Assembly: GCF_900105315.1 (NCBI RefSeq)
Contig: NZ_LT629766.1
Span: 496,001-560,000, forward strand
Direction of reading: 5' to 3'
Source: Brevibacterium siliguriense
GTDB lineage: Bacteria; Actinomycetota; Actinomycetes; Actinomycetales; Brevibacteriaceae
DNA length: 64,000 bases
Position numbers and translations under genes: made by a program
The notes under the pieces: generated by a model
What the model saw: only the letters and a program-made list of their open reading frames with translations
What the model was told of the DNA's origin: nothing
The model's database searches: none
Shown here: one piece after another, positions 1-64,000 of the stretch
Layout: each line of letters begins with the position of its first letter
Numbering within the stretch: position 1 is the stretch's first letter

Positions 1-4
1 GCGA

Positions 5-39
5 AAGGCCCTGCCGGACCGAATATCCGACAGGGCCTT
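5..39. terminator. Inverted repeat at left edge
   Basis: A 14-bp stem (positions 5-18 paired with 26-39, one mismatch) encloses a 7-base loop. It lies beyond the minus-strand cytochrome gene and is probably the terminator of a gene to the left of the window. No T-run is obvious on either strand. Confidence 0.5.
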
Positions 40-59
40 GGAACTGTACTGACCGACAC

Positions 60-100
60 AGCGAAGCCCCGCACGATTTCCCATCGTGCGGGGCTTCGCT
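60..100 (-). terminator. Terminator hairpin of the etf-cytochrome operon
   Basis: A perfect 17-bp stem (60-76 paired with 84-100, 7-base loop) starts 18 bases past the stop codon of the minus-strand gene at 118. It is a strong candidate for the end of the etfB-etfA-cytochrome transcript. It has no U-tract, which is common in high-GC actinobacteria. Confidence 0.75.
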
Positions 101-117
101 GATGCGAGCGGCGTCGC

Positions 118-2433
118 CTACCTGCTCGAGACGCGTCCGAAGAGATTCGCGATCGGCGCGAGCAGCAGCGGTCTGGCGGCGAACCAACCGGCCACGACCA
201 CGACCATCGCGATGAGGAACCAGACGAGTCCGGCCCAACCGAGCATCTCGGTTCCCGCGAACATGTAACCCAGGTTGTGCCGCAGTCCGGTCGTGAACAC
301 GAGGAACACGTGGACGAGGATGAAGAACACGAAGAACAGCATCGTCGGGAAGTGGATCGCCCGAGCCAGCGGCGCCGGATAGATCTTGTTCAGCGTCGTG
401 GCGTTCTTCGGCCACCATTCGCTCATCCGCACACCCGTGATCGCAGCCAACGGTGCGGCGATGAACACGATGATGAAGTACATCAGCTGCTGGAGAGCGT
501 TGTAGTTGACCCACGCATCTTCCATCGGCCATTCCATCGTTCCGTACTGAAGCGCCGCCGACAGCGCGTTCGGGAACACTTCCCAACTGGTCGGCACGAT
601 GCGTGCCCAGTGCCCGGAGACGAAGAGCAGCACGACGAAGACCACACCATTGGCCAGCCACAGCAGATCAAGACCCGTGTGCAGCCAGAGGTTGATGCTG
701 ATCTTCTTCCCACCCTTCTTCGGGGTGTAGAACGCCGGCGGCTTCTGCTGGTGACGCACCTGCAGACCCGAACGGATGATGAGCACCATGAAGAAGATGT
801 TGAGGAAGTGCGTCCACCGCACCCAGCCCGGGAAACCGGGATCGACGAATTCCGGGATGTGGTATTCGCCCGGGTAGCGCTCGAGGAACTCCGGCACGCC
901 CGGCAGGGTCGTGACACCGCGTGCGGCGAGGATGAGGATCCCGGCCACGACGATGAGTCCGCCGAGTCCCAGCCCGACGATCTTCGACCACTGTCCCAGC
1001 GACTTCGACCCGATCATGACCGGTTCCTTCTTCGCTGCAGGCTTCGCCGAGGCAGCACTGCCCGAACCCGACGACGTGGCCTTCGCAGCCGGGGCCGTCT
1101 TCGCGGCCGGCTTGTCCGCGGTGCGTGCCGCAGCCTTGTCGTCGGCCTTCGCGGCGGGCTTGGCCATCGGCTTTCGCTGAGCGGGCTTGTCCGTGGTCTT
1201 CGCCGCGGGCTTCGCCATCGGTTTGCGTTGGGCGGGTTTCTTCTCGGCTCCGTCGGATTTCTTCTCTGACGCCGAGGCGGCTCCCGCAGCGGCCGCACCT
1301 GCACCGGCGGCGGCTCCCGCACCTGCGGCTGCCGCACCGGCACCGACACCACCGATTCCGGTGCGTCGGCCCTGGGGCTTTTTCTCGCTGGAATCGTCCC
1401 CGACCTTGGCAACCGGCTTCGAATCCTGCTTCGCGGCTTCGCCGGACTGCGCGTCCTCGGCCGGCTTGTCTGCCTCGGCAGATGCGGCAAGTTTGGGAGC
1501 GTGTGCTGGAGCAAAGCCCTCCGGCGGCCAGGGGTCTCCCCCGGCGGTGCGGGGAAGTCCGCGGCGCAGCGGTACATCGGAGAGTTCTCCGGAGCCCGAG
1601 CCGTTCGCGGCTGCTGCAGCCACACCGGCACCGGCAGCGCCAGCTGCGGCGGCCGCCGCAGGAGCAGCGGACGAAGTTTCAGACGTGGAATCGGCTGACG
1701 TATCAGCCGAATCGGTTTCGGCAGAGTCGGCCTGAACAGCGGATTCCTCCGCAGTGCTCTCGGCAGGAGCGGATGCAGCCGCTGCAGGAGCAGCGGAGCT
1801 GGCAATCGAGCCACCTGCAACCTTGACGCCGGCGGGCGCGAAGCCTTCCGCCGGCCAGGGATCTCCACCGGCGACACGCGGCAGACCACGGCGCAGGGGG
1901 ACCTCGGCAGCAGGTTCTGCCGCAACCGAAACATCGTCCGAACCGGAAGCGGCGACGCCAGCGCCGGCAGCCACTCCGGCACCAGCCGTCGCGGCAGCGG
2001 CAACCGGGGCGGCCGAGGACTGTTCGTCCGATTCAGCGGACGCAACGGGAGCAGCTGAGGCACCGGGGGCTTTCACTCCGGCAGGAGCAAGGCCTTCCGG
2101 CGGCCAGGGCTGCCCACCCTCGACGCGCGGCAGGCCACGGCGCAACGGCACCTCGGCCGAAGCAGCCGCCTCAGCGCGCTCCTCGACCGAATCCTCAACG
2201 GGCTCTTCGGCCTCGGCGGAAGCGACGGTCCCCGTCGACTCCTCGGCCTCGGTCACATCGGACTCGGCCGCCTCGGCGGGGGAACCTTCATCCAGTTCCT
2301 CCGTGTCGGATGTCTCCGGCAGCCATGACGCGCCCTCTTCCAAGGGTTCGCCGATGGCGCCCTCCGGGGGCCAAGGGTCTCCGCCTTCGACCCGGGGCAG
2401 ACCCGAGCGCAGCGAACTGGAATAGGTTGCCAT
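118..2433 (-). CDS. Cytochrome b561-type membrane protein with repeat-bearing disordered tail
   Basis: This 771-residue protein has two halves. Residues 1 to about 465 are low-complexity (Ala, Ser, Glu, Pro) and carry four copies of an 18-residue motif, LRRGLPRxxGGxPWPPEG, at residues 8-25, 97-114, 180-197 and 289-306. A Lys/Pro-rich stretch follows that twice contains [14 protein letters not shown]. The last ~300 residues have about six hydrophobic segments, with histidines in or near helices (WTHF, LHTG, IHFP, VHVF), and resemble cytochrome b561 / formate dehydrogenase gamma-type subunits. Its start lies one base after the etfA stop, so translation is probably coupled. The context suggests a membrane acceptor or donor for ETF electrons. 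The heme ligands and the role of the tail are inference. The repeat is not a motif I can tie to a described function. Confidence 0.8.
1516..2412 (-). repeat. Four coding copies of the RGLPR/PWPPEG motif
   Basis: Coding copies of an 18-residue peptide repeat lie at 2359-2412, 2092-2145, 1843-1896 and 1516-1569, separated by ~65-90 residues of acidic or alanine-rich linker. The invariant core is G-L-P-R, G-G, P-W-P and E-G. Copies 2-4 are preceded by VP, and copies 2-3 are followed by APAGVK. Conservation of the motif against diverged linkers indicates selection on the peptide rather than recent DNA duplication. Confidence 0.85.
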
Positions 2434-2434
2434 A

Positions 2435-3412
2435 TCAGGACTTGTTCTCGTTCAGTGATTCGATGGCCTGGGGAACGACCTTGAACAGGTCGCCGACGAC
2501 GCCGAAATCGGCGATGTCGAAGATCGGGGCTTCGGCGTCCTTGTTGACCGCGACGATGGTCTTCGAGGTCTGCATACCGGCCTTGTGCTGGATAGCACCG
2601 GAGATGCCGAGCGCCACGTAGAGCTGCGGGGACACCGACACACCGGTCTGGCCGACCTGGTGCGATTGGGCGATGTAGCCGGCGTCGACGGCAGCGCGGG
2701 AGGCACCGACGGCAGCGCCGAGGGCGTCGGCGAATTCGCCGACGAGCTCGAAGGACTCTTCCGAACCGACGCCGCGACCACCGGAGACGACCTTCTGCGC
2801 ACCGCGCAGCTCGGGACGCGACGAGGTTTCGACGACGGCTTCGAACGAGTCGATCGCGGCCGAGCGCTTACCGGAATCGGCGACCTCGAGGGCCTGCGTG
2901 TTCGCGGACTGTGCTTCGGCGCGGGCTTCGATCGAGCCCAGGCGCACGGTGACGATGGGGGCGCCGAATGTGGGAGCGGAGGAAGCGGTGTAGCCGCCGC
3001 CGTAGACGGAGTGGCTCGCCACGATGCCCTCGGAGTCGCGTTCGAGTCCGGTCGCGTCGACGGACACGGCCGATCCGCTGCGCACTGCGTAGCGACCGGC
3101 GATGTCGCGACCGTCGAGGGTGTTGGGCACGAGCACGGCGTCGGGAGCGGTGAGCTCCGCGGCTGCGGCCACGGCGTCGACGGCCGCGGTGCCGAGGTTG
3201 CCCTCGGCGGCTGCGGCGGTCAGGGTCGCCACGGCGCCGAGTTCGGCGGCCTTTTCGGCAGCAGCGTCGGCGCTGCCGGCGGCGAGCACGAGGGCGACGG
3301 GCGAGCCGATCTCAGCGGCGCCGCCGAGCAGTTCGGCGGCCGGCTTCTCCAACTGGCCCTCGGCATCGGCGGTGAGGACGACGAGAATGGAATCCTGTGG
3401 GAATTCTGACAT
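2435..3412 (-). CDS. etfA: Electron transfer flavoprotein alpha subunit
   Basis: A 325-residue EtfA/FixB protein, the usual family length. The C-terminal FAD domain is recognisable by [15 protein letters not shown], the [10 protein letters not shown] segment, QVGQTG and the [20 protein letters not shown] block that binds the flavin. With EtfB it forms the soluble heterodimer that takes electrons from acyl-CoA and other flavin dehydrogenases. It lies 11 bases after etfB and one base before the cytochrome b-like gene, so the three form one minus-strand operon. The start at 3412 (MSEFPQDS) follows a purine-rich AAGGAG-type site. Confidence 0.95.
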
Positions 3413-3423
3413 GACGATTCTCC

Positions 3424-4200
3424 TTAGGCCAGACGGTTCTTGGTGAGGTATTCGGCGAGTTCGACTCCGCCATTGCCTTCGTCGACGACCTTCTCGCCGG
3501 CTTCGCGCGGCGGCTTCTCGGCGACGGTGACCATGATCGAACGGGCCACGGACTGGTCCTCGGCGTCGATGTCGAGATCGGACAGGCTGATGACCTCGAA
3601 GGGCTTCTTCTTCGCTGCCATGATGCCCTTGAAGTTCGGGAATCGGGCCTCGGGAAGCGCCTCGGTGATAGAGATGACGGCGGGCAGTTCGGCCGAGACC
3701 TGCTGCTTGCCGCCTTCGACGCCGCGGGTGCCCGAGACCTTACCGTCGGCAAGTTCGACGGTCGACAGGCCGGTCACGTGCGGGTAGTCGAGGTGCTCAG
3801 CGAGCATCGCCGGCATCATGCCGCCGTTGCCGTCGGTGGAGATGTTGCCGGTGACGACGAGGTCGAATTCACCGCGGCGCAGAGCAGCAGCGAGCACCTC
3901 TGCGGTCAGACCGAGATCAGCGCCGGCCAGCGACTCATCGGCCACGTGCACGGCATTGTCGGCGCCCATGGCCAGACCCTTGCGGATCGTGGCGGTCGCG
4001 GTATCGGGCGCCATCGAGATGACGGTCACCTCGGTGTCGCCGTCGCTGTCCTTCTGGGTCAGTGCAACCTCGAGGGCACGCTCACCGATCTCATCGAGAA
4101 CAGCTTCCGAGGCGCCGCGATCGGCGAGCCCGGTTTCCAAGTTCAACTTGCGGTCGCCGTACGTATCCGGGACCTCTTTGACCAACACCGCGATCTTCAA
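3424..4200 (-). CDS. etfB: Electron transfer flavoprotein beta subunit
   Basis: EtfB/FixA, 258 residues. I place the start at a TTG codon (4198-4200) because AAGGAG (4207-4212) sits six bases upstream and the protein then begins in the usual family way with (M)[16 protein letters not shown]. The longer in-frame version would add 11 unsupported residues. Family features include the AMP/FAD-proximal region [34 protein letters not shown], and the recognition-loop-like [19 protein letters not shown]. It is first in the etfB-etfA-cytochrome b operon. Acyl-CoA dehydrogenases, one of which lies at 19.4 kb, are likely electron donors. Confidence 0.95.
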
Positions 4201-4548
4201 GGATGTCTCCTTAGGTTCGTGAAGCAGCTCCAACTGCGTGAGACTTTCGTCTCATAATCTACAGGTGACTGATTTCCGTCCGTTGACCGGGTCCAGTCGG
4301 AACCGGTCATGTCCTTCACCCATGGTACGTGGTAGGCACCACAGCTATCTCCGTTACTGTACGAACGATCGACAGAATTTGTCCAGTATCGAAAAGAGGG
4401 ATCCTCGCCGAGGCGGGGCCCTAGAATGGGAGCAGACCGACCGACCCTCCCGGTGTGCATCGCCGCCCCCTTTGCACGGACGCATCCGGGCAGGTAGAAC
4501 CCGGAGGTCACAGACAAGACGCAGACATCAAAGGTGAAGGAGCGCCCC
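4201..4548. promoter_or_regulatory. Divergent control region between etfB and lrp
   Basis: This intergenic stretch of about 350 bases separates the etf operon from the Lrp gene. It contains a perfect 5-bp hairpin with a four-base loop at 4240-4253, close to an AT-rich stretch (about 4250-4262) that could hold the etf promoter. It also carries one intergenic copy of the frequent CGCCGAGGC motif (4406-4414). I see no convincing coding potential; an ORF crossing it at 4197-4769 has no family resemblance. Confidence 0.4.
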
Positions 4549-5004
4549 GTGGCTTTCGACCTCGACGACATCGACCGCAGCATCATCGCTGCCCTCGTCG
4601 AGGATTCACGGCTGAGCGTGCGCCAACTGGCCGAACGCGTCCACATCTCCCGTTCGGCCGCGCACAAGCGCTTCACCACCCTCATCGAGTCCGGTGCAAT
4701 ACGGAAGTTCACCGCCGAGGTGGACCGTGAGGCCCTGGGCATGACCGTGACCGCGGTCGTCGTCGTCAAGATCGGCGAGCGTCCCTGGCCGCAGGTTCGC
4801 GAGGATCTGGCCGCCCTGCCGTTCGTCGAGAAGGTTCAAGCCGTCAGTGGGGACATCGACGCCCTTGTCACCGTGAACGCCCCGGACAATACGGCCCTGT
4901 CACAGGTGATCCTGCGCCGCATCCACGAAGTCCCGGGCGTCGTGTCCTCCCGCTCCCTCCTCATCCTCGATGAGGCGGAGGGCCATAGGCCGGGAGCGGG
5001 CTGA
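4549..5004 (+). CDS. Lrp/AsnC-family transcriptional regulator
   Basis: A 151-residue regulator. The N-terminal winged helix-turn-helix (about residues 4-60, DDIDRSIIAALVEDSRLS...HISRSAAHKRFTTLIESGAI) is followed by a RAM/AsnC ligand-binding domain with the typical V-G-x-x-D motif (SGDIDALVTV). I chose the GTG at 4549 because AAGGAG (4537-4542) is six bases upstream; a GTG at 4534 would sit on that ribosome binding site. It is divergent from the etf operon and may control it in response to an amino acid or 2-oxoacid, but that is positional inference. Confidence 0.88.
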   Translation: MAFDLDDIDRSIIAALVEDSRLSVRQLAERVHISRSAAHKRFTTLIESGAIRKFTAEVDREALGMTVTAVVVVKIGERPWPQVREDLAALPFVEKVQAVSGDIDALVTVNAPDNTALSQVILRRIHEVPGVVSSRSLLILDEAEGHRPGAG

Positions 5005-5014
5005 GTCGTGAGGC

Positions 5015-6028
5015 TCAGTCCTTCTGGTATTCGGTGATGGCCTTCTCGGCCAGGTCGAGACCGTAGTCCGCGTCGGCATAGCCGGCGATCGTGGCCTTGC
5101 CGATCGGATAGACATGTCCGGCCTTGACGGCTGGGAGGTCTTTGAATACGGCGGAGTCCAAGAGCGCCTTCGTCAGTGAGTCGTAGTCGCCGCGCAGATC
5201 CGAGTTGACGAAGATGATGTCAGCGTCGGACAGGCTCCGGTCGAGGACCTCAAGCGAGATCTGAGCCTCGGGCTCGACAGTTCCGGACTTATTGCCTCCC
5301 TGTTCGGCTTTGCCGTACTTCTTCACCATCGCGTCCTCGTCGGCCGACCAGTCGAAGCCGAGCGGGGACAGGATCGTGCCGAGCATGTTCTCGCTGCCCC
5401 ACAGGTAGGCCGAGTTCTCCTCGAAGGAGGACACGACTCCGATCGTCGTACCCTCGGTGACCTCGGAGTACTTCTCGCCGAGCTTCTTCTGTCGAGCCTG
5501 GAACTCGCTGTCGAGCTCGTCGAGGTCATCGGTCCTGTTGACGGCGTCAGCGACCTCTTCGACCCGCTGCTGCCAATTCGCGCGGTCGCCGCCGCGCAGG
5601 GTGAACTGATAGACCGGTGCGATCTCCTCGAGCTGCTCGATCATGTCCGGTTCGAAGATGTTCGGGGACAGGATGAGGTCGGGTTCGGTCTCGGCGAGCT
5701 TCTCGAGGTCCGGCTCCTGCTGACTGACGGCAGGGATCTTCTCGAGCTCGTCGAGCCACTCCTCGGGCACGGCCGGATCCTGGTACTCACCCTGCGCCAC
5801 GGGAGGCGCGTCAAGATCCATGAGGGTCTCGGTAGCGGCATAGTGCAGTGTCGCGACGGCTTTCGGAGCCGTGGGCACTTCGACCTCCGCGCCCGTCGCG
5901 TCAGTGACGGTGCGCGTCTCGGAGGCAGTGCCCGGGCTCGTTTCCTCACTGCCGCCTGCGCATCCGGCAAAGAGAGCGAGGCCGGTGGCTCCGGCGATGG
6001 CAGCAGCGGTCAGGCGCGTCAATGACAT
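5015..6028 (-). CDS. Iron-siderophore ABC transporter substrate-binding lipoprotein
   Basis: A 337-residue class III (FecB/FepB-like) binding protein. It begins with a lipoprotein signal peptide whose lipobox LFAGC places the lipidated Cys near residue 23. The two-lobed periplasmic fold is indicated by VATLHYAATETLMDL, a LAETEPDLILSP segment typical of this family, and a C-terminal helical lobe. AAGGA precedes the ATG. It follows the siderophore-interacting protein on the same strand with a 91-base gap, probably in one iron-repressed transcript. No permease or ATPase is nearby, so it probably feeds an importer encoded elsewhere. Confidence 0.88.
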   Translation of the reverse strand: MSLTRLTAAAIAGATGLALFAGCAGGSEETSPGTASETRTVTDATGAEVEVPTAPKAVATLHYAATETLMDLDAPPVAQGEYQDPAVPEEWLDELEKIPAVSQQEPDLEKLAETEPDLILSPNIFEPDMIEQLEEIAPVYQFTLRGGDRANWQQRVEEVADAVNRTDDLDELDSEFQARQKKLGEKYSEVTEGTTIGVVSSFEENSAYLWGSENMLGTILSPLGFDWSADEDAMVKKYGKAEQGGNKSGTVEPEAQISLEVLDRSLSDADIIFVNSDLRGDYDSLTKALLDSAVFKDLPAVKAGHVYPIGKATIAGYADADYGLDLAEKAITEYQKD

Positions 6029-6119
6029 ACGTTTGTCCTTATTCTCATCTGGTCTATTCGGTTCTGGATGAGCGCTCGAGCGGGGTGGCCGGGCGGTGAC
6101 GGGTTCGGACGAAACCCGC

Positions 6120-8012
6120 TCAGGAGCGAGTGGCGATCACGGCCGATCGGAAGCGGCCGAACCCCCATCCGATGTCTCTCACCTGCACATGCGGGGCGCC
6201 GCGCGCGTGCAGATCCGCGACGAGATCGTCGCTGGTCAGCGACGGATTCCCGGTGGTGGCCAGGACCGTGATGAGCTCTTCGGCTTGATGGTCGTCGGTC
6301 TCGGCATCGTCGGTGAAGGGTTCGACGATCACCAGGGTCCGGCTCGCGGCGAGCATCCGGTCCAACAACGAGGTCACCTCTGTCCGAGATCGCCCCGTCA
6401 ATCCGGCGATCACGAGGGTGCAGTCGACGTCGGGCCAGGGTTGTCGACCGGACAGACCCTGCGCACCGGGAGTGTGGATCGTCCGCCCCGAACGCGGGGC
6501 CCTCCTCGTCAGGGCGGCGGCCGCCTCGGCGTCGACATCACCGACGACCGCGAGGTTCCCGGCCGAGGCCACGGGTTCGAGGTCGAGGATGAGATCGAGG
6601 ACATACTGCAGGTGGTCGAGGCTGCGTCGCCGATGGGCGGAGTCGAGTTCGGAATCGGCGTCGCGCTGGGCATGCCAGGTGGGAGCCTGAATCGTCGAGG
6701 CGCGCGAAGTGCGGGAGGCGAACCCGCCTCTGAGCACATCGATGAGGTCGACGAGGGAGAACAGGTCGAGCAGCGCCGGATCGCTCAGGTCGAGCCCGTC
6801 GGAGGCACCGTCGCCGGTGAGAACCGCTCCGGTCGGGGTGTTGCGGTAGATTTCGTCATCGTGAGTTAGGAGTCCGAGGGAGCACATGGCCGTCAGCACC
6901 GGCCGCACGCGGTCGGGGTCGAGGCCGAGTTCGGCGGCAATCGCCTCGGCGGTGGCGACTCCGCCGGCGATGAGGTCGTTGATGCCGAAGGTGACGGCTG
7001 TCCGGGTGATGATCGCGGGGAGCAGCTCGGTCATTTCGTGGACCTGGTGGAGGACCTCGAGAGTTCCGCCCGATTCGGCGCTGCTTTCGCCGCCGGCTGC
7101 TGCAGAAGGGGCCGAATCATCGGCCGGGCCGGTCTCGGCCCCAGATCCCTCGAGCGTGGCCTCGGGCATGGAGGCGACTGCCGCACTTGGCGCGGCGGGA
7201 CGAGTCGGCATCTTCCGCCAGTAGCCGACGACCTCGACGTCCTCTTTGGGAAGGCCGATCTCCCGGCGCAGGTAGCGACGGATGGGGGCGATGGTCAGCG
7301 TCTCCCCCGCGCACCAGGCGAAAGTGCGGCCTTCGGGCAGGTCGAGGTTCTTCACGGCATCGAACATCAGGCGCGATTCGCCCGGTGCGGTGGATCCGCG
7401 GATGAGCCAGTCGATTTCGACGTCGGCTTCGGTGGTGATGTCTTGGATGTCGTCGGAGGTGGGCACTTCGACGATGATGTGACCGCGGGTGCCCGCAGGT
7501 GCCTCTTCGAGCCAGCGTCCGACGGCGGGCAGCGCCGTCTCGTCGGCGACGAGGAGGTGGAAGTCGATGTCGTCGGCCAAGCCGGCGCAGGTCTTCGGTC
7601 CGGCGAAGCTGATCCGATCACCGACCGCGACGCCGAAAGCCCAGTCAGAGGCCAGTCCGGAGTCATGGCGCACGATGTCGATGCTGAAGGAGTTCGTCTC
7701 GTGGTCGACGCTGCGAACGGTGTAGTCGCGGGCACGGTTGAGCGCTTCCCGATTCCAGTTGAAGCGGAACTCCTCCTGCTCGCCGATATCGAGGGATGAG
7801 CCGTCGGGCGGGGGAATGACGAGTTTCACGTGATCGTCGAAACCCTCGGAGCGGAATGCAGGCCGCGCAGCCTCGCCGACTCCACCGGCCGCCAATTGAT
7901 CGCCTGCCACTGTCAGGCGTCGCATGTTCGGGGTGATGTCGACGATGCCGGTGACTTCCACTTCTCGCAGGATGATCGGCAGCACCTGCAGAGGCCTGGA
8001 AGTACGCGGCAT
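6120..8012 (-). CDS. Siderophore-interacting flavin reductase fused to methyltransferase-like domain
   Basis: A 630-residue two-part protein. Residues 1 to about 270 are a complete SIP/ViuB-type siderophore ferric reductase: the FAD domain has RDYTVRS and the NAD(P)H domain includes LLVADETALPAVGRWLE and WCAGETLTIAPIRRYLRREIGLPKEDVEVVGYW. After a ~50-residue Ser/Ala/Glu linker comes a domain like the dimerisation winged helix of COMT-type methyltransferases (ELLPAIITRTAVTFGINDLIAGG...LGLLTHDDEIYRNT). The C-terminal Rossmann-like part ends in a COMT-like DIGWGFGRFRSAVIATR. The glycine-rich SAM motif appears degraded (AVVGDVDAE). The SIP function is secure. Catalysis by the second domain is doubtful; it could bind a ligand or the siderophore. 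Confidence 0.85.
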   Translation of the reverse strand: MPRTSRPLQVLPIILREVEVTGIVDITPNMRRLTVAGDQLAAGGVGEAARPAFRSEGFDDHVKLVIPPPDGSSLDIGEQEEFRFNWNREALNRARDYTVRSVDHETNSFSIDIVRHDSGLASDWAFGVAVGDRISFAGPKTCAGLADDIDFHLLVADETALPAVGRWLEEAPAGTRGHIIVEVPTSDDIQDITTEADVEIDWLIRGSTAPGESRLMFDAVKNLDLPEGRTFAWCAGETLTIAPIRRYLRREIGLPKEDVEVVGYWRKMPTRPAAPSAAVASMPEATLEGSGAETGPADDSAPSAAAGGESSAESGGTLEVLHQVHEMTELLPAIITRTAVTFGINDLIAGGVATAEAIAAELGLDPDRVRPVLTAMCSLGLLTHDDEIYRNTPTGAVLTGDGASDGLDLSDPALLDLFSLVDLIDVLRGGFASRTSRASTIQAPTWHAQRDADSELDSAHRRRSLDHLQYVLDLILDLEPVASAGNLAVVGDVDAEAAAALTRRAPRSGRTIHTPGAQGLSGRQPWPDVDCTLVIAGLTGRSRTEVTSLLDRMLAASRTLVIVEPFTDDAETDDHQAEELITVLATTGNPSLTSDDLVADLHARGAPHVQVRDIGWGFGRFRSAVIATRS

Positions 8013-8128
8013 GTATTCAGCTCCGAGGGTTCATGACGTATGAAACAGCGAGAAACAGAGAAGCCGGACCCACAACTTCAAGCAGGTGTGTCAACTGCCT
8101 TAGGCAAGACCTATGTTCTCTATATCTC

Positions 8129-8147
8129 ATAGGTGAGCCTAACCTGA
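8129..8147. promoter_or_regulatory. DtxR/IdeR iron box
   Basis: The 19-mer ATAGGTGAGCCTAACCTGA matches the DtxR/IdeR consensus TTAGGTTAGGCTAACCTAA at 15 of 19 positions. A weaker half-site-like sequence (TTAGGCAAGACCTAT) lies about 30 bases nearer the gene. It sits ~117 bases upstream of the siderophore-interacting gene and predicts repression of that gene and the lipoprotein when iron is plentiful. Confidence 0.8.
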
Positions 8148-8234
8148 GATCATCGGAGGTGCAACCACTTATTTTCAACACCGACCAGAGGCCGCCACCT
8201 CAGTTCGCTCCGACGCCACTGGTCTCGCTTCGTC

Positions 8235-10178
8235 TTATTCGCGCGGTCCCGACAGCAGCATGAGCGCGGCACCGGCGACGATGCGTTTGTAGACCGGCTC
8301 GACGGACAGCGCGTCTCCGTCGGCTGTGAGGAGCCCGAGCTCCGTGAACTCCTTCAGCTCGTCTGCCAGCAGCTTCGAGAGTCGCTCGGCGCGCACCTCG
8401 CCGAGGTCGAGTTCTGGGCGTTCGGGTGCCGAGTCAGGAGTGAGGATCTCGATGAGGCGCTGAGCGATTGTGATCGCCGGGGCGCCGTAGTCCTCTCCGG
8501 GAACGAGGTTGATCACGTCGAGCAGCCGCTCGTAGATGAAGGCGCCGATGACCGGCAACGCGGTATCCGCGCCCACCTCGCCTTTCTTCCACTCGTCGGC
8601 GGCACTTCCCGGGCGGACCTTGGTTCCAGTGATCTCGGTGATCTCAGCACTCTGCATCACGGCCCACATCGCTTCGAGGACGGGCACCTCGTCGGCGCTG
8701 CGCGCATAGTTCACGCCGTCTTCGTAACGGGCGTTCGACGCGACTCCGACGGCTTTGATGCCGAACTTTCCGGCCGCCTCGGCGATATCGGCTCGCTTCA
8801 CCCGCCCCGTACCGGTCAGCGGGCGGGAGTCGCCGATCCAGTCGAGAATGCCGACCACGCCCTCGACGAGGCGGTTCTGTGGCATGGGCTGTGCGAGCTG
8901 CTCCTCGCTCAGGGCATTGGCCTCGACTGCAGCCATCAAGGCCGAGGGCAGCGGGTCGGTGCGCATGCTCGCGGCCTCGGCGCGGCCCCGGGCGACGCTC
9001 CAGCGTTCGGGGGTCTCGTCGGTGTCCATGCGGAAGCGGAGATAGTTGTCGAGAGCTTCGAGGCTGTCGAGGAAGATCACCGTCGAAGGAGATTCGCCAT
9101 CGGCCTTCTCGGATTCCTCCTGGCCGTCGGCTGCGAAGCTTTCGAGGACATCGAGAAGGTCGTCGATTCCCTCGGGCTCGTCGATATCTGCCCGGGAGGA
9201 CACGGCGATGCAGAACAGGAGGTGGGCGATGTCGAAGACCTCTGAGTCCTCATCGACATCGTCGTAGGTCTCGGCCAGCCAGTCGCGGAAGCGCCGGTAG
9301 AGCGGCATCTCGTAGACAGTCTTCTCGACCTCGTCCATTCGTTCATCGATGCCCGACGGGTCAGCGGCACCTGCTGCATGACCGGTCGCGTTCGATCCGC
9401 CGAGCCACTCCGGCAGGTCCTGTTCTGCGGCGGGGTCGTCCTGACCCTCCTGGACGTCCTGGACCACACGGTCGGCCGGGCGATAAGTGCCAGCAACCGG
9501 TTCCGGATAGCCGTCGAGCGGCATGAGTTCGTCGACAACGTCCTGCGCCGAAACTCTGTCTCGCTTGGTCAGACGCACGACCGCAGCGGCCACGGCGAGC
9601 ATGGACCCCTCGAGGACGGGAAGTCCGCTGTTGCTGGTGATGAGGCGGTCGAGGCTGTCGACGACGCGTCCCTTGTGGGCCAGGGCCAGGATATCGCGGG
9701 CCACGGCACGGGACTTCTTCGCCGACCACTTCGGCGCCATCACACCGCCGAGCTTCGGTCCGAGCGCGTCGTCGGTGAACCATTCGTCGACGAGACCCAT
9801 CGCCGACCCGGTCACCTGTGCCACGCTCGGGTTGAAGTCCTCGGGATCCGAGGGCAGGGAGGCCACCACAGCCTCGGCGCGATTGATATCGCCTTCGGCG
9901 AAGGCCAGGGCGAAGGACCGCAGCTTCCCCAGAGCCAGTCCTCGGTGAGCACCGGTCGGGTTGAAGAGACGTCGGTTGTATTCTCCTTGTGCCTTTTCCA
10001 TGGCTGCGTGGAATTCGGCTTCGGTGAAGTCCGCTTTCGGATCGTCGATGTCGACGCCTTCAGCTTTGAGGAACGGCGCCAGCTCCCGCATCATCCGATC
10101 GCCCATGCCGGGGCTGTGGCTGATATTGCCGCCCGCTGCCATACCGTGGAATTCGGGACTGTCGAAGAAAGAAGACAC
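8235..10178 (-). CDS. Uncharacterised 647-residue protein
   Basis: I do not recognise this family. The GTG at 10176-10178 is preferred because AGGAG lies six bases upstream; a longer reading frame to 10307 would add a Cys- and Arg-rich segment unlike a protein start. The product is acidic, soluble-looking and probably mostly helical, with no signal peptide or membrane segment. Recognisable landmarks are a conserved-looking N-terminal block (about residues 30-110, PFLKAEGVDIDDP, FNPTGAHRGLALGKLRSFALAFAEGD), a middle Asp/Glu-rich linker, and a C-terminal block with a possible winged-helix region (VKRADIAEAAGKFGIKAV). It ends near the iron locus but is separated from it by the iron box, so it is probably an independent unit. 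Confidence 0.75.
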   Translation of the reverse strand: MSSFFDSPEFHGMAAGGNISHSPGMGDRMMRELAPFLKAEGVDIDDPKADFTEAEFHAAMEKAQGEYNRRLFNPTGAHRGLALGKLRSFALAFAEGDINRAEAVVASLPSDPEDFNPSVAQVTGSAMGLVDEWFTDDALGPKLGGVMAPKWSAKKSRAVARDILALAHKGRVVDSLDRLITSNSGLPVLEGSMLAVAAAVVRLTKRDRVSAQDVVDELMPLDGYPEPVAGTYRPADRVVQDVQEGQDDPAAEQDLPEWLGGSNATGHAAGAADPSGIDERMDEVEKTVYEMPLYRRFRDWLAETYDDVDEDSEVFDIAHLLFCIAVSSRADIDEPEGIDDLLDVLESFAADGQEESEKADGESPSTVIFLDSLEALDNYLRFRMDTDETPERWSVARGRAEAASMRTDPLPSALMAAVEANALSEEQLAQPMPQNRLVEGVVGILDWIGDSRPLTGTGRVKRADIAEAAGKFGIKAVGVASNARYEDGVNYARSADEVPVLEAMWAVMQSAEITEITGTKVRPGSAADEWKKGEVGADTALPVIGAFIYERLLDVINLVPGEDYGAPAITIAQRLIEILTPDSAPERPELDLGEVRAERLSKLLADELKEFTELGLLTADGDALSVEPVYKRIVAGAALMLLSGPRE

Positions 10179-10343
10179 GCACTGCTCCTGCCGAGGATGA
10201 ACTGAAGCAATAACGGTAACAAGTCCGACCGCGTCCGCTGCACAACCGCCCCGGCATGGCCGCACGGCTTCACCAAGATCACATTTCGGGAGTCGGCGGG
10301 ACCGCACCCATCGCTTCGGCGCCGGCCAGTGCTCAAGCCCTGG

Positions 10344-10961
10344 TCAGCGCTCAGCCCTTGACGAGGCGAGGGTCTTCCGCACCGCCCTGATGGTCAACTC
10401 GAGGGACTGGGCACGCGCGGTCGGATCGTCGACGCCGACGCTCACGCTGTAGAGGTGTCCGGAGCCGATGGTGAGGTAGACGAATGCCGCCGCCCATCCG
10501 ATCGGCACGCCCTCATCGATGGAACCGTCCGCCTGCCCCCTCGCGATGACGGCTTCGAGCGGATCGTCCTCAGCATCCGCACGGGACTCCGCACCTGACC
10601 GGGACTCGGCGGCCGCCTCGGCGAAGGTCTCATCGGTGATGATCGGGTTGTCGGCGAAGAGCAAGGTGAGCACATCGGGCAGAGTGAACAGCTCTGCACA
10701 GATTCGTTCGAGCGCAGCCAGCCCGGCCCCTTCGCCAGGACGGGCTTTCATGACCGCCTCACCGAATCGCCGGGCACCGAGCCGGGCCGCCGCGCCGACG
10801 AGCGCCTCCCGATCACCGAAATGCCGATAGAGGGTCGTGCGGCCGACGCCGATCGACTGCGAGAGCTCGATCATCGACGCCTGCGGGTTCGCGGCAAGGT
10901 GGGTCAGCGCCTCGCTGACCAGGGCCTCTCGGCCCAATCGACGCATGCCCTGCACCGGCAC
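10344..10961 (-). CDS. TetR-family transcriptional regulator
   Basis: A 205-residue TetR-type repressor. The N-terminal helix-turn-helix (about residues 10-55) contains the classic MIELSQSIGVGRTTLYRHFGDREALVGAA. The remaining helices form the variable ligand pocket. A GTG start at 10961 is supported by GGGGG four bases upstream. A 7-bp inverted repeat lies in the 109-base divergent region shared with the membrane protein gene at 11071, which suggests repression of both genes. The ligand is unknown. Confidence 0.88.
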   Translation of the reverse strand: MPVQGMRRLGREALVSEALTHLAANPQASMIELSQSIGVGRTTLYRHFGDREALVGAAARLGARRFGEAVMKARPGEGAGLAALERICAELFTLPDVLTLLFADNPIITDETFAEAAAESRSGAESRADAEDDPLEAVIARGQADGSIDEGVPIGWAAAFVYLTIGSGHLYSVSVGVDDPTARAQSLELTIRAVRKTLASSRAER

Positions 10962-11004
10962 AATACCCCCCTGACTCTGTTAACGATACAGAGCAGTCTA
11001 CTTA

Positions 11005-11022
11005 TGGAACACCACTGTTCCA
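11005..11022. promoter_or_regulatory. Putative TetR operator
   Basis: TGGAACA-CCAC-TGTTCCA is a perfect 7-bp inverted repeat with a four-base spacer. It lies in the divergent region between the TetR gene (start 10961) and the membrane protein gene (start 11071). Size and placement fit a TetR operator. Confidence 0.6.
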
Positions 11023-11070
11023 GTTTGGTATCATGGAGTACCGACAACGCATTCAAGGATCGAGCAAGTG

Positions 11071-11586
11071 ATGGATCAGCCCCAGCAGGAGAACGACTCC
11101 ACCGCCCGGCAGCCCCACGCAGCTGCGACGTTCGCGCTCAGTCGGACCGACGTCGCCGTCATCGGCCTCGTCTGCATCGGCATCGGCGTGGCACTGGGAT
11201 TCTTCCTTCCGGCACTCGGGTCGTTTGCCGCGACGTTCCCCATCCCCTTCGGCGACGTCATCGAGAAGCTCAGCCGCTTCGACCAGGCGTGGGTCGTCAT
11301 CGCCCGACCGATCATCGGCGGGGTGCTCGGGATCATCTCCGCATTCTTCATCGTCGCCTCGTCGACTCCCCTGGTCATCGATGAACACGGAATCACCGTC
11401 GGGCGAGACGACGACCACCCGCTGCGCATCTCGCGCGCCTCGTTCTCGACCGCCTATTTCGACGGCGGCAAGCTGACGATCCTCACGTCCGGCGGCCACC
11501 AAGCGTACAAAGGCGATGTCGAGGGCAAGAAGACCGCAATCGCCGAGGCCTTCACCTCCCGCGGTTACCGGTGGGGAGAGATCTGA
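11071..11586 (+). CDS. Small membrane protein with PH-like domain (YqeB-like)
   Basis: A protein of 171 residues. Two hydrophobic segments (DVAVIGLVCIGIGVALGFFL and VVIARPIIGGVLGIISAFFI) are followed by a compact beta-rich C-terminal domain (TPLVIDEHGITVGRDDDHPLRISRASFSTAYFDGGKLTIL) resembling bacterial PH-like domains such as that of YqeB. A GTG three bases upstream is an alternative start; AAGGAT lies upstream of both. It is divergent from the TetR gene and probably controlled by it. The function is unknown. Confidence 0.75.
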   Translation: MDQPQQENDSTARQPHAAATFALSRTDVAVIGLVCIGIGVALGFFLPALGSFAATFPIPFGDVIEKLSRFDQAWVVIARPIIGGVLGIISAFFIVASSTPLVIDEHGITVGRDDDHPLRISRASFSTAYFDGGKLTILTSGGHQAYKGDVEGKKTAIAEAFTSRGYRWGEI

Positions 11587-11750
11587 GCAGTCCGAAAGCG
11601 AAGTCTGCGCCACCCTGACCGTCCAGCCAAACGTCCACTCGACCTCCCGGTACCGGCCCCTTCGTCCCGAGTTCGCGACACGTTCGGCCGCTCGTCCTCA
11701 CCTGCGCGTAAGCCATGGAATCGTGACTCGGCTCACGCCACCATGGGGCC

Positions 11751-12857
11751 ATGACCATTGACGTTCCCACCACAGGCCGCTCACTGCCCCAGCTGCAGCC
11801 GATCAGCTTCATCGGCGCAGATGGCCGGCTCACCGACACTCCGACCGAAGGGCTGCGGATCCCCAGCGATGCCACCCTCACCGGTCTCTACCGGCAGATG
11901 GTCCTCGTCCGCCGGTTCGAAGCACAGGTCACCCACCTGACCCGACAGGGTCGGCTCGCGACCTATCCCTCCGCGGCAGGTCAGGAAGCCGCCGAGGTGG
12001 GGGCCACCACCGCGCTGGCCCCGAACGATTGGCTCTTCCCCACCTACCGCGACTCGGCAGCGCTGCTGACCCGCGGAGTGCCCGTCGCCGAGATCCTCGC
12101 CGCCTTCCGCGGGGACTGGCACTGCGGTTTCGACCCGCACGAGTATCACGCCTCACCTGCGGCGACACCGCTGGCGACGCAGACTCTGCACGCCACCGGA
12201 TTCGCGATGGCCGCGAAGCTCAAGGGCGAGGATACAGCGACCCTGACCTTCCTCGGCGACGGCGCCAGCAGCGAAGGCGATACGCACGAGGCATTCAACT
12301 TCGCCTCCGTGTGGCAGACCCCGACGGTCTTCGTTCTGCAGAACAACCAGTACGCGATCTCCACGCCCCTGCGGGAGCAGACGAACGCGACGATGCTCGC
12401 CGACCGGGCCGCCGGCTACGGAATGCCGGGACTGCGCGTCGACGGCAATGATGTCGCTGCCGTGTTCGCTGCCGTCGCCGCCGCGCTCGAACGCGGTCGG
12501 GACGGGGACGGTCCGACCCTCATCGAGTGCCTCACCTACCGGATGGAGTCACACACGAACTCCGACGATCCGACGAAGTACCGTGACACCGAGGAAGTCG
12601 AACACTGGAAGCAGTTCGATCCCATCGATCGTCTTGAGAAGTATCTGCGAACGACCGGTGCCCTCGACGATTCAACAGTCGCAGAGGTCGCCGAGGCGGC
12701 CGAGACCCTGGCCGCGTCCGTCCGCGATGCGATGAATCAAGAGGCCGAGATCGACCCACGCGAGCTCTTCTCCCACGTCTATTCGACTCCGCGCACGGCT
12801 CTTGCCGAACAGCAGCAGGTCCTCGAGGCCGAACTCGCCGCGGCAGGCCGCGCATGA
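11751..12857 (+). CDS. bkdA: 2-oxoacid dehydrogenase E1 alpha subunit
   Basis: A 368-residue thiamine-diphosphate-dependent E1 alpha. The ThDP-binding motif runs from GDGASSEGDTHEAFNFASVW to QNNQYAIS, and the N-terminal half has the usual RRFEAQVTHLTRQGRLATYPSAAGQEAAEVG. It decarboxylates a 2-oxoacid and hands the acyl group to the E2 lipoyl arm. The Tyr-Pro-Ser-Ala-Gly-Gln signature favours branched-chain 2-oxoacids, but pyruvate-type enzymes of actinobacteria look similar. It overlaps E1 beta by four bases. No E3 gene is in the window. A short inverted repeat (GTGA..TCAC) lies ~20 bases upstream of the start. Confidence 0.88.
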   Translation: MTIDVPTTGRSLPQLQPISFIGADGRLTDTPTEGLRIPSDATLTGLYRQMVLVRRFEAQVTHLTRQGRLATYPSAAGQEAAEVGATTALAPNDWLFPTYRDSAALLTRGVPVAEILAAFRGDWHCGFDPHEYHASPAATPLATQTLHATGFAMAAKLKGEDTATLTFLGDGASSEGDTHEAFNFASVWQTPTVFVLQNNQYAISTPLREQTNATMLADRAAGYGMPGLRVDGNDVAAVFAAVAAALERGRDGDGPTLIECLTYRMESHTNSDDPTKYRDTEEVEHWKQFDPIDRLEKYLRTTGALDDSTVAEVAEAAETLAASVRDAMNQEAEIDPRELFSHVYSTPRTALAEQQQVLEAELAAAGRA

Positions 12858-13936
12858 GCGTCGAGACGGGAACCGACCCGACGACTGACCCGACCGCGGT
12901 GAACGACGAACCCGCCACGGCCGCCTCGGCGAGCACCGAACCGGCGACAACGGCCGCCCCGTCATCGGTGACGATGACGAAGGCCCTCAACCAGGCGCTG
13001 CGGGATTCCCTGGCCGACGACGACACTGTGCTCGTCTTCGGTGAGGATGTCGGCCGCCTCGGCGGGGTCTTCCGTGTTACCGAAGGACTGCGGGCCGAGT
13101 TCGGGTCGAACCGAGTCTGGGATTCTCCGCTTGCGGAGTCGGGCATCATCGGCACCGCGATCGGCATGGCGATGAACGGGATGCGCCCGGTCGTCGAGAT
13201 GCAGTTCGACGCCTACGCCTACCCTGCGTTCGAGCAGATCGTGTCCCATGTGGCGAAGATGCGGAATCGGACGAAAGGCCGGGTCAGCCTGCCGATCACG
13301 ATCCGGATTCCCTATGCCGGCGATATCGGCGGGGTCGAACATCACTCGGATTCCTCGGAGGCCTATTGGACGTCGACACCGGGTCTGACCGTCGTCACAC
13401 CGTCGAACCCGGCCGATGCGTATTCGCTGCTGCGCGAGTCGATCGCCTCCGACGACCCGGTCGTGTTCATGGAGCCGAAGTCGCGGTACTGGATGAAGGA
13501 GACGCTGTCCCTGCCCGTGACGACGGCGCCGATGAATCGGGCGCAGGTCATCCGCGAGGGCACCGACGTCACCCTGCTCGCTTATGGTCCGACGGTGCGG
13601 ACGGCGCTCGAAACTGCTGAGGCCGGGGCCGAGCACGGACTGTCCATCGAGGTCATCGACCTGCGCACGCTCTCGCCCTTCGACGATGAGACGGTGTCCG
13701 CCTCGGTGCGCAAGACCTCGCGCGCGGCGATCATCCACGAGGCCGCGCAGTTCGGCGGATACGGCGCCGAGGTGGCAGCCCGCCTCACCGAACGCAGCTT
13801 CACCTATCTGTCAGCCCCGATCCTTCGGGTCGCCGGGTTCGACGTGCCCTACCCGTCGCCGAAGCTCGAGGAGTTCTACTTGCCCACCGTCGAACGTGTG
13901 CTCGATGCGCTCGAGTCCTGGGATTGGGAGTTGTGA
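12854..13936 (+). CDS. bkdB: 2-oxoacid dehydrogenase E1 beta subunit
   Basis: E1 beta, 360 residues, about 35 more than usual because of an Ala/Thr/Glu-rich N-terminal extension before TMTKALNQALRDSLADDDTVLVFGEDVGRLGGVFRVT. That block, the PLAESGIIGTAIGMAMNGMRPVVEMQF segment and the C-terminal transketolase domain (HEAAQFGGYGAEVAARL) are all typical. It forms an alpha2beta2 E1 with the preceding gene. The ATG overlaps the E1 alpha stop by four bases and its own stop overlaps the E2 start by one base, so the three subunits are translationally coupled. Confidence 0.9.
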   Translation: MSVETGTDPTTDPTAVNDEPATAASASTEPATTAAPSSVTMTKALNQALRDSLADDDTVLVFGEDVGRLGGVFRVTEGLRAEFGSNRVWDSPLAESGIIGTAIGMAMNGMRPVVEMQFDAYAYPAFEQIVSHVAKMRNRTKGRVSLPITIRIPYAGDIGGVEHHSDSSEAYWTSTPGLTVVTPSNPADAYSLLRESIASDDPVVFMEPKSRYWMKETLSLPVTTAPMNRAQVIREGTDVTLLAYGPTVRTALETAEAGAEHGLSIEVIDLRTLSPFDDETVSASVRKTSRAAIIHEAAQFGGYGAEVAARLTERSFTYLSAPILRVAGFDVPYPSPKLEEFYLPTVERVLDALESWDWEL

Positions 13937-15441
13937 TGAGTGCTGATCTGAATACGGGTACGCGCGAATTCATCCTTCCCGACCTCGGCGAAGGCCTCAC
14001 CGAGGCGGAGCTGATCTCCTGGAAGGTCGAGATCGGCGATGAGGTCCACGTCGATCAGATGGTCGTCGAGGTCGAGTCCGCGAAGTCCGTCGTCGAACTC
14101 CCCTGCCCTTACGCCGGACGCATCGTCAGCCTCCATGCGAACGCCGGTGACACCGTCAGCGCAGGTCAGGCGCTGCTTTCGGTCGCCAAGGCGGGGGTTG
14201 AGGCGAGCGCGGAAGCCGAGTCCGCAGACGACAGCTCCGGCGAGTCGAGCGGTGCGAACCTCATCGGCTACGGCACCTCCGAGCCGAAGGCCCGGTCGAC
14301 GAAGAAGCGTTCGTTCGGCGGCAAACACGCGGCCGCACCGGACGCGACATCCACCGCCGCACCGACTGCGGCTCCCGCGGTTCCGACCGTCATCCCAGCT
14401 GCTCCTCCGCAGCCGCCGACCGAAACGCCAGCCCCTGCCGGCGACTCTTCGACCGTTGCCACCGACCGCGTCTCCCCCGTGTCCTCACCCCTCGTGCGCA
14501 AGCTTGCAAAGGACCACGGCATCAGTGCCAAGCATCTGCCCGGCACCGGCCCCGGCGGTGTCGTGACCAGGTCCGACGTACTTGCCGCCATCGAATCCGG
14601 GGCAGCCGCAGCCGCCACACGAGTCCCCTCGGGGACGTCCCCGGTCGCCCAACCGCACGTGGGAACGGAAGGCACAGCCGCCTCGGCGAGCGTGCCTGTA
14701 TCCGGTACAGCCGCCTCGGCGAAGGTGCCCGCTTCCGTCGCCCAGGCCGACCGCGATACCCGCACCCCGATCACGGGGCTGCGGAAGGTCGTGTCCGAAC
14801 GCCTCACGAAGTCGCGGCAGGAGATCCCCGAAGCGACTATCTGGCTCGACGTCGACGCCACCGAGCTGCTCAATACGAAGCGTGCGCTCGAGGCGCGCAC
14901 CGGTGAGAAGTATTCGCTGCTGTCGCTCGTCGCTCGCTTCGTCGTGGCCGGGTTGAAGAAGTACCCGATCATCAACTCTTCGATCGATACTGCTGCCGGC
15001 GAGATCGTCACCCACGGTGACATCAACCTCGGACTGGCTGCGCAGACTCCGCGCGGACTCATGGTTCCCGTCGTCCACGGGGCCGGTGAGATGAGCCTGA
15101 GGCAGCTGCGCGACTCCGTGTCCGAGACCGTCGGGAAGGCCGCCTCGGGGAGGTTCGATCCGTCCGAGCTCTCCGGCGGCACGTTCACCTTGAACAACTA
15201 CGGGGTGTTCGGCGTCGACGGTTCGGCCCCGATCATCAATCTCCCCGAGGTGGCCATGCTCGGCCTCGGCCGAATCAAGGACCGGCCGTGGGTCTCACAC
15301 GGCGAGCTGACTGTGCGCAAGGTGATGTACTTGTCGTTCGTCTTCGACCACCGGGCGTGCGACGGTCAGGAGCCGAGCGAGTTCCTCACTTTCGTCGCCG
15401 ACTGCATCGAGAACCCGATTTCGCTGTTCCCTGAGCTCTGA
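13936..15441 (+). CDS. bkdC: Dihydrolipoamide acyltransferase E2
   Basis: A 501-residue E2. In order: one lipoyl domain (about residues 10-85, lipoyl-lysine candidate K50 in VESAKSVVE), an Ala/Pro linker, an E3-binding domain (SPLVRKLAKDHGISAKHLPGTGPGGVVTRSDV, about residues 185-220), a second linker, and the acyltransferase domain ending with the catalytic H-R-A-C-D-G. I start it at the ATG overlapping the E1 beta stop (TGATG) rather than at an upstream in-frame codon. It moves the acyl group to CoA; with E1 it makes branched-chain acyl-CoAs or acetyl-CoA. Confidence 0.9.
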   Translation: MSADLNTGTREFILPDLGEGLTEAELISWKVEIGDEVHVDQMVVEVESAKSVVELPCPYAGRIVSLHANAGDTVSAGQALLSVAKAGVEASAEAESADDSSGESSGANLIGYGTSEPKARSTKKRSFGGKHAAAPDATSTAAPTAAPAVPTVIPAAPPQPPTETPAPAGDSSTVATDRVSPVSSPLVRKLAKDHGISAKHLPGTGPGGVVTRSDVLAAIESGAAAAATRVPSGTSPVAQPHVGTEGTAASASVPVSGTAASAKVPASVAQADRDTRTPITGLRKVVSERLTKSRQEIPEATIWLDVDATELLNTKRALEARTGEKYSLLSLVARFVVAGLKKYPIINSSIDTAAGEIVTHGDINLGLAAQTPRGLMVPVVHGAGEMSLRQLRDSVSETVGKAASGRFDPSELSGGTFTLNNYGVFGVDGSAPIINLPEVAMLGLGRIKDRPWVSHGELTVRKVMYLSFVFDHRACDGQEPSEFLTFVADCIENPISLFPEL

Positions 15442-15454
15442 CGAGCGCCCTCGA

Positions 15455-15512
15455 TCAACGCGAAACTCGAAAAGATCGTCACTCGCGACGACTTTTTCGA
15501 GTTTCGCGTTGA
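15455..15512. terminator. Palindromic repeat copy 1 / bidirectional terminator
   Basis: A 26-bp inverted repeat (15455-15480 with 15487-15512, 24 pairs, six-base loop) lies between the convergent E2 and ABC-F genes. A-rich and T-rich runs within the arms make it a plausible terminator in both directions. Its sequence is closely related to the palindrome at 19351-19408. Confidence 0.8.
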
Positions 15513-15552
15513 CTGAGCGGAGGTGGACTCATATGCCGAGCGGCCCCGTCCC

Positions 15553-17217
15553 TCACCCGATGTCGACACGCGGCCAGTCCGCGAGATCCGCCAACATCTG
15601 CCGGTCGTGGGTGACGACGATGAGCGCCGCCGAGGCGGTTCCGAAGGATTCCGTGAGTTCGTCGACCAGCGAAGCAGACAGATGGTTCGTCGGCTCATCG
15701 AGGATGAGCACGTCGGGTTCGGCCGCCAGGCACATCGCCAGCTGGAGTCTGCGCCGCTGACCCTGCGAAAGCCGGTGAACCGGTGTCGTCGAGTCATCCG
15801 CCGAGAGCAGCCCGAGATCCTGCAGGGTGAGATCCTGCGAAGCGAGGTCACCAGACAGCGACGACCGTAGTGCATAGTCCTCGAACACCCGTGCGGCGGT
15901 GTCGTCGGCGTTCCATTCGGGGACCTCCTGACTGAGCAGCTCCACCCGTGCCTGCGGATGTCTGCGCACTTCTCCGGAACTCGGATCGAGACGGCCGGTG
16001 AGCACGTCGAGAAGCGTCGACTTGCCGGTGCCGTTCGCCCCGGTGACGAGCAACCGGTCACCAGGAGCGATGCTCAGAGACACCGTCTGCCTCATTCGCC
16101 CTTCGACGGTGACCGATTCCGCAGTCAACAGCGAGCCGCCCTCCGCTTCCCACCGCTCGGCATCGGAATCCGACACGTCCGGCCACTGCAGACGCAGGGG
16201 TGGTTCGGGCACTTCCACGGCGTGCCGTTCGAGGTCTTCGACGCGACGATTGAAGGCCTGCACGACGCCAGCGGTCCTCGTCGCACGAGTGTGCTTGCCG
16301 GTTCCCTTCGGTGGACGCCATCCCGTGCTCAACCGGGACCGGGCATCATCAGCAGCATCGGACAGTCGGGCGTGTTCGGCCGCCTCGGCGAGGTAGTCCT
16401 GCTCCCACTTCTCACGGTCCCGACGTTTCCCCTCCACCCATCCGCGGTAGCCGCCGGAGTAGTTCCGGGGGCGTCCGTCGCGGCTCGGGTCGAGATCGAG
16501 GAATTCGTCGGCGACATCGTGCAGCAGCGCCCTGTCGTGGCTGACCAGGGCGAATCCGCCGGGTCGGGTGCGCATTCGCTCGGTGAGGAACGCCAGTGAC
16601 TGGGCGTCGAGGTGGTTCGTCGGTTCGTCGAGAAGCAGGATGTCGGTGCTCGAGCCGAGGACGACGGCCAGACGCACTCGATACCGCTGGCCGACCGAGA
16701 GGCTCGCGAGGCTCCGCGTCCGGTCCGAGCACGCGGAGAGTCCCGCCAGTGCCGTGTCGATGCGACGCTCACCGTCCCATGCGTCGAGGCGGGTCGCCCA
16801 TTCGAGGGCGTGAGTGAAGGCCTCGTCTGCTCCGGGTTCTTCTCGTGCCATGGCCTCCCCGGCGGCGTCGAGAGCGGCCAGTGCGGCGTTCTCCTGGCGC
16901 AGGGATTCATTGATGAGGTCGGCGACTGTGCGGTTGCCATCGGCACCGAGGGCCTGTTCGAGCAGGGTGACGGTACCTGACCGCCTCAGCACTCCCCGGT
17001 CAGGAGGAAGCGTACCGGCGAGGACATGCAGCAGGGTCGTCTTGCCGCTGCCATTCTCACCGACGACGGCCAGTCGCGAACCGGCGGAGACCGTCAGGTC
17101 GAGGCCGGTGAGGATCTCGCGGTCGCCGCGCATGATGTGAATGTCGTCGGCGCGGATGTGTGCGGCAGATCCTGCGGACAGGTCGGTTTCGGGGGATGAA
17201 GATGTTGATTTCGGCAT
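15553..17217 (-). CDS. ABC-F family ribosomal protection ATPase
   Basis: A 554-residue protein with two ABC ATPase domains and no membrane segments. Domain 1 has Walker [10 protein letters not shown], signature LSVGQ and Walker [13 protein letters not shown]. Domain 2 has [14 protein letters not shown] and [12 protein letters not shown]. The charged interdomain linker (about residues 245-340) corresponds to the arm that reaches into the ribosome. The family includes antibiotic-resistance factors that dislodge macrolides, lincosamides or pleuromutilins, and also housekeeping factors. Length and the leader ORF at 17318-17362 favour a resistance-type member. The proposed start follows GAAAG seven bases upstream. 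Which drug is involved cannot be told from the sequence. Confidence 0.88.
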
Positions 17218-17241
17218 CGTGGTCTTTCAGCTCGTCGTGGA

Positions 17242-17328
17242 GCCGGACAGCACGAAGCCACCGTCCGGCGAGGGCCAGGACGGCGCACGAGATCGATGTG
17301 AAGGGGTCCCGCCGCCGTCAGCGGCGGC
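17242..17328 (-). promoter_or_regulatory. Attenuator-like hairpins before the ABC-F gene
   Basis: Two hairpins lie between the leader ORF and the ABC-F start. A perfect 7-bp GC stem (17311-17317 with 17322-17328) has the leader stop codon in its loop. A second 7-bp stem (17242-17248 with 17263-17269) lies 25 bases before the ABC-F start. A ribosome stalled on the leader would open the first stem, the usual logic of drug-inducible attenuation. Confidence 0.5.
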
Positions 17329-17362
17329 TGCGGAGCCTTCTGGAGGGCATACCGAAATTCAT
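17318..17362 (-). CDS. Putative 14-residue regulatory leader peptide (RLR motif)
   Basis: The minus strand encodes MNFGMPSRRLRSRR followed by TGA, ending 100 bases before the ABC-F start. A good -10 hexamer (TAGAAT, 17370-17375) ends seven bases before the A of this ATG, so the mRNA may be leaderless and begin with this peptide. Arg-Leu-Arg is the arrest motif at which macrolide-bound ribosomes stall in known leaders such as ErmDL. The last two Arg codons form part of a hairpin stem. Nothing else marks it as a gene, so confidence is limited. Confidence 0.5.
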   Translation of the reverse strand: MNFGMPSRRLRSRR

Positions 17363-17369
17363 GGCATCG

Positions 17370-17375
17370 ATTCTA
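17370..17375 (-). promoter_or_regulatory. Candidate -10 box for leaderless ABC-F transcript
   Basis: TAGAAT on the minus strand lies seven bases upstream of the ATG of the 14-codon leader, the spacing expected if transcription starts at that A. The -35 region is poorly conserved, which would suit an activator-dependent promoter. Confidence 0.45.
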
Positions 17376-17521
17376 TCAATCACCGTCGAGCAGTGCGGCG
17401 GCGACCGGCGGCAGGACCATCCGGGTCCACACTTCGGACAGCTCTCACATCAGTGACCCACGACACTAACCTTGCCGAGGCCGCCGACCGGCTGCCCGTA
17501 TCGAGAGAAGGAAGGTCGCAC

Positions 17522-17824
17522 ATGTCCCAAGCTGACGGTTCAGCCCCACCCGCACGGCCACCTCGGCGGCGGTTTTCGCTCTTCCTGCTCATTATCCCGG
17601 TCGTTCTCTACTCCCTCACCCCGATCGTGGCGAATTCGGTCGAGCCGCGCATCGCTGGCCTGCCCTTCGTCCTCGCCTATACGATCGCGGTCACGATCCT
17701 CACCTGGTCCTTCGTGTGGATGACCGCTCGCGGTGACCGGTACTACCGGCACGATCTGCCCGAGCACATCCCTTCCGATGTCGCATTCGGTGAGGACCAC
17801 GAGATCGAGGAGGCCGGGAAATGA
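17522..17824 (+). CDS. DUF3311 small membrane protein
   Basis: A 100-residue protein with two membrane segments (FSLFLLIIPVVLYSLTPIV and FVLAYTIAVTILTWSFVWM) and a charged C-terminus. The ATG at 17522 is preceded by AGAAGGAAGG; longer in-frame extensions upstream are not credible. DUF3311 proteins are commonly encoded beside monocarboxylate-type sodium/solute symporters, as here, where the stop overlaps the next start by four bases (ATGA). A role as accessory subunit of that transporter is likely but unproven. Confidence 0.85.
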   Translation: MSQADGSAPPARPPRRRFSLFLLIIPVVLYSLTPIVANSVEPRIAGLPFVLAYTIAVTILTWSFVWMTARGDRYYRHDLPEHIPSDVAFGEDHEIEEAGK

Positions 17825-19335
17825 GCACCTCCGCGATCATCGCCTGCATCATCTTCGGCCTCGCAATGCTCGCGACCATCGGCATCGGCATCTGGTCCGG
17901 CCGCGGCCGGGAGAAGTCGCTCGACGAATGGTCGGTGTCCGGGCGCGGACTCGGCTTCGTCTTCATCCTGCTGCTCATGGCAGGCGAAACGTATACGAGC
18001 TTTTCGTTCCTCGGCACGGCCGGTTGGTCCTACTCCTACGGTGTGCCGATCCTCTACCTCATCGGGTACCTGAGCGTCGGTCTCGTCGTCGCCTACCTTG
18101 TCGGCCCACTGTTCTGGACCTATGCCGCCCGGCACAAGCTCGTCAGTCTCTCCGACATCGTCGAACACCGGTTCCGCTCGCGTGGGTTGGCGATCCTCGT
18201 GGCCGTCCTCGCGACGATCTTCATCGTCCCCTACATCCAGCTGCAGATCCAGGGCATGGGCGCGGTCGTCAACGCGATGAGCTACGGCGCGATCGACCTC
18301 AAGGTCGCCGCGATCCTCTCCTTCATCGTCGCCGAAGCGTTCATCCTCTTCTCCGGTCTGCGCGGTTCTGCCTGGGTCAGCGTACTCAAGGACGGACTGG
18401 TCATCCTCGCCGTGGCCTTCCTCGCGATCTACGTACCGCTGCACTATTTCGACGGACTGGCGCCGTTGCTCGATCGCCTCGTGGCCGAGAAATCCCAGTG
18501 GCTGAAGTTCCCCGGTGCCGGTGAGGGCATCTACGGAGGCGCATGGTTCATCTCGACAATCATCCTCAACGGGATCACGATCACCGTGTTCCCCACTTCG
18601 ATCGCCGGCTATCTGTCGGGCACCTCGGCAAATGCTCTGCGACGCAACTCGATCATTCTGCCGTGGTATCAGCTGCTGCTCCTCGTGCCGATGATGGTTG
18701 GGGTGGCTGCACTCTTCGTCGTCCCTGCCCTCAAAGACGCCGACCTGGCCCTGTTCTCCGTGGTCATCGATTCCCTGCCCGCGCCGATCGTCGCGATCAT
18801 CGGCGTCGCAGGCGCGCTCTCGGCGATCGTGCCGATGAGCGTATACATGCTCTCGATCGGCTCGATGTGGGGACGGACTGTTTTGGGCGGCGGCTTGGCT
18901 GGACCGAAGAACGCCGCTTCGATGACGCCTGAGCAGCTGAACGCACGGGGCCTGCGGCAGAAGACCTTGTCCCAGTGGGTGTGCCTGGCCGTCGGCATCA
19001 TCGCCCTGATCATGAGCCTGCTCATGCCGGATGCGCTCGTCGAACTATCCGTGCTCAGCTATGAGGGACTCGCCCAGGTCGTACCGGCCGCGCTGCTATC
19101 CCTGTACTGGCCGCGCATGAGCAAGCAGGCAGCAGCTGCAGGGCTCGTCGTCGGCTCCGTCGTCATGGTCGCCCTCCACTACACGGGACTCGACCCGCTG
19201 CTCGGAATCAACGGCGGCCTGTGGGCAGTCGCGGCGAACCTCATCGTGGTCGTGGCGGTCACGCTGGTGAAACCGGACCCGCGGTGGGTGCCGTCAGCTC
19301 AGCGGCAGACACGCACCGAGGCGGCGGCTTTGTAG
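17821..19335 (+). CDS. Sodium/solute symporter (SSS family, MctP-like)
   Basis: A 504-residue symporter with about 13 hydrophobic segments. The SSS-type start (LDEWSVSGRGLGFVFILLLMAGETYTSFSFLGTAGWSY) and the signature region around residues 150-180 are present. With the upstream DUF3311 protein it resembles monocarboxylate permeases that take up lactate, pyruvate, acetate or similar acids. The exact substrate cannot be assigned. It is translationally coupled to the DUF3311 gene, and transcription probably ends at the palindrome 16 bases past the stop. Confidence 0.85.
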   Translation: MSTSAIIACIIFGLAMLATIGIGIWSGRGREKSLDEWSVSGRGLGFVFILLLMAGETYTSFSFLGTAGWSYSYGVPILYLIGYLSVGLVVAYLVGPLFWTYAARHKLVSLSDIVEHRFRSRGLAILVAVLATIFIVPYIQLQIQGMGAVVNAMSYGAIDLKVAAILSFIVAEAFILFSGLRGSAWVSVLKDGLVILAVAFLAIYVPLHYFDGLAPLLDRLVAEKSQWLKFPGAGEGIYGGAWFISTIILNGITITVFPTSIAGYLSGTSANALRRNSIILPWYQLLLLVPMMVGVAALFVVPALKDADLALFSVVIDSLPAPIVAIIGVAGALSAIVPMSVYMLSIGSMWGRTVLGGGLAGPKNAASMTPEQLNARGLRQKTLSQWVCLAVGIIALIMSLLMPDALVELSVLSYEGLAQVVPAALLSLYWPRMSKQAAAAGLVVGSVVMVALHYTGLDPLLGINGGLWAVAANLIVVVAVTLVKPDPRWVPSAQRQTRTEAAAL

Positions 19336-19350
19336 GTGCGAGTTCCTCGA

Positions 19351-19408
19351 TCAACGCGAAACTCAAAAAGGTCGTCGCCAGTGACGTCTTTTCCGAGTTT
19401 CGCATTGA
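19351..19408. terminator. Palindromic repeat copy 2 / bidirectional terminator
   Basis: An imperfect inverted repeat (arms about 19351-19376 and 19383-19408) lies between the convergent symporter and acyl-CoA dehydrogenase genes. Its left arm begins with the same 14 bases (TCAACGCGAAACTC) as the element at 15455-15512, and both are flanked on the right by GACTGAGC-like sequence. Confidence 0.75.
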
Positions 19409-19423
19409 CTGAGCAAGGCGACC

Positions 19424-20629
19424 TCACCCGTCGAGCAGTGCAGCCGCGTACATCGGGCGGGCGGCGTCGGCGCTCGGCGGGTGGAAGAGTCCCGCCGTGG
19501 CGTCGCGGAAGAGGCGGGAGAGTTCGTGCTTGTTGCCGAACCCGCTGCCGCTCGTGCACATGAGCGCGGCCTCGGCATTGCGGCGGGCCGCCTCGGCGGA
19601 CTTGATCCTCGCCCCCACCAGGCGCAGCGGCCAACCGGAACCATGGTCGATGAGGTCATCGAAGTCCCGGGCGTAGGCGTCGATCATCGCTGTCACGGGC
19701 ATGAGGTCGAGGTGCGCATCGGCCAGGCGAGTCCTGGCCTCGGGCACCTCGGCGAAGCTGACTCCGGCCTTCGCGGACTTCCTCCGGTGCAGTCCGGCGG
19801 CACCCAACTCGAGTGCCCGGGCAGCGACTCCGGCATAGACGGCGGCGATGAGCAGCTGGAAGTTGCTCGTGATCGCGAAGGTGATCAGGTCAGGGTGCTT
19901 GCCGGCGCGGATGACGCGTGAGACCCGTTCGGGTTTCATCGGCACGTGGTCGAGGATCGTCGCCCGAGACTGAGAGGCCCGCATTCCCAGCACATCCCAG
20001 TCGTCGGAGACCGTGATCCCGGGTGCATCGCGTTCGATGAATCCGTAGACGAGTTCGCCCTCGGCCGGCTCTCCCGCATCGGGGCCGGCGATCCCGCCGT
20101 CGTCGGAGGTCACGGCGCCGTGGACGATGAGTCTGGTCCACACGGGCGAGAGCGAGGTGAAGATCTTCACTCCGGTCAGTTCGTATCCGCCGTCGGCCGT
20201 CGGCACCGCCTCGGTATTCGATCCCTGCAGAACCCAGTCGTTCGACGGCTCCGAGATGCCGAAAGCGAAGATCTCACCGGCCATGACCTCGTCGAACACC
20301 CAGTTTAGCGAGTCGTCACCGCGGTCGGCCATCGCCTTGACCACACCGGTGGTCATGAGGTGCATGTTGATCGCGAGCGACGTTGCCGGCGCCGCCGAGG
20401 CCAACCGCTGCTGCAGTCGGGTGACCTCGAACAGGCTCAGCCCGGGTCCGCCGTGGGATTCGGGCACGAAGAGGGTGAGATAGCCGAGCTCCTTGAGTTC
20501 GGCGAGATCCTCGTCGAAGAATCGGTTCTCGCGGTCATAGACGTCGGCTCGTTCGCGGAATCGTTCGAGCACATCATCGGGCAGGTACCGCGCGGCGAGT
20601 TCGCTCACGCGTGTCTCACGGTCGGTCAT
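19424..20629 (-). CDS. Acyl-CoA dehydrogenase family protein
   Basis: A protein of about 401 residues of the acyl-CoA dehydrogenase fold. The N-terminal helical domain (LAELKELGYLTLFVPESHGGPGLSLFEVTRLQQRLA), the middle beta domain (FGISEPSNDW and GVKIFTSLSPVWTRLIVHG) and the C-terminal helical bundle are present. The usual C-terminal catalytic Glu segment is not obvious, so it could be a desaturase or a flavin monooxygenase-like member. Two adjacent ATGs overlap the ketosynthase stop; I take the second (20629) because AAGGAG is then five bases away. It is third in the ligase-ketosynthase-dehydrogenase operon. Reduced FAD could be re-oxidised by the ETF encoded at 2.4-4.2 kb. Confidence 0.82.
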   Translation of the reverse strand: MTDRETRVSELAARYLPDDVLERFRERADVYDRENRFFDEDLAELKELGYLTLFVPESHGGPGLSLFEVTRLQQRLASAAPATSLAINMHLMTTGVVKAMADRGDDSLNWVFDEVMAGEIFAFGISEPSNDWVLQGSNTEAVPTADGGYELTGVKIFTSLSPVWTRLIVHGAVTSDDGGIAGPDAGEPAEGELVYGFIERDAPGITVSDDWDVLGMRASQSRATILDHVPMKPERVSRVIRAGKHPDLITFAITSNFQLLIAAVYAGVAARALELGAAGLHRRKSAKAGVSFAEVPEARTRLADAHLDLMPVTAMIDAYARDFDDLIDHGSGWPLRLVGARIKSAEAARRNAEAALMCTSGSGFGNKHELSRLFRDATAGLFHPPSADAARPMYAAALLDG

Positions 20630-21999
20630 CATCTCTCCTTCGTCGAGGCCTCGGTCGCGTCTGCTGAGGGTGCGGCGGATTCCGCGGTGCGGCGCAGGAT
20701 GATCGCGCCGTTGTGCCCGCCGAAGCCGAACGACGTCGACAGCACAGTGTCCACGGCCGCCTCGGCGAGGTCCGGTCCACCACTTATCTCGCGGGCATGA
20801 CCTGCGACGATATCCCATTCGGGGAACTCGTTGTCATCGAGGTTGAGCGTCGGGGGCAGCGTCTGATCGCGCAGCGTCATGGTCGCGAGGATCGCTTCGA
20901 CGACCCCTGATGCTCCAAGGAGGTGGCCTGTCGTCGATTTCGTGGCCGAGATCGGGATCGTTCGTCCGACCTCCCCCAGGGCGGCGTCGAAGGCCGCGAG
21001 TTCGGCGCGGTCGCCGGCCGGTGTGCCCGTGGCGTGGGCGTTGATGTGGTCGATATCGCCGGGCTCCAGCCCTGCGTCGCTCAGGGCCTGGACCACCGCC
21101 GAGGCGGCTCCCCGTCCCTGCGGATGCGGATTCGTCGGGTGGTGGGCATCGCTGGCGGCGCCGAATCCGGCAAGCTCGGCCAGGGGCCTCGCCCCACGTG
21201 AGGCCGCCGAATCGGCGGATTCGAGGAGGATCGCGGCCGCGCCCTGGCTCATGACGAAGCCGTTGCGGGCCTGGTCGAAGGGTCGGCTGGCGGCGGTCGG
21301 ATCGCCTTCGAATCCGGCGGCGAGCGCGCGCATGTTCGCGTTCGAGGCGAGATTGACCGGGCCGAGGCAGTCTTCCATGCCGACGACGAGTACGGCGTCG
21401 GCGTAGCCGTGGCGGATGCGGCGCATCGCCTCGCCGAGGCCGATCGCCCCTGAAGCACACGTCGCTGAGACCCCCTGCCCGGGCCCACGCAGGTCGAAGC
21501 GCTGGCTGATGAGCGCGGCCGCGGAATCCGGTGCACCGTGGATGGACAGGGTCAGCGGCACGGACCTGGGGCCGCCCGCATCGAGGGCACGGGTGGCCTC
21601 CTGCATGGCGTCGACGGGCCCGGAACCGGTGGCGGCGATGACGGCCACGCGGTCGCGGTCCCACGGCAGCTCCTCGGCCGGGGCGGGGATTCCCGCGTGG
21701 TTGAGCGCCTGGTCGGCGGCGGCGATGGCCCAGTGCTGGACGGGGCTCAGCCTGCGAGCGAGTGCCCGAGGCAGGATCGCCTCGGCGTCGAATTCGGTGA
21801 TCTGCCCGCCGATCCGCACTGCAAGGTCATCGAACTGCTCACCCGCGAGGACGTCGATGGCGCTGATGCCGCCCCGCACAGACTGCCAGAGGGCTTCGGG
21901 ATCCTGGCTGCCCGGGGTGATGGCGCCGAGTCCGGTGATGACGACGTCGCGCGCGCCGTGCTGATGGCCGCTGTGCTGGTTGCCCTGGGAAGCGTTCAC
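20629..21999 (-). CDS. Beta-ketoacyl synthase (FabF/KAS II-like)
   Basis: A 456-residue thiolase-fold condensing enzyme with the full Cys-His-His triad: SATCASGAIGLGEAMR (nucleophile Cys), INAHATGTPAGD, and KSTTGHLLGASG. Phe-rich gatekeeper and C-terminal TSFGFGGHNGAIIL match KAS II. It would condense an acyl thioester with malonyl-ACP or a related extender. Its GTG start overlaps the stop of the upstream ligase and its stop overlaps the dehydrogenase start. No acyl carrier protein, ketoreductase or dehydratase is nearby, so it must draw on the housekeeping fatty acid synthase or act on CoA esters. Confidence 0.88.
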   Translation of the reverse strand: MNASQGNQHSGHQHGARDVVITGLGAITPGSQDPEALWQSVRGGISAIDVLAGEQFDDLAVRIGGQITEFDAEAILPRALARRLSPVQHWAIAAADQALNHAGIPAPAEELPWDRDRVAVIAATGSGPVDAMQEATRALDAGGPRSVPLTLSIHGAPDSAAALISQRFDLRGPGQGVSATCASGAIGLGEAMRRIRHGYADAVLVVGMEDCLGPVNLASNANMRALAAGFEGDPTAASRPFDQARNGFVMSQGAAAILLESADSAASRGARPLAELAGFGAASDAHHPTNPHPQGRGAASAVVQALSDAGLEPGDIDHINAHATGTPAGDRAELAAFDAALGEVGRTIPISATKSTTGHLLGASGVVEAILATMTLRDQTLPPTLNLDDNEFPEWDIVAGHAREISGGPDLAEAAVDTVLSTSFGFGGHNGAIILRRTAESAAPSADATEASTKER

Positions 22000-23606
22000 A
22001 GTCGCTGTGCCTTTCCGCTCATGACCAGGTCAACGGTTTCGTGGCGTCGAATCTTCCCGCCGACGGTCCGCGGCAGCTGGTCGAGTAAGTAGAACCGTCG
22101 GGGCACGAATTGCGGGGCCAGCTTCGCCCGGGCGCGGTCGAGCAGTGCGGCCTTATCGGACATGCCCGAGTTCCCGGGCCCGCCGTCGGAAGCGGAACCC
22201 GGTTCGATGACGAGGGCGACGATGCTGCCGAGACTGTCGTCGGGCAGTGCGATCGCGCAGACCTCGCCGAGGCGGCCCTGGCCCGACCGCCGATCCCCGC
22301 GGTCGATTTCTTCGAAGGCTCGCTCGACCTCGGGCAGGGACACCTTGTGTCCTCCGGTGATCGCGATGTCGCCGGCCCGTCCGGCGAGCTGGAGGAGTCC
22401 GTTCTCGATCCGTCCCTGGTCACCGACCGTGGCCCAGCCGTCGGGGCGCCGCAGCTGAGCATCGGTGGTGCCGGTGACATAGCCGTCGGAGCAGGCGGCG
22501 GCCCTGATCCAGACCGTGCCGATGACTCCGTCGGGCAGGCGGGCACCGGATTCGTCGCGGATGTCGACGCCGATGGTGTCGTAGATCGAGATCCAGGTGC
22601 CGTCGCCGTCACGGCTGTCGCCGATGAACCCGATCTCGGCTGCACCGTAGTAGCTGATCAGACGGGTGTCGGGGAGGACGTCGGCGAGTGCCGAACGGAT
22701 GGATGCCGGCAGGTTCGCTCCCCCGGTGACGACGAGGTCGAGACCGCGGAAGCGGGCTGGCGTTCGGCGGGCCGCCTCGGCGAGGGCCTTGACCACGGCG
22801 GGCACGGCGACGATGCGGGTGATGGCTTCGTCGGTGATGCGCGAGCCCATAGTGAAAGGGTCGAAATCATCGGCGACGTGGACGCTGCCGCCGGTGGCGA
22901 GGCTTTCGATGACGGCGTAGAGGGTGAGGCTGTAGGACACGGGGCCCGGTGCCAGGGTGGCCACCCCGGGGAAAGGTTCGAGGTGAGCCGAGGACACGTC
23001 CACGTTGTCGCGGTACTGCTGGCGGGTTTTGATGAAGGCCTTCGGGTTGCTCGTCGTGCCGGAGGAGAAGAGCATAAGGAAAGGCTCGGACGGCTCGCGG
23101 ACGGTCGGCGGTGCGGTGTCGACGGGATCGACGGCGGCCTCGCAGGCATGGAGCTCGGCTGCGGTGATGACGGTTCCGGTCCAGCCGGCGGCGGCGAGCG
23201 CCTCGGCGAGGACGCCCGAGTCGCTGATGACGAGGCCGATTCCCGTGGTCGTGATGACTCCGACCTGGTGGCTCAGCGGCCAGCGGGGGTCGATGGTGGC
23301 CGAGACCGCGCGAAAGCCGGCGAGGCCCGCGATGATGCGGGAGGTCTCGAGCGCCGAGGTGAGGCTGACTGCCGTGATCGGGATGTCGCGGGTTTCGGGA
23401 GCAGGAGTCGGCGGGGCGGTCTGAGCGCTATGTAGGGCGTCGACGGCGGCGAACAACGTACGCGAATCTCGGGCGAGCTGCGCGTAGGTGAGGGAGTGTG
23501 TGCCCTCTGCGCCCGCCCTGCTCTCGGCTTCGCTAGGGCTTCCCACCAGGGCTGATCGGTCCGGATCGGCGGCCGCGACCTCGAGGATCCTCGATGTGAT
23601 GGGCAT
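21996..23606 (-). CDS. AMP-dependent acyl-CoA synthetase/ligase
   Basis: A 536-residue adenylate-forming enzyme. The P-loop-like LMLFSSGTTSNPKAFIK, the YYGAAEIGFIG motif, TVGDQGRIENGLLQLAGR and the C-terminal catalytic lysine region PRTVGGKIRRHE are in order. I start it at ATG 23606, with GAGGAGG upstream, rather than at the first in-frame codon at 23750, which would add a non-homologous Ser/Arg-rich segment and run into the TetR operator. It activates a carboxylic acid for the ketosynthase and dehydrogenase that follow in the same operon. The substrate is unknown. Confidence 0.85.
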   Translation of the reverse strand: MPITSRILEVAAADPDRSALVGSPSEAESRAGAEGTHSLTYAQLARDSRTLFAAVDALHSAQTAPPTPAPETRDIPITAVSLTSALETSRIIAGLAGFRAVSATIDPRWPLSHQVGVITTTGIGLVISDSGVLAEALAAAGWTGTVITAAELHACEAAVDPVDTAPPTVREPSEPFLMLFSSGTTSNPKAFIKTRQQYRDNVDVSSAHLEPFPGVATLAPGPVSYSLTLYAVIESLATGGSVHVADDFDPFTMGSRITDEAITRIVAVPAVVKALAEAARRTPARFRGLDLVVTGGANLPASIRSALADVLPDTRLISYYGAAEIGFIGDSRDGDGTWISIYDTIGVDIRDESGARLPDGVIGTVWIRAAACSDGYVTGTTDAQLRRPDGWATVGDQGRIENGLLQLAGRAGDIAITGGHKVSLPEVERAFEEIDRGDRRSGQGRLGEVCAIALPDDSLGSIVALVIEPGSASDGGPGNSGMSDKAALLDRARAKLAPQFVPRRFYLLDQLPRTVGGKIRRHETVDLVMSGKAQRL

Positions 23607-23744
23607 GTCCGTCCTCCTCGAACTCGTTGCTCGCGGGCCCGACTCCGGGCACCGATCCTCAGTATAGGAGCGACGCTGACGGCTTCGAGAGTCAGAAGGA
23701 GGACTGTCTGCTTCCATCCGATCCACATACTTTGCAGTATTCAA

Positions 23745-23758
23745 ATACATCAGTGTAT
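23745..23758. promoter_or_regulatory. Putative TetR operator in AT-rich divergent region
   Basis: ATACA-TCAG-TGTAT is a perfect 5-bp inverted repeat that extends imperfectly outward (TTCAAATACA / TGTATACTGAA). It lies 11 bases before the TetR start and 139 bases before the ligase start, in a locally AT-rich stretch. It probably controls both directions. Confidence 0.6.
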
Positions 23759-23768
23759 ACTGAATTCA

Positions 23769-24383
23769 ATGACCTCAGCACCGCGGCGCATGACGCGCAG
23801 GGAAAGTCAGGAAGCGACCCGTCGGCGACTCATCGAATCGGCGATTTCGCTCTTCGCCGACCACGGGGTGCGAGCAACCGCTCTCATCGCTGTCGCGGAG
23901 AACGCCGGATTCAGTCGCGGCGCAGTCCACGGGAACTTCTCCGACAAGGACGAGCTCGCCGCCGAGGTCGTGCAGTTCATCGTCGAGGACCTCGGACCCG
24001 AACTCACCCGAGCGCTCCACTCGCCGGGGTCAGCCAACGACCGGCTCGCGGCCTATATCTCCACGCACATCGATTACTGTCGTCGCGAACCGACTCGAGC
24101 CGCAGCCATCATCGCGGCGGTGGGCTACCTCAGCAGGCCCGCCGCGGCAGCGTCACACGGCCAACCCTATGGTCAGCGTGCGGCCGAATCCGTCACCGAT
24201 CTCGTGACTCTCTTCGAGGAAGGACAGCGTCGCGGCGAGATGCGCGACTTCGACCCGACCACGATGGCTCTGTCCCTGCGCTCGGTCCTCGACGCAGCCG
24301 TGCCCACCCATCCTGGCATCGAGACTCACGAGATCGTCGCCCTGTTCGACCACGCCACCCGACTCGAGGAGACCACTTCATGA
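23769..24383 (+). CDS. TetR-family transcriptional regulator
   Basis: A 204-residue TetR regulator. The helix-turn-helix spans about residues 18-62 (RRRLIESAISLFADHGVRATALIAVAENAGFSRGAVHGNFSDKDEL). The rest is a helical ligand domain of the type that often senses acyl-CoAs or similar lipids. It is divergent from the ligase-ketosynthase-dehydrogenase operon with a palindrome between them, so it is the likely repressor of that operon. It is also the first gene of its own operon: its stop overlaps the DUF6204 start by four bases. Confidence 0.88.
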   Translation: MTSAPRRMTRRESQEATRRRLIESAISLFADHGVRATALIAVAENAGFSRGAVHGNFSDKDELAAEVVQFIVEDLGPELTRALHSPGSANDRLAAYISTHIDYCRREPTRAAAIIAAVGYLSRPAAAASHGQPYGQRAAESVTDLVTLFEEGQRRGEMRDFDPTTMALSLRSVLDAAVPTHPGIETHEIVALFDHATRLEETTS

Positions 24384-24721
24384 CCTGGAATTTCCGCATC
24401 ACCGTTCGCGGCCGCTTCTCCGGACTCGACGAGGAGCAGCGCCTCAGCCTCCGGGCGGCACAGGACGACCACGACATGCTCTCCGCGAGCTTCTCTCCCG
24501 AGGGAACGTTCCTCTACACGCCCGAACTCGTGAACTATCAGCACCGATACCTGGTCACCAGCGACGAGGCGGACCGCGATGATGCCGAAACACTGGCGGG
24601 CATCCGAGCCGAGGAACTCTCCGCCGCTGATCTCGCCTCGCGCGGCCTGGGCGGAACGACCATGAGTGTCTCTGCCGTGTGCGTCGAAGACTTCAAGGTG
24701 CGCCCGAGGGCCCGCCGATGA
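24380..24721 (+). CDS. DUF6204 family protein
   Basis: A 113-residue protein beginning MTWNFRITVRGRFSGLDEEQR, the typical DUF6204 opening, followed by LRAAQDDHDMLSASFSPEGTFLY. It looks like a small soluble alpha/beta protein of unknown function, widespread in actinobacteria and often beside regulators. It overlaps the TetR gene upstream and the MarR-like gene downstream, each by ATGA. Confidence 0.75.
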   Translation: MTWNFRITVRGRFSGLDEEQRLSLRAAQDDHDMLSASFSPEGTFLYTPELVNYQHRYLVTSDEADRDDAETLAGIRAEELSAADLASRGLGGTTMSVSAVCVEDFKVRPRARR

Positions 24722-25155
24722 GTTCAGAGAGCCCGAACCAGGATTCCCCAGACTCACCGCACCTCGAAGACGCCCTCGCCCTGGTCTCGGCGGCGAGTTC
24801 CCTCGATTCCGCGATCGGCGCCGCACTCTCACGTGTGGGGCTCAGCTTCACAGACCTCCGCCGGCTGCGGTTCATCGGCGCACGACCTCAAGGACTCAAC
24901 CGCGAGGACCTCGCCGAGGCGATGGGCGAGACGCGGTCGCAGACCATCCGCTCAGGCGGTCCCCTCGTCAAACTCGGCTGGCTCTCGCGCGCAGAGTCCG
25001 GTGAGTTCGTCCTCACCGAAAGCGGACGCCACCTGATCGATCAGGCCGAGGGCATCGCCGAGAAGGCAGCTGCCCGCTGGTTCACCGACTCCGGACTCAG
25101 TCCGACAGAGGTGACCGCGAGCCTGCGACCGGACCGTTCGCCTTCATCGAAGTGA
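24718..25155 (+). CDS. MarR-like winged-helix regulator
   Basis: A 145-residue protein with a MarR-type winged helix: GLSFTDLRRLRFIGARPQGLNREDLAEAMGETRSQTIRSGGPLVKLGWLSRAESGEFVLTESGRHLIDQ, with the recognition helix near residues 70-85. The C-terminus is short and rich in Ser and Pro. It is third in the TetR-DUF6204-MarR operon. Direct targets are not evident, as I see no second palindrome next to it. Confidence 0.75.
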   Translation: MSSESPNQDSPDSPHLEDALALVSAASSLDSAIGAALSRVGLSFTDLRRLRFIGARPQGLNREDLAEAMGETRSQTIRSGGPLVKLGWLSRAESGEFVLTESGRHLIDQAEGIAEKAAARWFTDSGLSPTEVTASLRPDRSPSSK

Positions 25156-25172
25156 GGGACAGGACAGCAAAA

Positions 25173-25228
25173 ACGGGCTGAGCGTCGAGACACGCGTGCG
25201 CAAACACGCTTCTCGACACTCAGCCCGT
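25173..25228. terminator. Bidirectional terminator between MarR-like and aldehyde dehydrogenase genes
   Basis: A long inverted repeat: ACGGGCTGAG at 25173-25182 pairs with CTCAGCCCGT at 25219-25228, with further internal pairing (GTCGAGA with TCTCGAC). An A-run (25168-25173) precedes it, giving a T-tract for the minus-strand gene. Confidence 0.8.
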
Positions 25229-25256
25229 ATACCGACGGACGAGGCTCAGCCGCCTA

Positions 25257-26651
25257 TCAGTCAGCCACGTAGTACATGCGCTTATTGACGAACTCGTCCA
25301 TGCCGTAGGGGCCGAGCTCGCGACCGAAGCCCGAGCGCTTGGTGCCGCCGAACGGGATCTCGGCACCTTCACCGGCCGGGGTGTTGACGTTCGACATGCC
25401 GACGTCGAGGCGCTGCGCGAGCTTCGCGGCGCGCTCCTCGTCCTTGGCGAACACGGCGCCGCCGAGGCCGAAGCGCGAGTCATTGGCCAGGGCCAGAGCC
25501 TCGTCGTCGCTGCTGACCTTGTACACGGTGGCCACAGGGCCGAAGAGCTCCTCGCGGTAGGCGTCCATCTCCGAGGTGACTCCGGTGAGCACGGCCGGGG
25601 TGACATAGGCCGAGCCGTCGGTGGCGAGTTCGCCGCCGACGAGGGTCGCACCCTGCTCGACGGCGCGGTCGAGCTGCTTGCGCAGGTTCTCGGCGGCCGA
25701 ACGCGAGGACAGGGGCGAGTACTTGCCGTCGCCCGCCTCGGCAGGGGTGCCCTTCTCCCAGGACTGGGCGCGTTCAGTCAGCCCGGACACGAAGTCGTCG
25801 TAGATATCGTCCATGACGATCATCCGCTTGTTCGCGTTGCAGACCTGGCCGGTGTTGTACAGGCGGGTGCCCCACGCGGTGTCGACGGCCTCGTTCATGT
25901 CATCGGTGTCGAGGATGATGTAGGGGTCGGAGCCGCCGAGCTCGAGCACGGCCTTCTTCAGATACTTGCCCGCGGTCGCAGCCACGGCCGATCCTGCGCG
26001 CTCAGAACCGGTCAGGGACACGCCCTCGACACGGTCGTCGGCGATGATCGTCTCGATCTGCTCGTGGGTGGCGTAGATGTTGGTGTACACGCCGTCAGGG
26101 ACACCGGCCTCCTTCATGAGCTCGGCGATCTTCGCCGAGGAGCGGGGGCAGATCTCCGCGTGCTTGAGGATGATCGTGTTGCCGAGCACGAGGTTCGGTG
26201 CAGCGAAGCGGGCGACCTGGTAGTAGGGGAAGTTCCAGGGCATGATGCCCAGCAGCGGGCCGACGGGGCGGCGCTGGATGAAGGCTTTGCCGCCCGACAT
26301 CGATTCGATCGGCTCATCGGCAGCGAATTTCGATCCGTTGTCGGCGTAGTAGTTGAAGATCGCCTCGCAGAACTCGGCCTCTTCCTCACCCTCGGCGGTG
26401 GGCTTGCCCATCTCCTCGGCGATGATCTTCGCAAGTTCTTCCTTGCGCTCACCGAAGAGAGCAGCGACCTTGTTGACGATCACAGCGCGTTCCTCGATCG
26501 TCTTCTCACGCCATTCGAGGTAGCCCTTGTGTGCGGATTCGAGGACCTGCTGGACCTCTTCGTCGGTGGCATTGTCGAACTTCTCGACGACTTCACCGGT
26601 GGCCGGGTTCTCGACACGGTAGCCGCCTGCAGCACTGCCTACGTTGCTCAT
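25257..26651 (-). CDS. Aldehyde dehydrogenase, succinate-semialdehyde type
   Basis: A 464-residue NAD(P)-dependent aldehyde dehydrogenase. Visible features are the MPWNFPYYQ nucleotide-fold segment, the catalytic Glu in VLELGGSDPYIIL, the nucleophilic Cys in TGQVCNANKRMIV, and EELFGPVATVYKV. The short length and ENPATGEVVEKF start match succinate-semialdehyde dehydrogenases of the GabD/SSADH branch, though broader aldehyde use is possible. The ATG at 26651 follows AAAGGAG; an upstream in-frame codon would add an unlikely Gln/Lys-rich segment. Transcribed alone. Confidence 0.85.
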   Translation of the reverse strand: MSNVGSAAGGYRVENPATGEVVEKFDNATDEEVQQVLESAHKGYLEWREKTIEERAVIVNKVAALFGERKEELAKIIAEEMGKPTAEGEEEAEFCEAIFNYYADNGSKFAADEPIESMSGGKAFIQRRPVGPLLGIMPWNFPYYQVARFAAPNLVLGNTIILKHAEICPRSSAKIAELMKEAGVPDGVYTNIYATHEQIETIIADDRVEGVSLTGSERAGSAVAATAGKYLKKAVLELGGSDPYIILDTDDMNEAVDTAWGTRLYNTGQVCNANKRMIVMDDIYDDFVSGLTERAQSWEKGTPAEAGDGKYSPLSSRSAAENLRKQLDRAVEQGATLVGGELATDGSAYVTPAVLTGVTSEMDAYREELFGPVATVYKVSSDDEALALANDSRFGLGGAVFAKDEERAAKLAQRLDVGMSNVNTPAGEGAEIPFGGTKRSGFGRELGPYGMDEFVNKRMYYVAD

Positions 26652-26987
26652 TCCAGACTCCTTTGACTTGTGCGCCTGTTGGCGCCGCTGAAGCAATTGC
26701 ATACCTCTTCGCCGTCCGAATCGACGGAATACGTATGCCTGCCACCCACGCTATCAATACGTGACTCGCGCAACAAGTGCCTAAACCTGGGGGATTCATC
26801 AGTTCCGAACCGCCGGGACCACCATCGCCAAGGTGGTACGGATTCCGAATTCGATGCGACGGATTCCGTATGGCCGGCTCGGCCCGGCAACGCCAGCCTG
26901 AAAGCGAACCGGCCGCCCCACGAAGGAGCGGCCGCACCGACGAGGACAGGGTCGACCGGAACTCGGTCTGCCGCCTCGGCGAAGTGA
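26652..26987. other. Intergenic region between aldehyde dehydrogenase and symporter
   Basis: About 335 bases hold the aldehyde dehydrogenase promoter on one side and the terminator of the symporter gene on the other. One intergenic copy of GCCTCGGCG lies at 26973-26981. No further gene is supported. Confidence 0.5.
26910..26934 (-). terminator. Terminator hairpin with UUCG loop
   Basis: Arms 26910-26919 and 26925-26934 pair at 9 of 10 positions. Read on the minus strand the loop region contains TTCG, a stable tetraloop. It lies ~54 bases past the stop of the alanine/glycine symporter. Confidence 0.7.
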
Positions 26988-28475
26988 TCAGTCGAAGCGA
27001 CGGGAGGAGCCTATGACGTCGCCGGCCTTCCACTCGGCCCAGCCGGGCTGGTCGACCATGAACGATTCGATCGTGTCCTTGTCCGCCCGCAGCTGCGGGT
27101 CGTGCTTGAGATAATACTTCGTCTCCCGTGCGATGAGGCCCGAGAGGATGAGGATGCCGAGCAGGTTCGGCAGGGCCATGAGGCCGTTCATCACGTCCGA
27201 GAAGTTCCACACCGGCTCGAGTTCGGTGGTGCAGCCGATGAAGACGACGAGGGAGAAGACGATGCGGAACGGCAGGACTCCGCGCCGGCCGACGAGGCGC
27301 TCGACGTTGCGGTCACCGTAGTACGACCATCCGAGCAGCGTGGAGAAAGCGAAGAGGACGATGCCGAGCGTGACGACCCAGTGACCCCAGTGGCCGGGCA
27401 GACCGTGGGAGAAGGCCTCACCGGTCATGAGCGCGGCAGAGATCTGCTCTCCGGTCTCCGGGTCGATCTCGTCCCAGGTGCCGGTCGCGATGATCGTCAG
27501 GCCCGTGAAGCTGACGACGATGATCGTGTCAATGAAAGTCTGCGTCATCGACACCAGTCCCTGACGCACCGGGTGCGAGGTCTTCGCCGCGGCGGCTGCG
27601 ATCGGAGCCGAACCGAGACCCGACTCGTTCGAGAACAGACCGCGGGCGACACCCATCTGGACGACGACGATGATCGCCGAGCCCGCGAATCCGCCCACCG
27701 CCGAGGTTCCGGTGAAGGCTTCGGTGAAGATCTGCGCGAAGGCCGACGGCAGGGCACCGATGTTCGCGATGAGGATGTAGATCGCGCCGAGGACGTAGAA
27801 GACGATCATGATCGGCACCAGTCCGGCCGTAACTCGGCCGATGGATTTGATCCCGCCGACGAGGACGACGAGCGTGAGAACCGTGAGCACCGCTCCGGTG
27901 GCCCAGGCGGGGACCGACCAACTCGACTCCACATTCGCCGCGATCGAGTTGCCCTGCGTCATATTGCCGATGCCGAAGCAGGCGAGCACCGCGAAGATCG
28001 CGAACATCAGCCCCAGAACCTTGCCGAAGGGGCCCTTGATCCCCCTCTCGAGGTAGTACTGCGGGCCGCCGGACTTCTCACCGGCGTCATCGGTGCCGCG
28101 GAAGCGCACGGCGAGGAAACCTTCGGCATACTTCGTGACCATGCCGAGCAGACCTGTCATCCACATCCAGAACAGAGCCCCGGGTCCACCGATGCCGATG
28201 GCAGTGGCCACACCGACGATATTGCCGGTTCCGACAGTCGCCGCCAACGCCGTGGTCAGGGCCTGGAACTGCGAGATGTCGCCCTCGGACCCGGCGTCCT
28301 TGCGTTTGAGGATGCCCAGGTTCAGCGCCGGCAGCAGCTTGGTGAACTGCAGACCGCCGAGTCGGAACGTCAGGTACAGCCCCGTGCCGAGCAGGAGCGG
28401 GATGAGCAGGAACGGGCCCCAGACGAAGCCGCTGATCGAGGCCAAGAGCTCGGTGAGAGCGTCCATCACGGTCAC
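26988..28475 (-). CDS. Alanine/glycine:cation symporter (AGCS) 1
   Basis: A 495-residue sodium-dependent amino acid transporter of the AGCS family (AlsT/DagA-like) with about 10-11 membrane segments. Family blocks include FQALTTALAATVGTGNIVGVATAIGIGGPGALFWMW, the region around GGPQYYLERGI, and RGLFSNESGLGSAPIAAAAAKT. GTG at 28475 is the preferred start, since GGAAA lies five bases upstream; ATG 28466 is an alternative. A second AGCS gene lies at 35954-37606. Monocistronic. Confidence 0.9.
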   Translation of the reverse strand: MTVMDALTELLASISGFVWGPFLLIPLLLGTGLYLTFRLGGLQFTKLLPALNLGILKRKDAGSEGDISQFQALTTALAATVGTGNIVGVATAIGIGGPGALFWMWMTGLLGMVTKYAEGFLAVRFRGTDDAGEKSGGPQYYLERGIKGPFGKVLGLMFAIFAVLACFGIGNMTQGNSIAANVESSWSVPAWATGAVLTVLTLVVLVGGIKSIGRVTAGLVPIMIVFYVLGAIYILIANIGALPSAFAQIFTEAFTGTSAVGGFAGSAIIVVVQMGVARGLFSNESGLGSAPIAAAAAKTSHPVRQGLVSMTQTFIDTIIVVSFTGLTIIATGTWDEIDPETGEQISAALMTGEAFSHGLPGHWGHWVVTLGIVLFAFSTLLGWSYYGDRNVERLVGRRGVLPFRIVFSLVVFIGCTTELEPVWNFSDVMNGLMALPNLLGILILSGLIARETKYYLKHDPQLRADKDTIESFMVDQPGWAEWKAGDVIGSSRRFD

Positions 28476-28616
28476 ATCACTTTCCAACGTCGATCGACGA
28501 AGTGACTGAAGTCATAAGCAGTACGTTTTCTGACTGTACCCCATGAATTGTCTGTAAAGATTTCACAAGGTTGCGATCCCATATCGTTCTCGGATCCGCC
28601 GGCGTCGTTCGCGGAC

Positions 28617-31040
28617 TCACCGCCCGACGAGGTCGAGCCCGGCACGCACGATCGAGTCCGTGTCGATCCCGTGGATCTCGTGGGCCTCCCCCACCGAGGA
28701 GGCCTGACCGAAGTCGGTGACCCCGAGGTTCCGTATGCGATCCCCGCGCACTCCCGACAGGAACGCGAGAGCATGCGGGTGTCCGTCTAGGACGGTGACC
28801 AGCGGAGCCGGATGCTCCGCGGGGAAGAGCTCGTCGGCAATGGCCGAGCGGTGGCTGGCACGGACCTGCGCCCGCTCCTGCATCGACCGGAAGACCTTCG
28901 ACGGTGAGCTCAGGCAGACGATTCCTACCCGGATCCCCAGGGCTTCCAACCGGGCCGCCGCCGCGATCACCTCGGTCATGATGGCCCCGACCCCGACGAG
29001 CGTGACCTCGTCCTCGGCGGCCGATCTGGCCGAGAGCCGGTAGCCGCCGGCGATGACCTGGTCACGGCGGCGCTCCCGCAGCAGCGGGTCCGCGGGAATC
29101 CCCGCGAGATCCTGCTCCACCGGCCTCGTCGTCAGCCGGAAGTAGGCGGAGTCGCCCTCCGGAGCGGCAAGCTCGCGCAGCGCCTCGAGCAGAGTCCACT
29201 CGAGGTCCTGGGCGAAGGCGGGCTCCCAGCTCGTCAGGCCCGGGATCTCCAGGGTCACCGAAGGTGTGTTGAACGACTGGTGTGCCCCACCCTCGGGCGC
29301 GAGCGTCACACCCGCGGGAGTGCCGACCACGATCGAACGCCCACCCGCGTAGAGGCTGAACGTCCACGGTTCCAGGGCCCGGTTGATGAAGGGATCGTAG
29401 ATGGTTGCGATCGGCAGCAGCGGCTGTCCCCACCGCTGTCCGACAGACCCGAGCTCTCCGGCCAGGGAGACGAGATTGACCTCGGCGATGCCGAGCTCGA
29501 TGTGCTGACCGCTCGCTCCCTCCTGCCAGCGCAGCACGCGTTCGCGGTCGTCGGCGAACCAGTCATGACGGCCAGCCGGAGACCAGATCCCCGTCTTGTT
29601 GATCCATCCGCCGAGGTTCGTCGAGGTCGCAACGTCCGGAGACAGGGTCACGACCCGCTGCGCCACCTCGGGGGCGACGTGCTTGAGATCGGAGAGGAAC
29701 CGACCGAGTGCGGCCTGCGTGGAGATCGTCGGCCGCGGGGTGAAGCCCAGTTCGGCGGGCACCTCGGCCACAGCGTGGTCGGTGATCGGCTCCCGACGCA
29801 GACGCTGCGCGGTCTCGGCACAGAATCGGCCGGCGGGAGTTTCGGGCGCGAAAGCGACCCACGGATCGTCCAGATCCATCCCCGAGGCGGCCGCGAGCTC
29901 GCGCATCTGCGTCTCGGTCAGCTGCGCGGCATGGTTGCCGGGATGCCCCTCCGTGGCCAGACCCTTGCCCTTGATCGTATAGGCGAAGACGACCGTCGGC
30001 CGATCGTCGTCGATGGCGTCGAACGTCGAGATGAGCTGACCGAGATCATGTCCGCCCAGGTCACGGATGAGGGAGGCGAGATCGTCCGCGTCGAAGTCGT
30101 CGATGATCGCGGACAGGGCGGCCGCCTCGGTGTCGGTGAGCCCCGAGAGCAGCCGGTCGTGGATCTCGGACGGGTGGGCACGCAGCAGCCGCTGGTATTC
30201 GGGGTTGGGCATCTGCACGAGCCGGTCCTTGAGCGCCCCGCCGCCGGGCGCCGCGAACACGGCTTCGAGTCGGCGCCCCCACGGGCAGGTGAGCACCTGC
30301 CAGCCGGCGGCATCGAACATGCCCTGCAGGCGGCGGATCTGAACGTCGGGAATGACCCGATCGAGCGACTGACGGTTGAGATCGACGATCCACACGATCT
30401 CGCCGAGGCTGCGCACCTCCGGATCGATGATCGCCTCCCATACCGCCCCCTCGTCCATCTCAGCGTCGCCGAGCAGGGAGTAGAAGCGGCCGGCTTCCGG
30501 GGTTTCGGGGAACCGATCGGAGACGTAGCGGTGGGACAGCGCCGCCCAGATCGGGGCGGTCGCACCGATGCCCACGGACCCGGTGGAGAAGTCCACCGTG
30601 TCCGGGTCCTTCGTCCGGGACGGATAGGGCTGGAGTCCCCCACGGCTGCGCAGCGTATCGAGGTATTCTTCGCCGAGGTCGCCGAGCAGATAGTTGATCG
30701 CATGGAGGACCGGCGAGGCATGCGGTTTGACCGAGACGCGGTCGATCGAACGCAATCGGGTGAACCACAGTGCCGTCATGATCCCGGTCATCGAGGCCGA
30801 CGACGACTGGTGGCCGCCGACCTTGACCCCGTCCGGATTGATCCTCCCCCGGTTGGCGCGGTCGATGATCGACGTCGCCAGCCACAGCACCCGCTGGGCG
30901 ATCTCGTCGAGCACCTCCTCGTCGCCGGAGGCCGAGGCCCGCAGCGGACGGTCGTTCGCCCCCGGCGGGCTGACCTGAAGGGAGGTCTCGAATTGGTGGC
31001 GGTCCGTGTCCTGAGCGCTCGGTTCCTGTGCGGTCGTCAT
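28617..31040 (-). CDS. AceE/MdeB-type 2-oxoacid dehydrogenase E1 (transketolase fold)
   Basis: A 807-residue homodimeric-type E1 related to AceE. The thiamine-diphosphate motif is GDAEMDEGAVWEA followed by IVWIVDLNRQSLDR, and the N-terminus has RANRGRINPDGVKVGGHQSSSAS, corresponding to AceE GGHIASF. No lipoyl domain is present, so an E2 must come from elsewhere (for example 13936-15441). It starts two bases after the ACC deaminase stop, so the two genes are coupled. MdeB of Pseudomonas putida, an AceE homologue paired with methionine gamma-lyase, is a precedent for an E1 acting on 2-oxobutyrate, the product of ACC deaminase. That substrate is inference. Upstream in-frame codons overlap acdS and were not used. 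Confidence 0.8.
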   Translation of the reverse strand: MTTAQEPSAQDTDRHQFETSLQVSPPGANDRPLRASASGDEEVLDEIAQRVLWLATSIIDRANRGRINPDGVKVGGHQSSSASMTGIMTALWFTRLRSIDRVSVKPHASPVLHAINYLLGDLGEEYLDTLRSRGGLQPYPSRTKDPDTVDFSTGSVGIGATAPIWAALSHRYVSDRFPETPEAGRFYSLLGDAEMDEGAVWEAIIDPEVRSLGEIVWIVDLNRQSLDRVIPDVQIRRLQGMFDAAGWQVLTCPWGRRLEAVFAAPGGGALKDRLVQMPNPEYQRLLRAHPSEIHDRLLSGLTDTEAAALSAIIDDFDADDLASLIRDLGGHDLGQLISTFDAIDDDRPTVVFAYTIKGKGLATEGHPGNHAAQLTETQMRELAAASGMDLDDPWVAFAPETPAGRFCAETAQRLRREPITDHAVAEVPAELGFTPRPTISTQAALGRFLSDLKHVAPEVAQRVVTLSPDVATSTNLGGWINKTGIWSPAGRHDWFADDRERVLRWQEGASGQHIELGIAEVNLVSLAGELGSVGQRWGQPLLPIATIYDPFINRALEPWTFSLYAGGRSIVVGTPAGVTLAPEGGAHQSFNTPSVTLEIPGLTSWEPAFAQDLEWTLLEALRELAAPEGDSAYFRLTTRPVEQDLAGIPADPLLRERRRDQVIAGGYRLSARSAAEDEVTLVGVGAIMTEVIAAAARLEALGIRVGIVCLSSPSKVFRSMQERAQVRASHRSAIADELFPAEHPAPLVTVLDGHPHALAFLSGVRGDRIRNLGVTDFGQASSVGEAHEIHGIDTDSIVRAGLDLVGR

Positions 31041-31042
31041 CG

Positions 31043-32059
31043 TCAGAAGATAGAGGAGTAGGCGTTGAGGGCGAGCTGTCCGCCGAGGTGGGCGTAGAGG
31101 ACGGTCGAGTCCTTGCCGATCGTGCCGTCTCCAACGAGGTCGAGGAGCCCTGCCATCGACTTGCCCTCGTAGACGGGGTCGAGGATGACGCCTTCGAGCT
31201 GGGCGGTGGTGCGGATCGCGTTCACGGTCGTCTCGTCGGGGATGCCGTATGCCGGGCCTTCCCAACCGGTGCGGATATCGACCTCGTCATCGGTGATCTC
31301 ACGCCCGAGGCCGATGAGTTCGGCAGTGGTGTTCGCGATCCTCTTCACCTGGTCGCGGGTCTTCTCGATCGTGGCCGAGGCATCGATGCCGATGACCTTG
31401 CGCTTCGGTCCGCCAGCGGCTTCGAGGGCCGCGAATCCGGCGATCATTCCGGCGTGCGTCGAGCCGGTCACGGCGCACACGACGATGGTGTCGAAGAAGA
31501 CGCCAAGTTCCTTCTCCTGTTCGGCGACTTCATACGCCCAATTCGCAAAGCCGAGTCCGCCGAACTTGTGCTCGGAGGCGCCGGCCGGGATCGGGTAGGG
31601 CGCGCCGCCGGCTTCTTCGACCTCGGCCAGGGCGTTCTCCCAGCTCGAGCGGATGCCGATGTCGAATCCGGCCGAGTCGAGGCGGACGTCGGCTCCCATG
31701 ATGCGCGAGAGTTCGATGTTGCCGACCTTGTCGTTGACCGGGTCCTCCCAGTCGACCCAGCGTTCCTGCACGAGGCGCGCCTTCAGTCCCAGGTGAGCGG
31801 CGACGGCGGCGACCTGGCGGGTGTGGTTGGACTGGTAGCCGCCGATCGAGACGAGGGTGTCCGCACCCGAGGCGAGGACGTCGGGCACGATGTACTCGAG
31901 CTTGCGGGTCTTGTTGCCTCCGAAGGCGAGTCCGGAGTTGACGTCTTCCCGTTTGGCCCAGACGCGGGCCCCGCCGAGGTGGTCGCTCAGTCGCGGGAGT
32001 TCGTGCACGGGGCTCGGCCCGAAGGTGAGTGGATAGCGTTCGAAGTCGGTGATGGCCAT
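31043..32059 (-). CDS. acdS: 1-aminocyclopropane-1-carboxylate deaminase
   Basis: A 338-residue PLP enzyme of the ACC deaminase / D-cysteine desulfhydrase family, full length. The PLP lysine lies in [18 protein letters not shown] and the substrate loop in [18 protein letters not shown]. The residues taken to separate true ACC deaminases from desulfhydrases are present: [10 protein letters not shown] (Tyr and Glu of the active site) and [15 protein letters not shown] with the discriminating Leu. It opens the cyclopropane of the ethylene precursor ACC to 2-oxobutyrate and ammonia. AGAGGA precedes the ATG. The enzyme is typical of plant- or fungus-associated bacteria. Confidence 0.9.
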
Positions 32060-32138
32060 GGTGTCCTCTGTTCTCTGAAGCGTTCGCTTCGGGGCGATCG
32101 CTCTCTCGTGCGATGTGTCCTGGATCGCATCCAGTGAT

Positions 32139-32154
32139 ATGCAATATATTGCAT
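32139..32154. promoter_or_regulatory. GntR-type operator palindrome
   Basis: ATGCAATATATTGCAT is a perfect 16-bp palindrome in the ~180-base divergent region between acdS and the GntR gene. AT-rich palindromes of this length are usual for FadR/VanR-type GntR proteins. It probably controls acdS and the E1 gene, and the regulator itself. Confidence 0.75.
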
Positions 32155-32238
32155 TCTGCTGATGGTTACAATGGGGTCAGAGTTCGAGTCCCATCCCGCG
32201 GGACGAGACCTACCCACTCAGAGACAAGGTGACCGAGC

Positions 32239-32898
32239 GTGCCGATCCCCACGGATTCCCCCGCCCCGCCGCGCAGCCTGCTGCGCGATGACGTCTATCG
32301 GTCGATCCGCGACGCCATCGTCCGCGGCCAGCTCGCCCCGGGGGAACAGCTGCGCGATCAGGAGCTCGGCGCCTGGCTCCAGGTGTCCAGAACGCCCGTG
32401 CGCGAGGCACTCCAACGGTTGGCGCAGGCCGGACTCGTCGTGGCGGAGCCGGGCCGGATGACGCGCGTGGCCCCAGAGGATCCGGAACTCATCCTCGCAG
32501 CCCGGCAGATCGCCGCCGAACTCCACGGTCTGGCGATCGACCTCGCCTTCCCCGCTCTCGACGAAGCGGCACTCGACCAGATGGAGCGGGCGAATGACCG
32601 ATTGGGCGCGGCCCTCGCCGCCGGCGACGCCGAGGCGGCCATCGCGGCCGATGACGACTTCCACGAGGTGGCTCTCAATCGATCCGGCAATCCCCTCATC
32701 CCCGAGCACCTCGAGGTCGTCACCGCCACGCTCCGCCGTGCAGAGTTCCTCCACTTCGAATCGGTGAAGGGATCGGCCTCACCGGAACAGCACACCGAGA
32801 TCATCGCCGCCGTCCGGGCTGGTGAGCATGCACATGCCGTCGCACTGACGCGCGCGAACTGGTCGACGATCGAGGGAGATGCGCCTCACGAGGCCTGA
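32239..32898 (+). CDS. GntR-family regulator (FadR/VanR subgroup)
   Basis: A 219-residue regulator: winged helix (about residues 14-75, LRDDVYRSIRDAIVRGQLAPGEQLRDQELGAWLQVSRTPVREALQRLAQAGLVVAEPGRMTRVAP) followed by a helical FCD ligand domain with metal-binding candidates D and H in ADDDFHEVALNRSGN and in QHTEIIAAVRAGEHAHA. GTG start with AAGGTGA upstream. It is divergent from acdS-E1 across a perfect palindrome, which makes it the likely regulator of ACC breakdown. Known acdS genes are often controlled by an Lrp-type AcdR instead, so this arrangement is unusual. Confidence 0.88.
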   Translation: MPIPTDSPAPPRSLLRDDVYRSIRDAIVRGQLAPGEQLRDQELGAWLQVSRTPVREALQRLAQAGLVVAEPGRMTRVAPEDPELILAARQIAAELHGLAIDLAFPALDEAALDQMERANDRLGAALAAGDAEAAIAADDDFHEVALNRSGNPLIPEHLEVVTATLRRAEFLHFESVKGSASPEQHTEIIAAVRAGEHAHAVALTRANWSTIEGDAPHEA

Positions 32899-32948
32899 GT
32901 CACACGACTCGGCACCCCTGCATCCGCGTTCATATTGCTAGTCATCTG

Positions 32949-33374
32949 ATGACTTGTATCAGAACCCTCACCACGCATGACGGCGAGCGCAGCCATCGAA
33001 TCAACATTCCGCGCGACTATGTGCCCATCGACCTCGCGGCGGCCATCGAACTCCTCGGCGCCCGCATCGCCGTCGAACCCGGCATCGCCGAGCTCGCTCG
33101 CGCTTCGGGCAACCGCGCGTTGCACGAGATGCTCGTGTCCCTGCTGGCCATCCACTCCCGCACCCAGCAGGCGGCGCGCACAAGCTACGACCGCCTGCGC
33201 GACCACGACGAACACGCGGACATCCTCGATGCGGTCCGTCGCGGCTACGGCCTCGAAGCCTCCCACCGCACTCGCAAACACCTCGAGGCGATCAAGGCCG
33301 CCGTCCTCGCCGACTGGACCGACGACGCGGACCAGGCAGAAGAGACGGACCTCACCGAAGGTCCCCAGCGATGA
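32949..33374 (+). CDS. Hypothetical protein, 141 residues
   Basis: I do not recognise this protein. It is small, soluble-looking, helical and rich in Arg, His and Asp; it has one Cys and no signal peptide. The acidic C-terminal tail is low complexity. The ATG has no ribosome binding site and lies inside a perfect 7-bp inverted repeat (32940-32954), which could mean a leaderless, regulated transcript or simply a wrong start. It lies 50 bases after the GntR gene on the same strand. Confidence 0.5.
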   Translation: MTCIRTLTTHDGERSHRINIPRDYVPIDLAAAIELLGARIAVEPGIAELARASGNRALHEMLVSLLAIHSRTQQAARTSYDRLRDHDEHADILDAVRRGYGLEASHRTRKHLEAIKAAVLADWTDDADQAEETDLTEGPQR

Positions 33375-33736
33375 GCCATCCGATACCCGCGCCGGGCACT
33401 GGTCCCGCGCCGAATGCAGGAGGGCAGGATTCGAACCCGAGGTCCGCGCGGAAGCGCCCGGACTCCGCGGATCATCGCCCTGCGTGCGGCTCTCGCCGCT
33501 GAGTTCTGAATGCTGAGTTTTGAAAGTTTTGTTCATTCGCCGCCCCGGGTCGGCTTTCGTCATCCGCCCCCGAGCCTCCGAGCCGTCGAGCGCGGGCCGA
33601 GCCTGGGGCCGAGTTACCTCGACTACGTCCCCTGATCTGGAATGATGTCATCTCATCCGATGTAACAGGTAAGCTTTGCAGGCCGTTGCACGACCGACCG
33701 GACTCTACCCCGCGAGGACGCCGTCGACTTAAGATG
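33375..33736. other. Intergenic region with a tRNA-like T-arm fragment
   Basis: About 360 bases without a convincing gene. On the minus strand, 33427-33437 reads GGTTCGAATCC, the universal T-loop of tRNAs, but neither a full cloverleaf nor a CCA end can be folded around it. The rest is GC-rich and unstructured apart from the promoter at its right end. Confidence 0.35.
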
Positions 33737-33766
33737 TTGACGCTCAAACTTCACCCGCGATACTGT
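33737..33766 (+). promoter_or_regulatory. Promoter of the DUF6230 operon
   Basis: TTGACG (33737-33742) is followed by 17-18 bases and a -10-like ATACTGT (33760-33766). Transcription would start ~65 bases before the DUF6230 ATG. A strong AAGGAGG (33827-33833) lies four bases before that ATG. Confidence 0.6.
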
Positions 33767-33837
33767 CGGGTAACACCCCGTAGTAACTTACATCACACGC
33801 TGATGCCGACCGTGCCGTCGGTGGTCAAGGAGGATCA

Positions 33838-34452
33838 ATGAAGTTCCGCAATCCCAGCCTCATCCGCAGGCTCGTCTCATCTCACGCCGGTCGCATCGCC
33901 ATGGTCGCGATTCCCACCGGCGTCGTCTCGGCCATACTCATGGGCGGAGTGGCACAAGGCGCGGTCCCGGTCTCGTTCGCCATCTCCGGCACTCAGTTCA
34001 AGATCGCCTCGACCGAGCTCAACGGAACCGGATTCTCCCAGTACAGCGGTGTCGCGAAGGACGCAGAAGGCGGCAAGCACGCTGTCGTCACCGCGAACAT
34101 CAAGGACGCGACTCTGGAGAACCTCTGCCAGTCGGCCGTCCAGGAGACGCCTCTGGGCAAGGTGGGCATCCTCATCAAGGCCGGCGGCAAGGGCACACCC
34201 GCCTCGGCGAAAGACCTGCAGATCGGCATGACCGGCCTCGAGGGCGATGCCGAGTTCAAGAACATCCGCATCGGCGTCGACGCCTCCGATGTCAACACGA
34301 AGGCCAAGGGCAGCAAGGGCGACTTCGCCCAGGACTCCGACACCATCAACATCAAGGGCCTCAAGCAGGACTCCTGGTCGACCACGGCTTCGGTCTTCAC
34401 CCTCAAGGACATGTCGCTGAAGCTCACCGACGGATCTGAGACGTGCGACTGA
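33838..34452 (+). CDS. DUF6230 family exported protein
   Basis: A 204-residue protein. A basic N-terminus is followed by one hydrophobic segment (AMVAIPTGVVSAILMGGVAQGA, about residues 20-42) that serves as signal peptide or anchor. The outer domain is beta-rich (VPVSFAISGTQFKIASTELNGTGFSQYSG) with two conserved Cys (LENLCQSAV and the C-terminal ETCD) that could pair as a disulfide. The family is widespread in actinobacteria and uncharacterised. It is first of three overlapping genes; the DUF6114 partner follows directly (TGATG). Confidence 0.85.
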   Translation: MKFRNPSLIRRLVSSHAGRIAMVAIPTGVVSAILMGGVAQGAVPVSFAISGTQFKIASTELNGTGFSQYSGVAKDAEGGKHAVVTANIKDATLENLCQSAVQETPLGKVGILIKAGGKGTPASAKDLQIGMTGLEGDAEFKNIRIGVDASDVNTKAKGSKGDFAQDSDTINIKGLKQDSWSTTASVFTLKDMSLKLTDGSETCD

Positions 34453-35066
34453 TGAGGGACTCAGCAGCCAACGGGCAGCCGACCGATGGACGGGGGGCCG
34501 CCGAACAGGAGGACACCGTGCAGAAGACGAGCCTGCTTGCGCTGTCCCGGCGAAGTCGACGTGCCGATGAGCGGAGCGACCATTCCGAATCCGGCGTCGA
34601 GACGGCAGAATTCGCCGTCCCGACGCCGGAGGCGGGGGACGCTGACAGCAGCGAGGGGGCCGAGATGACCGAAGGCGCCGAGAAACGCCGGGGCTTCAGA
34701 CACTGGCGTCGGCAGCGTCCATTCATCGGGGGCGTGCTGGCAGTCCTCGGAGGAATCGAACTGTTCTTCTCCGGACAGCTCGACCTCGGCAACATGCAGA
34801 TCCAGTTCGGCATCGAGGGACTGCAGGCGACTGTCGTCCCGATCGCCATCGTCGTCCTCGCCCTGCTGTCGATCTTCCGACCTACGCACCATCTGTTCTA
34901 CGGGATCATCTGCCTCGTCCTCGCAGTCTATTCACTCATCGGAGTGAACCTCGGCGGGTTCATCATCGGAATGCTGCTGTCCACCATCGGAGCGATCCTC
35001 GTGGTCGCATGGATGGGACCGCGCGGACCGAAGGAGTCCGAAGCCGCTGAGGGGGAGACTGCATGA
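34452..35066 (+). CDS. DUF6114 family membrane protein
   Basis: A 204-residue protein with a ~85-residue hydrophilic N-terminus and a C-terminal membrane domain of about four segments (RRQRPFIGGVLAVLGGIELFFSG, VPIAIVVLALLSIF, LFYGIICLVLAVYSLIGVNLGGF, IIGMLLSTIGAILVVAWM). The R-RPF-GG start of the membrane part is typical of DUF6114. DUF6230 and DUF6114 genes are regularly paired, so they probably act as one envelope complex. The N-terminal extension may be overlong if an internal start is used; ATG 34452 overlaps the preceding stop by one base. Confidence 0.85.
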   Translation: MRDSAANGQPTDGRGAAEQEDTVQKTSLLALSRRSRRADERSDHSESGVETAEFAVPTPEAGDADSSEGAEMTEGAEKRRGFRHWRRQRPFIGGVLAVLGGIELFFSGQLDLGNMQIQFGIEGLQATVVPIAIVVLALLSIFRPTHHLFYGIICLVLAVYSLIGVNLGGFIIGMLLSTIGAILVVAWMGPRGPKESEAAEGETA

Positions 35067-35899
35067 GGGTACCCAGCCGCCGCACGGCCTCGATCCTGGC
35101 GGCAGCTGTCCTGATCCTCCCGATGACTCTCGGGGCGGGATCGGTTACAGCCGCCCAGTCGTCACCGCTGTGCTCACTCGTGGGCACATGCGATGACGAT
35201 GATTCCACCAAGTCCGAAGACCGCGCACCCGCGGACGACGTGTCGCCCGGAATGCCGGTGAAGCCAAGCGATCCACCGACCTCAGATCCCACAGTGCCCG
35301 CACCGGATCCCACGGATGAACCGAGCGGGGAGCCGACGGACGAACCGTCCGAAGAACCCACCGACCCCGGCGGTCTGGGGCTCGATGAGCCCAGCGATGA
35401 TCCGACCGAGGACGAGGATTCGGAGGAAGAGGGCACCGTCGAGTTCCCGTCCGATGCACAGATGGATGAGAACGCGCCGGTCTTCACGAAGACTCCGGCC
35501 GCAATGGGCTCGGACGGCCTTTCGTTCAAAGGGCTGAAGAGCATCTCCTTCGTCTCAGTTCCCACCGCTGACGGCGGAAGCATTGTGGTGCTGAAGATCC
35601 GAGCCGACGAGATCAAGATCACCGGCTTCTCACTCACGGTTCGACCCCCCGAGGAGCACGAAGGGCTGGTGACGAAGGCCGACACGATGACGCTCAGTGG
35701 CGATGTCACTACCTACATCGGTTCGATCACCGCCACGACGAAGGACGGAAAGTCGCTGACCATCGGGCCGGAGACCCCTCCGCCCATGGACGACGTCGAG
35801 CCCGGACTGCTGCGAGTGACGATGGGACTCGTCGGATCCACCGCCGATTCGATCACCTACACGAACACCGATCAGAAACTCAAGGAAGTCGAAGACTGA
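35063..35899 (+). CDS. Secreted protein with acidic Pro-rich linker
   Basis: A 278-residue secreted protein. The signal peptide (about residues 1-32, ILAAAVLILPMTLGAGSVTAAQ with an A-x-A-like end) is followed by a CSLVGTC pair of cysteines, a ~90-residue Asp/Glu/Pro/Thr-rich linker with repeated DEPSEEPT units, and a folded C-terminal domain of ~150 residues (LSFKGLKSISFVSVPTADGGSIVVLKIRADEIKITGFSL) rich in beta strands and similar in feel to DUF6230. Its start overlaps the DUF6114 stop by four bases. Likely a surface partner of that pair. No enzymatic motif is visible. Confidence 0.75.
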   Translation: MRVPSRRTASILAAAVLILPMTLGAGSVTAAQSSPLCSLVGTCDDDDSTKSEDRAPADDVSPGMPVKPSDPPTSDPTVPAPDPTDEPSGEPTDEPSEEPTDPGGLGLDEPSDDPTEDEDSEEEGTVEFPSDAQMDENAPVFTKTPAAMGSDGLSFKGLKSISFVSVPTADGGSIVVLKIRADEIKITGFSLTVRPPEEHEGLVTKADTMTLSGDVTTYIGSITATTKDGKSLTIGPETPPPMDDVEPGLLRVTMGLVGSTADSITYTNTDQKLKEVED

Positions 35900-35940
35900 T
35901 CGTGCGATGAGACGGTGAGCTCACCGAGGCGGAAAGGCCC

Positions 35941-35969
35941 GAAGGCCGCGGACTCAGTCCGCGGCCTTC
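35941..35969. terminator. Bidirectional terminator overlapping the end of AGCS 2
   Basis: A perfect 13-bp stem (35941-35953 with 35957-35969) has the loop TCA, which on the minus strand is the TGA stop codon of the downstream symporter. It ends the plus-strand DUF6230 operon and probably also the minus-strand symporter gene. Confidence 0.8.
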
Positions 35970-37606
35970 TCGCGTTCCCGCTTCTTCCGACGAAGGGTAT
36001 CGCGCACTTCACGAAGCTTGTCGCGTTTGCGCCTGCGCCCCGCCTCGGCGGCCCTGATCTGCTCCGGGGTGGGCTCATGGTCGCCCATCCCGACCTGGAG
36101 CTCGACGGGACTGATCTCCCGCATGACGCCGACATCGATCTTCGTACGCAGCCGCAGGACTTCAAGTCGGAGGATGCGGGCCAGGAAGTAGACGCCGAGC
36201 AGATTCGGGAATGCCATGAGGAAGAAGATCGCGTCGGAGAAGGCGATGACCGAATCGAGCGACATCGAGGCGCCGACGATGACGGCGAGGATCCAGAACA
36301 CCTGGTAGGCCTTGTCAGCGACCTTCGAGTTCTTCGTCAGATACCCCAGCGCCTGCTGACCGTAGTATCCGTAGGCGAGGATCGTCGAGAAGGCGAAGAG
36401 CACCACGGCGATGGTGAGCAGGATCGGGAACCAGCCCGACACTGTGGCGAACGCCTGCGCCGTCAGGCCGATACCGTCCTCGGTGCTCTCGGAGTAGAGA
36501 CCGGTGGTGATGATCGCCAGCGAAGTCAGAGTGCAGATGATGACGGAGTCGATGAGGGGCTCCCACATCGCCACGAATCCTTCCGTGGCAGGCTTCGTCG
36601 TCTTCGACGCAGCATGGGCCATACCGGCCGACCCGATGCCGGCCGCGTTGGAGAACAGCGCCCGCTGGATGCCGACGATCGCCACGCCCACGGCACCTCC
36701 GGCGACTCCGCTGGGGCTGAAGGCTCCCGTGAACATGAGCGTGAAGGCATGTGGGATCCGTCCGGCATTGAGGACGAGGATGACGATGATCGAGACGAAG
36801 TAGAGGATCGCCATGAGCGGAGTCAGCTTCGATGTCCACTGTCCGATCTTCTTGATCCCGCCGAGGATGACCAGAGCGGTGAGGGCGGCGATGATCGCTC
36901 CGATGAGCCAGAGTTTGTCAGCGAAGAAGCTCGACTCGCTGCCGGTGGCTCGGACGATGATCGCGGCCGCCTGATTCGCCTGGAACAGATTGCCGGCGCC
37001 GATGACACCGAGCACGGCGGTGAGGGCATAGAATCCGGCGAGGAACTTCCCGAGCTTGGGCCGACCGATCTCGGCCAGCCCCGCCCGCAGATAGTACATC
37101 GGTCCGCCGGAGACTGTACCGTCTTCGTTGATCTGCCGATATTTCACGCCGAGTGTCGCCTCAGCCATCTTCACGGTCATGGCGAAGAAGCCGAAGATGA
37201 TGATCCACAGAGCTGCGCCGGGACCGCCGATCGTGATCGCCACAGCCACACCGGCGATGTTGCCCAATCCGACGGTGCCCGAGAGTTCGGTAGCGAGCGC
37301 CTGGAAGCTCGAAACCTGCCCCGGGTCCGTCTTTCGCGTGAAGCGGCCGCGGATGATGCCGATGGAGTATCGGAGTCCGGTGATCGGCTGGAAGCGGAGG
37401 TAGAAGGTGAGGAAGACAGCGGCGGCCATGAGCCACACGACGATGAGCGGGATGCCGAGCGAGCCGATCTGCAGTTCGAAGAAGACGATACTGCTGAAGG
37501 CCTGTGCCGCGGGCCCGAGGAACGATTCGATGGCTTCATCGACTCCGGCGGTGACGAGGTCGGGCTCGACTGCGGTCTGGGCGAGATGTTCAGTTGTGAA
37601 AGTCAT
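35954..37606 (-). CDS. Alanine/glycine:cation symporter (AGCS) 2
   Basis: A 550-residue AGCS transporter, about 10 membrane segments. Characteristic blocks are FQALATELSGTVGLGNIAGVAVAITIGGPGAALW, the GGPMYYLRAGL segment, and RALFSNAAGIGSAGMAHAASKT. A charged, Arg/Lys-rich cytoplasmic tail of ~60 residues is longer than in AGCS 1. I start at ATG 37606 (MTFTTEHL); the upstream codon at 37684 adds an unlikely segment. No clear ribosome binding site is visible. The N-terminal ~40 residues before the first helix are longer than usual. Sodium- or proton-coupled uptake of Ala/Gly is the family role. Confidence 0.88.
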   Translation of the reverse strand: MTFTTEHLAQTAVEPDLVTAGVDEAIESFLGPAAQAFSSIVFFELQIGSLGIPLIVVWLMAAAVFLTFYLRFQPITGLRYSIGIIRGRFTRKTDPGQVSSFQALATELSGTVGLGNIAGVAVAITIGGPGAALWIIIFGFFAMTVKMAEATLGVKYRQINEDGTVSGGPMYYLRAGLAEIGRPKLGKFLAGFYALTAVLGVIGAGNLFQANQAAAIIVRATGSESSFFADKLWLIGAIIAALTALVILGGIKKIGQWTSKLTPLMAILYFVSIIVILVLNAGRIPHAFTLMFTGAFSPSGVAGGAVGVAIVGIQRALFSNAAGIGSAGMAHAASKTTKPATEGFVAMWEPLIDSVIICTLTSLAIITTGLYSESTEDGIGLTAQAFATVSGWFPILLTIAVVLFAFSTILAYGYYGQQALGYLTKNSKVADKAYQVFWILAVIVGASMSLDSVIAFSDAIFFLMAFPNLLGVYFLARILRLEVLRLRTKIDVGVMREISPVELQVGMGDHEPTPEQIRAAEAGRRRKRDKLREVRDTLRRKKREREKAAD

Positions 37607-37732
37607 ATCTGCGGGTGCGAGATTGCCTTTCGTCCGGAGGGTTGGTCCGGGACCGGCACCCGTGATCAACCTAACAATCGTCAAGCCTATTTTCAGATTT
37701 CACTCAGATAAAGGCCTCCGTTCACAGGATTC

Positions 37733-38500
37733 TCACATGGAAATCCGCGACACCGAGGATCGGTTCCGCACCGCATGCCGGCTCTCCAGGAATTCCACGA
37801 AGGACCGAGCCAACCGTCTACCGTTGTCGACGAGAGCGGAGTCGTGAGCCTCGACCTCGGCGATGATCGAAGCCTCGGTCTTGCCGGCCGGCAGGGAGAG
37901 ATCGTTGCCGTCCAGCCAGCGGGCGATCTGCGTGGCATCGGTCTCCGGATGGAACTGGGTGCCCCACGCGAACTCGCCGAGGCGGAAGGCCTGGACCGGA
38001 GCATCGGAGCCGGTCACGAGCAAGTCTGCCCCGGTGGGCAGTGCCATCTCCTCCTGGTGGAAGAGCACCGACGGCAGACTCCGACCGGCCAGTGATCCGA
38101 AGACGGAGTCGGATTCCCCCGCCGAGGTGGCGCTGAGTTCGTAGGTCCCGATCTGCGGGTGCGCACGGCGGGTAATCGGAGCATCGCCTGCGACGGCGAG
38201 CATCTCCCCGCCGAGGCAGATGTTGAGACTGGGGAACTCCCCACCGATCGATCGGCGAAGCAGGTCCCTGACCTCGGGAAACCACGGATTCTCCACATCC
38301 TCGGTGGGTCCGGCGGATCCGCCGAGGACGATGAGCGCATCGAACGAGCCGCGTTCCGGGATCGCTTCACCGAGGTACGGGCGGGTCACCACCACCTCGG
38401 CGCCGGCGTCGACCAGCCACTCACCGAACCGCTGCGGTCCGGTGCCACGTTCGTGCTCGATGGCGAGGATGCGCACTCGGCGCGGGGAATCACTGCTCAT
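37733..38500 (-). CDS. Class I glutamine amidotransferase-like protein
   Basis: A 255-residue stand-alone class I amidotransferase (GMP-synthase-glutaminase-like). The oxyanion strand is LIVLGGSAGPTEDVENPWFPEVRDLLR, the nucleophilic Cys is in LNICLGGEMLA, and the His-Glu pair is in WGTQFHPETDATQIARWL. It would transfer or hydrolyse glutamine-like amide groups; related proteins act on gamma-glutamyl compounds. ATG 38500 gives the family start; the in-frame extension to 38614 is not supported. No partner synthetase is adjacent. Confidence 0.82.
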   Translation of the reverse strand: MSSDSPRRVRILAIEHERGTGPQRFGEWLVDAGAEVVVTRPYLGEAIPERGSFDALIVLGGSAGPTEDVENPWFPEVRDLLRRSIGGEFPSLNICLGGEMLAVAGDAPITRRAHPQIGTYELSATSAGESDSVFGSLAGRSLPSVLFHQEEMALPTGADLLVTGSDAPVQAFRLGEFAWGTQFHPETDATQIARWLDGNDLSLPAGKTEASIIAEVEAHDSALVDNGRRLARSFVEFLESRHAVRNRSSVSRISM

Positions 38501-38582
38501 GCCACCATTGTCACCCACCAGTCGGAATTCCTGAGGCAGCGCGGCCCCTATTCCAGCCGGCCGGTCCCGGCGACCGCGCCGA

Positions 38583-39035
38583 TCAGCGTGACAGCGAAGT
38601 CGCCTCGGCGGCACCGGACTCAGCCTTATCTGCGGCGACCTTCTTCCGCAGGGCGAGGAAGAACAGGACGAGGCTGACGGACAGGGCGATGTGACCGAGG
38701 CCGGCGATTCCGGCGATCATGGCGTTCGACTCTTCGCCGAGGACGGTGAGCGAGCCGTGCCAGACCATCACCCCCGCAGTGAGGATCACACCGACGTTGT
38801 AGAGCCAGAAGAACCACGAGAACAGCTTCGTGCCGGAGAGTCCGAACACCTTGTCGAGGGCGAGAACGATGAGGAGGACGATGAAGCCGAGTGTGAGCAG
38901 GTGGGTGTGGACGACGCCGAGCTGCGTGAACTCACCCGAGGGGAAGTCATTGGCCTTGGTGAACTCGCGGTAGAACAGTCCCGAGACGACGCCGATGATC
39001 ATGTACGTGAAAGCTGCATTGAATATCTTCTTCAT
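38583..39035 (-). CDS. DUF2871 membrane protein
   Basis: A 150-residue protein with four membrane segments; MKKIFNAAFTYMIIGVVSGLFYREFTKANDF and LGVVHTHLLTLGFIVLLIVL match DUF2871. The paired His in VHTH and the His in MVWHGS and GLGHIA lie in the membrane and could bind heme or metal, as in related heme-copper-oxidase-like small proteins, but this is speculative. Followed by the amidotransferase on the same strand; the 80-base gap makes an operon possible. Confidence 0.75.
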   Translation of the reverse strand: MKKIFNAAFTYMIIGVVSGLFYREFTKANDFPSGEFTQLGVVHTHLLTLGFIVLLIVLALDKVFGLSGTKLFSWFFWLYNVGVILTAGVMVWHGSLTVLGEESNAMIAGIAGLGHIALSVSLVLFFLALRKKVAADKAESGAAEATSLSR

Positions 39036-39182
39036 GCTTCCACTTCATCAGCGCGCGAGCGCGGTTTCCTGACCCACAGGATTGAACTGCATCCCCAACT
39101 TTCGATTGATGTTCCATCACACAGGGTCCTGATTCCCCGAAACATGAGTTCCGGAGACCGTGATCCCGCTAGCCTGGAATGC

Positions 39183-39668
39183 ATGCCCATGGAGAATATG
39201 CTCGCTAAGATCGACCGCCTCGCCGGGGGCAGGAAAGCCGGCATCGTCGTGCCCGCAGAGGGCCTCAAGCACCCGAGGACGAAACGTGCCTTCGCGTGGA
39301 TCACCTGGCTGCTCGTATTCGAGCTCGCGCTCGGGTTCGGAGCCGTGGTCTTTGCAATGCTCATCGCCACGGCCGGCGAATCGGTGCCGTTCGCCGTGTG
39401 GATGCGAACGATCGTCGTCCTCGGCATGACAGTGACCCTCTTCTACTTCTTCTGGCGCGCCACCAAGGGCTTCTACTGGGGGTACCAGCGGCTGCGCCTG
39501 TTCACGCAGATCTTCCCCGTCATCACCCTCGTCATGGCCGCGATCCCGGGCCTCTATCCGGTGTGGATGATCACCGAGCAGATCGTGTTCAGCCTGGTCA
39601 TGATCGGCGTCGGCGACTTCCTCACCGGCGATCACCTGCGCGAGGTGTTCCGCAAGCCCCACGACTGA
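39183..39668 (+). CDS. Hypothetical membrane protein, four segments
   Basis: A 161-residue protein with about four hydrophobic segments (AFAWITWLLVFELALGFGAVVFAML, MRTIVVLGMTVTLFYFFW, LFTQIFPVITLVMAAIPGL, WMITEQIVFSLVMIGVGDFL). I cannot name a family. ATG 39183 or the second ATG at 39189 could be the start; no clear ribosome binding site is visible. It diverges from the DUF2871 gene and converges on the amidohydrolase gene. Confidence 0.65.
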   Translation: MPMENMLAKIDRLAGGRKAGIVVPAEGLKHPRTKRAFAWITWLLVFELALGFGAVVFAMLIATAGESVPFAVWMRTIVVLGMTVTLFYFFWRATKGFYWGYQRLRLFTQIFPVITLVMAAIPGLYPVWMITEQIVFSLVMIGVGDFLTGDHLREVFRKPHD

Positions 39669-39714
39669 GTCCGGCCCCGATTCAGGATAGCCGAGGCGAC
39701 CGCCGCCCCGGTCC

Positions 39715-41223
39715 TCACCCCGCAACGAGGCGGCGTGCCTCCTCCTGATGTGCTGCGATGAGTGCTTCCTTATCGAGTGCGTGTCCGTCCGCACCGATGG
39801 CGTGGCCGTCGATGACCCGCCACTGCCCGCCGACCATCACCCGATCGGCCTTCTCCGCACCGCAGAGGACGAGCGCGGGGATCGGATCGTGCGATCCGGA
39901 GAACGCGAGGCCGTCGAGGCGGAACATCGCAAAGTCGGCCTGCTTTCCGACCTCGATGGTGCCGATGTCGTCACGGCCGAGGGCCGCCGCCGATCCCTTC
40001 GTCGCCCAGTCGAGGACGCGGTCGCAGGTAACCGCCTCGGCGCCGTAGCGCAGACGCTGGATGTAGAGAGCCTGCCGGACTTCACGGATGAGGTTCGAGG
40101 CATCGTTCGACGCTGATCCGTCGACGCCGAGACTCACATTGACCCCGGCGTCCTCGAGCTCGACGGCACGAGCGATGCCCGAAGCCAGTCGCATGTTCGA
40201 GGTCGGGCAGTGCGCAACGGACACCCCGGCAGCACCGAGGCGGCCGATCTCCGAATAGTCGAAGTGCACACCGTGCGCCAACCAGGTCCGCTCCCCCAGC
40301 CAGCCGACGGATTCGAGGTAGTCGACGGTGCGCAGCCCGAAGGCTTCGCGACAGAAGTCCTCTTCGTCGATGGTCTCAGCCAAGTGGGTGTGGAGGCGGA
40401 CATCGAGTTCAGCGGCGAGGGCGGCACTGTCGCGCATGAGCTCGGTGGTCACGGAGAACGGGGAGCACGGAGCGAAGCCGATCTGGATCTGAGCGCCGGG
40501 ACCTCGCTGGTGGTAGATCTCGACGAGGCGGCGGGAATCATCGAGGATGACTTCCGAGTCCTGGACGGTCTGCTGCGGGGGCAGTCCGCCGTCGTCCTCG
40601 CCCAGGGACATCGACCCGCGAGTGAGCATGGCGCGCATGCCGAGGCGGCGGACGACGTCGACCTGGATGTCGATGGCCTCGTCCATGCCGGTCGGGAAGA
40701 GGTAGTGATGGTCGGCTGCAGTCGTGCATCCGGATTCGAGGAGCTCGGCCATAGCCACGGTCGTGGCGAGCTTGAGGGCTCGCGGAGTCAGCCGGGCCCA
40801 CACGGGGTAGAGGTTCTGCAGCCACCCGAACAGCGGCAGATCGGCAACGGGCGCCCACGCGCGGGTCAGCGTCTGGTAGAAGTGATGATGCGTATTGATC
40901 AGCCCGGGAGTGATCACGTGGGCAGAGGCGTCGATGACCTCGAGAGTGTCGACTCCCCCGGACGATGGTTCACCACCGACGGGAACGAGTTCCACGATGG
41001 TCCCGGTGGCCCGGTCGATGACGATTCCCCGGGCCGCTCGGCTCGGATCTACGCCGGCACCGAGGTGGACAGCCAGTGGATCGCGCAGCCAGAGTCGCGC
41101 CAACGGCGCGGTCCTGCATGCTTGGGAGTGTTCCGAATCTGAATGGTCCTCTGCGGCCGGGGCCCTTCCCGGTGCCGAGAGATCTTCTGTTGCCCTTGCG
41201 TCGGTTTCGTTGATGTCGAACAT
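39715..41223 (-). CDS. Amidohydrolase, 8-oxoguanine deaminase-like
   Basis: A 502-residue member of the metal-dependent amidohydrolase family (COG0402). The first metal site is INTHHHFYQ, followed by LHTHLAET and WLAHGVHF, and the late Asp lies in LGVDGSASND. The AxKGSAAALGRDDIGTIEVGKQADFAMFRLD C-terminus is typical. Overall resemblance is to 8-oxoguanine deaminase and the triazine hydrolases of that branch. A purine permease is encoded divergently, which supports a purine substrate. ATG 41223 follows AAAGG; the N-terminus then has a ~40-residue acidic extension before the beta domain. Confidence 0.8.
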   Translation of the reverse strand: MFDINETDARATEDLSAPGRAPAAEDHSDSEHSQACRTAPLARLWLRDPLAVHLGAGVDPSRAARGIVIDRATGTIVELVPVGGEPSSGGVDTLEVIDASAHVITPGLINTHHHFYQTLTRAWAPVADLPLFGWLQNLYPVWARLTPRALKLATTVAMAELLESGCTTAADHHYLFPTGMDEAIDIQVDVVRRLGMRAMLTRGSMSLGEDDGGLPPQQTVQDSEVILDDSRRLVEIYHQRGPGAQIQIGFAPCSPFSVTTELMRDSAALAAELDVRLHTHLAETIDEEDFCREAFGLRTVDYLESVGWLGERTWLAHGVHFDYSEIGRLGAAGVSVAHCPTSNMRLASGIARAVELEDAGVNVSLGVDGSASNDASNLIREVRQALYIQRLRYGAEAVTCDRVLDWATKGSAAALGRDDIGTIEVGKQADFAMFRLDGLAFSGSHDPIPALVLCGAEKADRVMVGGQWRVIDGHAIGADGHALDKEALIAAHQEEARRLVAG

Positions 41224-41671
41224 CGTGTCGCCTTTCAGCACTTGAACCGTGCGCGGCGAGCGCGCACTATTGGTCAGTGGCGACAGAACTGGGGCCGACG
41301 CCACCAGCTCAGGTTTTCCGGCGTCTGCTGCTCCGCCGGTCGGTATCCCATCAGGGATCCCCGACTGTACCCACCGGTCGCCGAGACGGTACGATGATCC
41401 AGCACCATCGAACTAAGCGAACGATCAGTAGATTGTCGAGGGATACGCGACATTCGTGAACTCTAGCATGTGCCGAGAGTCACAAAATCGGCTTGCGGGC
41501 CAAATGGTATTCCTTTAGAGTTTTGCGATAGGGAATTTTCCTTTCGCATAACGGAAGTATGCAACCGATCCCTCGGTCGATCTGATGCCCGCTCGCACGC
41601 TACACCGGCCATTGAGGTCGGTTAGTCACAGTGAGGTCTTCGCCCCGAGGACGTACTCAATGGAGAGATAG
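41224..41671. promoter_or_regulatory. Divergent control region, amidohydrolase / purine permease
   Basis: About 450 bases, with an AT-rich block at 41510-41555 containing an imperfect inverted repeat (41524-41548, TGCGA ... TCGCA around GGGAATTTTCC). This is the best candidate operator for a shared regulator. I looked for a purine riboswitch and saw no match to the conserved core. No gene is supported here. Confidence 0.45.
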
Positions 41672-43282
41672 ATGTCGGTATCCCATCAATCACCCAGCAA
41701 TGACCGCAAATCCGCGGTCGAGAGCAGACCGGCCCGGCCGGAGGACGAACGGCTTTCGGTCGGCAGCTCCTTTGCCTACGGGCTGCAGCACGTGCTCACC
41801 ATGTACGGCGGAATCATCGCGGTTCCCCTCATCATCGGCAATGCCGCGGGCCTCGACGGCAATGGCATCAGCCTCCTCATCGCCTCCTGTCTGTTCATGG
41901 GCGGCCTGGCGACGATTCTGCAGTCGGTCGGTGTACCGTTCTTCGGCTCGCAGCTGCCGCTGGTCCAGGGCGTGTCGTTCGCCGGCGTCGCGACGATGAC
42001 GTCCATCCTGGCCGGCGGCGACGGCCTGCCTGCTGTCTTCGGATCGGTGCTGGTCGCCTCGGTGATCGGCCTGATCGTCGCCCCGGCCTTCGCACTCATC
42101 GTGAAGTTCTTCCCGCCGGTGGTCACCGGCACGGTCATCACCACGATCGGACTCTCGCTCATGCCAGTGGCCGCGGGCTGGGCCATGGGCGGGGATGCCG
42201 AGGCCGCCGATTACGGCAGCATGCGCAATATCCTCATCGCTGTGGTCACCCTGGCCATCGTGCTCATCCTCAGCCGGATTCCGGTCGCCGTGATCTCCCG
42301 CCTGTCGATTCTGCTGGCCATCGTCATCGGCACCATCGGCTGCCTCATCTTCGGCTGGGCCGATTTCTCCCATGTGCTCGATCGGGGCGTCTTCGCGTTC
42401 CCCGAGCCTTTCGCATTTGGCATGCCGACATTCTCGGCCGCCGCGATCATCTCGATGTTCATCGTCATCATCGTCACCTTCGCCGAGACCACTGCGGACA
42501 TCATCGCCGTCGGAGAGATCGTCGACACGAAGGTCGACTCCAAGCGCATCGCTTCAGGTCTGCGGGCTGACATGCTGTCCTCGGCGGTCTCGCCGGTCTT
42601 CAACTCCTTCACGCAGTCGGCATTTGCGCAGAACGTCGGTCTGGTCGCCATCACGGGAGTGAAGTCGCGCTTCGTCGTCACTGCCGGTGGTGCGATCCTC
42701 GTGGTCCTCGGCCTGCTGCCCGTGATGGGCGGGGTCGTCGCAGCGGTGCCCACACCGGTTCTCGGCGGAGCGGGCATCGTCCTGTTCGGCACGGTCGCCG
42801 CGTCGGGAATACGCACGCTGTCGAAGGTCGAATACGAGGGCAACCTCAATATGATCATCGTGGCTGTGTCGTTGGCATTCGGCATCATCCCGGTTGTCGA
42901 GCCCGATTTCTACAACGCTTTCCCGAATTGGGTCGGCATCATCCTCCACTCCGGAATCTCCTCGGCAACCCTCATGGCAGTGCTGCTCAACCTCGTCTTC
43001 AACCACCTCGGCGTGAAGACGAAAGATCGTTCCGACCGCTCGGTCTTCGTGGCCGGCACCGGACGAGTCATCCGCAAGGAAGAGCTGCAGCGCCTCATCG
43101 ACAACGAGGCGATCCTCACGGAGGGCGACACCGTCAAGAATGGCAAGATCGTCGACTGCAACGGCGAAGAGGTGCCCGTTGTCACCGAGAAGCAGCACGA
43201 GAAGGTCATCGACGCCGCCCAAAAAGGTGAGGTCCGCAGCCAGGACGACGTCCGCCGCCTCATCGCCGAAGAAGGGAACTGA
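41672..43282 (+). CDS. Purine permease (NCS2 / nucleobase:cation symporter-2)
   Basis: A 536-residue NCS2 transporter with about 14 membrane segments. The family blocks SFAYGLQHVLTMYGGIIAVPLIIG, QLPLVQGVSFAGVATMTSI and FAETTADIIAVGEI (substrate-site Glu region) and the NVGLVAITGVKSRFVV motif place it with xanthine/urate permeases. An unusual ~70-residue C-terminal cytoplasmic tail (KEELQRLIDNEAILTEGDTVKNGKIVDCNGEEVPVV...) contains a short beta-rich unit. It diverges from the amidohydrolase, and together they form a purine uptake and deamination pair. GGAGAG precedes the ATG. Confidence 0.88.
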   Translation: MSVSHQSPSNDRKSAVESRPARPEDERLSVGSSFAYGLQHVLTMYGGIIAVPLIIGNAAGLDGNGISLLIASCLFMGGLATILQSVGVPFFGSQLPLVQGVSFAGVATMTSILAGGDGLPAVFGSVLVASVIGLIVAPAFALIVKFFPPVVTGTVITTIGLSLMPVAAGWAMGGDAEAADYGSMRNILIAVVTLAIVLILSRIPVAVISRLSILLAIVIGTIGCLIFGWADFSHVLDRGVFAFPEPFAFGMPTFSAAAIISMFIVIIVTFAETTADIIAVGEIVDTKVDSKRIASGLRADMLSSAVSPVFNSFTQSAFAQNVGLVAITGVKSRFVVTAGGAILVVLGLLPVMGGVVAAVPTPVLGGAGIVLFGTVAASGIRTLSKVEYEGNLNMIIVAVSLAFGIIPVVEPDFYNAFPNWVGIILHSGISSATLMAVLLNLVFNHLGVKTKDRSDRSVFVAGTGRVIRKEELQRLIDNEAILTEGDTVKNGKIVDCNGEEVPVVTEKQHEKVIDAAQKGEVRSQDDVRRLIAEEGN

Positions 43283-43338
43283 GGCCGGACGCGAAGACGA
43301 GGACTAGACCTGTGGACTAAACTTGGAGAGTCCGCTTG

Positions 43339-43377
43339 AGCCCCGGTCGCCGCCTGTGTAGGCGCGCGGCCGGGGTC
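43339..43377. terminator. Terminator between permease and HNH gene
   Basis: GAGCCCCGGTCGCC pairs with the GCGGCCGGGGTCTC side (43339-43377), with an inner GCC..GGC stem, and is followed by a short T-rich run. It lies 57 bases after the permease stop. Confidence 0.65.
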
Positions 43378-43415
43378 TCTTGCATGACAGGGCCGCCGTC
43401 AGGTCCGGGCTATCG

Positions 43416-45698
43416 TCAGAACGGTGGCGGATCCCCGGAATCCCAATAGTCTTTCCACGCTGTCGTCTGGCCGAGCTTCGACTTCTGTGATCCGCGAGGC
43501 TTCCCTCTCTCAGCCACGCCGGTTCGATTGGGCTCGGAGCCATCGGGAATCGACTCGCCCACGTCGATGCTTGAAAAACGCTCTATCCCGGCGGCCGTGG
43601 CACAGGCAGCTCCGGCAGCCGTGGTACAGGCAGCCTGGGCACACTCGTCCCCTCGTCCTGAAGTGCGGGGTTCTGAAGTGCAGGATGGATTCGTCGATTC
43701 GAGTCGTCCCACTGGACTCGGATGCCCCTTGTCGCGAAACTGTTCCAGGTTTGTGTGGTTCCGTTCGTCAAGCAGATTCGGCAGTTGGGCATAGTTCTCC
43801 ACCTGTCGAGCATGCTCGGAATTGATCGGGTTGTCCGGCGGGTACATCGTTGCGACGACGCCTCGGGTGAAGGAATACTCCACTGCCCCGTCCTCGGTCA
43901 TTCGCACCGCGAACCTGCGGTCGGTCTTCGCCTGGTGATCGGGTTTGCACAGCGGATGGAGATTCTCGAACGTCGTCTGTCCGCCCCTGGCCGGATCGGC
44001 ATGGTCGTACGGAATGATGTGGTCGACTTCCGAGGTCTCCGCCCGTCGGGTGCAGCCCGGAGCAGTGCAGGACTGCCATCTGCCGACCAGCGGGGCTCGT
44101 ATGTCCGCAGGGATGTGATAACTGCGTGAGCGGGCATCAATCGGTGTCCCGGTAGCGGGATCGGTGAGGATCCGATGCCAAGTGGGGCTCCCTCCCGCCA
44201 AAGCCCGTGCCGCGTCGGGCGACACCGGGGTTCCGTCCGAGAACGTTCCCGGCAGCTCCGACCTTCCCACCGCGGTGAGATACGGAACCGTCACCATCAT
44301 CTTCGCCTGCTCCCGCAACCACTGTCCGTGGGTGGGCATGACGAGCTTGATGATGGTCTTCACGTCGACGCCGGGGTTGGCTGCTGTTTCCGCTTCGCGC
44401 TGCGCTTCCTGCGCGGCGTGATCGACCGTGGTTGCGGTGATCGGAGCCGTGGGGCCCGATTTGTCGCCCGCCTCGAGGGCGATCTCTTTGGTGGTGGTCT
44501 CACCGGTCGTGGTGTCGTGCGCCGTCACAGCGATGGTCATCTGCGGGGTCGCCCGAGTGGCGATATCGAACATGAGTGCGGCGATGCTGTCCTGATCGGC
44601 GACGTCGACTCCCACGACGCCCTTCTCGGTGAATGCCGAGATGTTGCCGTTGCGGATCGCTCGCGCGAACGCCTCGATGCGCAGGTAGAAGGCATTGAGT
44701 TCCACGGCGGGTCCGGACAGGGTCACCGAGGCGGTGCCGTCGGGGTAGTTCATGATGTCAACCCGGCGACGCTTCTTGGCCAGCTCGGTCCGGTCATCGA
44801 CGGGCACGAGCGCCGCGATCTTGAGATTGAGCGACTTCTTGAAGGTCTCCAGGGTGATATCGGCTCGGCGGTCGCCCAGGTAGGCATCGAGGCGCGGCAG
44901 ATATTCGAAGGCGACGTCTTTGATGGACCGAGTCGCCGCCAGCACGTGTTCGATCGTGAACTCACCGGCGAGGCAGCGCTGCAGGAACTTCGGCAGCCCG
45001 AATGCCAGCGTGACGGCGTTCGTGATCTCGTTGTAGGCACCCTCGCTCGTCGAGCCGAGGACCGTGGTCAGTTCTGCGATTTCTTCACGCGAGGCAAGGT
45101 CGTGGACCCAGCTGTTGAAGGATTTGTGCAACCCGAACTTGGGGAAGTTGGGGAGCGAACTCGTCGGTGGGGCCAGCGACTGTTCGACGATGGTCTCCGC
45201 GGCCCTGGAGTCATCATCGGGGCCATCACCGGCACCCATCTCACCGGCGCCGTCGGTTTCGTCGGCAACGCCGTCTTCGTTGGGAGCGCGGCCTTCGAGA
45301 ACGAAGCCGGTGGATGTCCATGGATCCACGAAGTCGTCCTCTTCGGGCAGCAGTCCGTCACGTGCCGTGATGAAGCGGCCGGCCGTTTCGGTGAACGTCG
45401 AGTGATAGTAGATCTCGTCGCCCGCGGCGTAACGGAGCTTCTCGATGGTATCGGACAGAAACAGACCGGCGACAGCTTGGAATTCGGCGAGGCGAACGCC
45501 CGTGCTCAATTGAGTCAGACTGGCGACCGCGGCCATCGGCGAATCGGGGTCGACGTCGAGGCGGCGGGGCGAATCGGGGCCGATCAGAGGCATCTGAGTC
45601 GAGGATGCGGGGTTCACCGCAGACTCGGGGGAACCGGACACTGATTCATTCGAGGCAGGATCGAGACCGCTGTTGCCCGGATCCCGAGGATCCTTCAT
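43416..45698 (-). CDS. DUF222 / HNH endonuclease domain protein
   Basis: A 760-residue member of the actinobacterial DUF222-HNH (13E12-like) family. The DUF222 part (about residues 70-480) contains LPKFLQRCLAGEFTIEHVLAATRSI and a conserved RVDIMNYPDGTASVTLSGP. The HNH nuclease site follows: CTAPGCTRRAETSEVDHIIPYDHADPARGGQTTFENLHPLCKPDHQAKTD, with the zinc Cys pairs and His. The C-terminal ~90 residues are low complexity, including two 24-bp tandem units at 43589-43636. ATG 45698 is preferred over GTG 45710, which overlaps the ribosome binding site. The gene is preceded by an AT-rich region. These proteins are found in many copies per genome; their role is unknown. Confidence 0.85.
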   Translation of the reverse strand: MKDPRDPGNSGLDPASNESVSGSPESAVNPASSTQMPLIGPDSPRRLDVDPDSPMAAVASLTQLSTGVRLAEFQAVAGLFLSDTIEKLRYAAGDEIYYHSTFTETAGRFITARDGLLPEEDDFVDPWTSTGFVLEGRAPNEDGVADETDGAGEMGAGDGPDDDSRAAETIVEQSLAPPTSSLPNFPKFGLHKSFNSWVHDLASREEIAELTTVLGSTSEGAYNEITNAVTLAFGLPKFLQRCLAGEFTIEHVLAATRSIKDVAFEYLPRLDAYLGDRRADITLETFKKSLNLKIAALVPVDDRTELAKKRRRVDIMNYPDGTASVTLSGPAVELNAFYLRIEAFARAIRNGNISAFTEKGVVGVDVADQDSIAALMFDIATRATPQMTIAVTAHDTTTGETTTKEIALEAGDKSGPTAPITATTVDHAAQEAQREAETAANPGVDVKTIIKLVMPTHGQWLREQAKMMVTVPYLTAVGRSELPGTFSDGTPVSPDAARALAGGSPTWHRILTDPATGTPIDARSRSYHIPADIRAPLVGRWQSCTAPGCTRRAETSEVDHIIPYDHADPARGGQTTFENLHPLCKPDHQAKTDRRFAVRMTEDGAVEYSFTRGVVATMYPPDNPINSEHARQVENYAQLPNLLDERNHTNLEQFRDKGHPSPVGRLESTNPSCTSEPRTSGRGDECAQAACTTAAGAACATAAGIERFSSIDVGESIPDGSEPNRTGVAERGKPRGSQKSKLGQTTAWKDYWDSGDPPPF

Positions 45699-45710
45699 CG
45701 GTCTCGCCAC

Positions 45711-46025
45711 CTTTCACGTCGATGTGAATGCCTTAGCTCTATTTTACTCTCAAGGAGAAGAAATAAATATCACAATTCGTTTACGAAGAGAATCTCTACG
45801 ATTTTGAATGCTGTTTGATAAATTTTGATGATTCAACGTTGTCCTAGCCGAGGTAAGAACACTCGGTACACTCGGCTCCCTGAATGGCATTGCCCCGGGC
45901 TGGGCGAACACCGGCACCGCCCCCATCACCGGATCAGTCAGCCGTCCAGGCACCTACCGAATCGGCTAGTCACTGACCACGTCACTCGGCAGTTCCATCG
46001 TCTGCCCGATCGGCAGGACACGGAC
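45711..46025. other. AT-rich intergenic region with a short direct repeat
   Basis: The ~100 bases at 45738-45845 are far richer in A and T than the surroundings and probably include the promoter of the DUF222-HNH gene. A 16-base segment (45937-45952) exactly repeats the 3' end of the HAD gene (46033-46048). No gene is supported; one short minus-strand frame here is a by-product of that duplication. Confidence 0.5.
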
Positions 46026-46703
46026 CTACTCGGTCAGCCGTCCAGGCAGCTGCTCCATCGCACTGAAGGTCTCGGCAGCACCCGCCGCCAACAGCGTTTC
46101 CGCGCTCTGATGAACCGGAGAATCCGGGCAGAACCCGAGCACACGGGATCCGGCCGCAGCGCCGGCGATCACTCCGGTGGGAGAGTCTTCGATCACAGCC
46201 GCCTCGGCGGGGTCGATGCCCAAGGAATCAGTCGCAGCGAGATAGACGTCGGGGGCAGGCTTCGAGTTCGGCTGCTCCATGCCGGAGAAGATCCGACCGT
46301 CGAAGGCATCGAAGAGGCCGATCTTTCGCAGCTGCAACTCGATCTTCGGACGATCCGCCCCCGAAGCGCAGGCGATCCTGCCCGGATATATCTCGGCGAT
46401 GCGGTGAACGGCATCGACGGCCCCCGGAATCGCTTGAAGGGAGGCCGCGAGCTGGGCATTGCGGCGCCGCCGGAACTCGGTCATCCACTCCACGTCGATG
46501 CGGAATCCGGTGTGCTCCTCGATGACATCGGCCTCGTCGCGGAGCATCTTGCCGACGAATCGCGAAATGCACTCGTCGGCGCTCAGCTGCCAGCCGAGTT
46601 CGCGCAGCATCTGATGGAGGACGCTGTTCGTGATGCTCTCGGAGTCGACGAGGACTCCGTCACAGTCGAAGAGGACAGCGGAGAATTTCGGAAGTGGAGC
46701 CAT
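46026..46703 (-). CDS. HAD-family phosphatase (beta-phosphoglucomutase-like)
   Basis: A 225-residue HAD hydrolase, subfamily IA. Motif I is FDCDGVLVDSESI (nucleophile Asp and acid/base Asp), motif II is RIACASGADRPKIELQL (S/T), motif III Lys is in GMEQPNSKPAPDVYLAAT, and motif IV is AAVIEDSPTGVIAGAAAGS. The cap domain is helical. Likely a sugar-phosphate or nucleotide phosphatase; the substrate is unknown. Monocistronic, with a duplicated 3' end downstream. Confidence 0.88.
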   Translation of the reverse strand: MAPLPKFSAVLFDCDGVLVDSESITNSVLHQMLRELGWQLSADECISRFVGKMLRDEADVIEEHTGFRIDVEWMTEFRRRRNAQLAASLQAIPGAVDAVHRIAEIYPGRIACASGADRPKIELQLRKIGLFDAFDGRIFSGMEQPNSKPAPDVYLAATDSLGIDPAEAAVIEDSPTGVIAGAAAGSRVLGFCPDSPVHQSAETLLAAGAAETFSAMEQLPGRLTE

Positions 46704-46798
46704 ACCCCGATTCTGCCACCTGGCACTGACGTGGAATCACGGGCATCCGCACCGCCTTACGGTCCTACGTACGACATCCGCGCCAACTGACCGCCCCG

Positions 46799-46813
46799 CC
46801 CCCCCCCCCCCCC
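46799..46813. repeat. Run of 15 cytosines
   Basis: An uninterrupted C15 tract lies 28 bases beyond the stop of the M50-like gene and 95 bases upstream of the HAD start. On the minus strand it is a G15 run within the HAD 5' region. It may vary in length or be a sequencing or assembly artefact. Confidence 0.9.
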
Positions 46814-46840
46814 GAAGCAAGGGGTCCGAAACAGCCACGG

Positions 46841-47590
46841 TCACACCGCGCCGACCGACACTGCCGTAGACAGAACCCTTGCGGTGGCGAGGGCACAGAC
46901 GATGATGACCAGCGCAAACAGCGTCAGCCAGGCACCGGCGGGCAGCGACGAACCCTGGGCGAGGATGAAGGCATCGGACTGCTGCACATGGCGCCTGCGG
47001 GTGTGGACGCGGATGACCTTGACGAGGTCCTTGAGCGAACCTATCGTCAACGCAGTTCCGAGCGCCGCAACGAAGATCGAGATCCATTCCAGAGGCAGGA
47101 ACACGACGACGAGCTGTGCCGCGATCGCCGTGATCACGGCGATGACCGCACCCGCGAGATTCCGGATGAAGATGAGCGCGACCAACAGGATCAGCGCCCC
47201 CACCGACAGCGCCAAGGGAGCCCAACCGAAGACCGCCGAGGTGGTCAGGACGAGTCCGAGCACGCCAGGTGCCGGATATCCCCAGAATCCCGCCCAGGTG
47301 GCGGAGAAACCGACTCGACCGAAGGAGTTCATCTGCCCCGAATGGTCGAAGTTCAGCGAGATCCCCTTGACCACGCGACCCGTCATCAGAGCGGCGAAGG
47401 CGTGACCGAGTTCGTGGACGAAGGTCACGAACAGTCCGAAGAACCTCCAGATCCCCGGCGTCAAGGTCACGACCACGGGAACCCCGATGACGAGGACGAG
47501 CCCGAGGACGTCGAGCTCGAGTCCGTCCTGCCGTCCGAAGCCCGAGGTGATGGCGTCCCACCACGTCGCCGTTGCCTGCTTGAAGTCCAT
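46841..47590 (-). CDS. M50B-like membrane metalloprotease
   Basis: A 249-residue membrane protein. The zinc motif HELGHA (about residue 60) sits in a membrane segment (GLFVTFVHELGHAFAALMTGRVVKGISL), followed by ~5 more hydrophobic segments. This matches the M50B-like family of actinobacteria. The second, Asp-containing motif (normally N/DPG) may be represented by YPAPGVLGLV, which lacks the Asp, so activity is uncertain. No ribosome binding site is evident at the ATG. Confidence 0.75.
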   Translation of the reverse strand: MDFKQATATWWDAITSGFGRQDGLELDVLGLVLVIGVPVVVTLTPGIWRFFGLFVTFVHELGHAFAALMTGRVVKGISLNFDHSGQMNSFGRVGFSATWAGFWGYPAPGVLGLVLTTSAVFGWAPLALSVGALILLVALIFIRNLAGAVIAVITAIAAQLVVVFLPLEWISIFVAALGTALTIGSLKDLVKVIRVHTRRRHVQQSDAFILAQGSSLPAGAWLTLFALVIIVCALATARVLSTAVSVGAV

Positions 47591-47654
47591 AGCGGCCCAG
47601 TCTACGAACCGCGCCTGAACAGGACCCTCAGGACCTCCTCAGCGATTCGGGAGG

Positions 47655-48770
47655 TCAGGCCTCATCGACAGTGAGAGACTCGACATCGACCCACGAACGT
47701 TCCCGCACCGACCGCAGCACGGCCTCCGTCACGAGCACGGCGCGCAACCCGTCGCGAAGCGTCGGCAGCCCTTCGGGCCGTTCGCCGGCGAAGTGGGCAT
47801 AGGAGTCCGCGACGAAGGCGTTGAAGGCATCCTGATATCCCTGGGGATGTCCGGCCGGAACCATGCACAGGCGGGCGGCATCGGCTGACAGGGAATCGGG
47901 ATCGCGAACGAGGAGTCGACTGTCAGTGCGCCGACCGAACCACAGCTGCTCGGGCCGCTCCTGCTCGAAGCGCATGCTCGCCTCGGTGCCGGCGATCTCC
48001 ACGGTCAGCCCGTTCTTGCGCCCGGGAGCCAACTGGGACACCAACAGCGAGCCGATGGCACCGCCGGAGAACTCGATCGTCACGGCCACGGTGTCCTCCG
48101 TGGTCACTGCGGTGCCGCCTCGGCGGGGGTGAACGGTCCTCGTCGTCGCCACCAGAGACGAAATCCGGTCGTCGACGATGAACTCGATGAGGTCGACGAG
48201 GTGGGAGCCGATATCGGCGAACGCTCGCGAGGGGCCGCCCTGATCGGAATCGACGCGCCAGTTCTCATCTCCCGAGCCGAGCAGCCAGTCCTGCAGGTAT
48301 CCGGCGTCGACGGTCAGCAGCGTCCCCGCCTGCCCCTCGCGGAATCGTGCGCGGGCTTCGCGCACCATCGGGTGGTACCGGTAGACGAACGGCACGGTCC
48401 CACGCAGCCCCACCTCGGCGGCACGGGCCGCCACGGCACGCGCATCATGAGAATCTGTGGCCAAGGGCTTCTCGCAGATGATGTTCGACCCCGCATCCAG
48501 GGCCCGCAGGGACTGGGCCGCGTGAACGTCGTTGGGAGTGCAGATGTGCACGGCGTCGAAGGACCGCGCCAATAGGTCGTCGGCGGACGCGGCGGTCTCG
48601 AAACCCAGCTCGGCCGCCGCCTGAGCCGATCTCTCCGGTCGAGACGAAGCGACAGTATCGAGCGCGGCTCCGGCCGACCGTGCGGCTCGGCTGTGGACGC
48701 GGCCCATGAACCCGCCGCCGAGCATTCCGATGCGGAGACCTCGACTCCGCGCAGTGTCATCGGAGAGCAT
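47655..48770 (-). CDS. Gfo/Idh/MocA family oxidoreductase
   Basis: A 371-residue NAD(P)-dependent dehydrogenase. The Rossmann start is RIGMLGGGFMGRVHSRA, the sugar-dehydrogenase marker is CEKPLATDS (catalytic Lys), and the second domain has DIGSHLVDLIEFIVDDR. It probably oxidises a cyclic polyol or sugar such as an inositol. The ATG at 48770 leaves a short Arg-rich leader before the fold; a start ~9 residues later is possible. Monocistronic, divergent from PhzF. Confidence 0.82.
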   Translation of the reverse strand: MLSDDTARSRGLRIGMLGGGFMGRVHSRAARSAGAALDTVASSRPERSAQAAAELGFETAASADDLLARSFDAVHICTPNDVHAAQSLRALDAGSNIICEKPLATDSHDARAVAARAAEVGLRGTVPFVYRYHPMVREARARFREGQAGTLLTVDAGYLQDWLLGSGDENWRVDSDQGGPSRAFADIGSHLVDLIEFIVDDRISSLVATTRTVHPRRGGTAVTTEDTVAVTIEFSGGAIGSLLVSQLAPGRKNGLTVEIAGTEASMRFEQERPEQLWFGRRTDSRLLVRDPDSLSADAARLCMVPAGHPQGYQDAFNAFVADSYAHFAGERPEGLPTLRDGLRAVLVTEAVLRSVRERSWVDVESLTVDEA

Positions 48771-48947
48771 GCCTCATTATGCAATCACCGGCCGGACCGA
48801 GTCGACCGCGCCCCAGCCCCTGATCTGACACTCCCCGCGCCGCCGCGGGCCAATCCACCGACGCTCCGGCCTGGGCCTTTACACTGTGAGAAGCGCCCGC
48901 GCAGTCCCCCGCTCGCAGCGTGGTCCGCCTCTTGCGAAGGAGTGTCA

Positions 48948-49850
48948 TTGTCACAGCACCGCCGATTCGCCCAGGTCGATGTCTTCTCTGCCGTGCCCTT
49001 CAAGGGCAACCCCGTCGCGGTCATCGTCGATGCCGATGGCCTCGATGAGACGCAGATGGCCCGCATCGCGAACTGGACGAACCTGTCCGAAACCACCTTC
49101 GTCCTCCCTCCCGAGGATCCCGCCGCCGACTACCGCCTGCGCATCTTCACCCCGCATCGCGAGCTGCCTTTCGCCGGCCACCCCACCCTCGGTTCGGCCG
49201 CGGCCTGGCTCGACGCCGGCGGCGCCCCGAAGCACGACGATCGCATCGTCCAGGAATGCGGTGCCGGACTCGTCGACATCCGCAGATCCCCTCACCGAGG
49301 CGACCCGACCGACCAGACCGCCGATTCCCCGACCGCGGCAACCGACGCGCCCTCCGAGGCCCTCGCTTTCGCCGCCCCAGATCGACTCCGGTCGGGTCCG
49401 CTCGACGATGCCTACGTCGACCGGATCGCAACAGCCCTCGGCGTCGATCGCGCCGAGATCCTCGACCACCAGTGGGCCGACAACGGACCCGGCTGGGCAG
49501 CCGTGCGACTGGCCAGCGCCGAACAGGTGCTCGCTCTGACCCCCGACTTCTCGGCGATCCCCGAAGCGAAGCTCGGCGTCCTCGGCGCTCATCCGGCCGC
49601 CTCGACGCACGAATACGAGATCCGCGCCTTCGTGCCCGGAGTCGGAGCCGCCGAGGATCCGGTGACGGGCAGCCTCAACGCCTCCGTGGCCCAATGGCTC
49701 ATCGGTGGGAATCTGGCCCCAAACAGCTATACCGCGACCCAGGGAACCGCTCTCGGCCGTTCCGGAGTCGTCTCCATCACGGCCGAGGACGACGAGATCT
49801 GGGTGGGCGGCGCCACGTCCATCTGCATCCGCGGGACGGTGCACACATGA
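48948..49850 (+). CDS. PhzF-family isomerase/epimerase
   Basis: A 300-residue PhzF-fold protein. The catalytic Glu is in WTNLSETTFVLPP; other conserved segments are VFSAVPFKGNPVAVIVDADGL, PFAGHPTLGSAAAW and DPVTGSLNASVAQWL. The start is taken as TTG 48948, five bases after GAAGGAG (48936-48942); a GTG at 48942 would overlap that site. Family members isomerise small metabolites and are mostly of unknown substrate. It overlaps the methyltransferase gene by four bases. Confidence 0.82.
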   Translation: MSQHRRFAQVDVFSAVPFKGNPVAVIVDADGLDETQMARIANWTNLSETTFVLPPEDPAADYRLRIFTPHRELPFAGHPTLGSAAAWLDAGGAPKHDDRIVQECGAGLVDIRRSPHRGDPTDQTADSPTAATDAPSEALAFAAPDRLRSGPLDDAYVDRIATALGVDRAEILDHQWADNGPGWAAVRLASAEQVLALTPDFSAIPEAKLGVLGAHPAASTHEYEIRAFVPGVGAAEDPVTGSLNASVAQWLIGGNLAPNSYTATQGTALGRSGVVSITAEDDEIWVGGATSICIRGTVHT

Positions 49851-50818
49851 ATCGACATCTCACCGAAGTGAACAAACCGAAGAAGCGACTGCGCATCTTC
49901 CACGGCCGCATGTACTTCGCCCTCCAGGCCCTCGCCGGAGCGGCCTGGTGGCTGGGCACCGCGATGATTCCCGGTGTGGCGGCCGCGACGCTCGGCAGCA
50001 TCAATCCGCTGCTCATCGCGATCGTCGACATTCCGCTCTTCGTCATCGGCTCCGCCCTGGCCGCGCTCAACTTCCGTTGGGCGGTGTGGATCGCCACCGC
50101 GTGGACCGTGCTCGTGGCGCTGGGCATGGTCATCTATGCCACCGCCACCACCGAGGCGGGACTCGGCGCCGTCCTCATGGTCCTCGCCGCACTCGGCAGC
50201 CTCCTCGCCGGCATGCTCATGATCGTCGGACGCATCCCATCCGAGAAGCTCCTGGTCGGACCCTTCGCGTTCCACAGTTCGCATACCCGCATCCGGTCGC
50301 GGCTGCTGATGCACACGACCATTCAGATCGTCGTCTTCTGGGGCGTCTTCCTCATCATCATCCCGGTCATCATCAATTCCTTCGAAGACCGGTGGAACCT
50401 CGCCTACAAATTCCCGATCCTCCTGATCGTCGTCGGCTTCGCCCTGCTCGCCGTCTCCAGCGTCATCGGAGTCTGGTCGGCCCGCGCGATCGCGAACTTC
50501 GGCTCCGGCACTCCCCTGCCCTCGCAGATGGCCCATCACCTCGTCGCCCGCGGACCCTACGCCTTCGTCCGCAACCCGATGGCCATCGCCGGCGTCGTCC
50601 AGGGGATGGCGATGGGCCTGCTCATCGGTTCGTGGCTCGTCATCGTGTACGCACTCATCGGCTCACTGCTGTGGAATTGGCTCATCCGCCCCCACGAGGA
50701 GGCCGACCTGATCGAGCGCTTCGGCGACGAATACCGCGACTACGCCAAGCGGGTGCGCTGCTGGTGGCCGACCTTCTCGACCGCCGAATCGACTTCCGAC
50801 CTTGTCGACGAGGACTGA
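49847..50818 (+). CDS. Isoprenylcysteine methyltransferase-like membrane protein
   Basis: A 323-residue protein with about eight membrane segments. The C-terminal third (LVARGPYAFVRNPMAIAGVVQGMAMGLLIGSW, then HEEADLIERFGDEYRDYAKRVRCWWP) is the ICMT/PEMT-type methyltransferase core with its RNP and the E-EA-L-ERFG-EY motif. The N-terminal half consists of extra membrane segments of unknown role. It is coupled to PhzF by ATGA. The substrate is unknown, a lipid or prenyl compound being the family norm. Confidence 0.8.
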   Translation: MNRHLTEVNKPKKRLRIFHGRMYFALQALAGAAWWLGTAMIPGVAAATLGSINPLLIAIVDIPLFVIGSALAALNFRWAVWIATAWTVLVALGMVIYATATTEAGLGAVLMVLAALGSLLAGMLMIVGRIPSEKLLVGPFAFHSSHTRIRSRLLMHTTIQIVVFWGVFLIIIPVIINSFEDRWNLAYKFPILLIVVGFALLAVSSVIGVWSARAIANFGSGTPLPSQMAHHLVARGPYAFVRNPMAIAGVVQGMAMGLLIGSWLVIVYALIGSLLWNWLIRPHEEADLIERFGDEYRDYAKRVRCWWPTFSTAESTSDLVDED

Positions 50819-50863
50819 TCGGCCTACGCTCGGGCGTGAACGTCCACTCACCGAGGAGGCCCC

Positions 50864-51295
50864 ATGGTCACGTTCACCACCGAACTTCTCGCCCTGGGCA
50901 ACAATGTCGGCATCGAGGTTCCCGAGGACATCGTCCTCGGCTTCGGCGTGGGCAGACGGGTGCCGGTCATCGTCACGATCGCGGGCTATTCCTATCCGTC
51001 GACGACCGCGGTGATGGGCGGGAAGTACCTGCTTCCGCTGGCCAAGGAGCACCGGGAGAAGATCGGCGTAGCCGGCGGTGAGACCCACGCGGTGACGCTG
51101 ACTCACGACACCTCGAACCGGGAGACCCCGGTTCCCGATTCCCTCGCCGAGGCTCTCGCCGCCGCCGATGTCCGCGCGGATTTCGATGCGCTCGCTCCGT
51201 CGAAGCGCAAGGAGCATGTGCGACAGGTGACCTCGGCGAAGGCCGAGGAGACCCGCGAGCGACGGATCGCGAAGATCGTCGCCTCACTGAGCTGA
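50864..51295 (+). CDS. DUF1905 / YdeI-type protein
   Basis: A 143-residue protein with an N-terminal DUF1905 beta-barrel-like domain (FTTELLALGNNVGIEVPEDIVLGFGVGRRVPVIVTIAGYSYPSTTAVMGGKYLLPLAKEHREKIGVAGG) and a YdeI-like C-terminal helix pair (FDALAPSKRKEHVRQVTSAKAEETRERRIAKIV). GAGGAGG lies upstream of the ATG. Function unknown. It ends two bases before the convergent VOC gene. Confidence 0.82.
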   Translation: MVTFTTELLALGNNVGIEVPEDIVLGFGVGRRVPVIVTIAGYSYPSTTAVMGGKYLLPLAKEHREKIGVAGGETHAVTLTHDTSNRETPVPDSLAEALAAADVRADFDALAPSKRKEHVRQVTSAKAEETRERRIAKIVASLS

Positions 51296-51297
51296 CT

Positions 51298-51741
51298 TCA
51301 CCCCGCGTCGTGCAGGGTCACCGCATAGCCGTCGGGATCGGCGATCGTGAAGGTCAGCCCGAAGGGACTGGGAGCCGGCGCACGAAGGATCTCCACCCCC
51401 GCCTCGGCGAGGTAATCATGCAGTGCCTGCGCATCATCGCACCTCAGCCACAGTGCCACCCCGTTGCCCGGGCGGTCTCCGGAGTCGAGATCGACGCCGG
51501 GCAGCGGTTCGCGCACGGCGAAGGGGATCGGCGAGGTCGTGAACACGACCGCTCCGGGAGGTGCGCCCGGGGCCCGGGTGAGCCCGAGCTGCGATTCGTA
51601 GAACTCCGCGGCCGCCTCCACGTCACGCACCTGGACGGCGATGAAATCCGGACCGCTCACTGAGCCAACCGGCCGTGCGGTGCCTGCTTCCACCCCGACC
51701 GACTCCGGATCGGCCGACTCAGCGCTGATCGACGCGTTCAT
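51298..51741 (-). CDS. VOC-superfamily (glyoxalase/bleomycin-resistance fold) protein
   Basis: A 147-residue single VOC-fold protein (DFIAVQVRDVEAAAEFYESQLGLTRA ... VALWLRCDDAQALHDYLAEAGVEILRAPAPSPFGLTFTIADPDGYAVTLHD). The N-terminal ~30 residues are disordered. ATG 51741 follows AAGGAG; the in-frame codon at 51789 is not supported. The fold occurs in dioxygenases, glyoxalases and drug-binding resistance proteins; metal ligands are not clear. It is divergent from a MarR gene with two operators between them, so it is probably its target. Confidence 0.8.
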   Translation of the reverse strand: MNASISAESADPESVGVEAGTARPVGSVSGPDFIAVQVRDVEAAAEFYESQLGLTRAPGAPPGAVVFTTSPIPFAVREPLPGVDLDSGDRPGNGVALWLRCDDAQALHDYLAEAGVEILRAPAPSPFGLTFTIADPDGYAVTLHDAG

Positions 51742-51799
51742 GATGCACTCCTTCTCTGCCTGGACCCCGCCACCTGACGCGGACCCCATGTTCTTTTGA

Positions 51800-51843
51800 T
51801 GTCAGTATCCTGACACTCATCACACTATGTCAGAATACTTACA
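51800..51843. promoter_or_regulatory. Tandem MarR operators
   Basis: TGTCAGTATCCTGACA (51800-51815) is a perfect 6-bp inverted repeat, and TGTCAGAATACTTACA (51828-51843) is a one-mismatch copy centred 28 bases away. The second touches the marR start codon. Binding would block both the MarR and VOC promoters. Confidence 0.75.
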
Positions 51844-52316
51844 TGGGTCAAGAGAAGAATGCTGAGAACATCGCTGGTGAGGACAGCCTCGAGTCGCTGC
51901 TCGGCTATCAGCTCAAACGTCTGCAATCGACGCTGCGTTCGACAATGGACGAAACGCTCAGACCGCTGGAGCTGACCACCCCGCAGTACAACTGCCTCGA
52001 GCAGCTGCGCAGACGACCGGGAGCGTCGAATTCCGAGCTCGCGCGCGGTGCCTTCGTCACCCGGCAGACGATGAACACTCTGCTGCGCGGACTGCAGGAA
52101 CGCGAGCTCATCACCCGTCCGGCGAAGGCCGAATCCGGCCGCGTCCTGCCCACACGCCTCACCCCGGCCGGCGCTGAGCTGCTCGACCAGGCGGCCTCCA
52201 GGGTCGAGACGGTCACCGCCCGCATGGAGTCACCGCTCGACGCGGACACGCGGACGAAGGTCACCGAGGCGCTCGGCCTGTGCATCGCGGCACTCGCCGA
52301 GTCCGAGGACGACTGA
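51843..52316 (+). CDS. MarR-family transcriptional regulator
   Basis: A 157-residue MarR protein. The winged helix has LTTPQYNCLEQLRRRPGASNSELARGAFVTRQTMNTLLRGLQERELITRPAKAESGRVLPTRLTPAGAEL. The dimerisation helices flank it. The ATG lies at the edge of operator 2 with no ribosome binding site, so a leaderless mRNA is likely. It probably autoregulates and represses the VOC gene, releasing DNA when a phenolic or oxidising ligand binds, though the ligand is not evident here. Confidence 0.88.
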   Translation: MGQEKNAENIAGEDSLESLLGYQLKRLQSTLRSTMDETLRPLELTTPQYNCLEQLRRRPGASNSELARGAFVTRQTMNTLLRGLQERELITRPAKAESGRVLPTRLTPAGAELLDQAASRVETVTARMESPLDADTRTKVTEALGLCIAALAESEDD

Positions 52317-52323
52317 GCGGCTC

Positions 52324-52791
52324 TCACCGGACCTCGTGGTCGACGGCGACATCGTGGCGTTCGGGCGGCCAGATGGTCATGACGATGAGCCCGGCCACCG
52401 CACCGATCCCGGCACCGAGGCCGTTCGTCACCAGGTCGCTGATCGTGGCGAAACGCGTGGGTGAGAGCAGGGTCGCCTGGGTGCCCTCGATGAGGCAGGT
52501 GAACGCGATGCCCGCGACCCAGCCGACCCACCAGCGGCTGCGGCCGCACTGGAGGGCCACGAGCAGGCCGAAGGGGACGAACATTCCGATATTCGCGAGC
52601 TTCTCAAGCAGGTCGTAGTCGATCCACGCCGTGACACGGTGGGAGGCGAGGAGCTCGAGCAGGCCCGCGATGAACGAGCCGGGCCCCGTGTCCAGCTGAT
52701 TCGGGGTGAGCGTGACGAGGCCGATGAACACGGTGTAGAGGATGAGCAGCGCCAAGGGCACCGTCCGCAGCCTGCGCCTCGCGCCCGTCAT
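52324..52791 (-). CDS. VanZ-like membrane protein
   Basis: A 155-residue VanZ-family protein with four hydrophobic segments: LRTVPLALLILYTVFIGLVTLTP, LEKLANIGMFVPFGLLVALQCG, WWVGWVAGIAFTCLIEGTQATLL (VanZ motif with Glu-x-x-Gln) and TNGLGAGIGAVAGLIVM. ATG 52791 follows GGGGGA; the upstream in-frame extension is not credible. VanZ members raise resistance to teicoplanin or other glycopeptides in some species; here the function is unknown. Confidence 0.8.
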   Translation of the reverse strand: MTGARRRLRTVPLALLILYTVFIGLVTLTPNQLDTGPGSFIAGLLELLASHRVTAWIDYDLLEKLANIGMFVPFGLLVALQCGRSRWWVGWVAGIAFTCLIEGTQATLLSPTRFATISDLVTNGLGAGIGAVAGLIVMTIWPPERHDVAVDHEVR

Positions 52792-52825
52792 CGTTCCCCC
52801 TGGCCGATCGTTCCCCCTTAGCCGA

Positions 52826-53902
52826 CTAGACGGCTTCGACCGCGTCGAAGCTCGCGGTGTCGATGACGACGCGAAAGACCACATCTCCGGCCACGACTCG
52901 GTCGTAGGCGGCGTCCGCCTCGGTGACGGGTATCGTCTCGATCTTCGCGGCTATGCCATGTTCGGCGCAGAAGTCGAGCATCTCCTGAGTCTCGGCGATG
53001 CCGCCGATGTTCGATCCGGCGATCGCCTTGGCCCCGCCGATAACGGCGCCGAACGAGAACTCCTGCTTCTCGGGCGGCAGTCCCACGACAGCCATGACCC
53101 CGCGCGGCTTCAGCAGACGCAGGTAGCGGTTGACGGGAATGTCGGCGCTGATCGTGTTGAGGATGAGGTCGAACTCGCCGGCGTGGTCGGAGAAGAAATT
53201 CTCCTCGGTGGTCGCGAGCATCCGCTGCGCACCGAGTTCGAGCGACGCGGCTTCCTTCTTCAGCGTGCGCGAGAGCACGGTCACCTGCGCGCCCATGGCC
53301 GCGGCGATCTGCACGCCCATATGGCCGAGCCCGCCGAGTCCGAGCACAGCGACCTGCTTCGGAGCGCCGTTCTTCAGCTCACCGGCACCCCAGCGGTTGA
53401 GCGGCGCATACGTGGTGATGCCCGCGCACAGCAGCGGGGCCGCGACGTCGAAGTCGAGTGCCTCGGGGAGGCGGCAGACGAAGCGTTCGCTGACGACGAC
53501 CTTCTGCGCGTAACCGCCCTGGGTGATCGTGCCGTCGACGTCGGTGGAATTGTAGGTGCCGACGCTGCCGTTGAGGCAGTTCTGCTCCTGCCCGGCCGCG
53601 CATTCCTCGCATTCGCCGCACGAATCCACCATGCAGCCCACGCCGACGCGGTCGCCGACCTTCCACGCCGTGACATCTGAGCCCACGGCCTCGACGACAC
53701 CGGCGATCTCGTGGCCGACGGTGAGCGGGAAGTGTGCCTCGCCCCATTCATTGCGGATGGTGTGGATGTCGCTGTGGCAGATGCCTGCGGCCCTGATGTC
53801 GATGACGACGTCATCGGGTCGGGGATCCCGGCGCTCGATCGTGGCCACCCGGAACGGCTGATCCGGCGCGGTCTTCTGCAGCGCCTTGGCGCTGATGCTC
53901 AT
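52826..53902 (-). CDS. Zinc-dependent NAD(P) alcohol dehydrogenase (cinnamyl-ADH type)
   Basis: A 358-residue MDR-family alcohol dehydrogenase. Catalytic zinc ligands are the Cys in RAAGICHSDIHTI, the His-Glu in TVGHEIAGVV, and a further Cys in PLLCAGITTY. The structural zinc loop has four Cys (SCGECEECAAGQEQNC). The coenzyme fold is AVLGLGGLGHMGVQIAAAMG. The best match is the YahK/cinnamyl-alcohol group, which reduces a broad range of aldehydes with NADPH. AAGGAG precedes the ATG at 53902. Monocistronic, downstream of the ArsR divergent region. Confidence 0.85.
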   Translation of the reverse strand: MSISAKALQKTAPDQPFRVATIERRDPRPDDVVIDIRAAGICHSDIHTIRNEWGEAHFPLTVGHEIAGVVEAVGSDVTAWKVGDRVGVGCMVDSCGECEECAAGQEQNCLNGSVGTYNSTDVDGTITQGGYAQKVVVSERFVCRLPEALDFDVAAPLLCAGITTYAPLNRWGAGELKNGAPKQVAVLGLGGLGHMGVQIAAAMGAQVTVLSRTLKKEAASLELGAQRMLATTEENFFSDHAGEFDLILNTISADIPVNRYLRLLKPRGVMAVVGLPPEKQEFSFGAVIGGAKAIAGSNIGGIAETQEMLDFCAEHGIAAKIETIPVTEADAAYDRVVAGDVVFRVVIDTASFDAVEAV

Positions 53903-54000
53903 GTGATCTCCTTGGATTCCGTGTCCGTTGCTGGGCCACATCGTCCAGCTCCTGCGGCTCGCAGTCTATTCCAATCACATGGACTTATCCTTCGCGCCTC

Positions 54001-54036
54001 TTGCCGTCTCGCCGACGATCACCTTACTATCTAAGC
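54001..54036 (+). promoter_or_regulatory. Promoter and operator of the ArsR-ATPase operon
   Basis: TTGCCG (54001-54006), an 18-base spacer and TACTAT (54025-54030) form a promoter whose start would be the A of the ArsR ATG at 54037, so the transcript is leaderless. An ATCT...AGAT inverted repeat spans the -10 and the first codons, as expected for a metal-sensor operator of the SmtB type. Confidence 0.6.
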
Positions 54037-54450
54037 ATGTACGCAGATACTAAGAAGTGCACATTCGATGGGGAGAGCCAGTTCGCCGATCTCGCCGCCG
54101 AGGTATTCACCCTCCTCTCCGATGCCACCCGAGTGCGGATCATCCTTGCGCTGCGCGACGGCGAGAAGTCGGTCAATGACCTCGCCGAGGCGGTCGGAAA
54201 GTCCCCGACGGTCGTGTCCCAGCATCTCGCCAAGCTCCGCTGGGGCAGGATCGTCGCTGCCCGCCCCGAAGGCAACCGCGCGTTCTACACCCTCATCGAC
54301 GAACACGCCCGCGAACTCGTCGCCCATGCGGTGTTCCAGGCTCAGCACGTCGTCTCCGGCGCGCCCGCCCACCATCGCGCAGCCGACGGCACGGTGACCG
54401 CCGACGTGCCGCCCTCGACGACGGCGGAGGTCAGCGGAGGCGACCAGTGA
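54037..54450 (+). CDS. ArsR/SmtB metal sensor
   Basis: A 137-residue sensor with winged helix (LAAEVFTLLSDATRVRIILALRDGEKSVNDLAEAVGKSPTVVSQHLAKLRWGRIVAARPEGNRAFYTL). The alpha-5 region has D88-x-H90 and H104, with Gln101 at the third usual position; H97 and C-terminal His109-110-type residues (AHHR) are additional ligand candidates. There is no CxC in helix alpha-3, so it is not a cadmium/lead sensor of that class. The site resembles zinc, nickel or cobalt sensors. The P-type ATPase follows with a GTGA overlap. Confidence 0.85.
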   Translation: MYADTKKCTFDGESQFADLAAEVFTLLSDATRVRIILALRDGEKSVNDLAEAVGKSPTVVSQHLAKLRWGRIVAARPEGNRAFYTLIDEHARELVAHAVFQAQHVVSGAPAHHRAADGTVTADVPPSTTAEVSGGDQ

Positions 54451-56348
54451 GCACCCACAGCCGAGCTTCGACGCCCACCGATTCGCCCGCCCCCGGCATG
54501 GAACTGCTCTCCCGCATCGATCGCGGGGATCTCGCCCGAACCCTCGCCGTAGCCGCCTGCGCCGTCGCGGTCGCCCTCGGCGTCACCGGGCCATGGCCGG
54601 CCGTGCCCGTCATCGCGGTCGTCGGCATCGTCCTCGGCTGCTGGCCGATCGCCGTCGAGGCCGTCGAGGATGTCATCCACCGCCGGATGAGCATGGAGGC
54701 GTCGATGCTCATCGCGATCGTCGCGGCCGCTGCGATCGGCGAATGGACGACAGCCCTGGTCATCACCGCGTTCGTCCTCGCGGCCGAGATCCTCGAGGAT
54801 CTGTCGATGGACCGCGGCCGCGATGCCCTCACCGATCTCATGTCGTTCCTGCCGGAAATCGTGCAGGTCCGCAGGAGCGGATCCGTCCTCGCCGTGCCCC
54901 TCGCCGAGGTGGTCGTCGGCGACACCGTCGTCATCGTTCCCGGCGAACGCGTCCCCGTCGACGGTCGGATCCTGCTCGGCACCTCGTCACTCGACCAGTC
55001 CCGCATCACCGGCGAACCTCTGCCCGTCGACGTCACCACCGGCGATGAGGTCTTCGCCGGGTCTGTCAATCAGGTCGGTGCTCTCGACGTCCGCGCGGAA
55101 CGCGTCGGCGCCGAGTCCTCGATCGGGCGCATCATCTCGGCCGTCGAGGAGGCTCAGTCGTCCGAACCCCCGGCCCAGCGCCTGGCCGACCGGCTGGCGG
55201 CCTGGCTGGTCGGCTTCGCACTCATCGGAGCGGTTGTCACCTACCTCTTCACTCGCGACCTCACCGCGACGATCTCCGTGGTCGTGGTCGCCGGCGCCTG
55301 CGGAATCGCCGCCGGCACACCTCTGGCGGTCCTCGCCGCAATCGCCCGGATCGCCCGTTCCGGGGCGTTCGTCAAGGACGGGGCTCACCTCGAGGCGCTG
55401 TCGTCGATCGACACCGTCGTCTTCGACAAGACCGGCACTCTGACCACAGGGGCGCCGGCTGTTGTCAGCATCAGCGTCCCGGACAGCGACGCGATACTCC
55501 GTTTCGACGTCGAGACGGTCCTCTCACTCGCGGCCACCGCCGAGTCGTATTCCGAACATCCGCTTGGCAAGGCCATTGTCGCCCATGCACTCGATCACGG
55601 ACTCACACCCGCATCCGCGGAGGACTTCGCCTACCGACCCGGCCACGGCGTGACGGCGATCGTCGACGGGCACACGGTCTCCGTCGGCAGCACCAGACTC
55701 GTCCCCGATGCGCCGACCGGTGCCTCAGCCGACGATCCCACGACGACAGAGATCCATGTCTCCGTCGATGGCGCCTATGCCGGCACGATCTTCATCGCCG
55801 ATGCGATCCGAGAGTCCGCGGTCGACGCCGTCGCACAGCTGTCACGGATGGGACTGCGGACGATGATGATCACCGGCGACCGTCCAGAGACGGCTCGCGC
55901 CGTCGCCGCACACATCGGCATCGACGATGTCAGGGCGGGACTCCTTCCTGAGGAGAAGCTCGCGGCTGTCGATGCCGAACGTACCGCCGGGCGCTCGATC
56001 ACGATGGTCGGCGACGGTGTCAACGACGCCCCGGCACTCGCCCGCGCGGATGTCGGCATCGCGATGGGGTCGGGCACCGACCTCGCCCGCGAATCGGCCG
56101 ACGTCGTGCTCATCAGCTCCGACCTCAGCGATCTCGTCCACACGGTCAGCGTCGCCCGCCGGGCCCGTCGCATCGTCATGGTCAATTTCGTCGGAACGAT
56201 CGCGATCGACCTCATCGGCATGGGTCTTGCGGCCTTCGGCCTGCTCAGCCCCGTCGCCGCTGCCTTCATCCACGTCGGCAGCGAGACCGCGTTCATCCTC
56301 AACTCGGCCCGACTGATTCCCGGCAGAGCATCGGGCCGACGACGCTGA
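54447..56348 (+). CDS. P1B-type metal ATPase with altered CPx motif
   Basis: A 633-residue P-type ATPase. Phosphorylation site DKTGTLT, the histidine-proline motif SEHPLGKAI, the hinge GDGVNDAPAL and the actuator ITGEPLPVD are complete. There is no N-terminal metal-binding (HMA) domain. The transmembrane metal site that normally reads CPC, SPC or similar reads G-A-C (VVVAGACGIAAGTPLAVLAAIARIAR): one Cys is kept but the proline is lost. This places it in an unusual P1B branch of unknown metal. It is coupled to an ArsR sensor with alpha-5 ligands, suggesting Zn, Ni or Co efflux. GTG start overlaps the sensor stop. Confidence 0.88.
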   Translation: MSTHSRASTPTDSPAPGMELLSRIDRGDLARTLAVAACAVAVALGVTGPWPAVPVIAVVGIVLGCWPIAVEAVEDVIHRRMSMEASMLIAIVAAAAIGEWTTALVITAFVLAAEILEDLSMDRGRDALTDLMSFLPEIVQVRRSGSVLAVPLAEVVVGDTVVIVPGERVPVDGRILLGTSSLDQSRITGEPLPVDVTTGDEVFAGSVNQVGALDVRAERVGAESSIGRIISAVEEAQSSEPPAQRLADRLAAWLVGFALIGAVVTYLFTRDLTATISVVVVAGACGIAAGTPLAVLAAIARIARSGAFVKDGAHLEALSSIDTVVFDKTGTLTTGAPAVVSISVPDSDAILRFDVETVLSLAATAESYSEHPLGKAIVAHALDHGLTPASAEDFAYRPGHGVTAIVDGHTVSVGSTRLVPDAPTGASADDPTTTEIHVSVDGAYAGTIFIADAIRESAVDAVAQLSRMGLRTMMITGDRPETARAVAAHIGIDDVRAGLLPEEKLAAVDAERTAGRSITMVGDGVNDAPALARADVGIAMGSGTDLARESADVVLISSDLSDLVHTVSVARRARRIVMVNFVGTIAIDLIGMGLAAFGLLSPVAAAFIHVGSETAFILNSARLIPGRASGRRR

Positions 56349-56360
56349 ACAAGGGCGCTG

Positions 56361-58163
56361 TCAGTCCTTGAGCGCCCGCTCACCGATGCTCAGATCGAGG
56401 GGGAAGTCGACAGGGGCATCTCCGAAGAGCAATCGACCCGCCGAGGCGGCTGCCGCCCTGATCGCTTGCGCCGCCTCATCGGCCTGCTGCGCCGGGGCAT
56501 GGACGATGACCTCGTCGTGGAGGAAGAAGACGAGGTGGGCACGGCGGGAGAAGACCGGCCCCGAGGCAGCGGCCGGGCGGGTGCCCGCCCCACCGTCCGC
56601 TGCCGCACCGATCTCCGGCAGCTCGGCCAGGCGCAGCCGCAGGTCGGCCAGCCACGCCAGCGCCCATTCGGCCGCGGTGCCCTGAACGACGAAGTTGCGG
56701 GTGAATCGTCCCTGGTCACCAGCGGCTCGCCGCGCCCTCTGCTCATCGGCAACGGTGGCGTCGAAGCGGTTCGCCTCCCGTTGCAGTCTCTGCCACCGCT
56801 CGCCAGGCGGCGGGGAGGTCCGGCCCAACCAGGTGGACACGACTCCACCCGCTCGTCCCGCCTCGGCGGCGGAGTCGACGAGGTGCATGGCTGCGGGGAA
56901 GTTCTGCCGCAGGCGCGGCACCAAGGCTCCGGCCTCGCCCGTCGTCGACCCGTACATCGCGCCGAGGACGGCGATCTTCGCCTCGTGCCGAGTGGACACG
57001 ACGCCGGCGTCGACGAGCCCGGAGTAGAGGTCGCGGCCGAATCCGGCCGCGGCCATCGCCCGGTCTCCGGACATTGCGGCGAGCGCACGGGGTTCGAGCT
57101 GGGCGACATCGGCGGAGACGAGCCGCCACCCTTTGTCGGCACGCAGCGCCGGGCGCAGCTGCCGCGGAATCTGCAGGGCTCCTCCCCCGCTGGCCGCCCA
57201 GCGCCCGGTGACGACTCCGCCGGGCACATAGACCGGCCGGTAGCGGCCCTCGTCGACCCATTCATCACACCAATGCCAGCCGTTGGCCGACAGAAGTCGG
57301 GCCATCTTCTTGTACTCGAGCAGGGGCGCGATCGCCGGATGCTCGCTCGTCCGCAGTTCCCATTTCGAGGTCGAGGCGACGTTGATTCCCGCATTGCGCA
57401 AGGCTGCGAGCAAGCGGTTCGGCGAATCGAGGTTGGCCCGCGGATCGTCGAGGGCTGCCCGCACCTCTTCGGCCTTGGCCAGCATCTTCTGAGGCTTCCC
57501 GTCGCGAATCGGCCGGGGCCCGAGCAGTTCGGTGAGGATCCGGTCGTGTTCGGCTTCGTCCCAGGGCACACCGGCTGAGCGCATCTCTGCGGCGACGAGC
57601 CCACCCGCCGATTCCGCGGCCAACAGCAGACGCAGCCGTCCTGGATCGCTCGCGTTCTCGATCGCCGTGGTCTGCCGGGCGTATTCGGCCAGGGCCGCCT
57701 CGAGATCGTGTGGAACCTGTGGGATGAATCCGCGACCGGCGTCGACGTCGAAGAGAGCGGCCGCGTGGTCGGCTGCGGTGGCATCGGCGGGCGCGGCGTC
57801 CCAGTCGGCGGCAGCGCGCAGCGCCTCGGGCGCGGTGACGAGTTCGGAGCGGGCGATGACCGCATGAGTCAGTCGCAGATCATGGCAGCGCTCGATGCTC
57901 ACTCCGGCGGCCAGCAGCGGCGGATACCACTTCGGGGTGTCGCTGAAGACCCAGCGCGGGCGCGCTTCCTTCTGCTCTCCCCCGGCCCCGTTCTCACGGT
58001 CACGGATATGGTCGGGCAGGGCCTCCTCGGCGAGGTCGATCCGGTCGAACTCCCGACCTTCACGGTCGAGGTCGACGATCCCGATCCGACGCCCCTGCAC
58101 ACCCTCGCCGGGCACGGTTCCCACCACGCACACGGCGGGCCGCTGGACGGGGGCGGAGGTCAT
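56361..58163 (-). CDS. DNA polymerase I-like protein without 5' nuclease
   Basis: A 600-residue family A polymerase homologue of a type annotated in many actinobacteria as bifunctional 3'-5' exonuclease/DNA polymerase. Motif A is VSADVAQLEPRALAAMSGD, motif B KIAVLGAMYG, and motif C VFFLHDEVIVH. The N-terminal region has the size of an exonuclease domain but its catalytic acids are not evident. There is no 5'-3' nuclease. It is a second polA-like gene whose role (repair or lesion bypass) is unknown. Confidence 0.85.
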   Translation of the reverse strand: MTSAPVQRPAVCVVGTVPGEGVQGRRIGIVDLDREGREFDRIDLAEEALPDHIRDRENGAGGEQKEARPRWVFSDTPKWYPPLLAAGVSIERCHDLRLTHAVIARSELVTAPEALRAAADWDAAPADATAADHAAALFDVDAGRGFIPQVPHDLEAALAEYARQTTAIENASDPGRLRLLLAAESAGGLVAAEMRSAGVPWDEAEHDRILTELLGPRPIRDGKPQKMLAKAEEVRAALDDPRANLDSPNRLLAALRNAGINVASTSKWELRTSEHPAIAPLLEYKKMARLLSANGWHWCDEWVDEGRYRPVYVPGGVVTGRWAASGGGALQIPRQLRPALRADKGWRLVSADVAQLEPRALAAMSGDRAMAAAGFGRDLYSGLVDAGVVSTRHEAKIAVLGAMYGSTTGEAGALVPRLRQNFPAAMHLVDSAAEAGRAGGVVSTWLGRTSPPPGERWQRLQREANRFDATVADEQRARRAAGDQGRFTRNFVVQGTAAEWALAWLADLRLRLAELPEIGAAADGGAGTRPAAASGPVFSRRAHLVFFLHDEVIVHAPAQQADEAAQAIRAAAASAGRLLFGDAPVDFPLDLSIGERALKD

Positions 58164-58324
58164 GGAACCAGCCTACGCCGCGGGGGGCTCGCGGACGGTC
58201 ATCCGATCGCCCGTCCGCTCCGAGACAGCACTCCTGTCCGCACCCTGACCCTGCCCGCCTGCGGCAAACGTGATCCTGGTAACGTCAAGAGCGAATTCCG
58301 GGTGCCGAACTCCGCTCGAAAGGC

Positions 58325-59710
58325 ATGAACCACAACATGGACGTTGTCTCCTCTCTCACCTCCGCTCTGCCGGCCGACGCCGTCATCACCGATCCCGATT
58401 CGATGGACGCCTACCGGTGGGACCGCGCGAACGATCCCGATGCCGGGGTGCCCGTCGCCGTGGTCAGGGCGACCTCCACCGAGGAGGTGCAGACGGTGGT
58501 GCGCATCGCCGCCGAGGCGAAGATCCCGATCGTGCCCCGCGGTGCCGGATCCGGCCTGTCGGGAGGCAGCTCCGCGATCGCCGGCGGAATCGTGCTGTCC
58601 CTGGACAAGATGCGTGAGATCAGCATCGACCCGGTCACCCGCATGGCCACGGTCCAGCCGGGCGCTTTCAATGCCGAGGTCAAGGCCGCCGCAGCCGAAC
58701 ACGGCCTGTGGTACCCGCCGGACCCCTCGTCCTTCGAGTTCTGCTCCATCGGCGGCAACATCGCCACGAACGCCGGCGGACTCTGCTGTGTGAAGTACGG
58801 CGTGACCACGGACTACGTCCTCGGCATGACCGTCGTCCTCGCCGACGGACGGGCCGTGGAGCTCGGCGGGCCCCGGCTCAAGGACGTCGCCGGTCTGCCG
58901 CTGACGAAGCTGTTCGTCGGCTCGGAGGGAACCTTGGGCGTGATCACCGAGGTGACCCTGCGTCTCATCCCTGCCCAGCTGCCCCCGACGACCGTCGTCG
59001 CGATGTTCCCGAAGCTCGCCGATGCCACGAACGCCGTGCTCGAGATCGCGAGGGCCATGCGCCCCTCGATGCTCGAATTCATGGACAAGCCGTCGATCAA
59101 CGCCGTCGAGGACGAGCTGAAGATGGGGCTCGATCGTGAAGCCGAGGGCATGCTCGTCATCCAGTCCGACGAACCCGGTGAGCACTGCACGGTGCAGGCG
59201 AAGATCATCGAGGACATCTGCAACGACAACGACGCGTCCGAGTGCTATCTCACCGCCGATCCCGAGGAGGGCGAAGCCTTCGTCACGGCCCGCCGGATCG
59301 CGATCCCGGCTGTGGAGAAGAAGGGGGCGCTGCTGCTCGAGGACGTCGGCGTCCCGCTGCCGAAGCTCGGCGATCTCGTGCTCGGCATCGAGAAGATCGC
59401 GGCCGACCGCGATGTGACGATCGCCGTCATCGCACACGCCGGCGACGGCAACACGCATCCGCTGCTCGTCCTCGACCCGAAGGATGAGGACCAGCAGAAG
59501 CGCGCACAGATCGCCTATGGCGAGGTCATGGATCTGGCGACCGGGCTGGGCGGGACGATCACCGGTGAGCACGGCGTCGGCCGGCTCAAGGCACCGTGGC
59601 TCGCGCCCTACCTCGGCGAAGACGTCATGGAGCTCAACCACCGGATCAAGCAGGCCCTCGATCCGGACAACATCTTCAACCCGGGATCGGTCTACACCGG
59701 ACTCATCTGA
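58325..59710 (+). CDS. FAD-linked oxidase (GlcD / D-2-hydroxyacid dehydrogenase type)
   Basis: A 461-residue FAD-binding PCMH protein. The flavin site is in VPRGAGSGLSGGSSAIAGGIVLSLDKM and SIGGNIATNAGGLCCVKYG, and the C-terminal oxidase domain has HAGDGNTHPLL and TGEHGVGRLKAPWL, where the His residues line the active site. It oxidises a D-2-hydroxyacid such as glycolate or D-lactate. Either ATG 58325 or ATG 58337 is the start; a GAAAGG lies just upstream. GlcE and GlcF partners are absent, so it is a single-chain type. A terminator-like hairpin lies downstream at 59790-59825. Confidence 0.88.
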   Translation: MNHNMDVVSSLTSALPADAVITDPDSMDAYRWDRANDPDAGVPVAVVRATSTEEVQTVVRIAAEAKIPIVPRGAGSGLSGGSSAIAGGIVLSLDKMREISIDPVTRMATVQPGAFNAEVKAAAAEHGLWYPPDPSSFEFCSIGGNIATNAGGLCCVKYGVTTDYVLGMTVVLADGRAVELGGPRLKDVAGLPLTKLFVGSEGTLGVITEVTLRLIPAQLPPTTVVAMFPKLADATNAVLEIARAMRPSMLEFMDKPSINAVEDELKMGLDREAEGMLVIQSDEPGEHCTVQAKIIEDICNDNDASECYLTADPEEGEAFVTARRIAIPAVEKKGALLLEDVGVPLPKLGDLVLGIEKIAADRDVTIAVIAHAGDGNTHPLLVLDPKDEDQQKRAQIAYGEVMDLATGLGGTITGEHGVGRLKAPWLAPYLGEDVMELNHRIKQALDPDNIFNPGSVYTGLI

Positions 59711-59761
59711 GGATCAGGCCGCCTCGGCGGAAGGAATTCGTGGAAGAATTCTGCACAGCTG

Positions 59762-59781
59762 TCGAATCGACGTCGATTCGA
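59762..59781. repeat. Perfect 20-bp palindrome
   Basis: TCGAATCGACGTCGATTCGA reads the same on both strands with no spacer. It lies 51 bases after the GlcD stop. It could be a regulatory site or part of a terminator. Confidence 0.8.
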
Positions 59782-59837
59782 TCGTCTTCTCTGTGAGCGA
59801 CCGAAATCCGGTCGCCGCACACAGAACGGAGCGAATC

Positions 59838-59942
59838 ATGCGCTGCTCACTGATCTTCCACGCACCCCACACCGAAACGAAGACCGTGACCCGGCGACTG
59901 CCCGTCCCGCCCGGATGGCTCCTCCTGATCGCTCGCCGATGA
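59838..59942 (+). CDS. Possible 34-residue peptide
   Basis: An ATG with GGAG seven bases upstream opens a 34-codon frame beginning MRCSLIFHAPHTETK and ending LLLIARR. It has no recognisable family. It sits just after the terminator-like hairpin, so it would need its own promoter. The prediction is weak and may be chance. Confidence 0.25.
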   Translation: MRCSLIFHAPHTETKTVTRRLPVPPGWLLLIARR

Positions 59943-60098
59943 CCGAGTCCGCCGAGCGCGCTCGAACGTGCCGTCACCGTCTCTGCCCGTCAGCGCGCCC
60001 TCGACCTGACCACCGACCCGGCCGAACGCGCCTACCCCTCGGTAGGGCTCACCTGAGACGGAGGTCACCTCGTCTTCGGGATGAGCGGGGGTACGGCA

Positions 60099-60104
60099 TA
60101 TGAT
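60099..60104 (+). promoter_or_regulatory. Candidate -10 box of the mevalonate operon
   Basis: TATGAT, a near-consensus -10 hexamer, lies 37 bases before the mevalonate kinase ATG. No convincing -35 was found. Its position argues against translation from the upstream in-frame start at 60081. Confidence 0.45.
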
Positions 60105-60140
60105 GGTGAAATCAATCCACAGACTCCGAAACCCTTCTGC

Positions 60141-61112
60141 ATGCACAATTCCTCTCAGACTGAACCGTCGCCGGCGCCCCAAGACACCTCTCAGGGCTTC
60201 GCTCACGCGAAGGCGATCCTCTTCGGCGAACACGCGGTCGTCTACGGCTCCCCTGCCGTCGCCGTGCCGCTGCACGGGCTCGGAGTCCAGGCCGATATCC
60301 GCCGGTCACCGCATCAGGAGACCCGGATCGAGAGCCAGCTGTTCTCCGGCACCGCGCAGACAGCTCCGGAGCCGATGGATCCCGTCGTCGCAGGTCTGAA
60401 CGCCGCGCTCAAGGCCGTGGGCGATCCCGACGCCGAGGTGGAGCTGCTCATCCGTTCGGCGATCCCCCACAGCCGCGGCTTGGGGTCGAGTGCAGCCGTG
60501 GCCACCTCCGTGGCCCGCGCCGTCGCGAACCTGCATGCGACGGTCTTCGACGAGAACACCCTCCACGAGATCGTGCAGGCGGCCGAGACCGTCGCCCATG
60601 GCCGACCCAGCGGAATCGATGCCTGGGCCGTGGCCAAACCCGCCCCCATCCGCTTCCAGACCGGGTGCGCGCAGACCATCGACGTCGGTCAGCGCCTCGT
60701 CTTCGTCCTCGCGGACTCCGGTCATCACGGGTCCACCGCCGAGGCGGTCGGAGGGGTCCGTGCCCGCCGTGACGCCGATCCCACCCGCATCGGGGGGATG
60801 ATCGACCGTCTGGCAGCGCTCACCGACGCCGCCGTCGACGACATCCGCTCCGGTGATCGGGCGACGATCGGTGAACGCATGATCGAAGCGCACAGCCTCC
60901 TCGGCGAGATCGGAGTCTCGACTCCGACCCTCGACTCTCTCGTCGACGCCGCCACCGCGGCCGGAGCCCGCGGAGCCAAGCTCACCGGCGGCGGACTCGG
61001 CGGCTGCGTTCTGGCGCTGGCCGATGACGATGATTCGGCTGAGGAGCTCGCCGAGGCCCTGCGCAAGGCGGGAGCACCCCGCACCTGGACAACGGAGGTC
61101 AGACCGACATGA
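60141..61112 (+). CDS. mvk: Mevalonate kinase
   Basis: A 323-residue GHMP kinase. The substrate site is AHAKAILFGEHAVVYGSPAVAVPL, the ATP loop is PHSRGLGSSAAVATSVARAV, and the third motif is KLTGGGLGGCVLAL. It phosphorylates mevalonate to mevalonate-5-phosphate. It is first in mvk-mvaD-pmk-fni. I prefer ATG 60141, since the in-frame codon at 60081 would precede the likely promoter. It overlaps mvaD by four bases. Confidence 0.92.
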   Translation: MHNSSQTEPSPAPQDTSQGFAHAKAILFGEHAVVYGSPAVAVPLHGLGVQADIRRSPHQETRIESQLFSGTAQTAPEPMDPVVAGLNAALKAVGDPDAEVELLIRSAIPHSRGLGSSAAVATSVARAVANLHATVFDENTLHEIVQAAETVAHGRPSGIDAWAVAKPAPIRFQTGCAQTIDVGQRLVFVLADSGHHGSTAEAVGGVRARRDADPTRIGGMIDRLAALTDAAVDDIRSGDRATIGERMIEAHSLLGEIGVSTPTLDSLVDAATAAGARGAKLTGGGLGGCVLALADDDDSAEELAEALRKAGAPRTWTTEVRPT

Positions 61113-62125
61113 GAACGACGACGGCGCGGGCCTATCCGAACATCGCCCTGGTCAAGTACTGGGGCAAGGCCGATGAGAAGCTCATCCTGCCCGCCGCGGG
61201 AAGTCTGTCGCTGACTCTCGACCATTTCGAGACCACGACCACCGTGGTGCCCGCCCCGGACGCTTCCTCCGATGTCCTCGAACTCGACGGCGTACTCGCC
61301 GATGCCGGTCAGACGGATCGGATCTCGACTTTCCTCGACCATGTCCGGGCTCTGGCGGGACGAGATGACCGGGTTCTCGTCCGGTCCCGCAACTCCGTGC
61401 CCACGGGGGCCGGTCTGGCCTCCTCGGCGTCGGGATTCGCGGCTCTGGCCACAGCAGCCGCCGCGGCCTTCGACCTCGATCTCGCCGCCGAAGATCTCAG
61501 CCGTCTGGCCCGCCGCGGTTCGGGCTCGGCCTGCCGCTCGATCCCCGACGGCATCGCCGTCTGGCATGCCGGCGACGATGCCTCCTCCTTCGCCGAGACC
61601 GTGCCCGCCCCGGATATGCGGATGATCATCGTCACCGTCAACCGGGCCAGGAAGGCCGTGTCCTCCCGCGAGGCCATGCGCCTGACCGCCGCCACCTCTC
61701 CCTTCTACTCCGGGTGGGTGTCCTCGACCGAGGACTATCTGGAGCAGATGGTCGCCGCGTGCGCGGCCGGGGACTTCACCCGCATCGGTGAGATCACCGA
61801 ATCCCACGCCCTGCGCATGCACGGGCTCATCCAGTCCACGGTGCCGCCGATCCGGTTCCTCAATCCGACCAGCCATGCGATCTTCGACGTCGTCGCCGAG
61901 GCCCGCGAGAACGGGATCGAAGCCTATTCGACCGCCGATGCCGGCCCGAACGTCGCCGTCATCGTCCGCCCCCATGACGCCGAGGCGCTGGCCGAGAAGC
62001 TCTCCGGCTTCGGCGACGTCCGCGTCGTGGGTCCCGGACCGGGAGCTCACCTGCTCACCGCCGATGACGAAGTCCCGCCCGCAGACGCAGCAACCACGGC
62101 TGCGGGTGAAGGCAGCCGGGCATGA
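61109..62125 (+). CDS. mvaD: Diphosphomevalonate decarboxylase
   Basis: A 338-residue protein beginning RAYPNIALVKYWGKADEKLILPAAGSLSLTL, the diagnostic MvaD opening. The ATP site is SVPTGAGLASSASGFAALATA, and GSGSACRSIPDGIAVW carries the catalytic region. It converts mevalonate-5-diphosphate to isopentenyl diphosphate. Overlaps both neighbours by four bases (ATGA). Full length. Confidence 0.94.
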   Translation: MRTTTARAYPNIALVKYWGKADEKLILPAAGSLSLTLDHFETTTTVVPAPDASSDVLELDGVLADAGQTDRISTFLDHVRALAGRDDRVLVRSRNSVPTGAGLASSASGFAALATAAAAAFDLDLAAEDLSRLARRGSGSACRSIPDGIAVWHAGDDASSFAETVPAPDMRMIIVTVNRARKAVSSREAMRLTAATSPFYSGWVSSTEDYLEQMVAACAAGDFTRIGEITESHALRMHGLIQSTVPPIRFLNPTSHAIFDVVAEARENGIEAYSTADAGPNVAVIVRPHDAEALAEKLSGFGDVRVVGPGPGAHLLTADDEVPPADAATTAAGEGSRA

Positions 62126-63252
62126 TCGAGACCCGGGCGCCCGGCAAACTGTTCATCGCCGGCGAATACGCTGTCGTCGGACCCGGACAGCCGGCCGTGC
62201 TCATCGCCGTCGACCGGTGCATCACCGTCCGGCTGACCGAGAGCGAAGGTGCCGGCCGCATCCATTCGAGCGAATACGGTCAGGCGCCCGTCATCTGGCG
62301 ACGCGAAGACGACGGTGAGCACATCATCGTCGATGAGCGTCCCTTCGACTATGTGCTCTCGGCGATCTCCACCGTCGAAGAGCTGCGCTCGGGGCGGGGT
62401 GCCAGCCCCCGCTACTTCGATCTCGAGATCTCCAGCGAACTCAATGACGCCGACGGCCGGAAGTTCGGTCTCGGCTCCTCGGCGGCGGTGACCGTGGCGA
62501 CGATCGCCGCTCTCGATGAGTTCTATCGCCTCGGCCTGACCCTGACCGAACGCTTCAAGCTCGCCGTCCTCGCGACCATCGCGATCTCCACGAAGGCCTC
62601 CGGCGGCGATCTCGCCGCCAGCACCTTCGGCGGTTGGATCCGCTACTCCTCCCCCGACCGGGCGGCCCTGCACGCGCACCGTGAGGCACACGGAGTCGTG
62701 TCCGCCATGAGCTGCGAGCAATGGGCCGGCTGCTCGGCCAGACGGGTCACCCCGCCGAGCTCGCTCGACCTCCTCGTCGGCTGGACCGGAACACCGGCGT
62801 CGACCGAACACCTCGTCACCCGCGTCCACACCCCGAGTGAACGGTCGGACGAAGCCTCTTCCGAGCACTCCGAATCGACCCCGAAACCGGCCCCGCTCGT
62901 CTCCTTCGCCGCGGAGTCCCACACGCTCGTCGATGATCTCGTGGCGGCCTTCGATGCCGACGATGCCGAGGCCAGCCTGACCACGATCCGCTCCGTGCGC
63001 GCCCTGCTGCGGCGACTGAGCGACTCCACGGGCAGCCTCATCGAAACCGAAGCCCTGCACGATCTGTGCGAGATCGCCGAAACCCACGGTGCCGCCGCGA
63101 AGCCCTCGGGTGCCGGCGGCGGCGACTGCGGAATCGCACTCGCCCACTCACACAGCGAAGCACAGACCATTCTCAGCGGCTGGGAAGCCGCCGGAATCCG
63201 ACCCCTGGACCTCGGTGCCCACCGAGAGGAAGGCGAGATCGATGAGTTCTGA
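62122..63252 (+). CDS. pmk: Phosphomevalonate kinase
   Basis: A 376-residue GHMP kinase of the phosphomevalonate kinase type. The substrate segment is RAPGKLFIAGEYAVVGPGQPAVLIAVDR, the ATP loop KFGLGSSAAVTVATIAAL, and the C-terminal motif AKPSGAGGGDCGIAL. It makes mevalonate-5-diphosphate. Translation is coupled to mvaD, and its stop lies 11 bases inside fni. Nothing unusual apart from a Ser/Glu-rich loop around residue 240-260. Confidence 0.92.
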   Translation: MIETRAPGKLFIAGEYAVVGPGQPAVLIAVDRCITVRLTESEGAGRIHSSEYGQAPVIWRREDDGEHIIVDERPFDYVLSAISTVEELRSGRGASPRYFDLEISSELNDADGRKFGLGSSAAVTVATIAALDEFYRLGLTLTERFKLAVLATIAISTKASGGDLAASTFGGWIRYSSPDRAALHAHREAHGVVSAMSCEQWAGCSARRVTPPSSLDLLVGWTGTPASTEHLVTRVHTPSERSDEASSEHSESTPKPAPLVSFAAESHTLVDDLVAAFDADDAEASLTTIRSVRALLRRLSDSTGSLIETEALHDLCEIAETHGAAAKPSGAGGGDCGIALAHSHSEAQTILSGWEAAGIRPLDLGAHREEGEIDEF

Positions 63253-64000
63253 GACCCCCGCATCGGTTGAGTCACCGGAGACCAAGGCCTCACGGGCCTC
63301 CCGCAAGGACGACCACGTTCGCCTCGCCTCGGCGCAGCAGACCGAAGGTCCCCGCCGCACCGACTTCGACGACCTCGAATTCGTCCACCATGCGCTCTCG
63401 GGCACGAGTCCCGAACGCGTCGACCTCAGCGTGAACTTAAGCGAATGGACCTGGCCGACGCCCTTCTACGTCAACGGCATGACCGGCGGCACGGAGACCA
63501 CGGCGAAGATCAACCGGGATCTGGCCATCGCCGCCGCCGAGACCGGTCTGCCCATGGCCTGCGGTTCGATGAGCGTGGCCCTCGACGATGCCGAGGCCGC
63601 AAAGGGCTTCACCGTCATCCGCGAGGAGAACCCGGACGGCTTCGTCATGGGCAACCTCGGCGCCGGTCGCAGCGCCGACGATGCCCGCCGCGCTGTCGAA
63701 CTGCTGCGCGCTGACGCGCTCCAGCTGCACATCAACCCCGTGCAGGAGACCGCGATGCCCGAAGGCACCCGCGACTTCTCCACCTGGCTCTCCGGCCTCG
63801 AGGACATCGTCGCCGCCTGCCCGGTGCCCGTCGTCGTCAAGGAGGTCGGATTCGGACTCAGCCGCCGCACCCTGACCCTGCTCGCCGAAGTCGGGGTGCA
63901 GTTCGCCGATGTCTCCGGCGCCGGAGGCACGGATTTCCTGCGCATCGAAAACGACCGATCGCCCGCCGATGACTTCTCCATGCTCACCGGCTTCGGCCAG
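63242..64000 (+). CDS. fni: Type 2 isopentenyl-diphosphate isomerase (partial, cut by window edge)
   Basis: 253 codons without a stop; the C-terminal part lies beyond the window. Fni signatures include RKDDHVRLA, EFVHHALSG, FYVNGMTGGTETTAKIN, MACGSMSVAL, NLGAGRSADDA, LQLHINPVQE, VVVKEVGFGLSRRTL and ADVSGAGGTDF. It is an FMN- and NADPH-dependent enzyme that interconverts IPP and DMAPP. It overlaps pmk by 11 bases. A TTA leucine codon occurs at 63437-63439, rare in high-GC actinobacteria. HMG-CoA reductase and synthase genes would be expected next. Confidence 0.92.
   Translation, partial: MSSETPASVESPETKASRASRKDDHVRLASAQQTEGPRRTDFDDLEFVHHALSGTSPERVDLSVNLSEWTWPTPFYVNGMTGGTETTAKINRDLAIAAAETGLPMACGSMSVALDDAEAAKGFTVIREENPDGFVMGNLGAGRSADDARRAVELLRADALQLHINPVQETAMPEGTRDFSTWLSGLEDIVAACPVPVVVKEVGFGLSRRTLTLLAEVGVQFADVSGAGGTDFLRIENDRSPADDFSMLTGFGQ

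Follow-up and report, generated by a model that had tools for sequence, protein, structure and literature searches.

A repeat-tailed cytochrome b561-type protein encoded beside etfBA in Brevibacterium is a probable ETF:menaquinone oxidoreductase

Unlike the protein described here, the classical ETF-QO is a flavin and 4Fe-4S enzyme; its net reaction is the one that we propose for a membrane cytochrome of Brevibacterium siliguriense, hereafter the tailed cytochrome. PF05187, by which classical ETF-QO is recognised, was found in 0 of 148 genomes sampled from the class, with three of 14 control genomes positive. Prokaryotic cytochrome b561, with the b subunits FdnI (formate dehydrogenase N) and HyaC (hydrogenase-1), offers a second comparison, from which the tailed cytochrome differs in its extra N-terminal helix, its repeat tail and its linkage to ETF. 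A third is EtfD, the mycobacterial ETF:menaquinone oxidoreductase, which is held to oxidise ETF and carries a long disordered tail with interspersed repeats, for which AlphaFold3 predicts contact with ETF (PMC13083937). According to that source, EtfD is a membrane b-heme protein held to pass electrons from ETF to menaquinone, as we propose for the tailed cytochrome, and both proteins carry a long repeat tail. The tail of EtfD is C-terminal, whereas that of the tailed cytochrome is N-terminal; in EtfD, CCG and 4Fe-4S domains stand between ETF and the heme, whereas the tailed cytochrome has neither and is built on PF01292, a different cytochrome family from that of EtfD.

The locus lies in a window of 64,000 nucleotides (contig NZ_LT629766.1), in which open reading frames and Pfam bear out the arrangement first proposed for it: etfB and etfA are followed, after a single base (2434), by a gene for a cytochrome b-like protein (Table 1). 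PF01012 scores above its cut-off in both EtfA and EtfB, as does PF00766 in EtfA; the TTG start of etfB at 4200 was picked for agreement with homologues. The hairpin region after the cytochrome gene is an 81-base stretch with a folding energy of -49 kcal/mol (z -5.83). The best explanation of this layout is an operon encoding a dedicated ETF (EtfAB) together with its own membrane oxidant.

Table 1. Features of the etfBA-cytochrome locus, in positions of the window
Feature	Position	Strand	Basis
etfB, ETF beta subunit, 258 aa	3424..4200	(-)	ORF; PF01012 E 3.2e-32
etfA, ETF alpha subunit, 325 aa	2435..3412	(-)	PF00766 E 1.7e-32; PF01012 E 4e-18
Tailed cytochrome b561-type membrane protein, 771 aa	118..2433	(-)	PF01292 36.6 bits, cut-off 30.1
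Motif copy 1, aa 9-25	2359..2409	(-)	sequence reading; LRSGLPR variant
Motif copy 2, aa 98-114	2092..2142	(-)	sequence reading
Motif copy 3, aa 181-197	1843..1893	(-)	sequence reading; end PWPAEG
Motif copy 4, aa 290-306	1516..1566	(-)	sequence reading
Membrane domain, aa about 470-771, six long helices	118..1026	(-)	AlphaFold2 mean pLDDT 83.3; loop charges
Terminator-like hairpin, directly after cytochrome stop codon	59..101	(-)	fold energy

PF01292 is the sole Pfam domain in the cytochrome, where it exceeds the gathering cut-off, and it matches 30 of 30 aligned relatives at E 0.001. Four histidines (542, 585, 694 and 708; positions 85, 128, 237 and 251 of the aligned piece) are invariant in the same 30 relatives and lie in predicted membrane helices where they could hold two hemes, which fits the PF01292 family. 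The predicted fold of the membrane domain is closest to diheme cytochrome b subunits when the AlphaFold2 model is compared with the PDB by VIA-align, and a PDB sequence search with the domain gave no match at E 1 from the single sequence and one match, at E 0.042, from a profile. Scores fall far below the equivalog cut-offs for both the thiosulfate reductase cytochrome b PhsC (NF011582, 24.6 bits against 204) and the Ni/Fe-hydrogenase b-type cytochrome HyaC (TIGR02125, 18.9 against 121.5), and both assignments were rejected. Some sources name homologues "thiosulfate reductase cytochrome b". The protein is not a classical ETF-QO, PF05187 being absent from it and from its own genome, nor is it an EtfD, as it lacks the CCG and 4Fe-4S domains and its genome has no EtfD at E 1e-60.

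The original prediction described a tail of about 465 residues; a long low-complexity tail is present (about residues 1-480, with 27.7% alanine in the first 455), with the correction that it is N-terminal and the membrane domain C-terminal. The tail is probably cytosolic. The four predicted copies of an LRRGLPRxxGGxPWPPEG-type motif were recovered in it, two of them with small departures (Table 1). Among the best 120 of 1717 membrane-domain homologues, 117 contain at least one GxPRxxGxxP and up to four; among the matches listed, those at 95-99% identity are from Brevibacterium. The predicted conservation of the motif also holds in 72 etf-linked loci, in which we collected 237 cores of the form [RK][RQSAT]G[LFIVM]P[RK], two to seven per protein (44 proteins have three), spaced 7 to 246 residues apart (median 87). 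The core positions are not independent evidence of conservation because the pattern required them, but the GG and WP positions are: each of the two glycine positions after the core is G in 218 of the 237 copies, the tryptophan is kept in 217, and the proline of the next position in 222.

Within its own genome, a two-copy motif query returned four matches, all in the tailed cytochrome, and a fifth at E 0.44 that we discarded as noise. Across 198 genomes, 34 had a match at E 0.01. In 24 of these, matches below 1e-3 sit in the etf-linked cytochrome, with one exception in G243, where an extra match (E 2.3e-4) falls in a 136-aa frame; the remaining ten have one match each at E 0.001-0.01, taken as noise. 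Occurrence of the motif in other proteins was rejected as a clue to its partner, and nothing else convincing came up in the genome of the window.

We then compared the motif with linkage to etfBA in those 198 genomes, drawn evenly from the order, where the membrane domain has matches in 51 genomes at E 1e-20 and close relatives (E under 1e-60; 45 proteins) in 43; nine weaker matches were set aside. Among these nine, L118 carries a fused molybdopterin domain, and so does L119 from the class sample. These fusions match the same membrane domain and have a different redox partner covalently joined, a C-terminal PF00174 molybdopterin domain; unlike the tailed cytochrome, they lack the motif. Among the 45 close relatives, 25 directly adjoin etfA and 20 do not, "unlinked" here meaning not adjacent to etfBA. 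In one pair scored as linked (G229), etfA and the cytochrome are found at two contig ends, both of which hold motif copies. In four loci scored as unlinked (L100, L102, L107 and L195), a canonical etfBA follows on the same strand, some 5.6-6.8 kb downstream. Absence of the motif from other etf-linked homologues had been named in advance as the outcome that would speak against the prediction, and we did not encounter it: the core [RK]xG[LFIVM]P occurs in 25/25 linked cytochromes and 0/20 unlinked ones. In a set of named loci (best 80 of 536), which overlaps the first sample and is not independent of it, 72 are linked and all 72 carry at least two cores; the full pattern is present in 66, the other six having variant or decayed copies. 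Two of the eight other named loci are cut by a contig end (L145, with the motif, and L161), and the six intact ones that do not adjoin etfA, five from Corynebacterium and one from Zhihengliuella, all lack it. Decay is also seen in G204, whose cytochrome has an RRxGLP-like sequence three times and no PWP, and which the 198-genome motif search missed. The EtfA and EtfB residues that change with motif decay are at scattered positions and outline no clear pocket. Crude gene calls around 17 of the 20 tail-less cytochromes revealed no evident common partner.

The genome of the window lacks classical ETF-QO, as had been predicted; because 0 of the 148 class genomes have PF05187, this lack is not informative, and the useful comparison is therefore with EtfD. 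We identified EtfD through a Brevibacterium protein that matches PDB entry 9ojn_A (E 1.1e-190); judged by its name and length (1042), this entry is presumably the EtfD of M. smegmatis described in PMC13083937. At E 1e-60, EtfD is found in 131 of the 148 class genomes and 56 of the 198 order genomes, yet in none of the 43 order genomes that carry the cytochrome, nor in any of 18 named cytochrome-bearing genomes (a search without positive control). Of the 15 Brevibacterium genomes sampled, all of them with ETF, ten encode the cytochrome (tailed in seven, tail-less in three), five encode EtfD and none has both. The naive p values for this exclusion, 7e-8 in the order and 3e-4 in the genus, are too optimistic because the sampled genomes are related. 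A check of cytochrome-bearing Brevibacterium genomes for a hidden EtfD turned up long-frame CCG proteins in G166, G274, G179 and G325 that have no membrane part and presumably belong with the glycolate-oxidase iron-sulphur subunits they resemble; those of G288 and of the genome of the window appear to us to resemble LutA, and that of G201 was left without assignment. ETF is present in 145 order genomes in total, counting G291, whose match falls short of the Pfam cut-off. The tailed cytochrome occurs in 25 of them, a tail-less one alone in 12 and EtfD in 56; the remaining 52 have none of the three, so other ETF oxidants must exist. The 12, three of them Brevibacterium, lack EtfD, and their cytochromes are not directly linked to etfBA; the tail may therefore be dispensable there, or something else may be used. 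Diheme b-type membrane subunits work in either direction in known enzymes, and direction is not readable from sequence, so that menaquinol could instead reduce ETF and drive a reductive reaction. The replacement of EtfD by the cytochrome within one genus speaks against such reverse flow, since EtfD is held to oxidise ETF (PMC13083937), and we regard reverse flow as the least probable of the readings weighed in this study.

A search with EtfA, motif and membrane domain joined as one query found two natural fusions, P0121 (641 aa) and P0125 (628 aa), in which ETF and ETF_alpha domains are combined with PF01292; the PF01292 score of P0125, 27.0, is under the cut-off. Their linkers are short (about 30 and about 10-15 residues), and RxGLP, GxPR and PWP occur nowhere in either protein, which is what a tail serving only as an ETF tether would lead one to expect. 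A profile search with the pair revealed no third fusion among the matches listed (120 of 3097). On trees the two stand apart, with the cytochrome of P0125 placed among tail-less and molybdopterin-fused cytochromes, which suggests that the fusions arose separately. Both are known from one sequence apiece, on contigs under 5 kb, where an assembly error is possible.

Motif and linkage agree in all 63 rows of a careful tree of membrane domains picked for diversity (37 linked, 21 unlinked and five from Corynebacterium). The Corynebacterium cytochromes, without linkage and without the motif but with a long Ala-Pro tail, branch within the linked clade, next to Brevibacterium (100/92, 100/99, 98/82; bootstrap unsettled), which suggests that they lost motif and linkage together. 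G333 also falls within the linked clade, although the placements of G333 and G121 are less sure and differ between trees; an ETF alpha gene is missing from these two genomes and from four more whose cytochromes are tail-less. Motif and linkage could instead have been co-inherited by descent alone, the tail having another job such as clustering, lipid binding or stability, and the cytochrome tree does hold only three changes of either trait, two of them on supported branches. The two independent, supported joint changes agree, and are too few for significance (sign test p 0.5). Agreement across all 63 rows, the nested Corynebacterium loss in which a long tail outlives its motif, and fusions that keep EtfA and lose the motif all tell against descent alone, which we consider quite improbable. 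In a quick tree of EtfA, 90 rows from beside the cytochrome and the two fusions split from 15 other EtfA (SH-aLRT 100). The EtfA of the window falls in the clade of those found beside a tailed cytochrome, and Corynebacterium EtfA is a closer match to canonical than to linked EtfA.

Repeat tails are also found among EtfD proteins: of 36 EtfD loci, six, all of one family (f8), have tails over 200 residues with three to seven repeats each, giving 33 repeats KG[LF][GA][IMVF] (longer form KG[LF][GA][IMV]...KxPG), and the five Brevibacterium EtfD have no such repeat tail. The EtfD repeat and RxGLP have in common a basic residue, G and mostly L, a likeness too weak for homology and, as a shared basic-G-L start, suggestive only.

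The operon, the motif, its linkage, the fusions and the exclusion of EtfD are read most economically as a tethered ETF:menaquinone oxidoreductase, and we consider it likely that the cytochrome is such an enzyme, in which a diheme cytochrome b is joined to a multivalent tail that docks ETF. In the cytosol, acyl-CoA dehydrogenases and related enzymes would reduce EtfAB, which would then be caught by RRGLPRxxGGxPWPP peptides in the N-terminal tail and kept by the membrane domain at high local concentration; from the ETF flavin, electrons would enter one of the two b hemes and move on to menaquinone, presumably with no need of an iron-sulphur or flavin relay. Motif binding to EtfAB, the involvement of hemes and quinone and the direction in which electrons flow are all inferred, and we know of no case in which an ETF flavin reduces a b heme directly, with neither an iron-sulphur nor a flavin relay between them. 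The predicted capture of ETF by the tail is supported by the comparative evidence from motif linkage, motif-free fusions and EtfD exclusion, but not by modelling: in an AlphaFold2 prediction of an EtfB-EtfA-tail read-through, the tail and motifs had block means of 27-42 and no docking was seen, the FAD domain of EtfA also being poor. That result would suit a tail that catches some other protein of the ETF pathway, such as an ETF-linked dehydrogenase (for acyl-CoA or another substrate) or a missing relay subunit, with etf linkage, the genetic link being all that is observed, marking the pathway only. Direct EtfA-cytochrome fusions without the motif and the tracking of one EtfA clade by the motif make another partner unlikely, as does the repeat tail of mycobacterial EtfD, for which contact with ETF is predicted (PMC13083937).

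More tentatively, and at somewhat short of even chances, the tailed cytochrome may represent a third, non-homologous class of actinobacterial ETF:menaquinone oxidoreductase, passing electrons from flavin to diheme without a relay, and disordered multivalent ETF-docking tails may be shared across the ETF oxidants of the phylum, with a clade-matched code (RRGLPR...PWP here, KGLG...KRPG in mycobacterial-type EtfD, perhaps PxKL in Corynebacterium) that insulates parallel ETF circuits.

A full-text literature search, judged by title, found no published description of such an ETF-cytochrome b561 system, which would be a third, so far undescribed route coupling fat burning to the respiratory chain in Brevibacterium and related bacteria. 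Of the 145 ETF-bearing order genomes, 89 lack EtfD, and none of the 148 class genomes gave a match to classical ETF-QO; for 25 of the 89, the tailed cytochrome supplies a concrete candidate gene and motif, in Brevibacterium and, in the named sample, also in Arthrobacter, Leucobacter, Microbacterium and others. The fusions offer a case in which natural fusion replaces a short-linear-motif tether and, if true, docking of ETF by the tail would also help to explain the repeat tail of EtfD.

Relatives of the Lrp/AsnC-type regulator beside etfB were found (at E 1e-20) at every Brevibacterium etf-cytochrome locus, 7/7 in one of our two overlapping locus sets and 15/15 in the other, and at none of the non-Brevibacterium loci in either set.

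Features of the etf-cytochrome locus and of cytochrome relatives
Feature	Location	Strand	Note
Lrp/AsnC-type regulator	window 4534-5004	+	divergent to etfB
Cytochrome relative	L118 4832-6670		C-terminal fusion to molybdopterin-binding oxidoreductase domain PF00174
Cytochrome relative	L119 4998-6986		C-terminal fusion to molybdopterin-binding oxidoreductase domain PF00174

The tails of four of the five Corynebacterium cytochromes (loci L150, L151, L168 and L202), which lack the RRGLPR...PWP core, contain the short sequence GxP[ILM]KL, present twice in the L150 tail. This could perhaps be another docking code, for the canonical ETF of these Corynebacterium.

Repeat tails also occur in EtfD, the mycobacterial-type ETF:menaquinone oxidoreductase: six proteins of one actinobacterial EtfD family, f8 (L218, L223, L224, L226, L233 and L244), have C-terminal tails of 274-454 residues, each with 3 to 7 KG[LF][GA][IMVF] repeats. 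At the remaining 30 EtfD loci read, fewer than 60 residues occupy this position.

Separately, one genome carries two ETF alpha genes, of which the second (G000:C1:195312-195551, locus L121) is highly divergent.

No EtfD and no close cytochrome relative turned up in 52 ETF-bearing genomes, a figure for the order sample, the search for the classical ETF-QO domain (PF05187) having covered the class sample only. These 52 genomes may possess a further, undescribed ETF oxidant.
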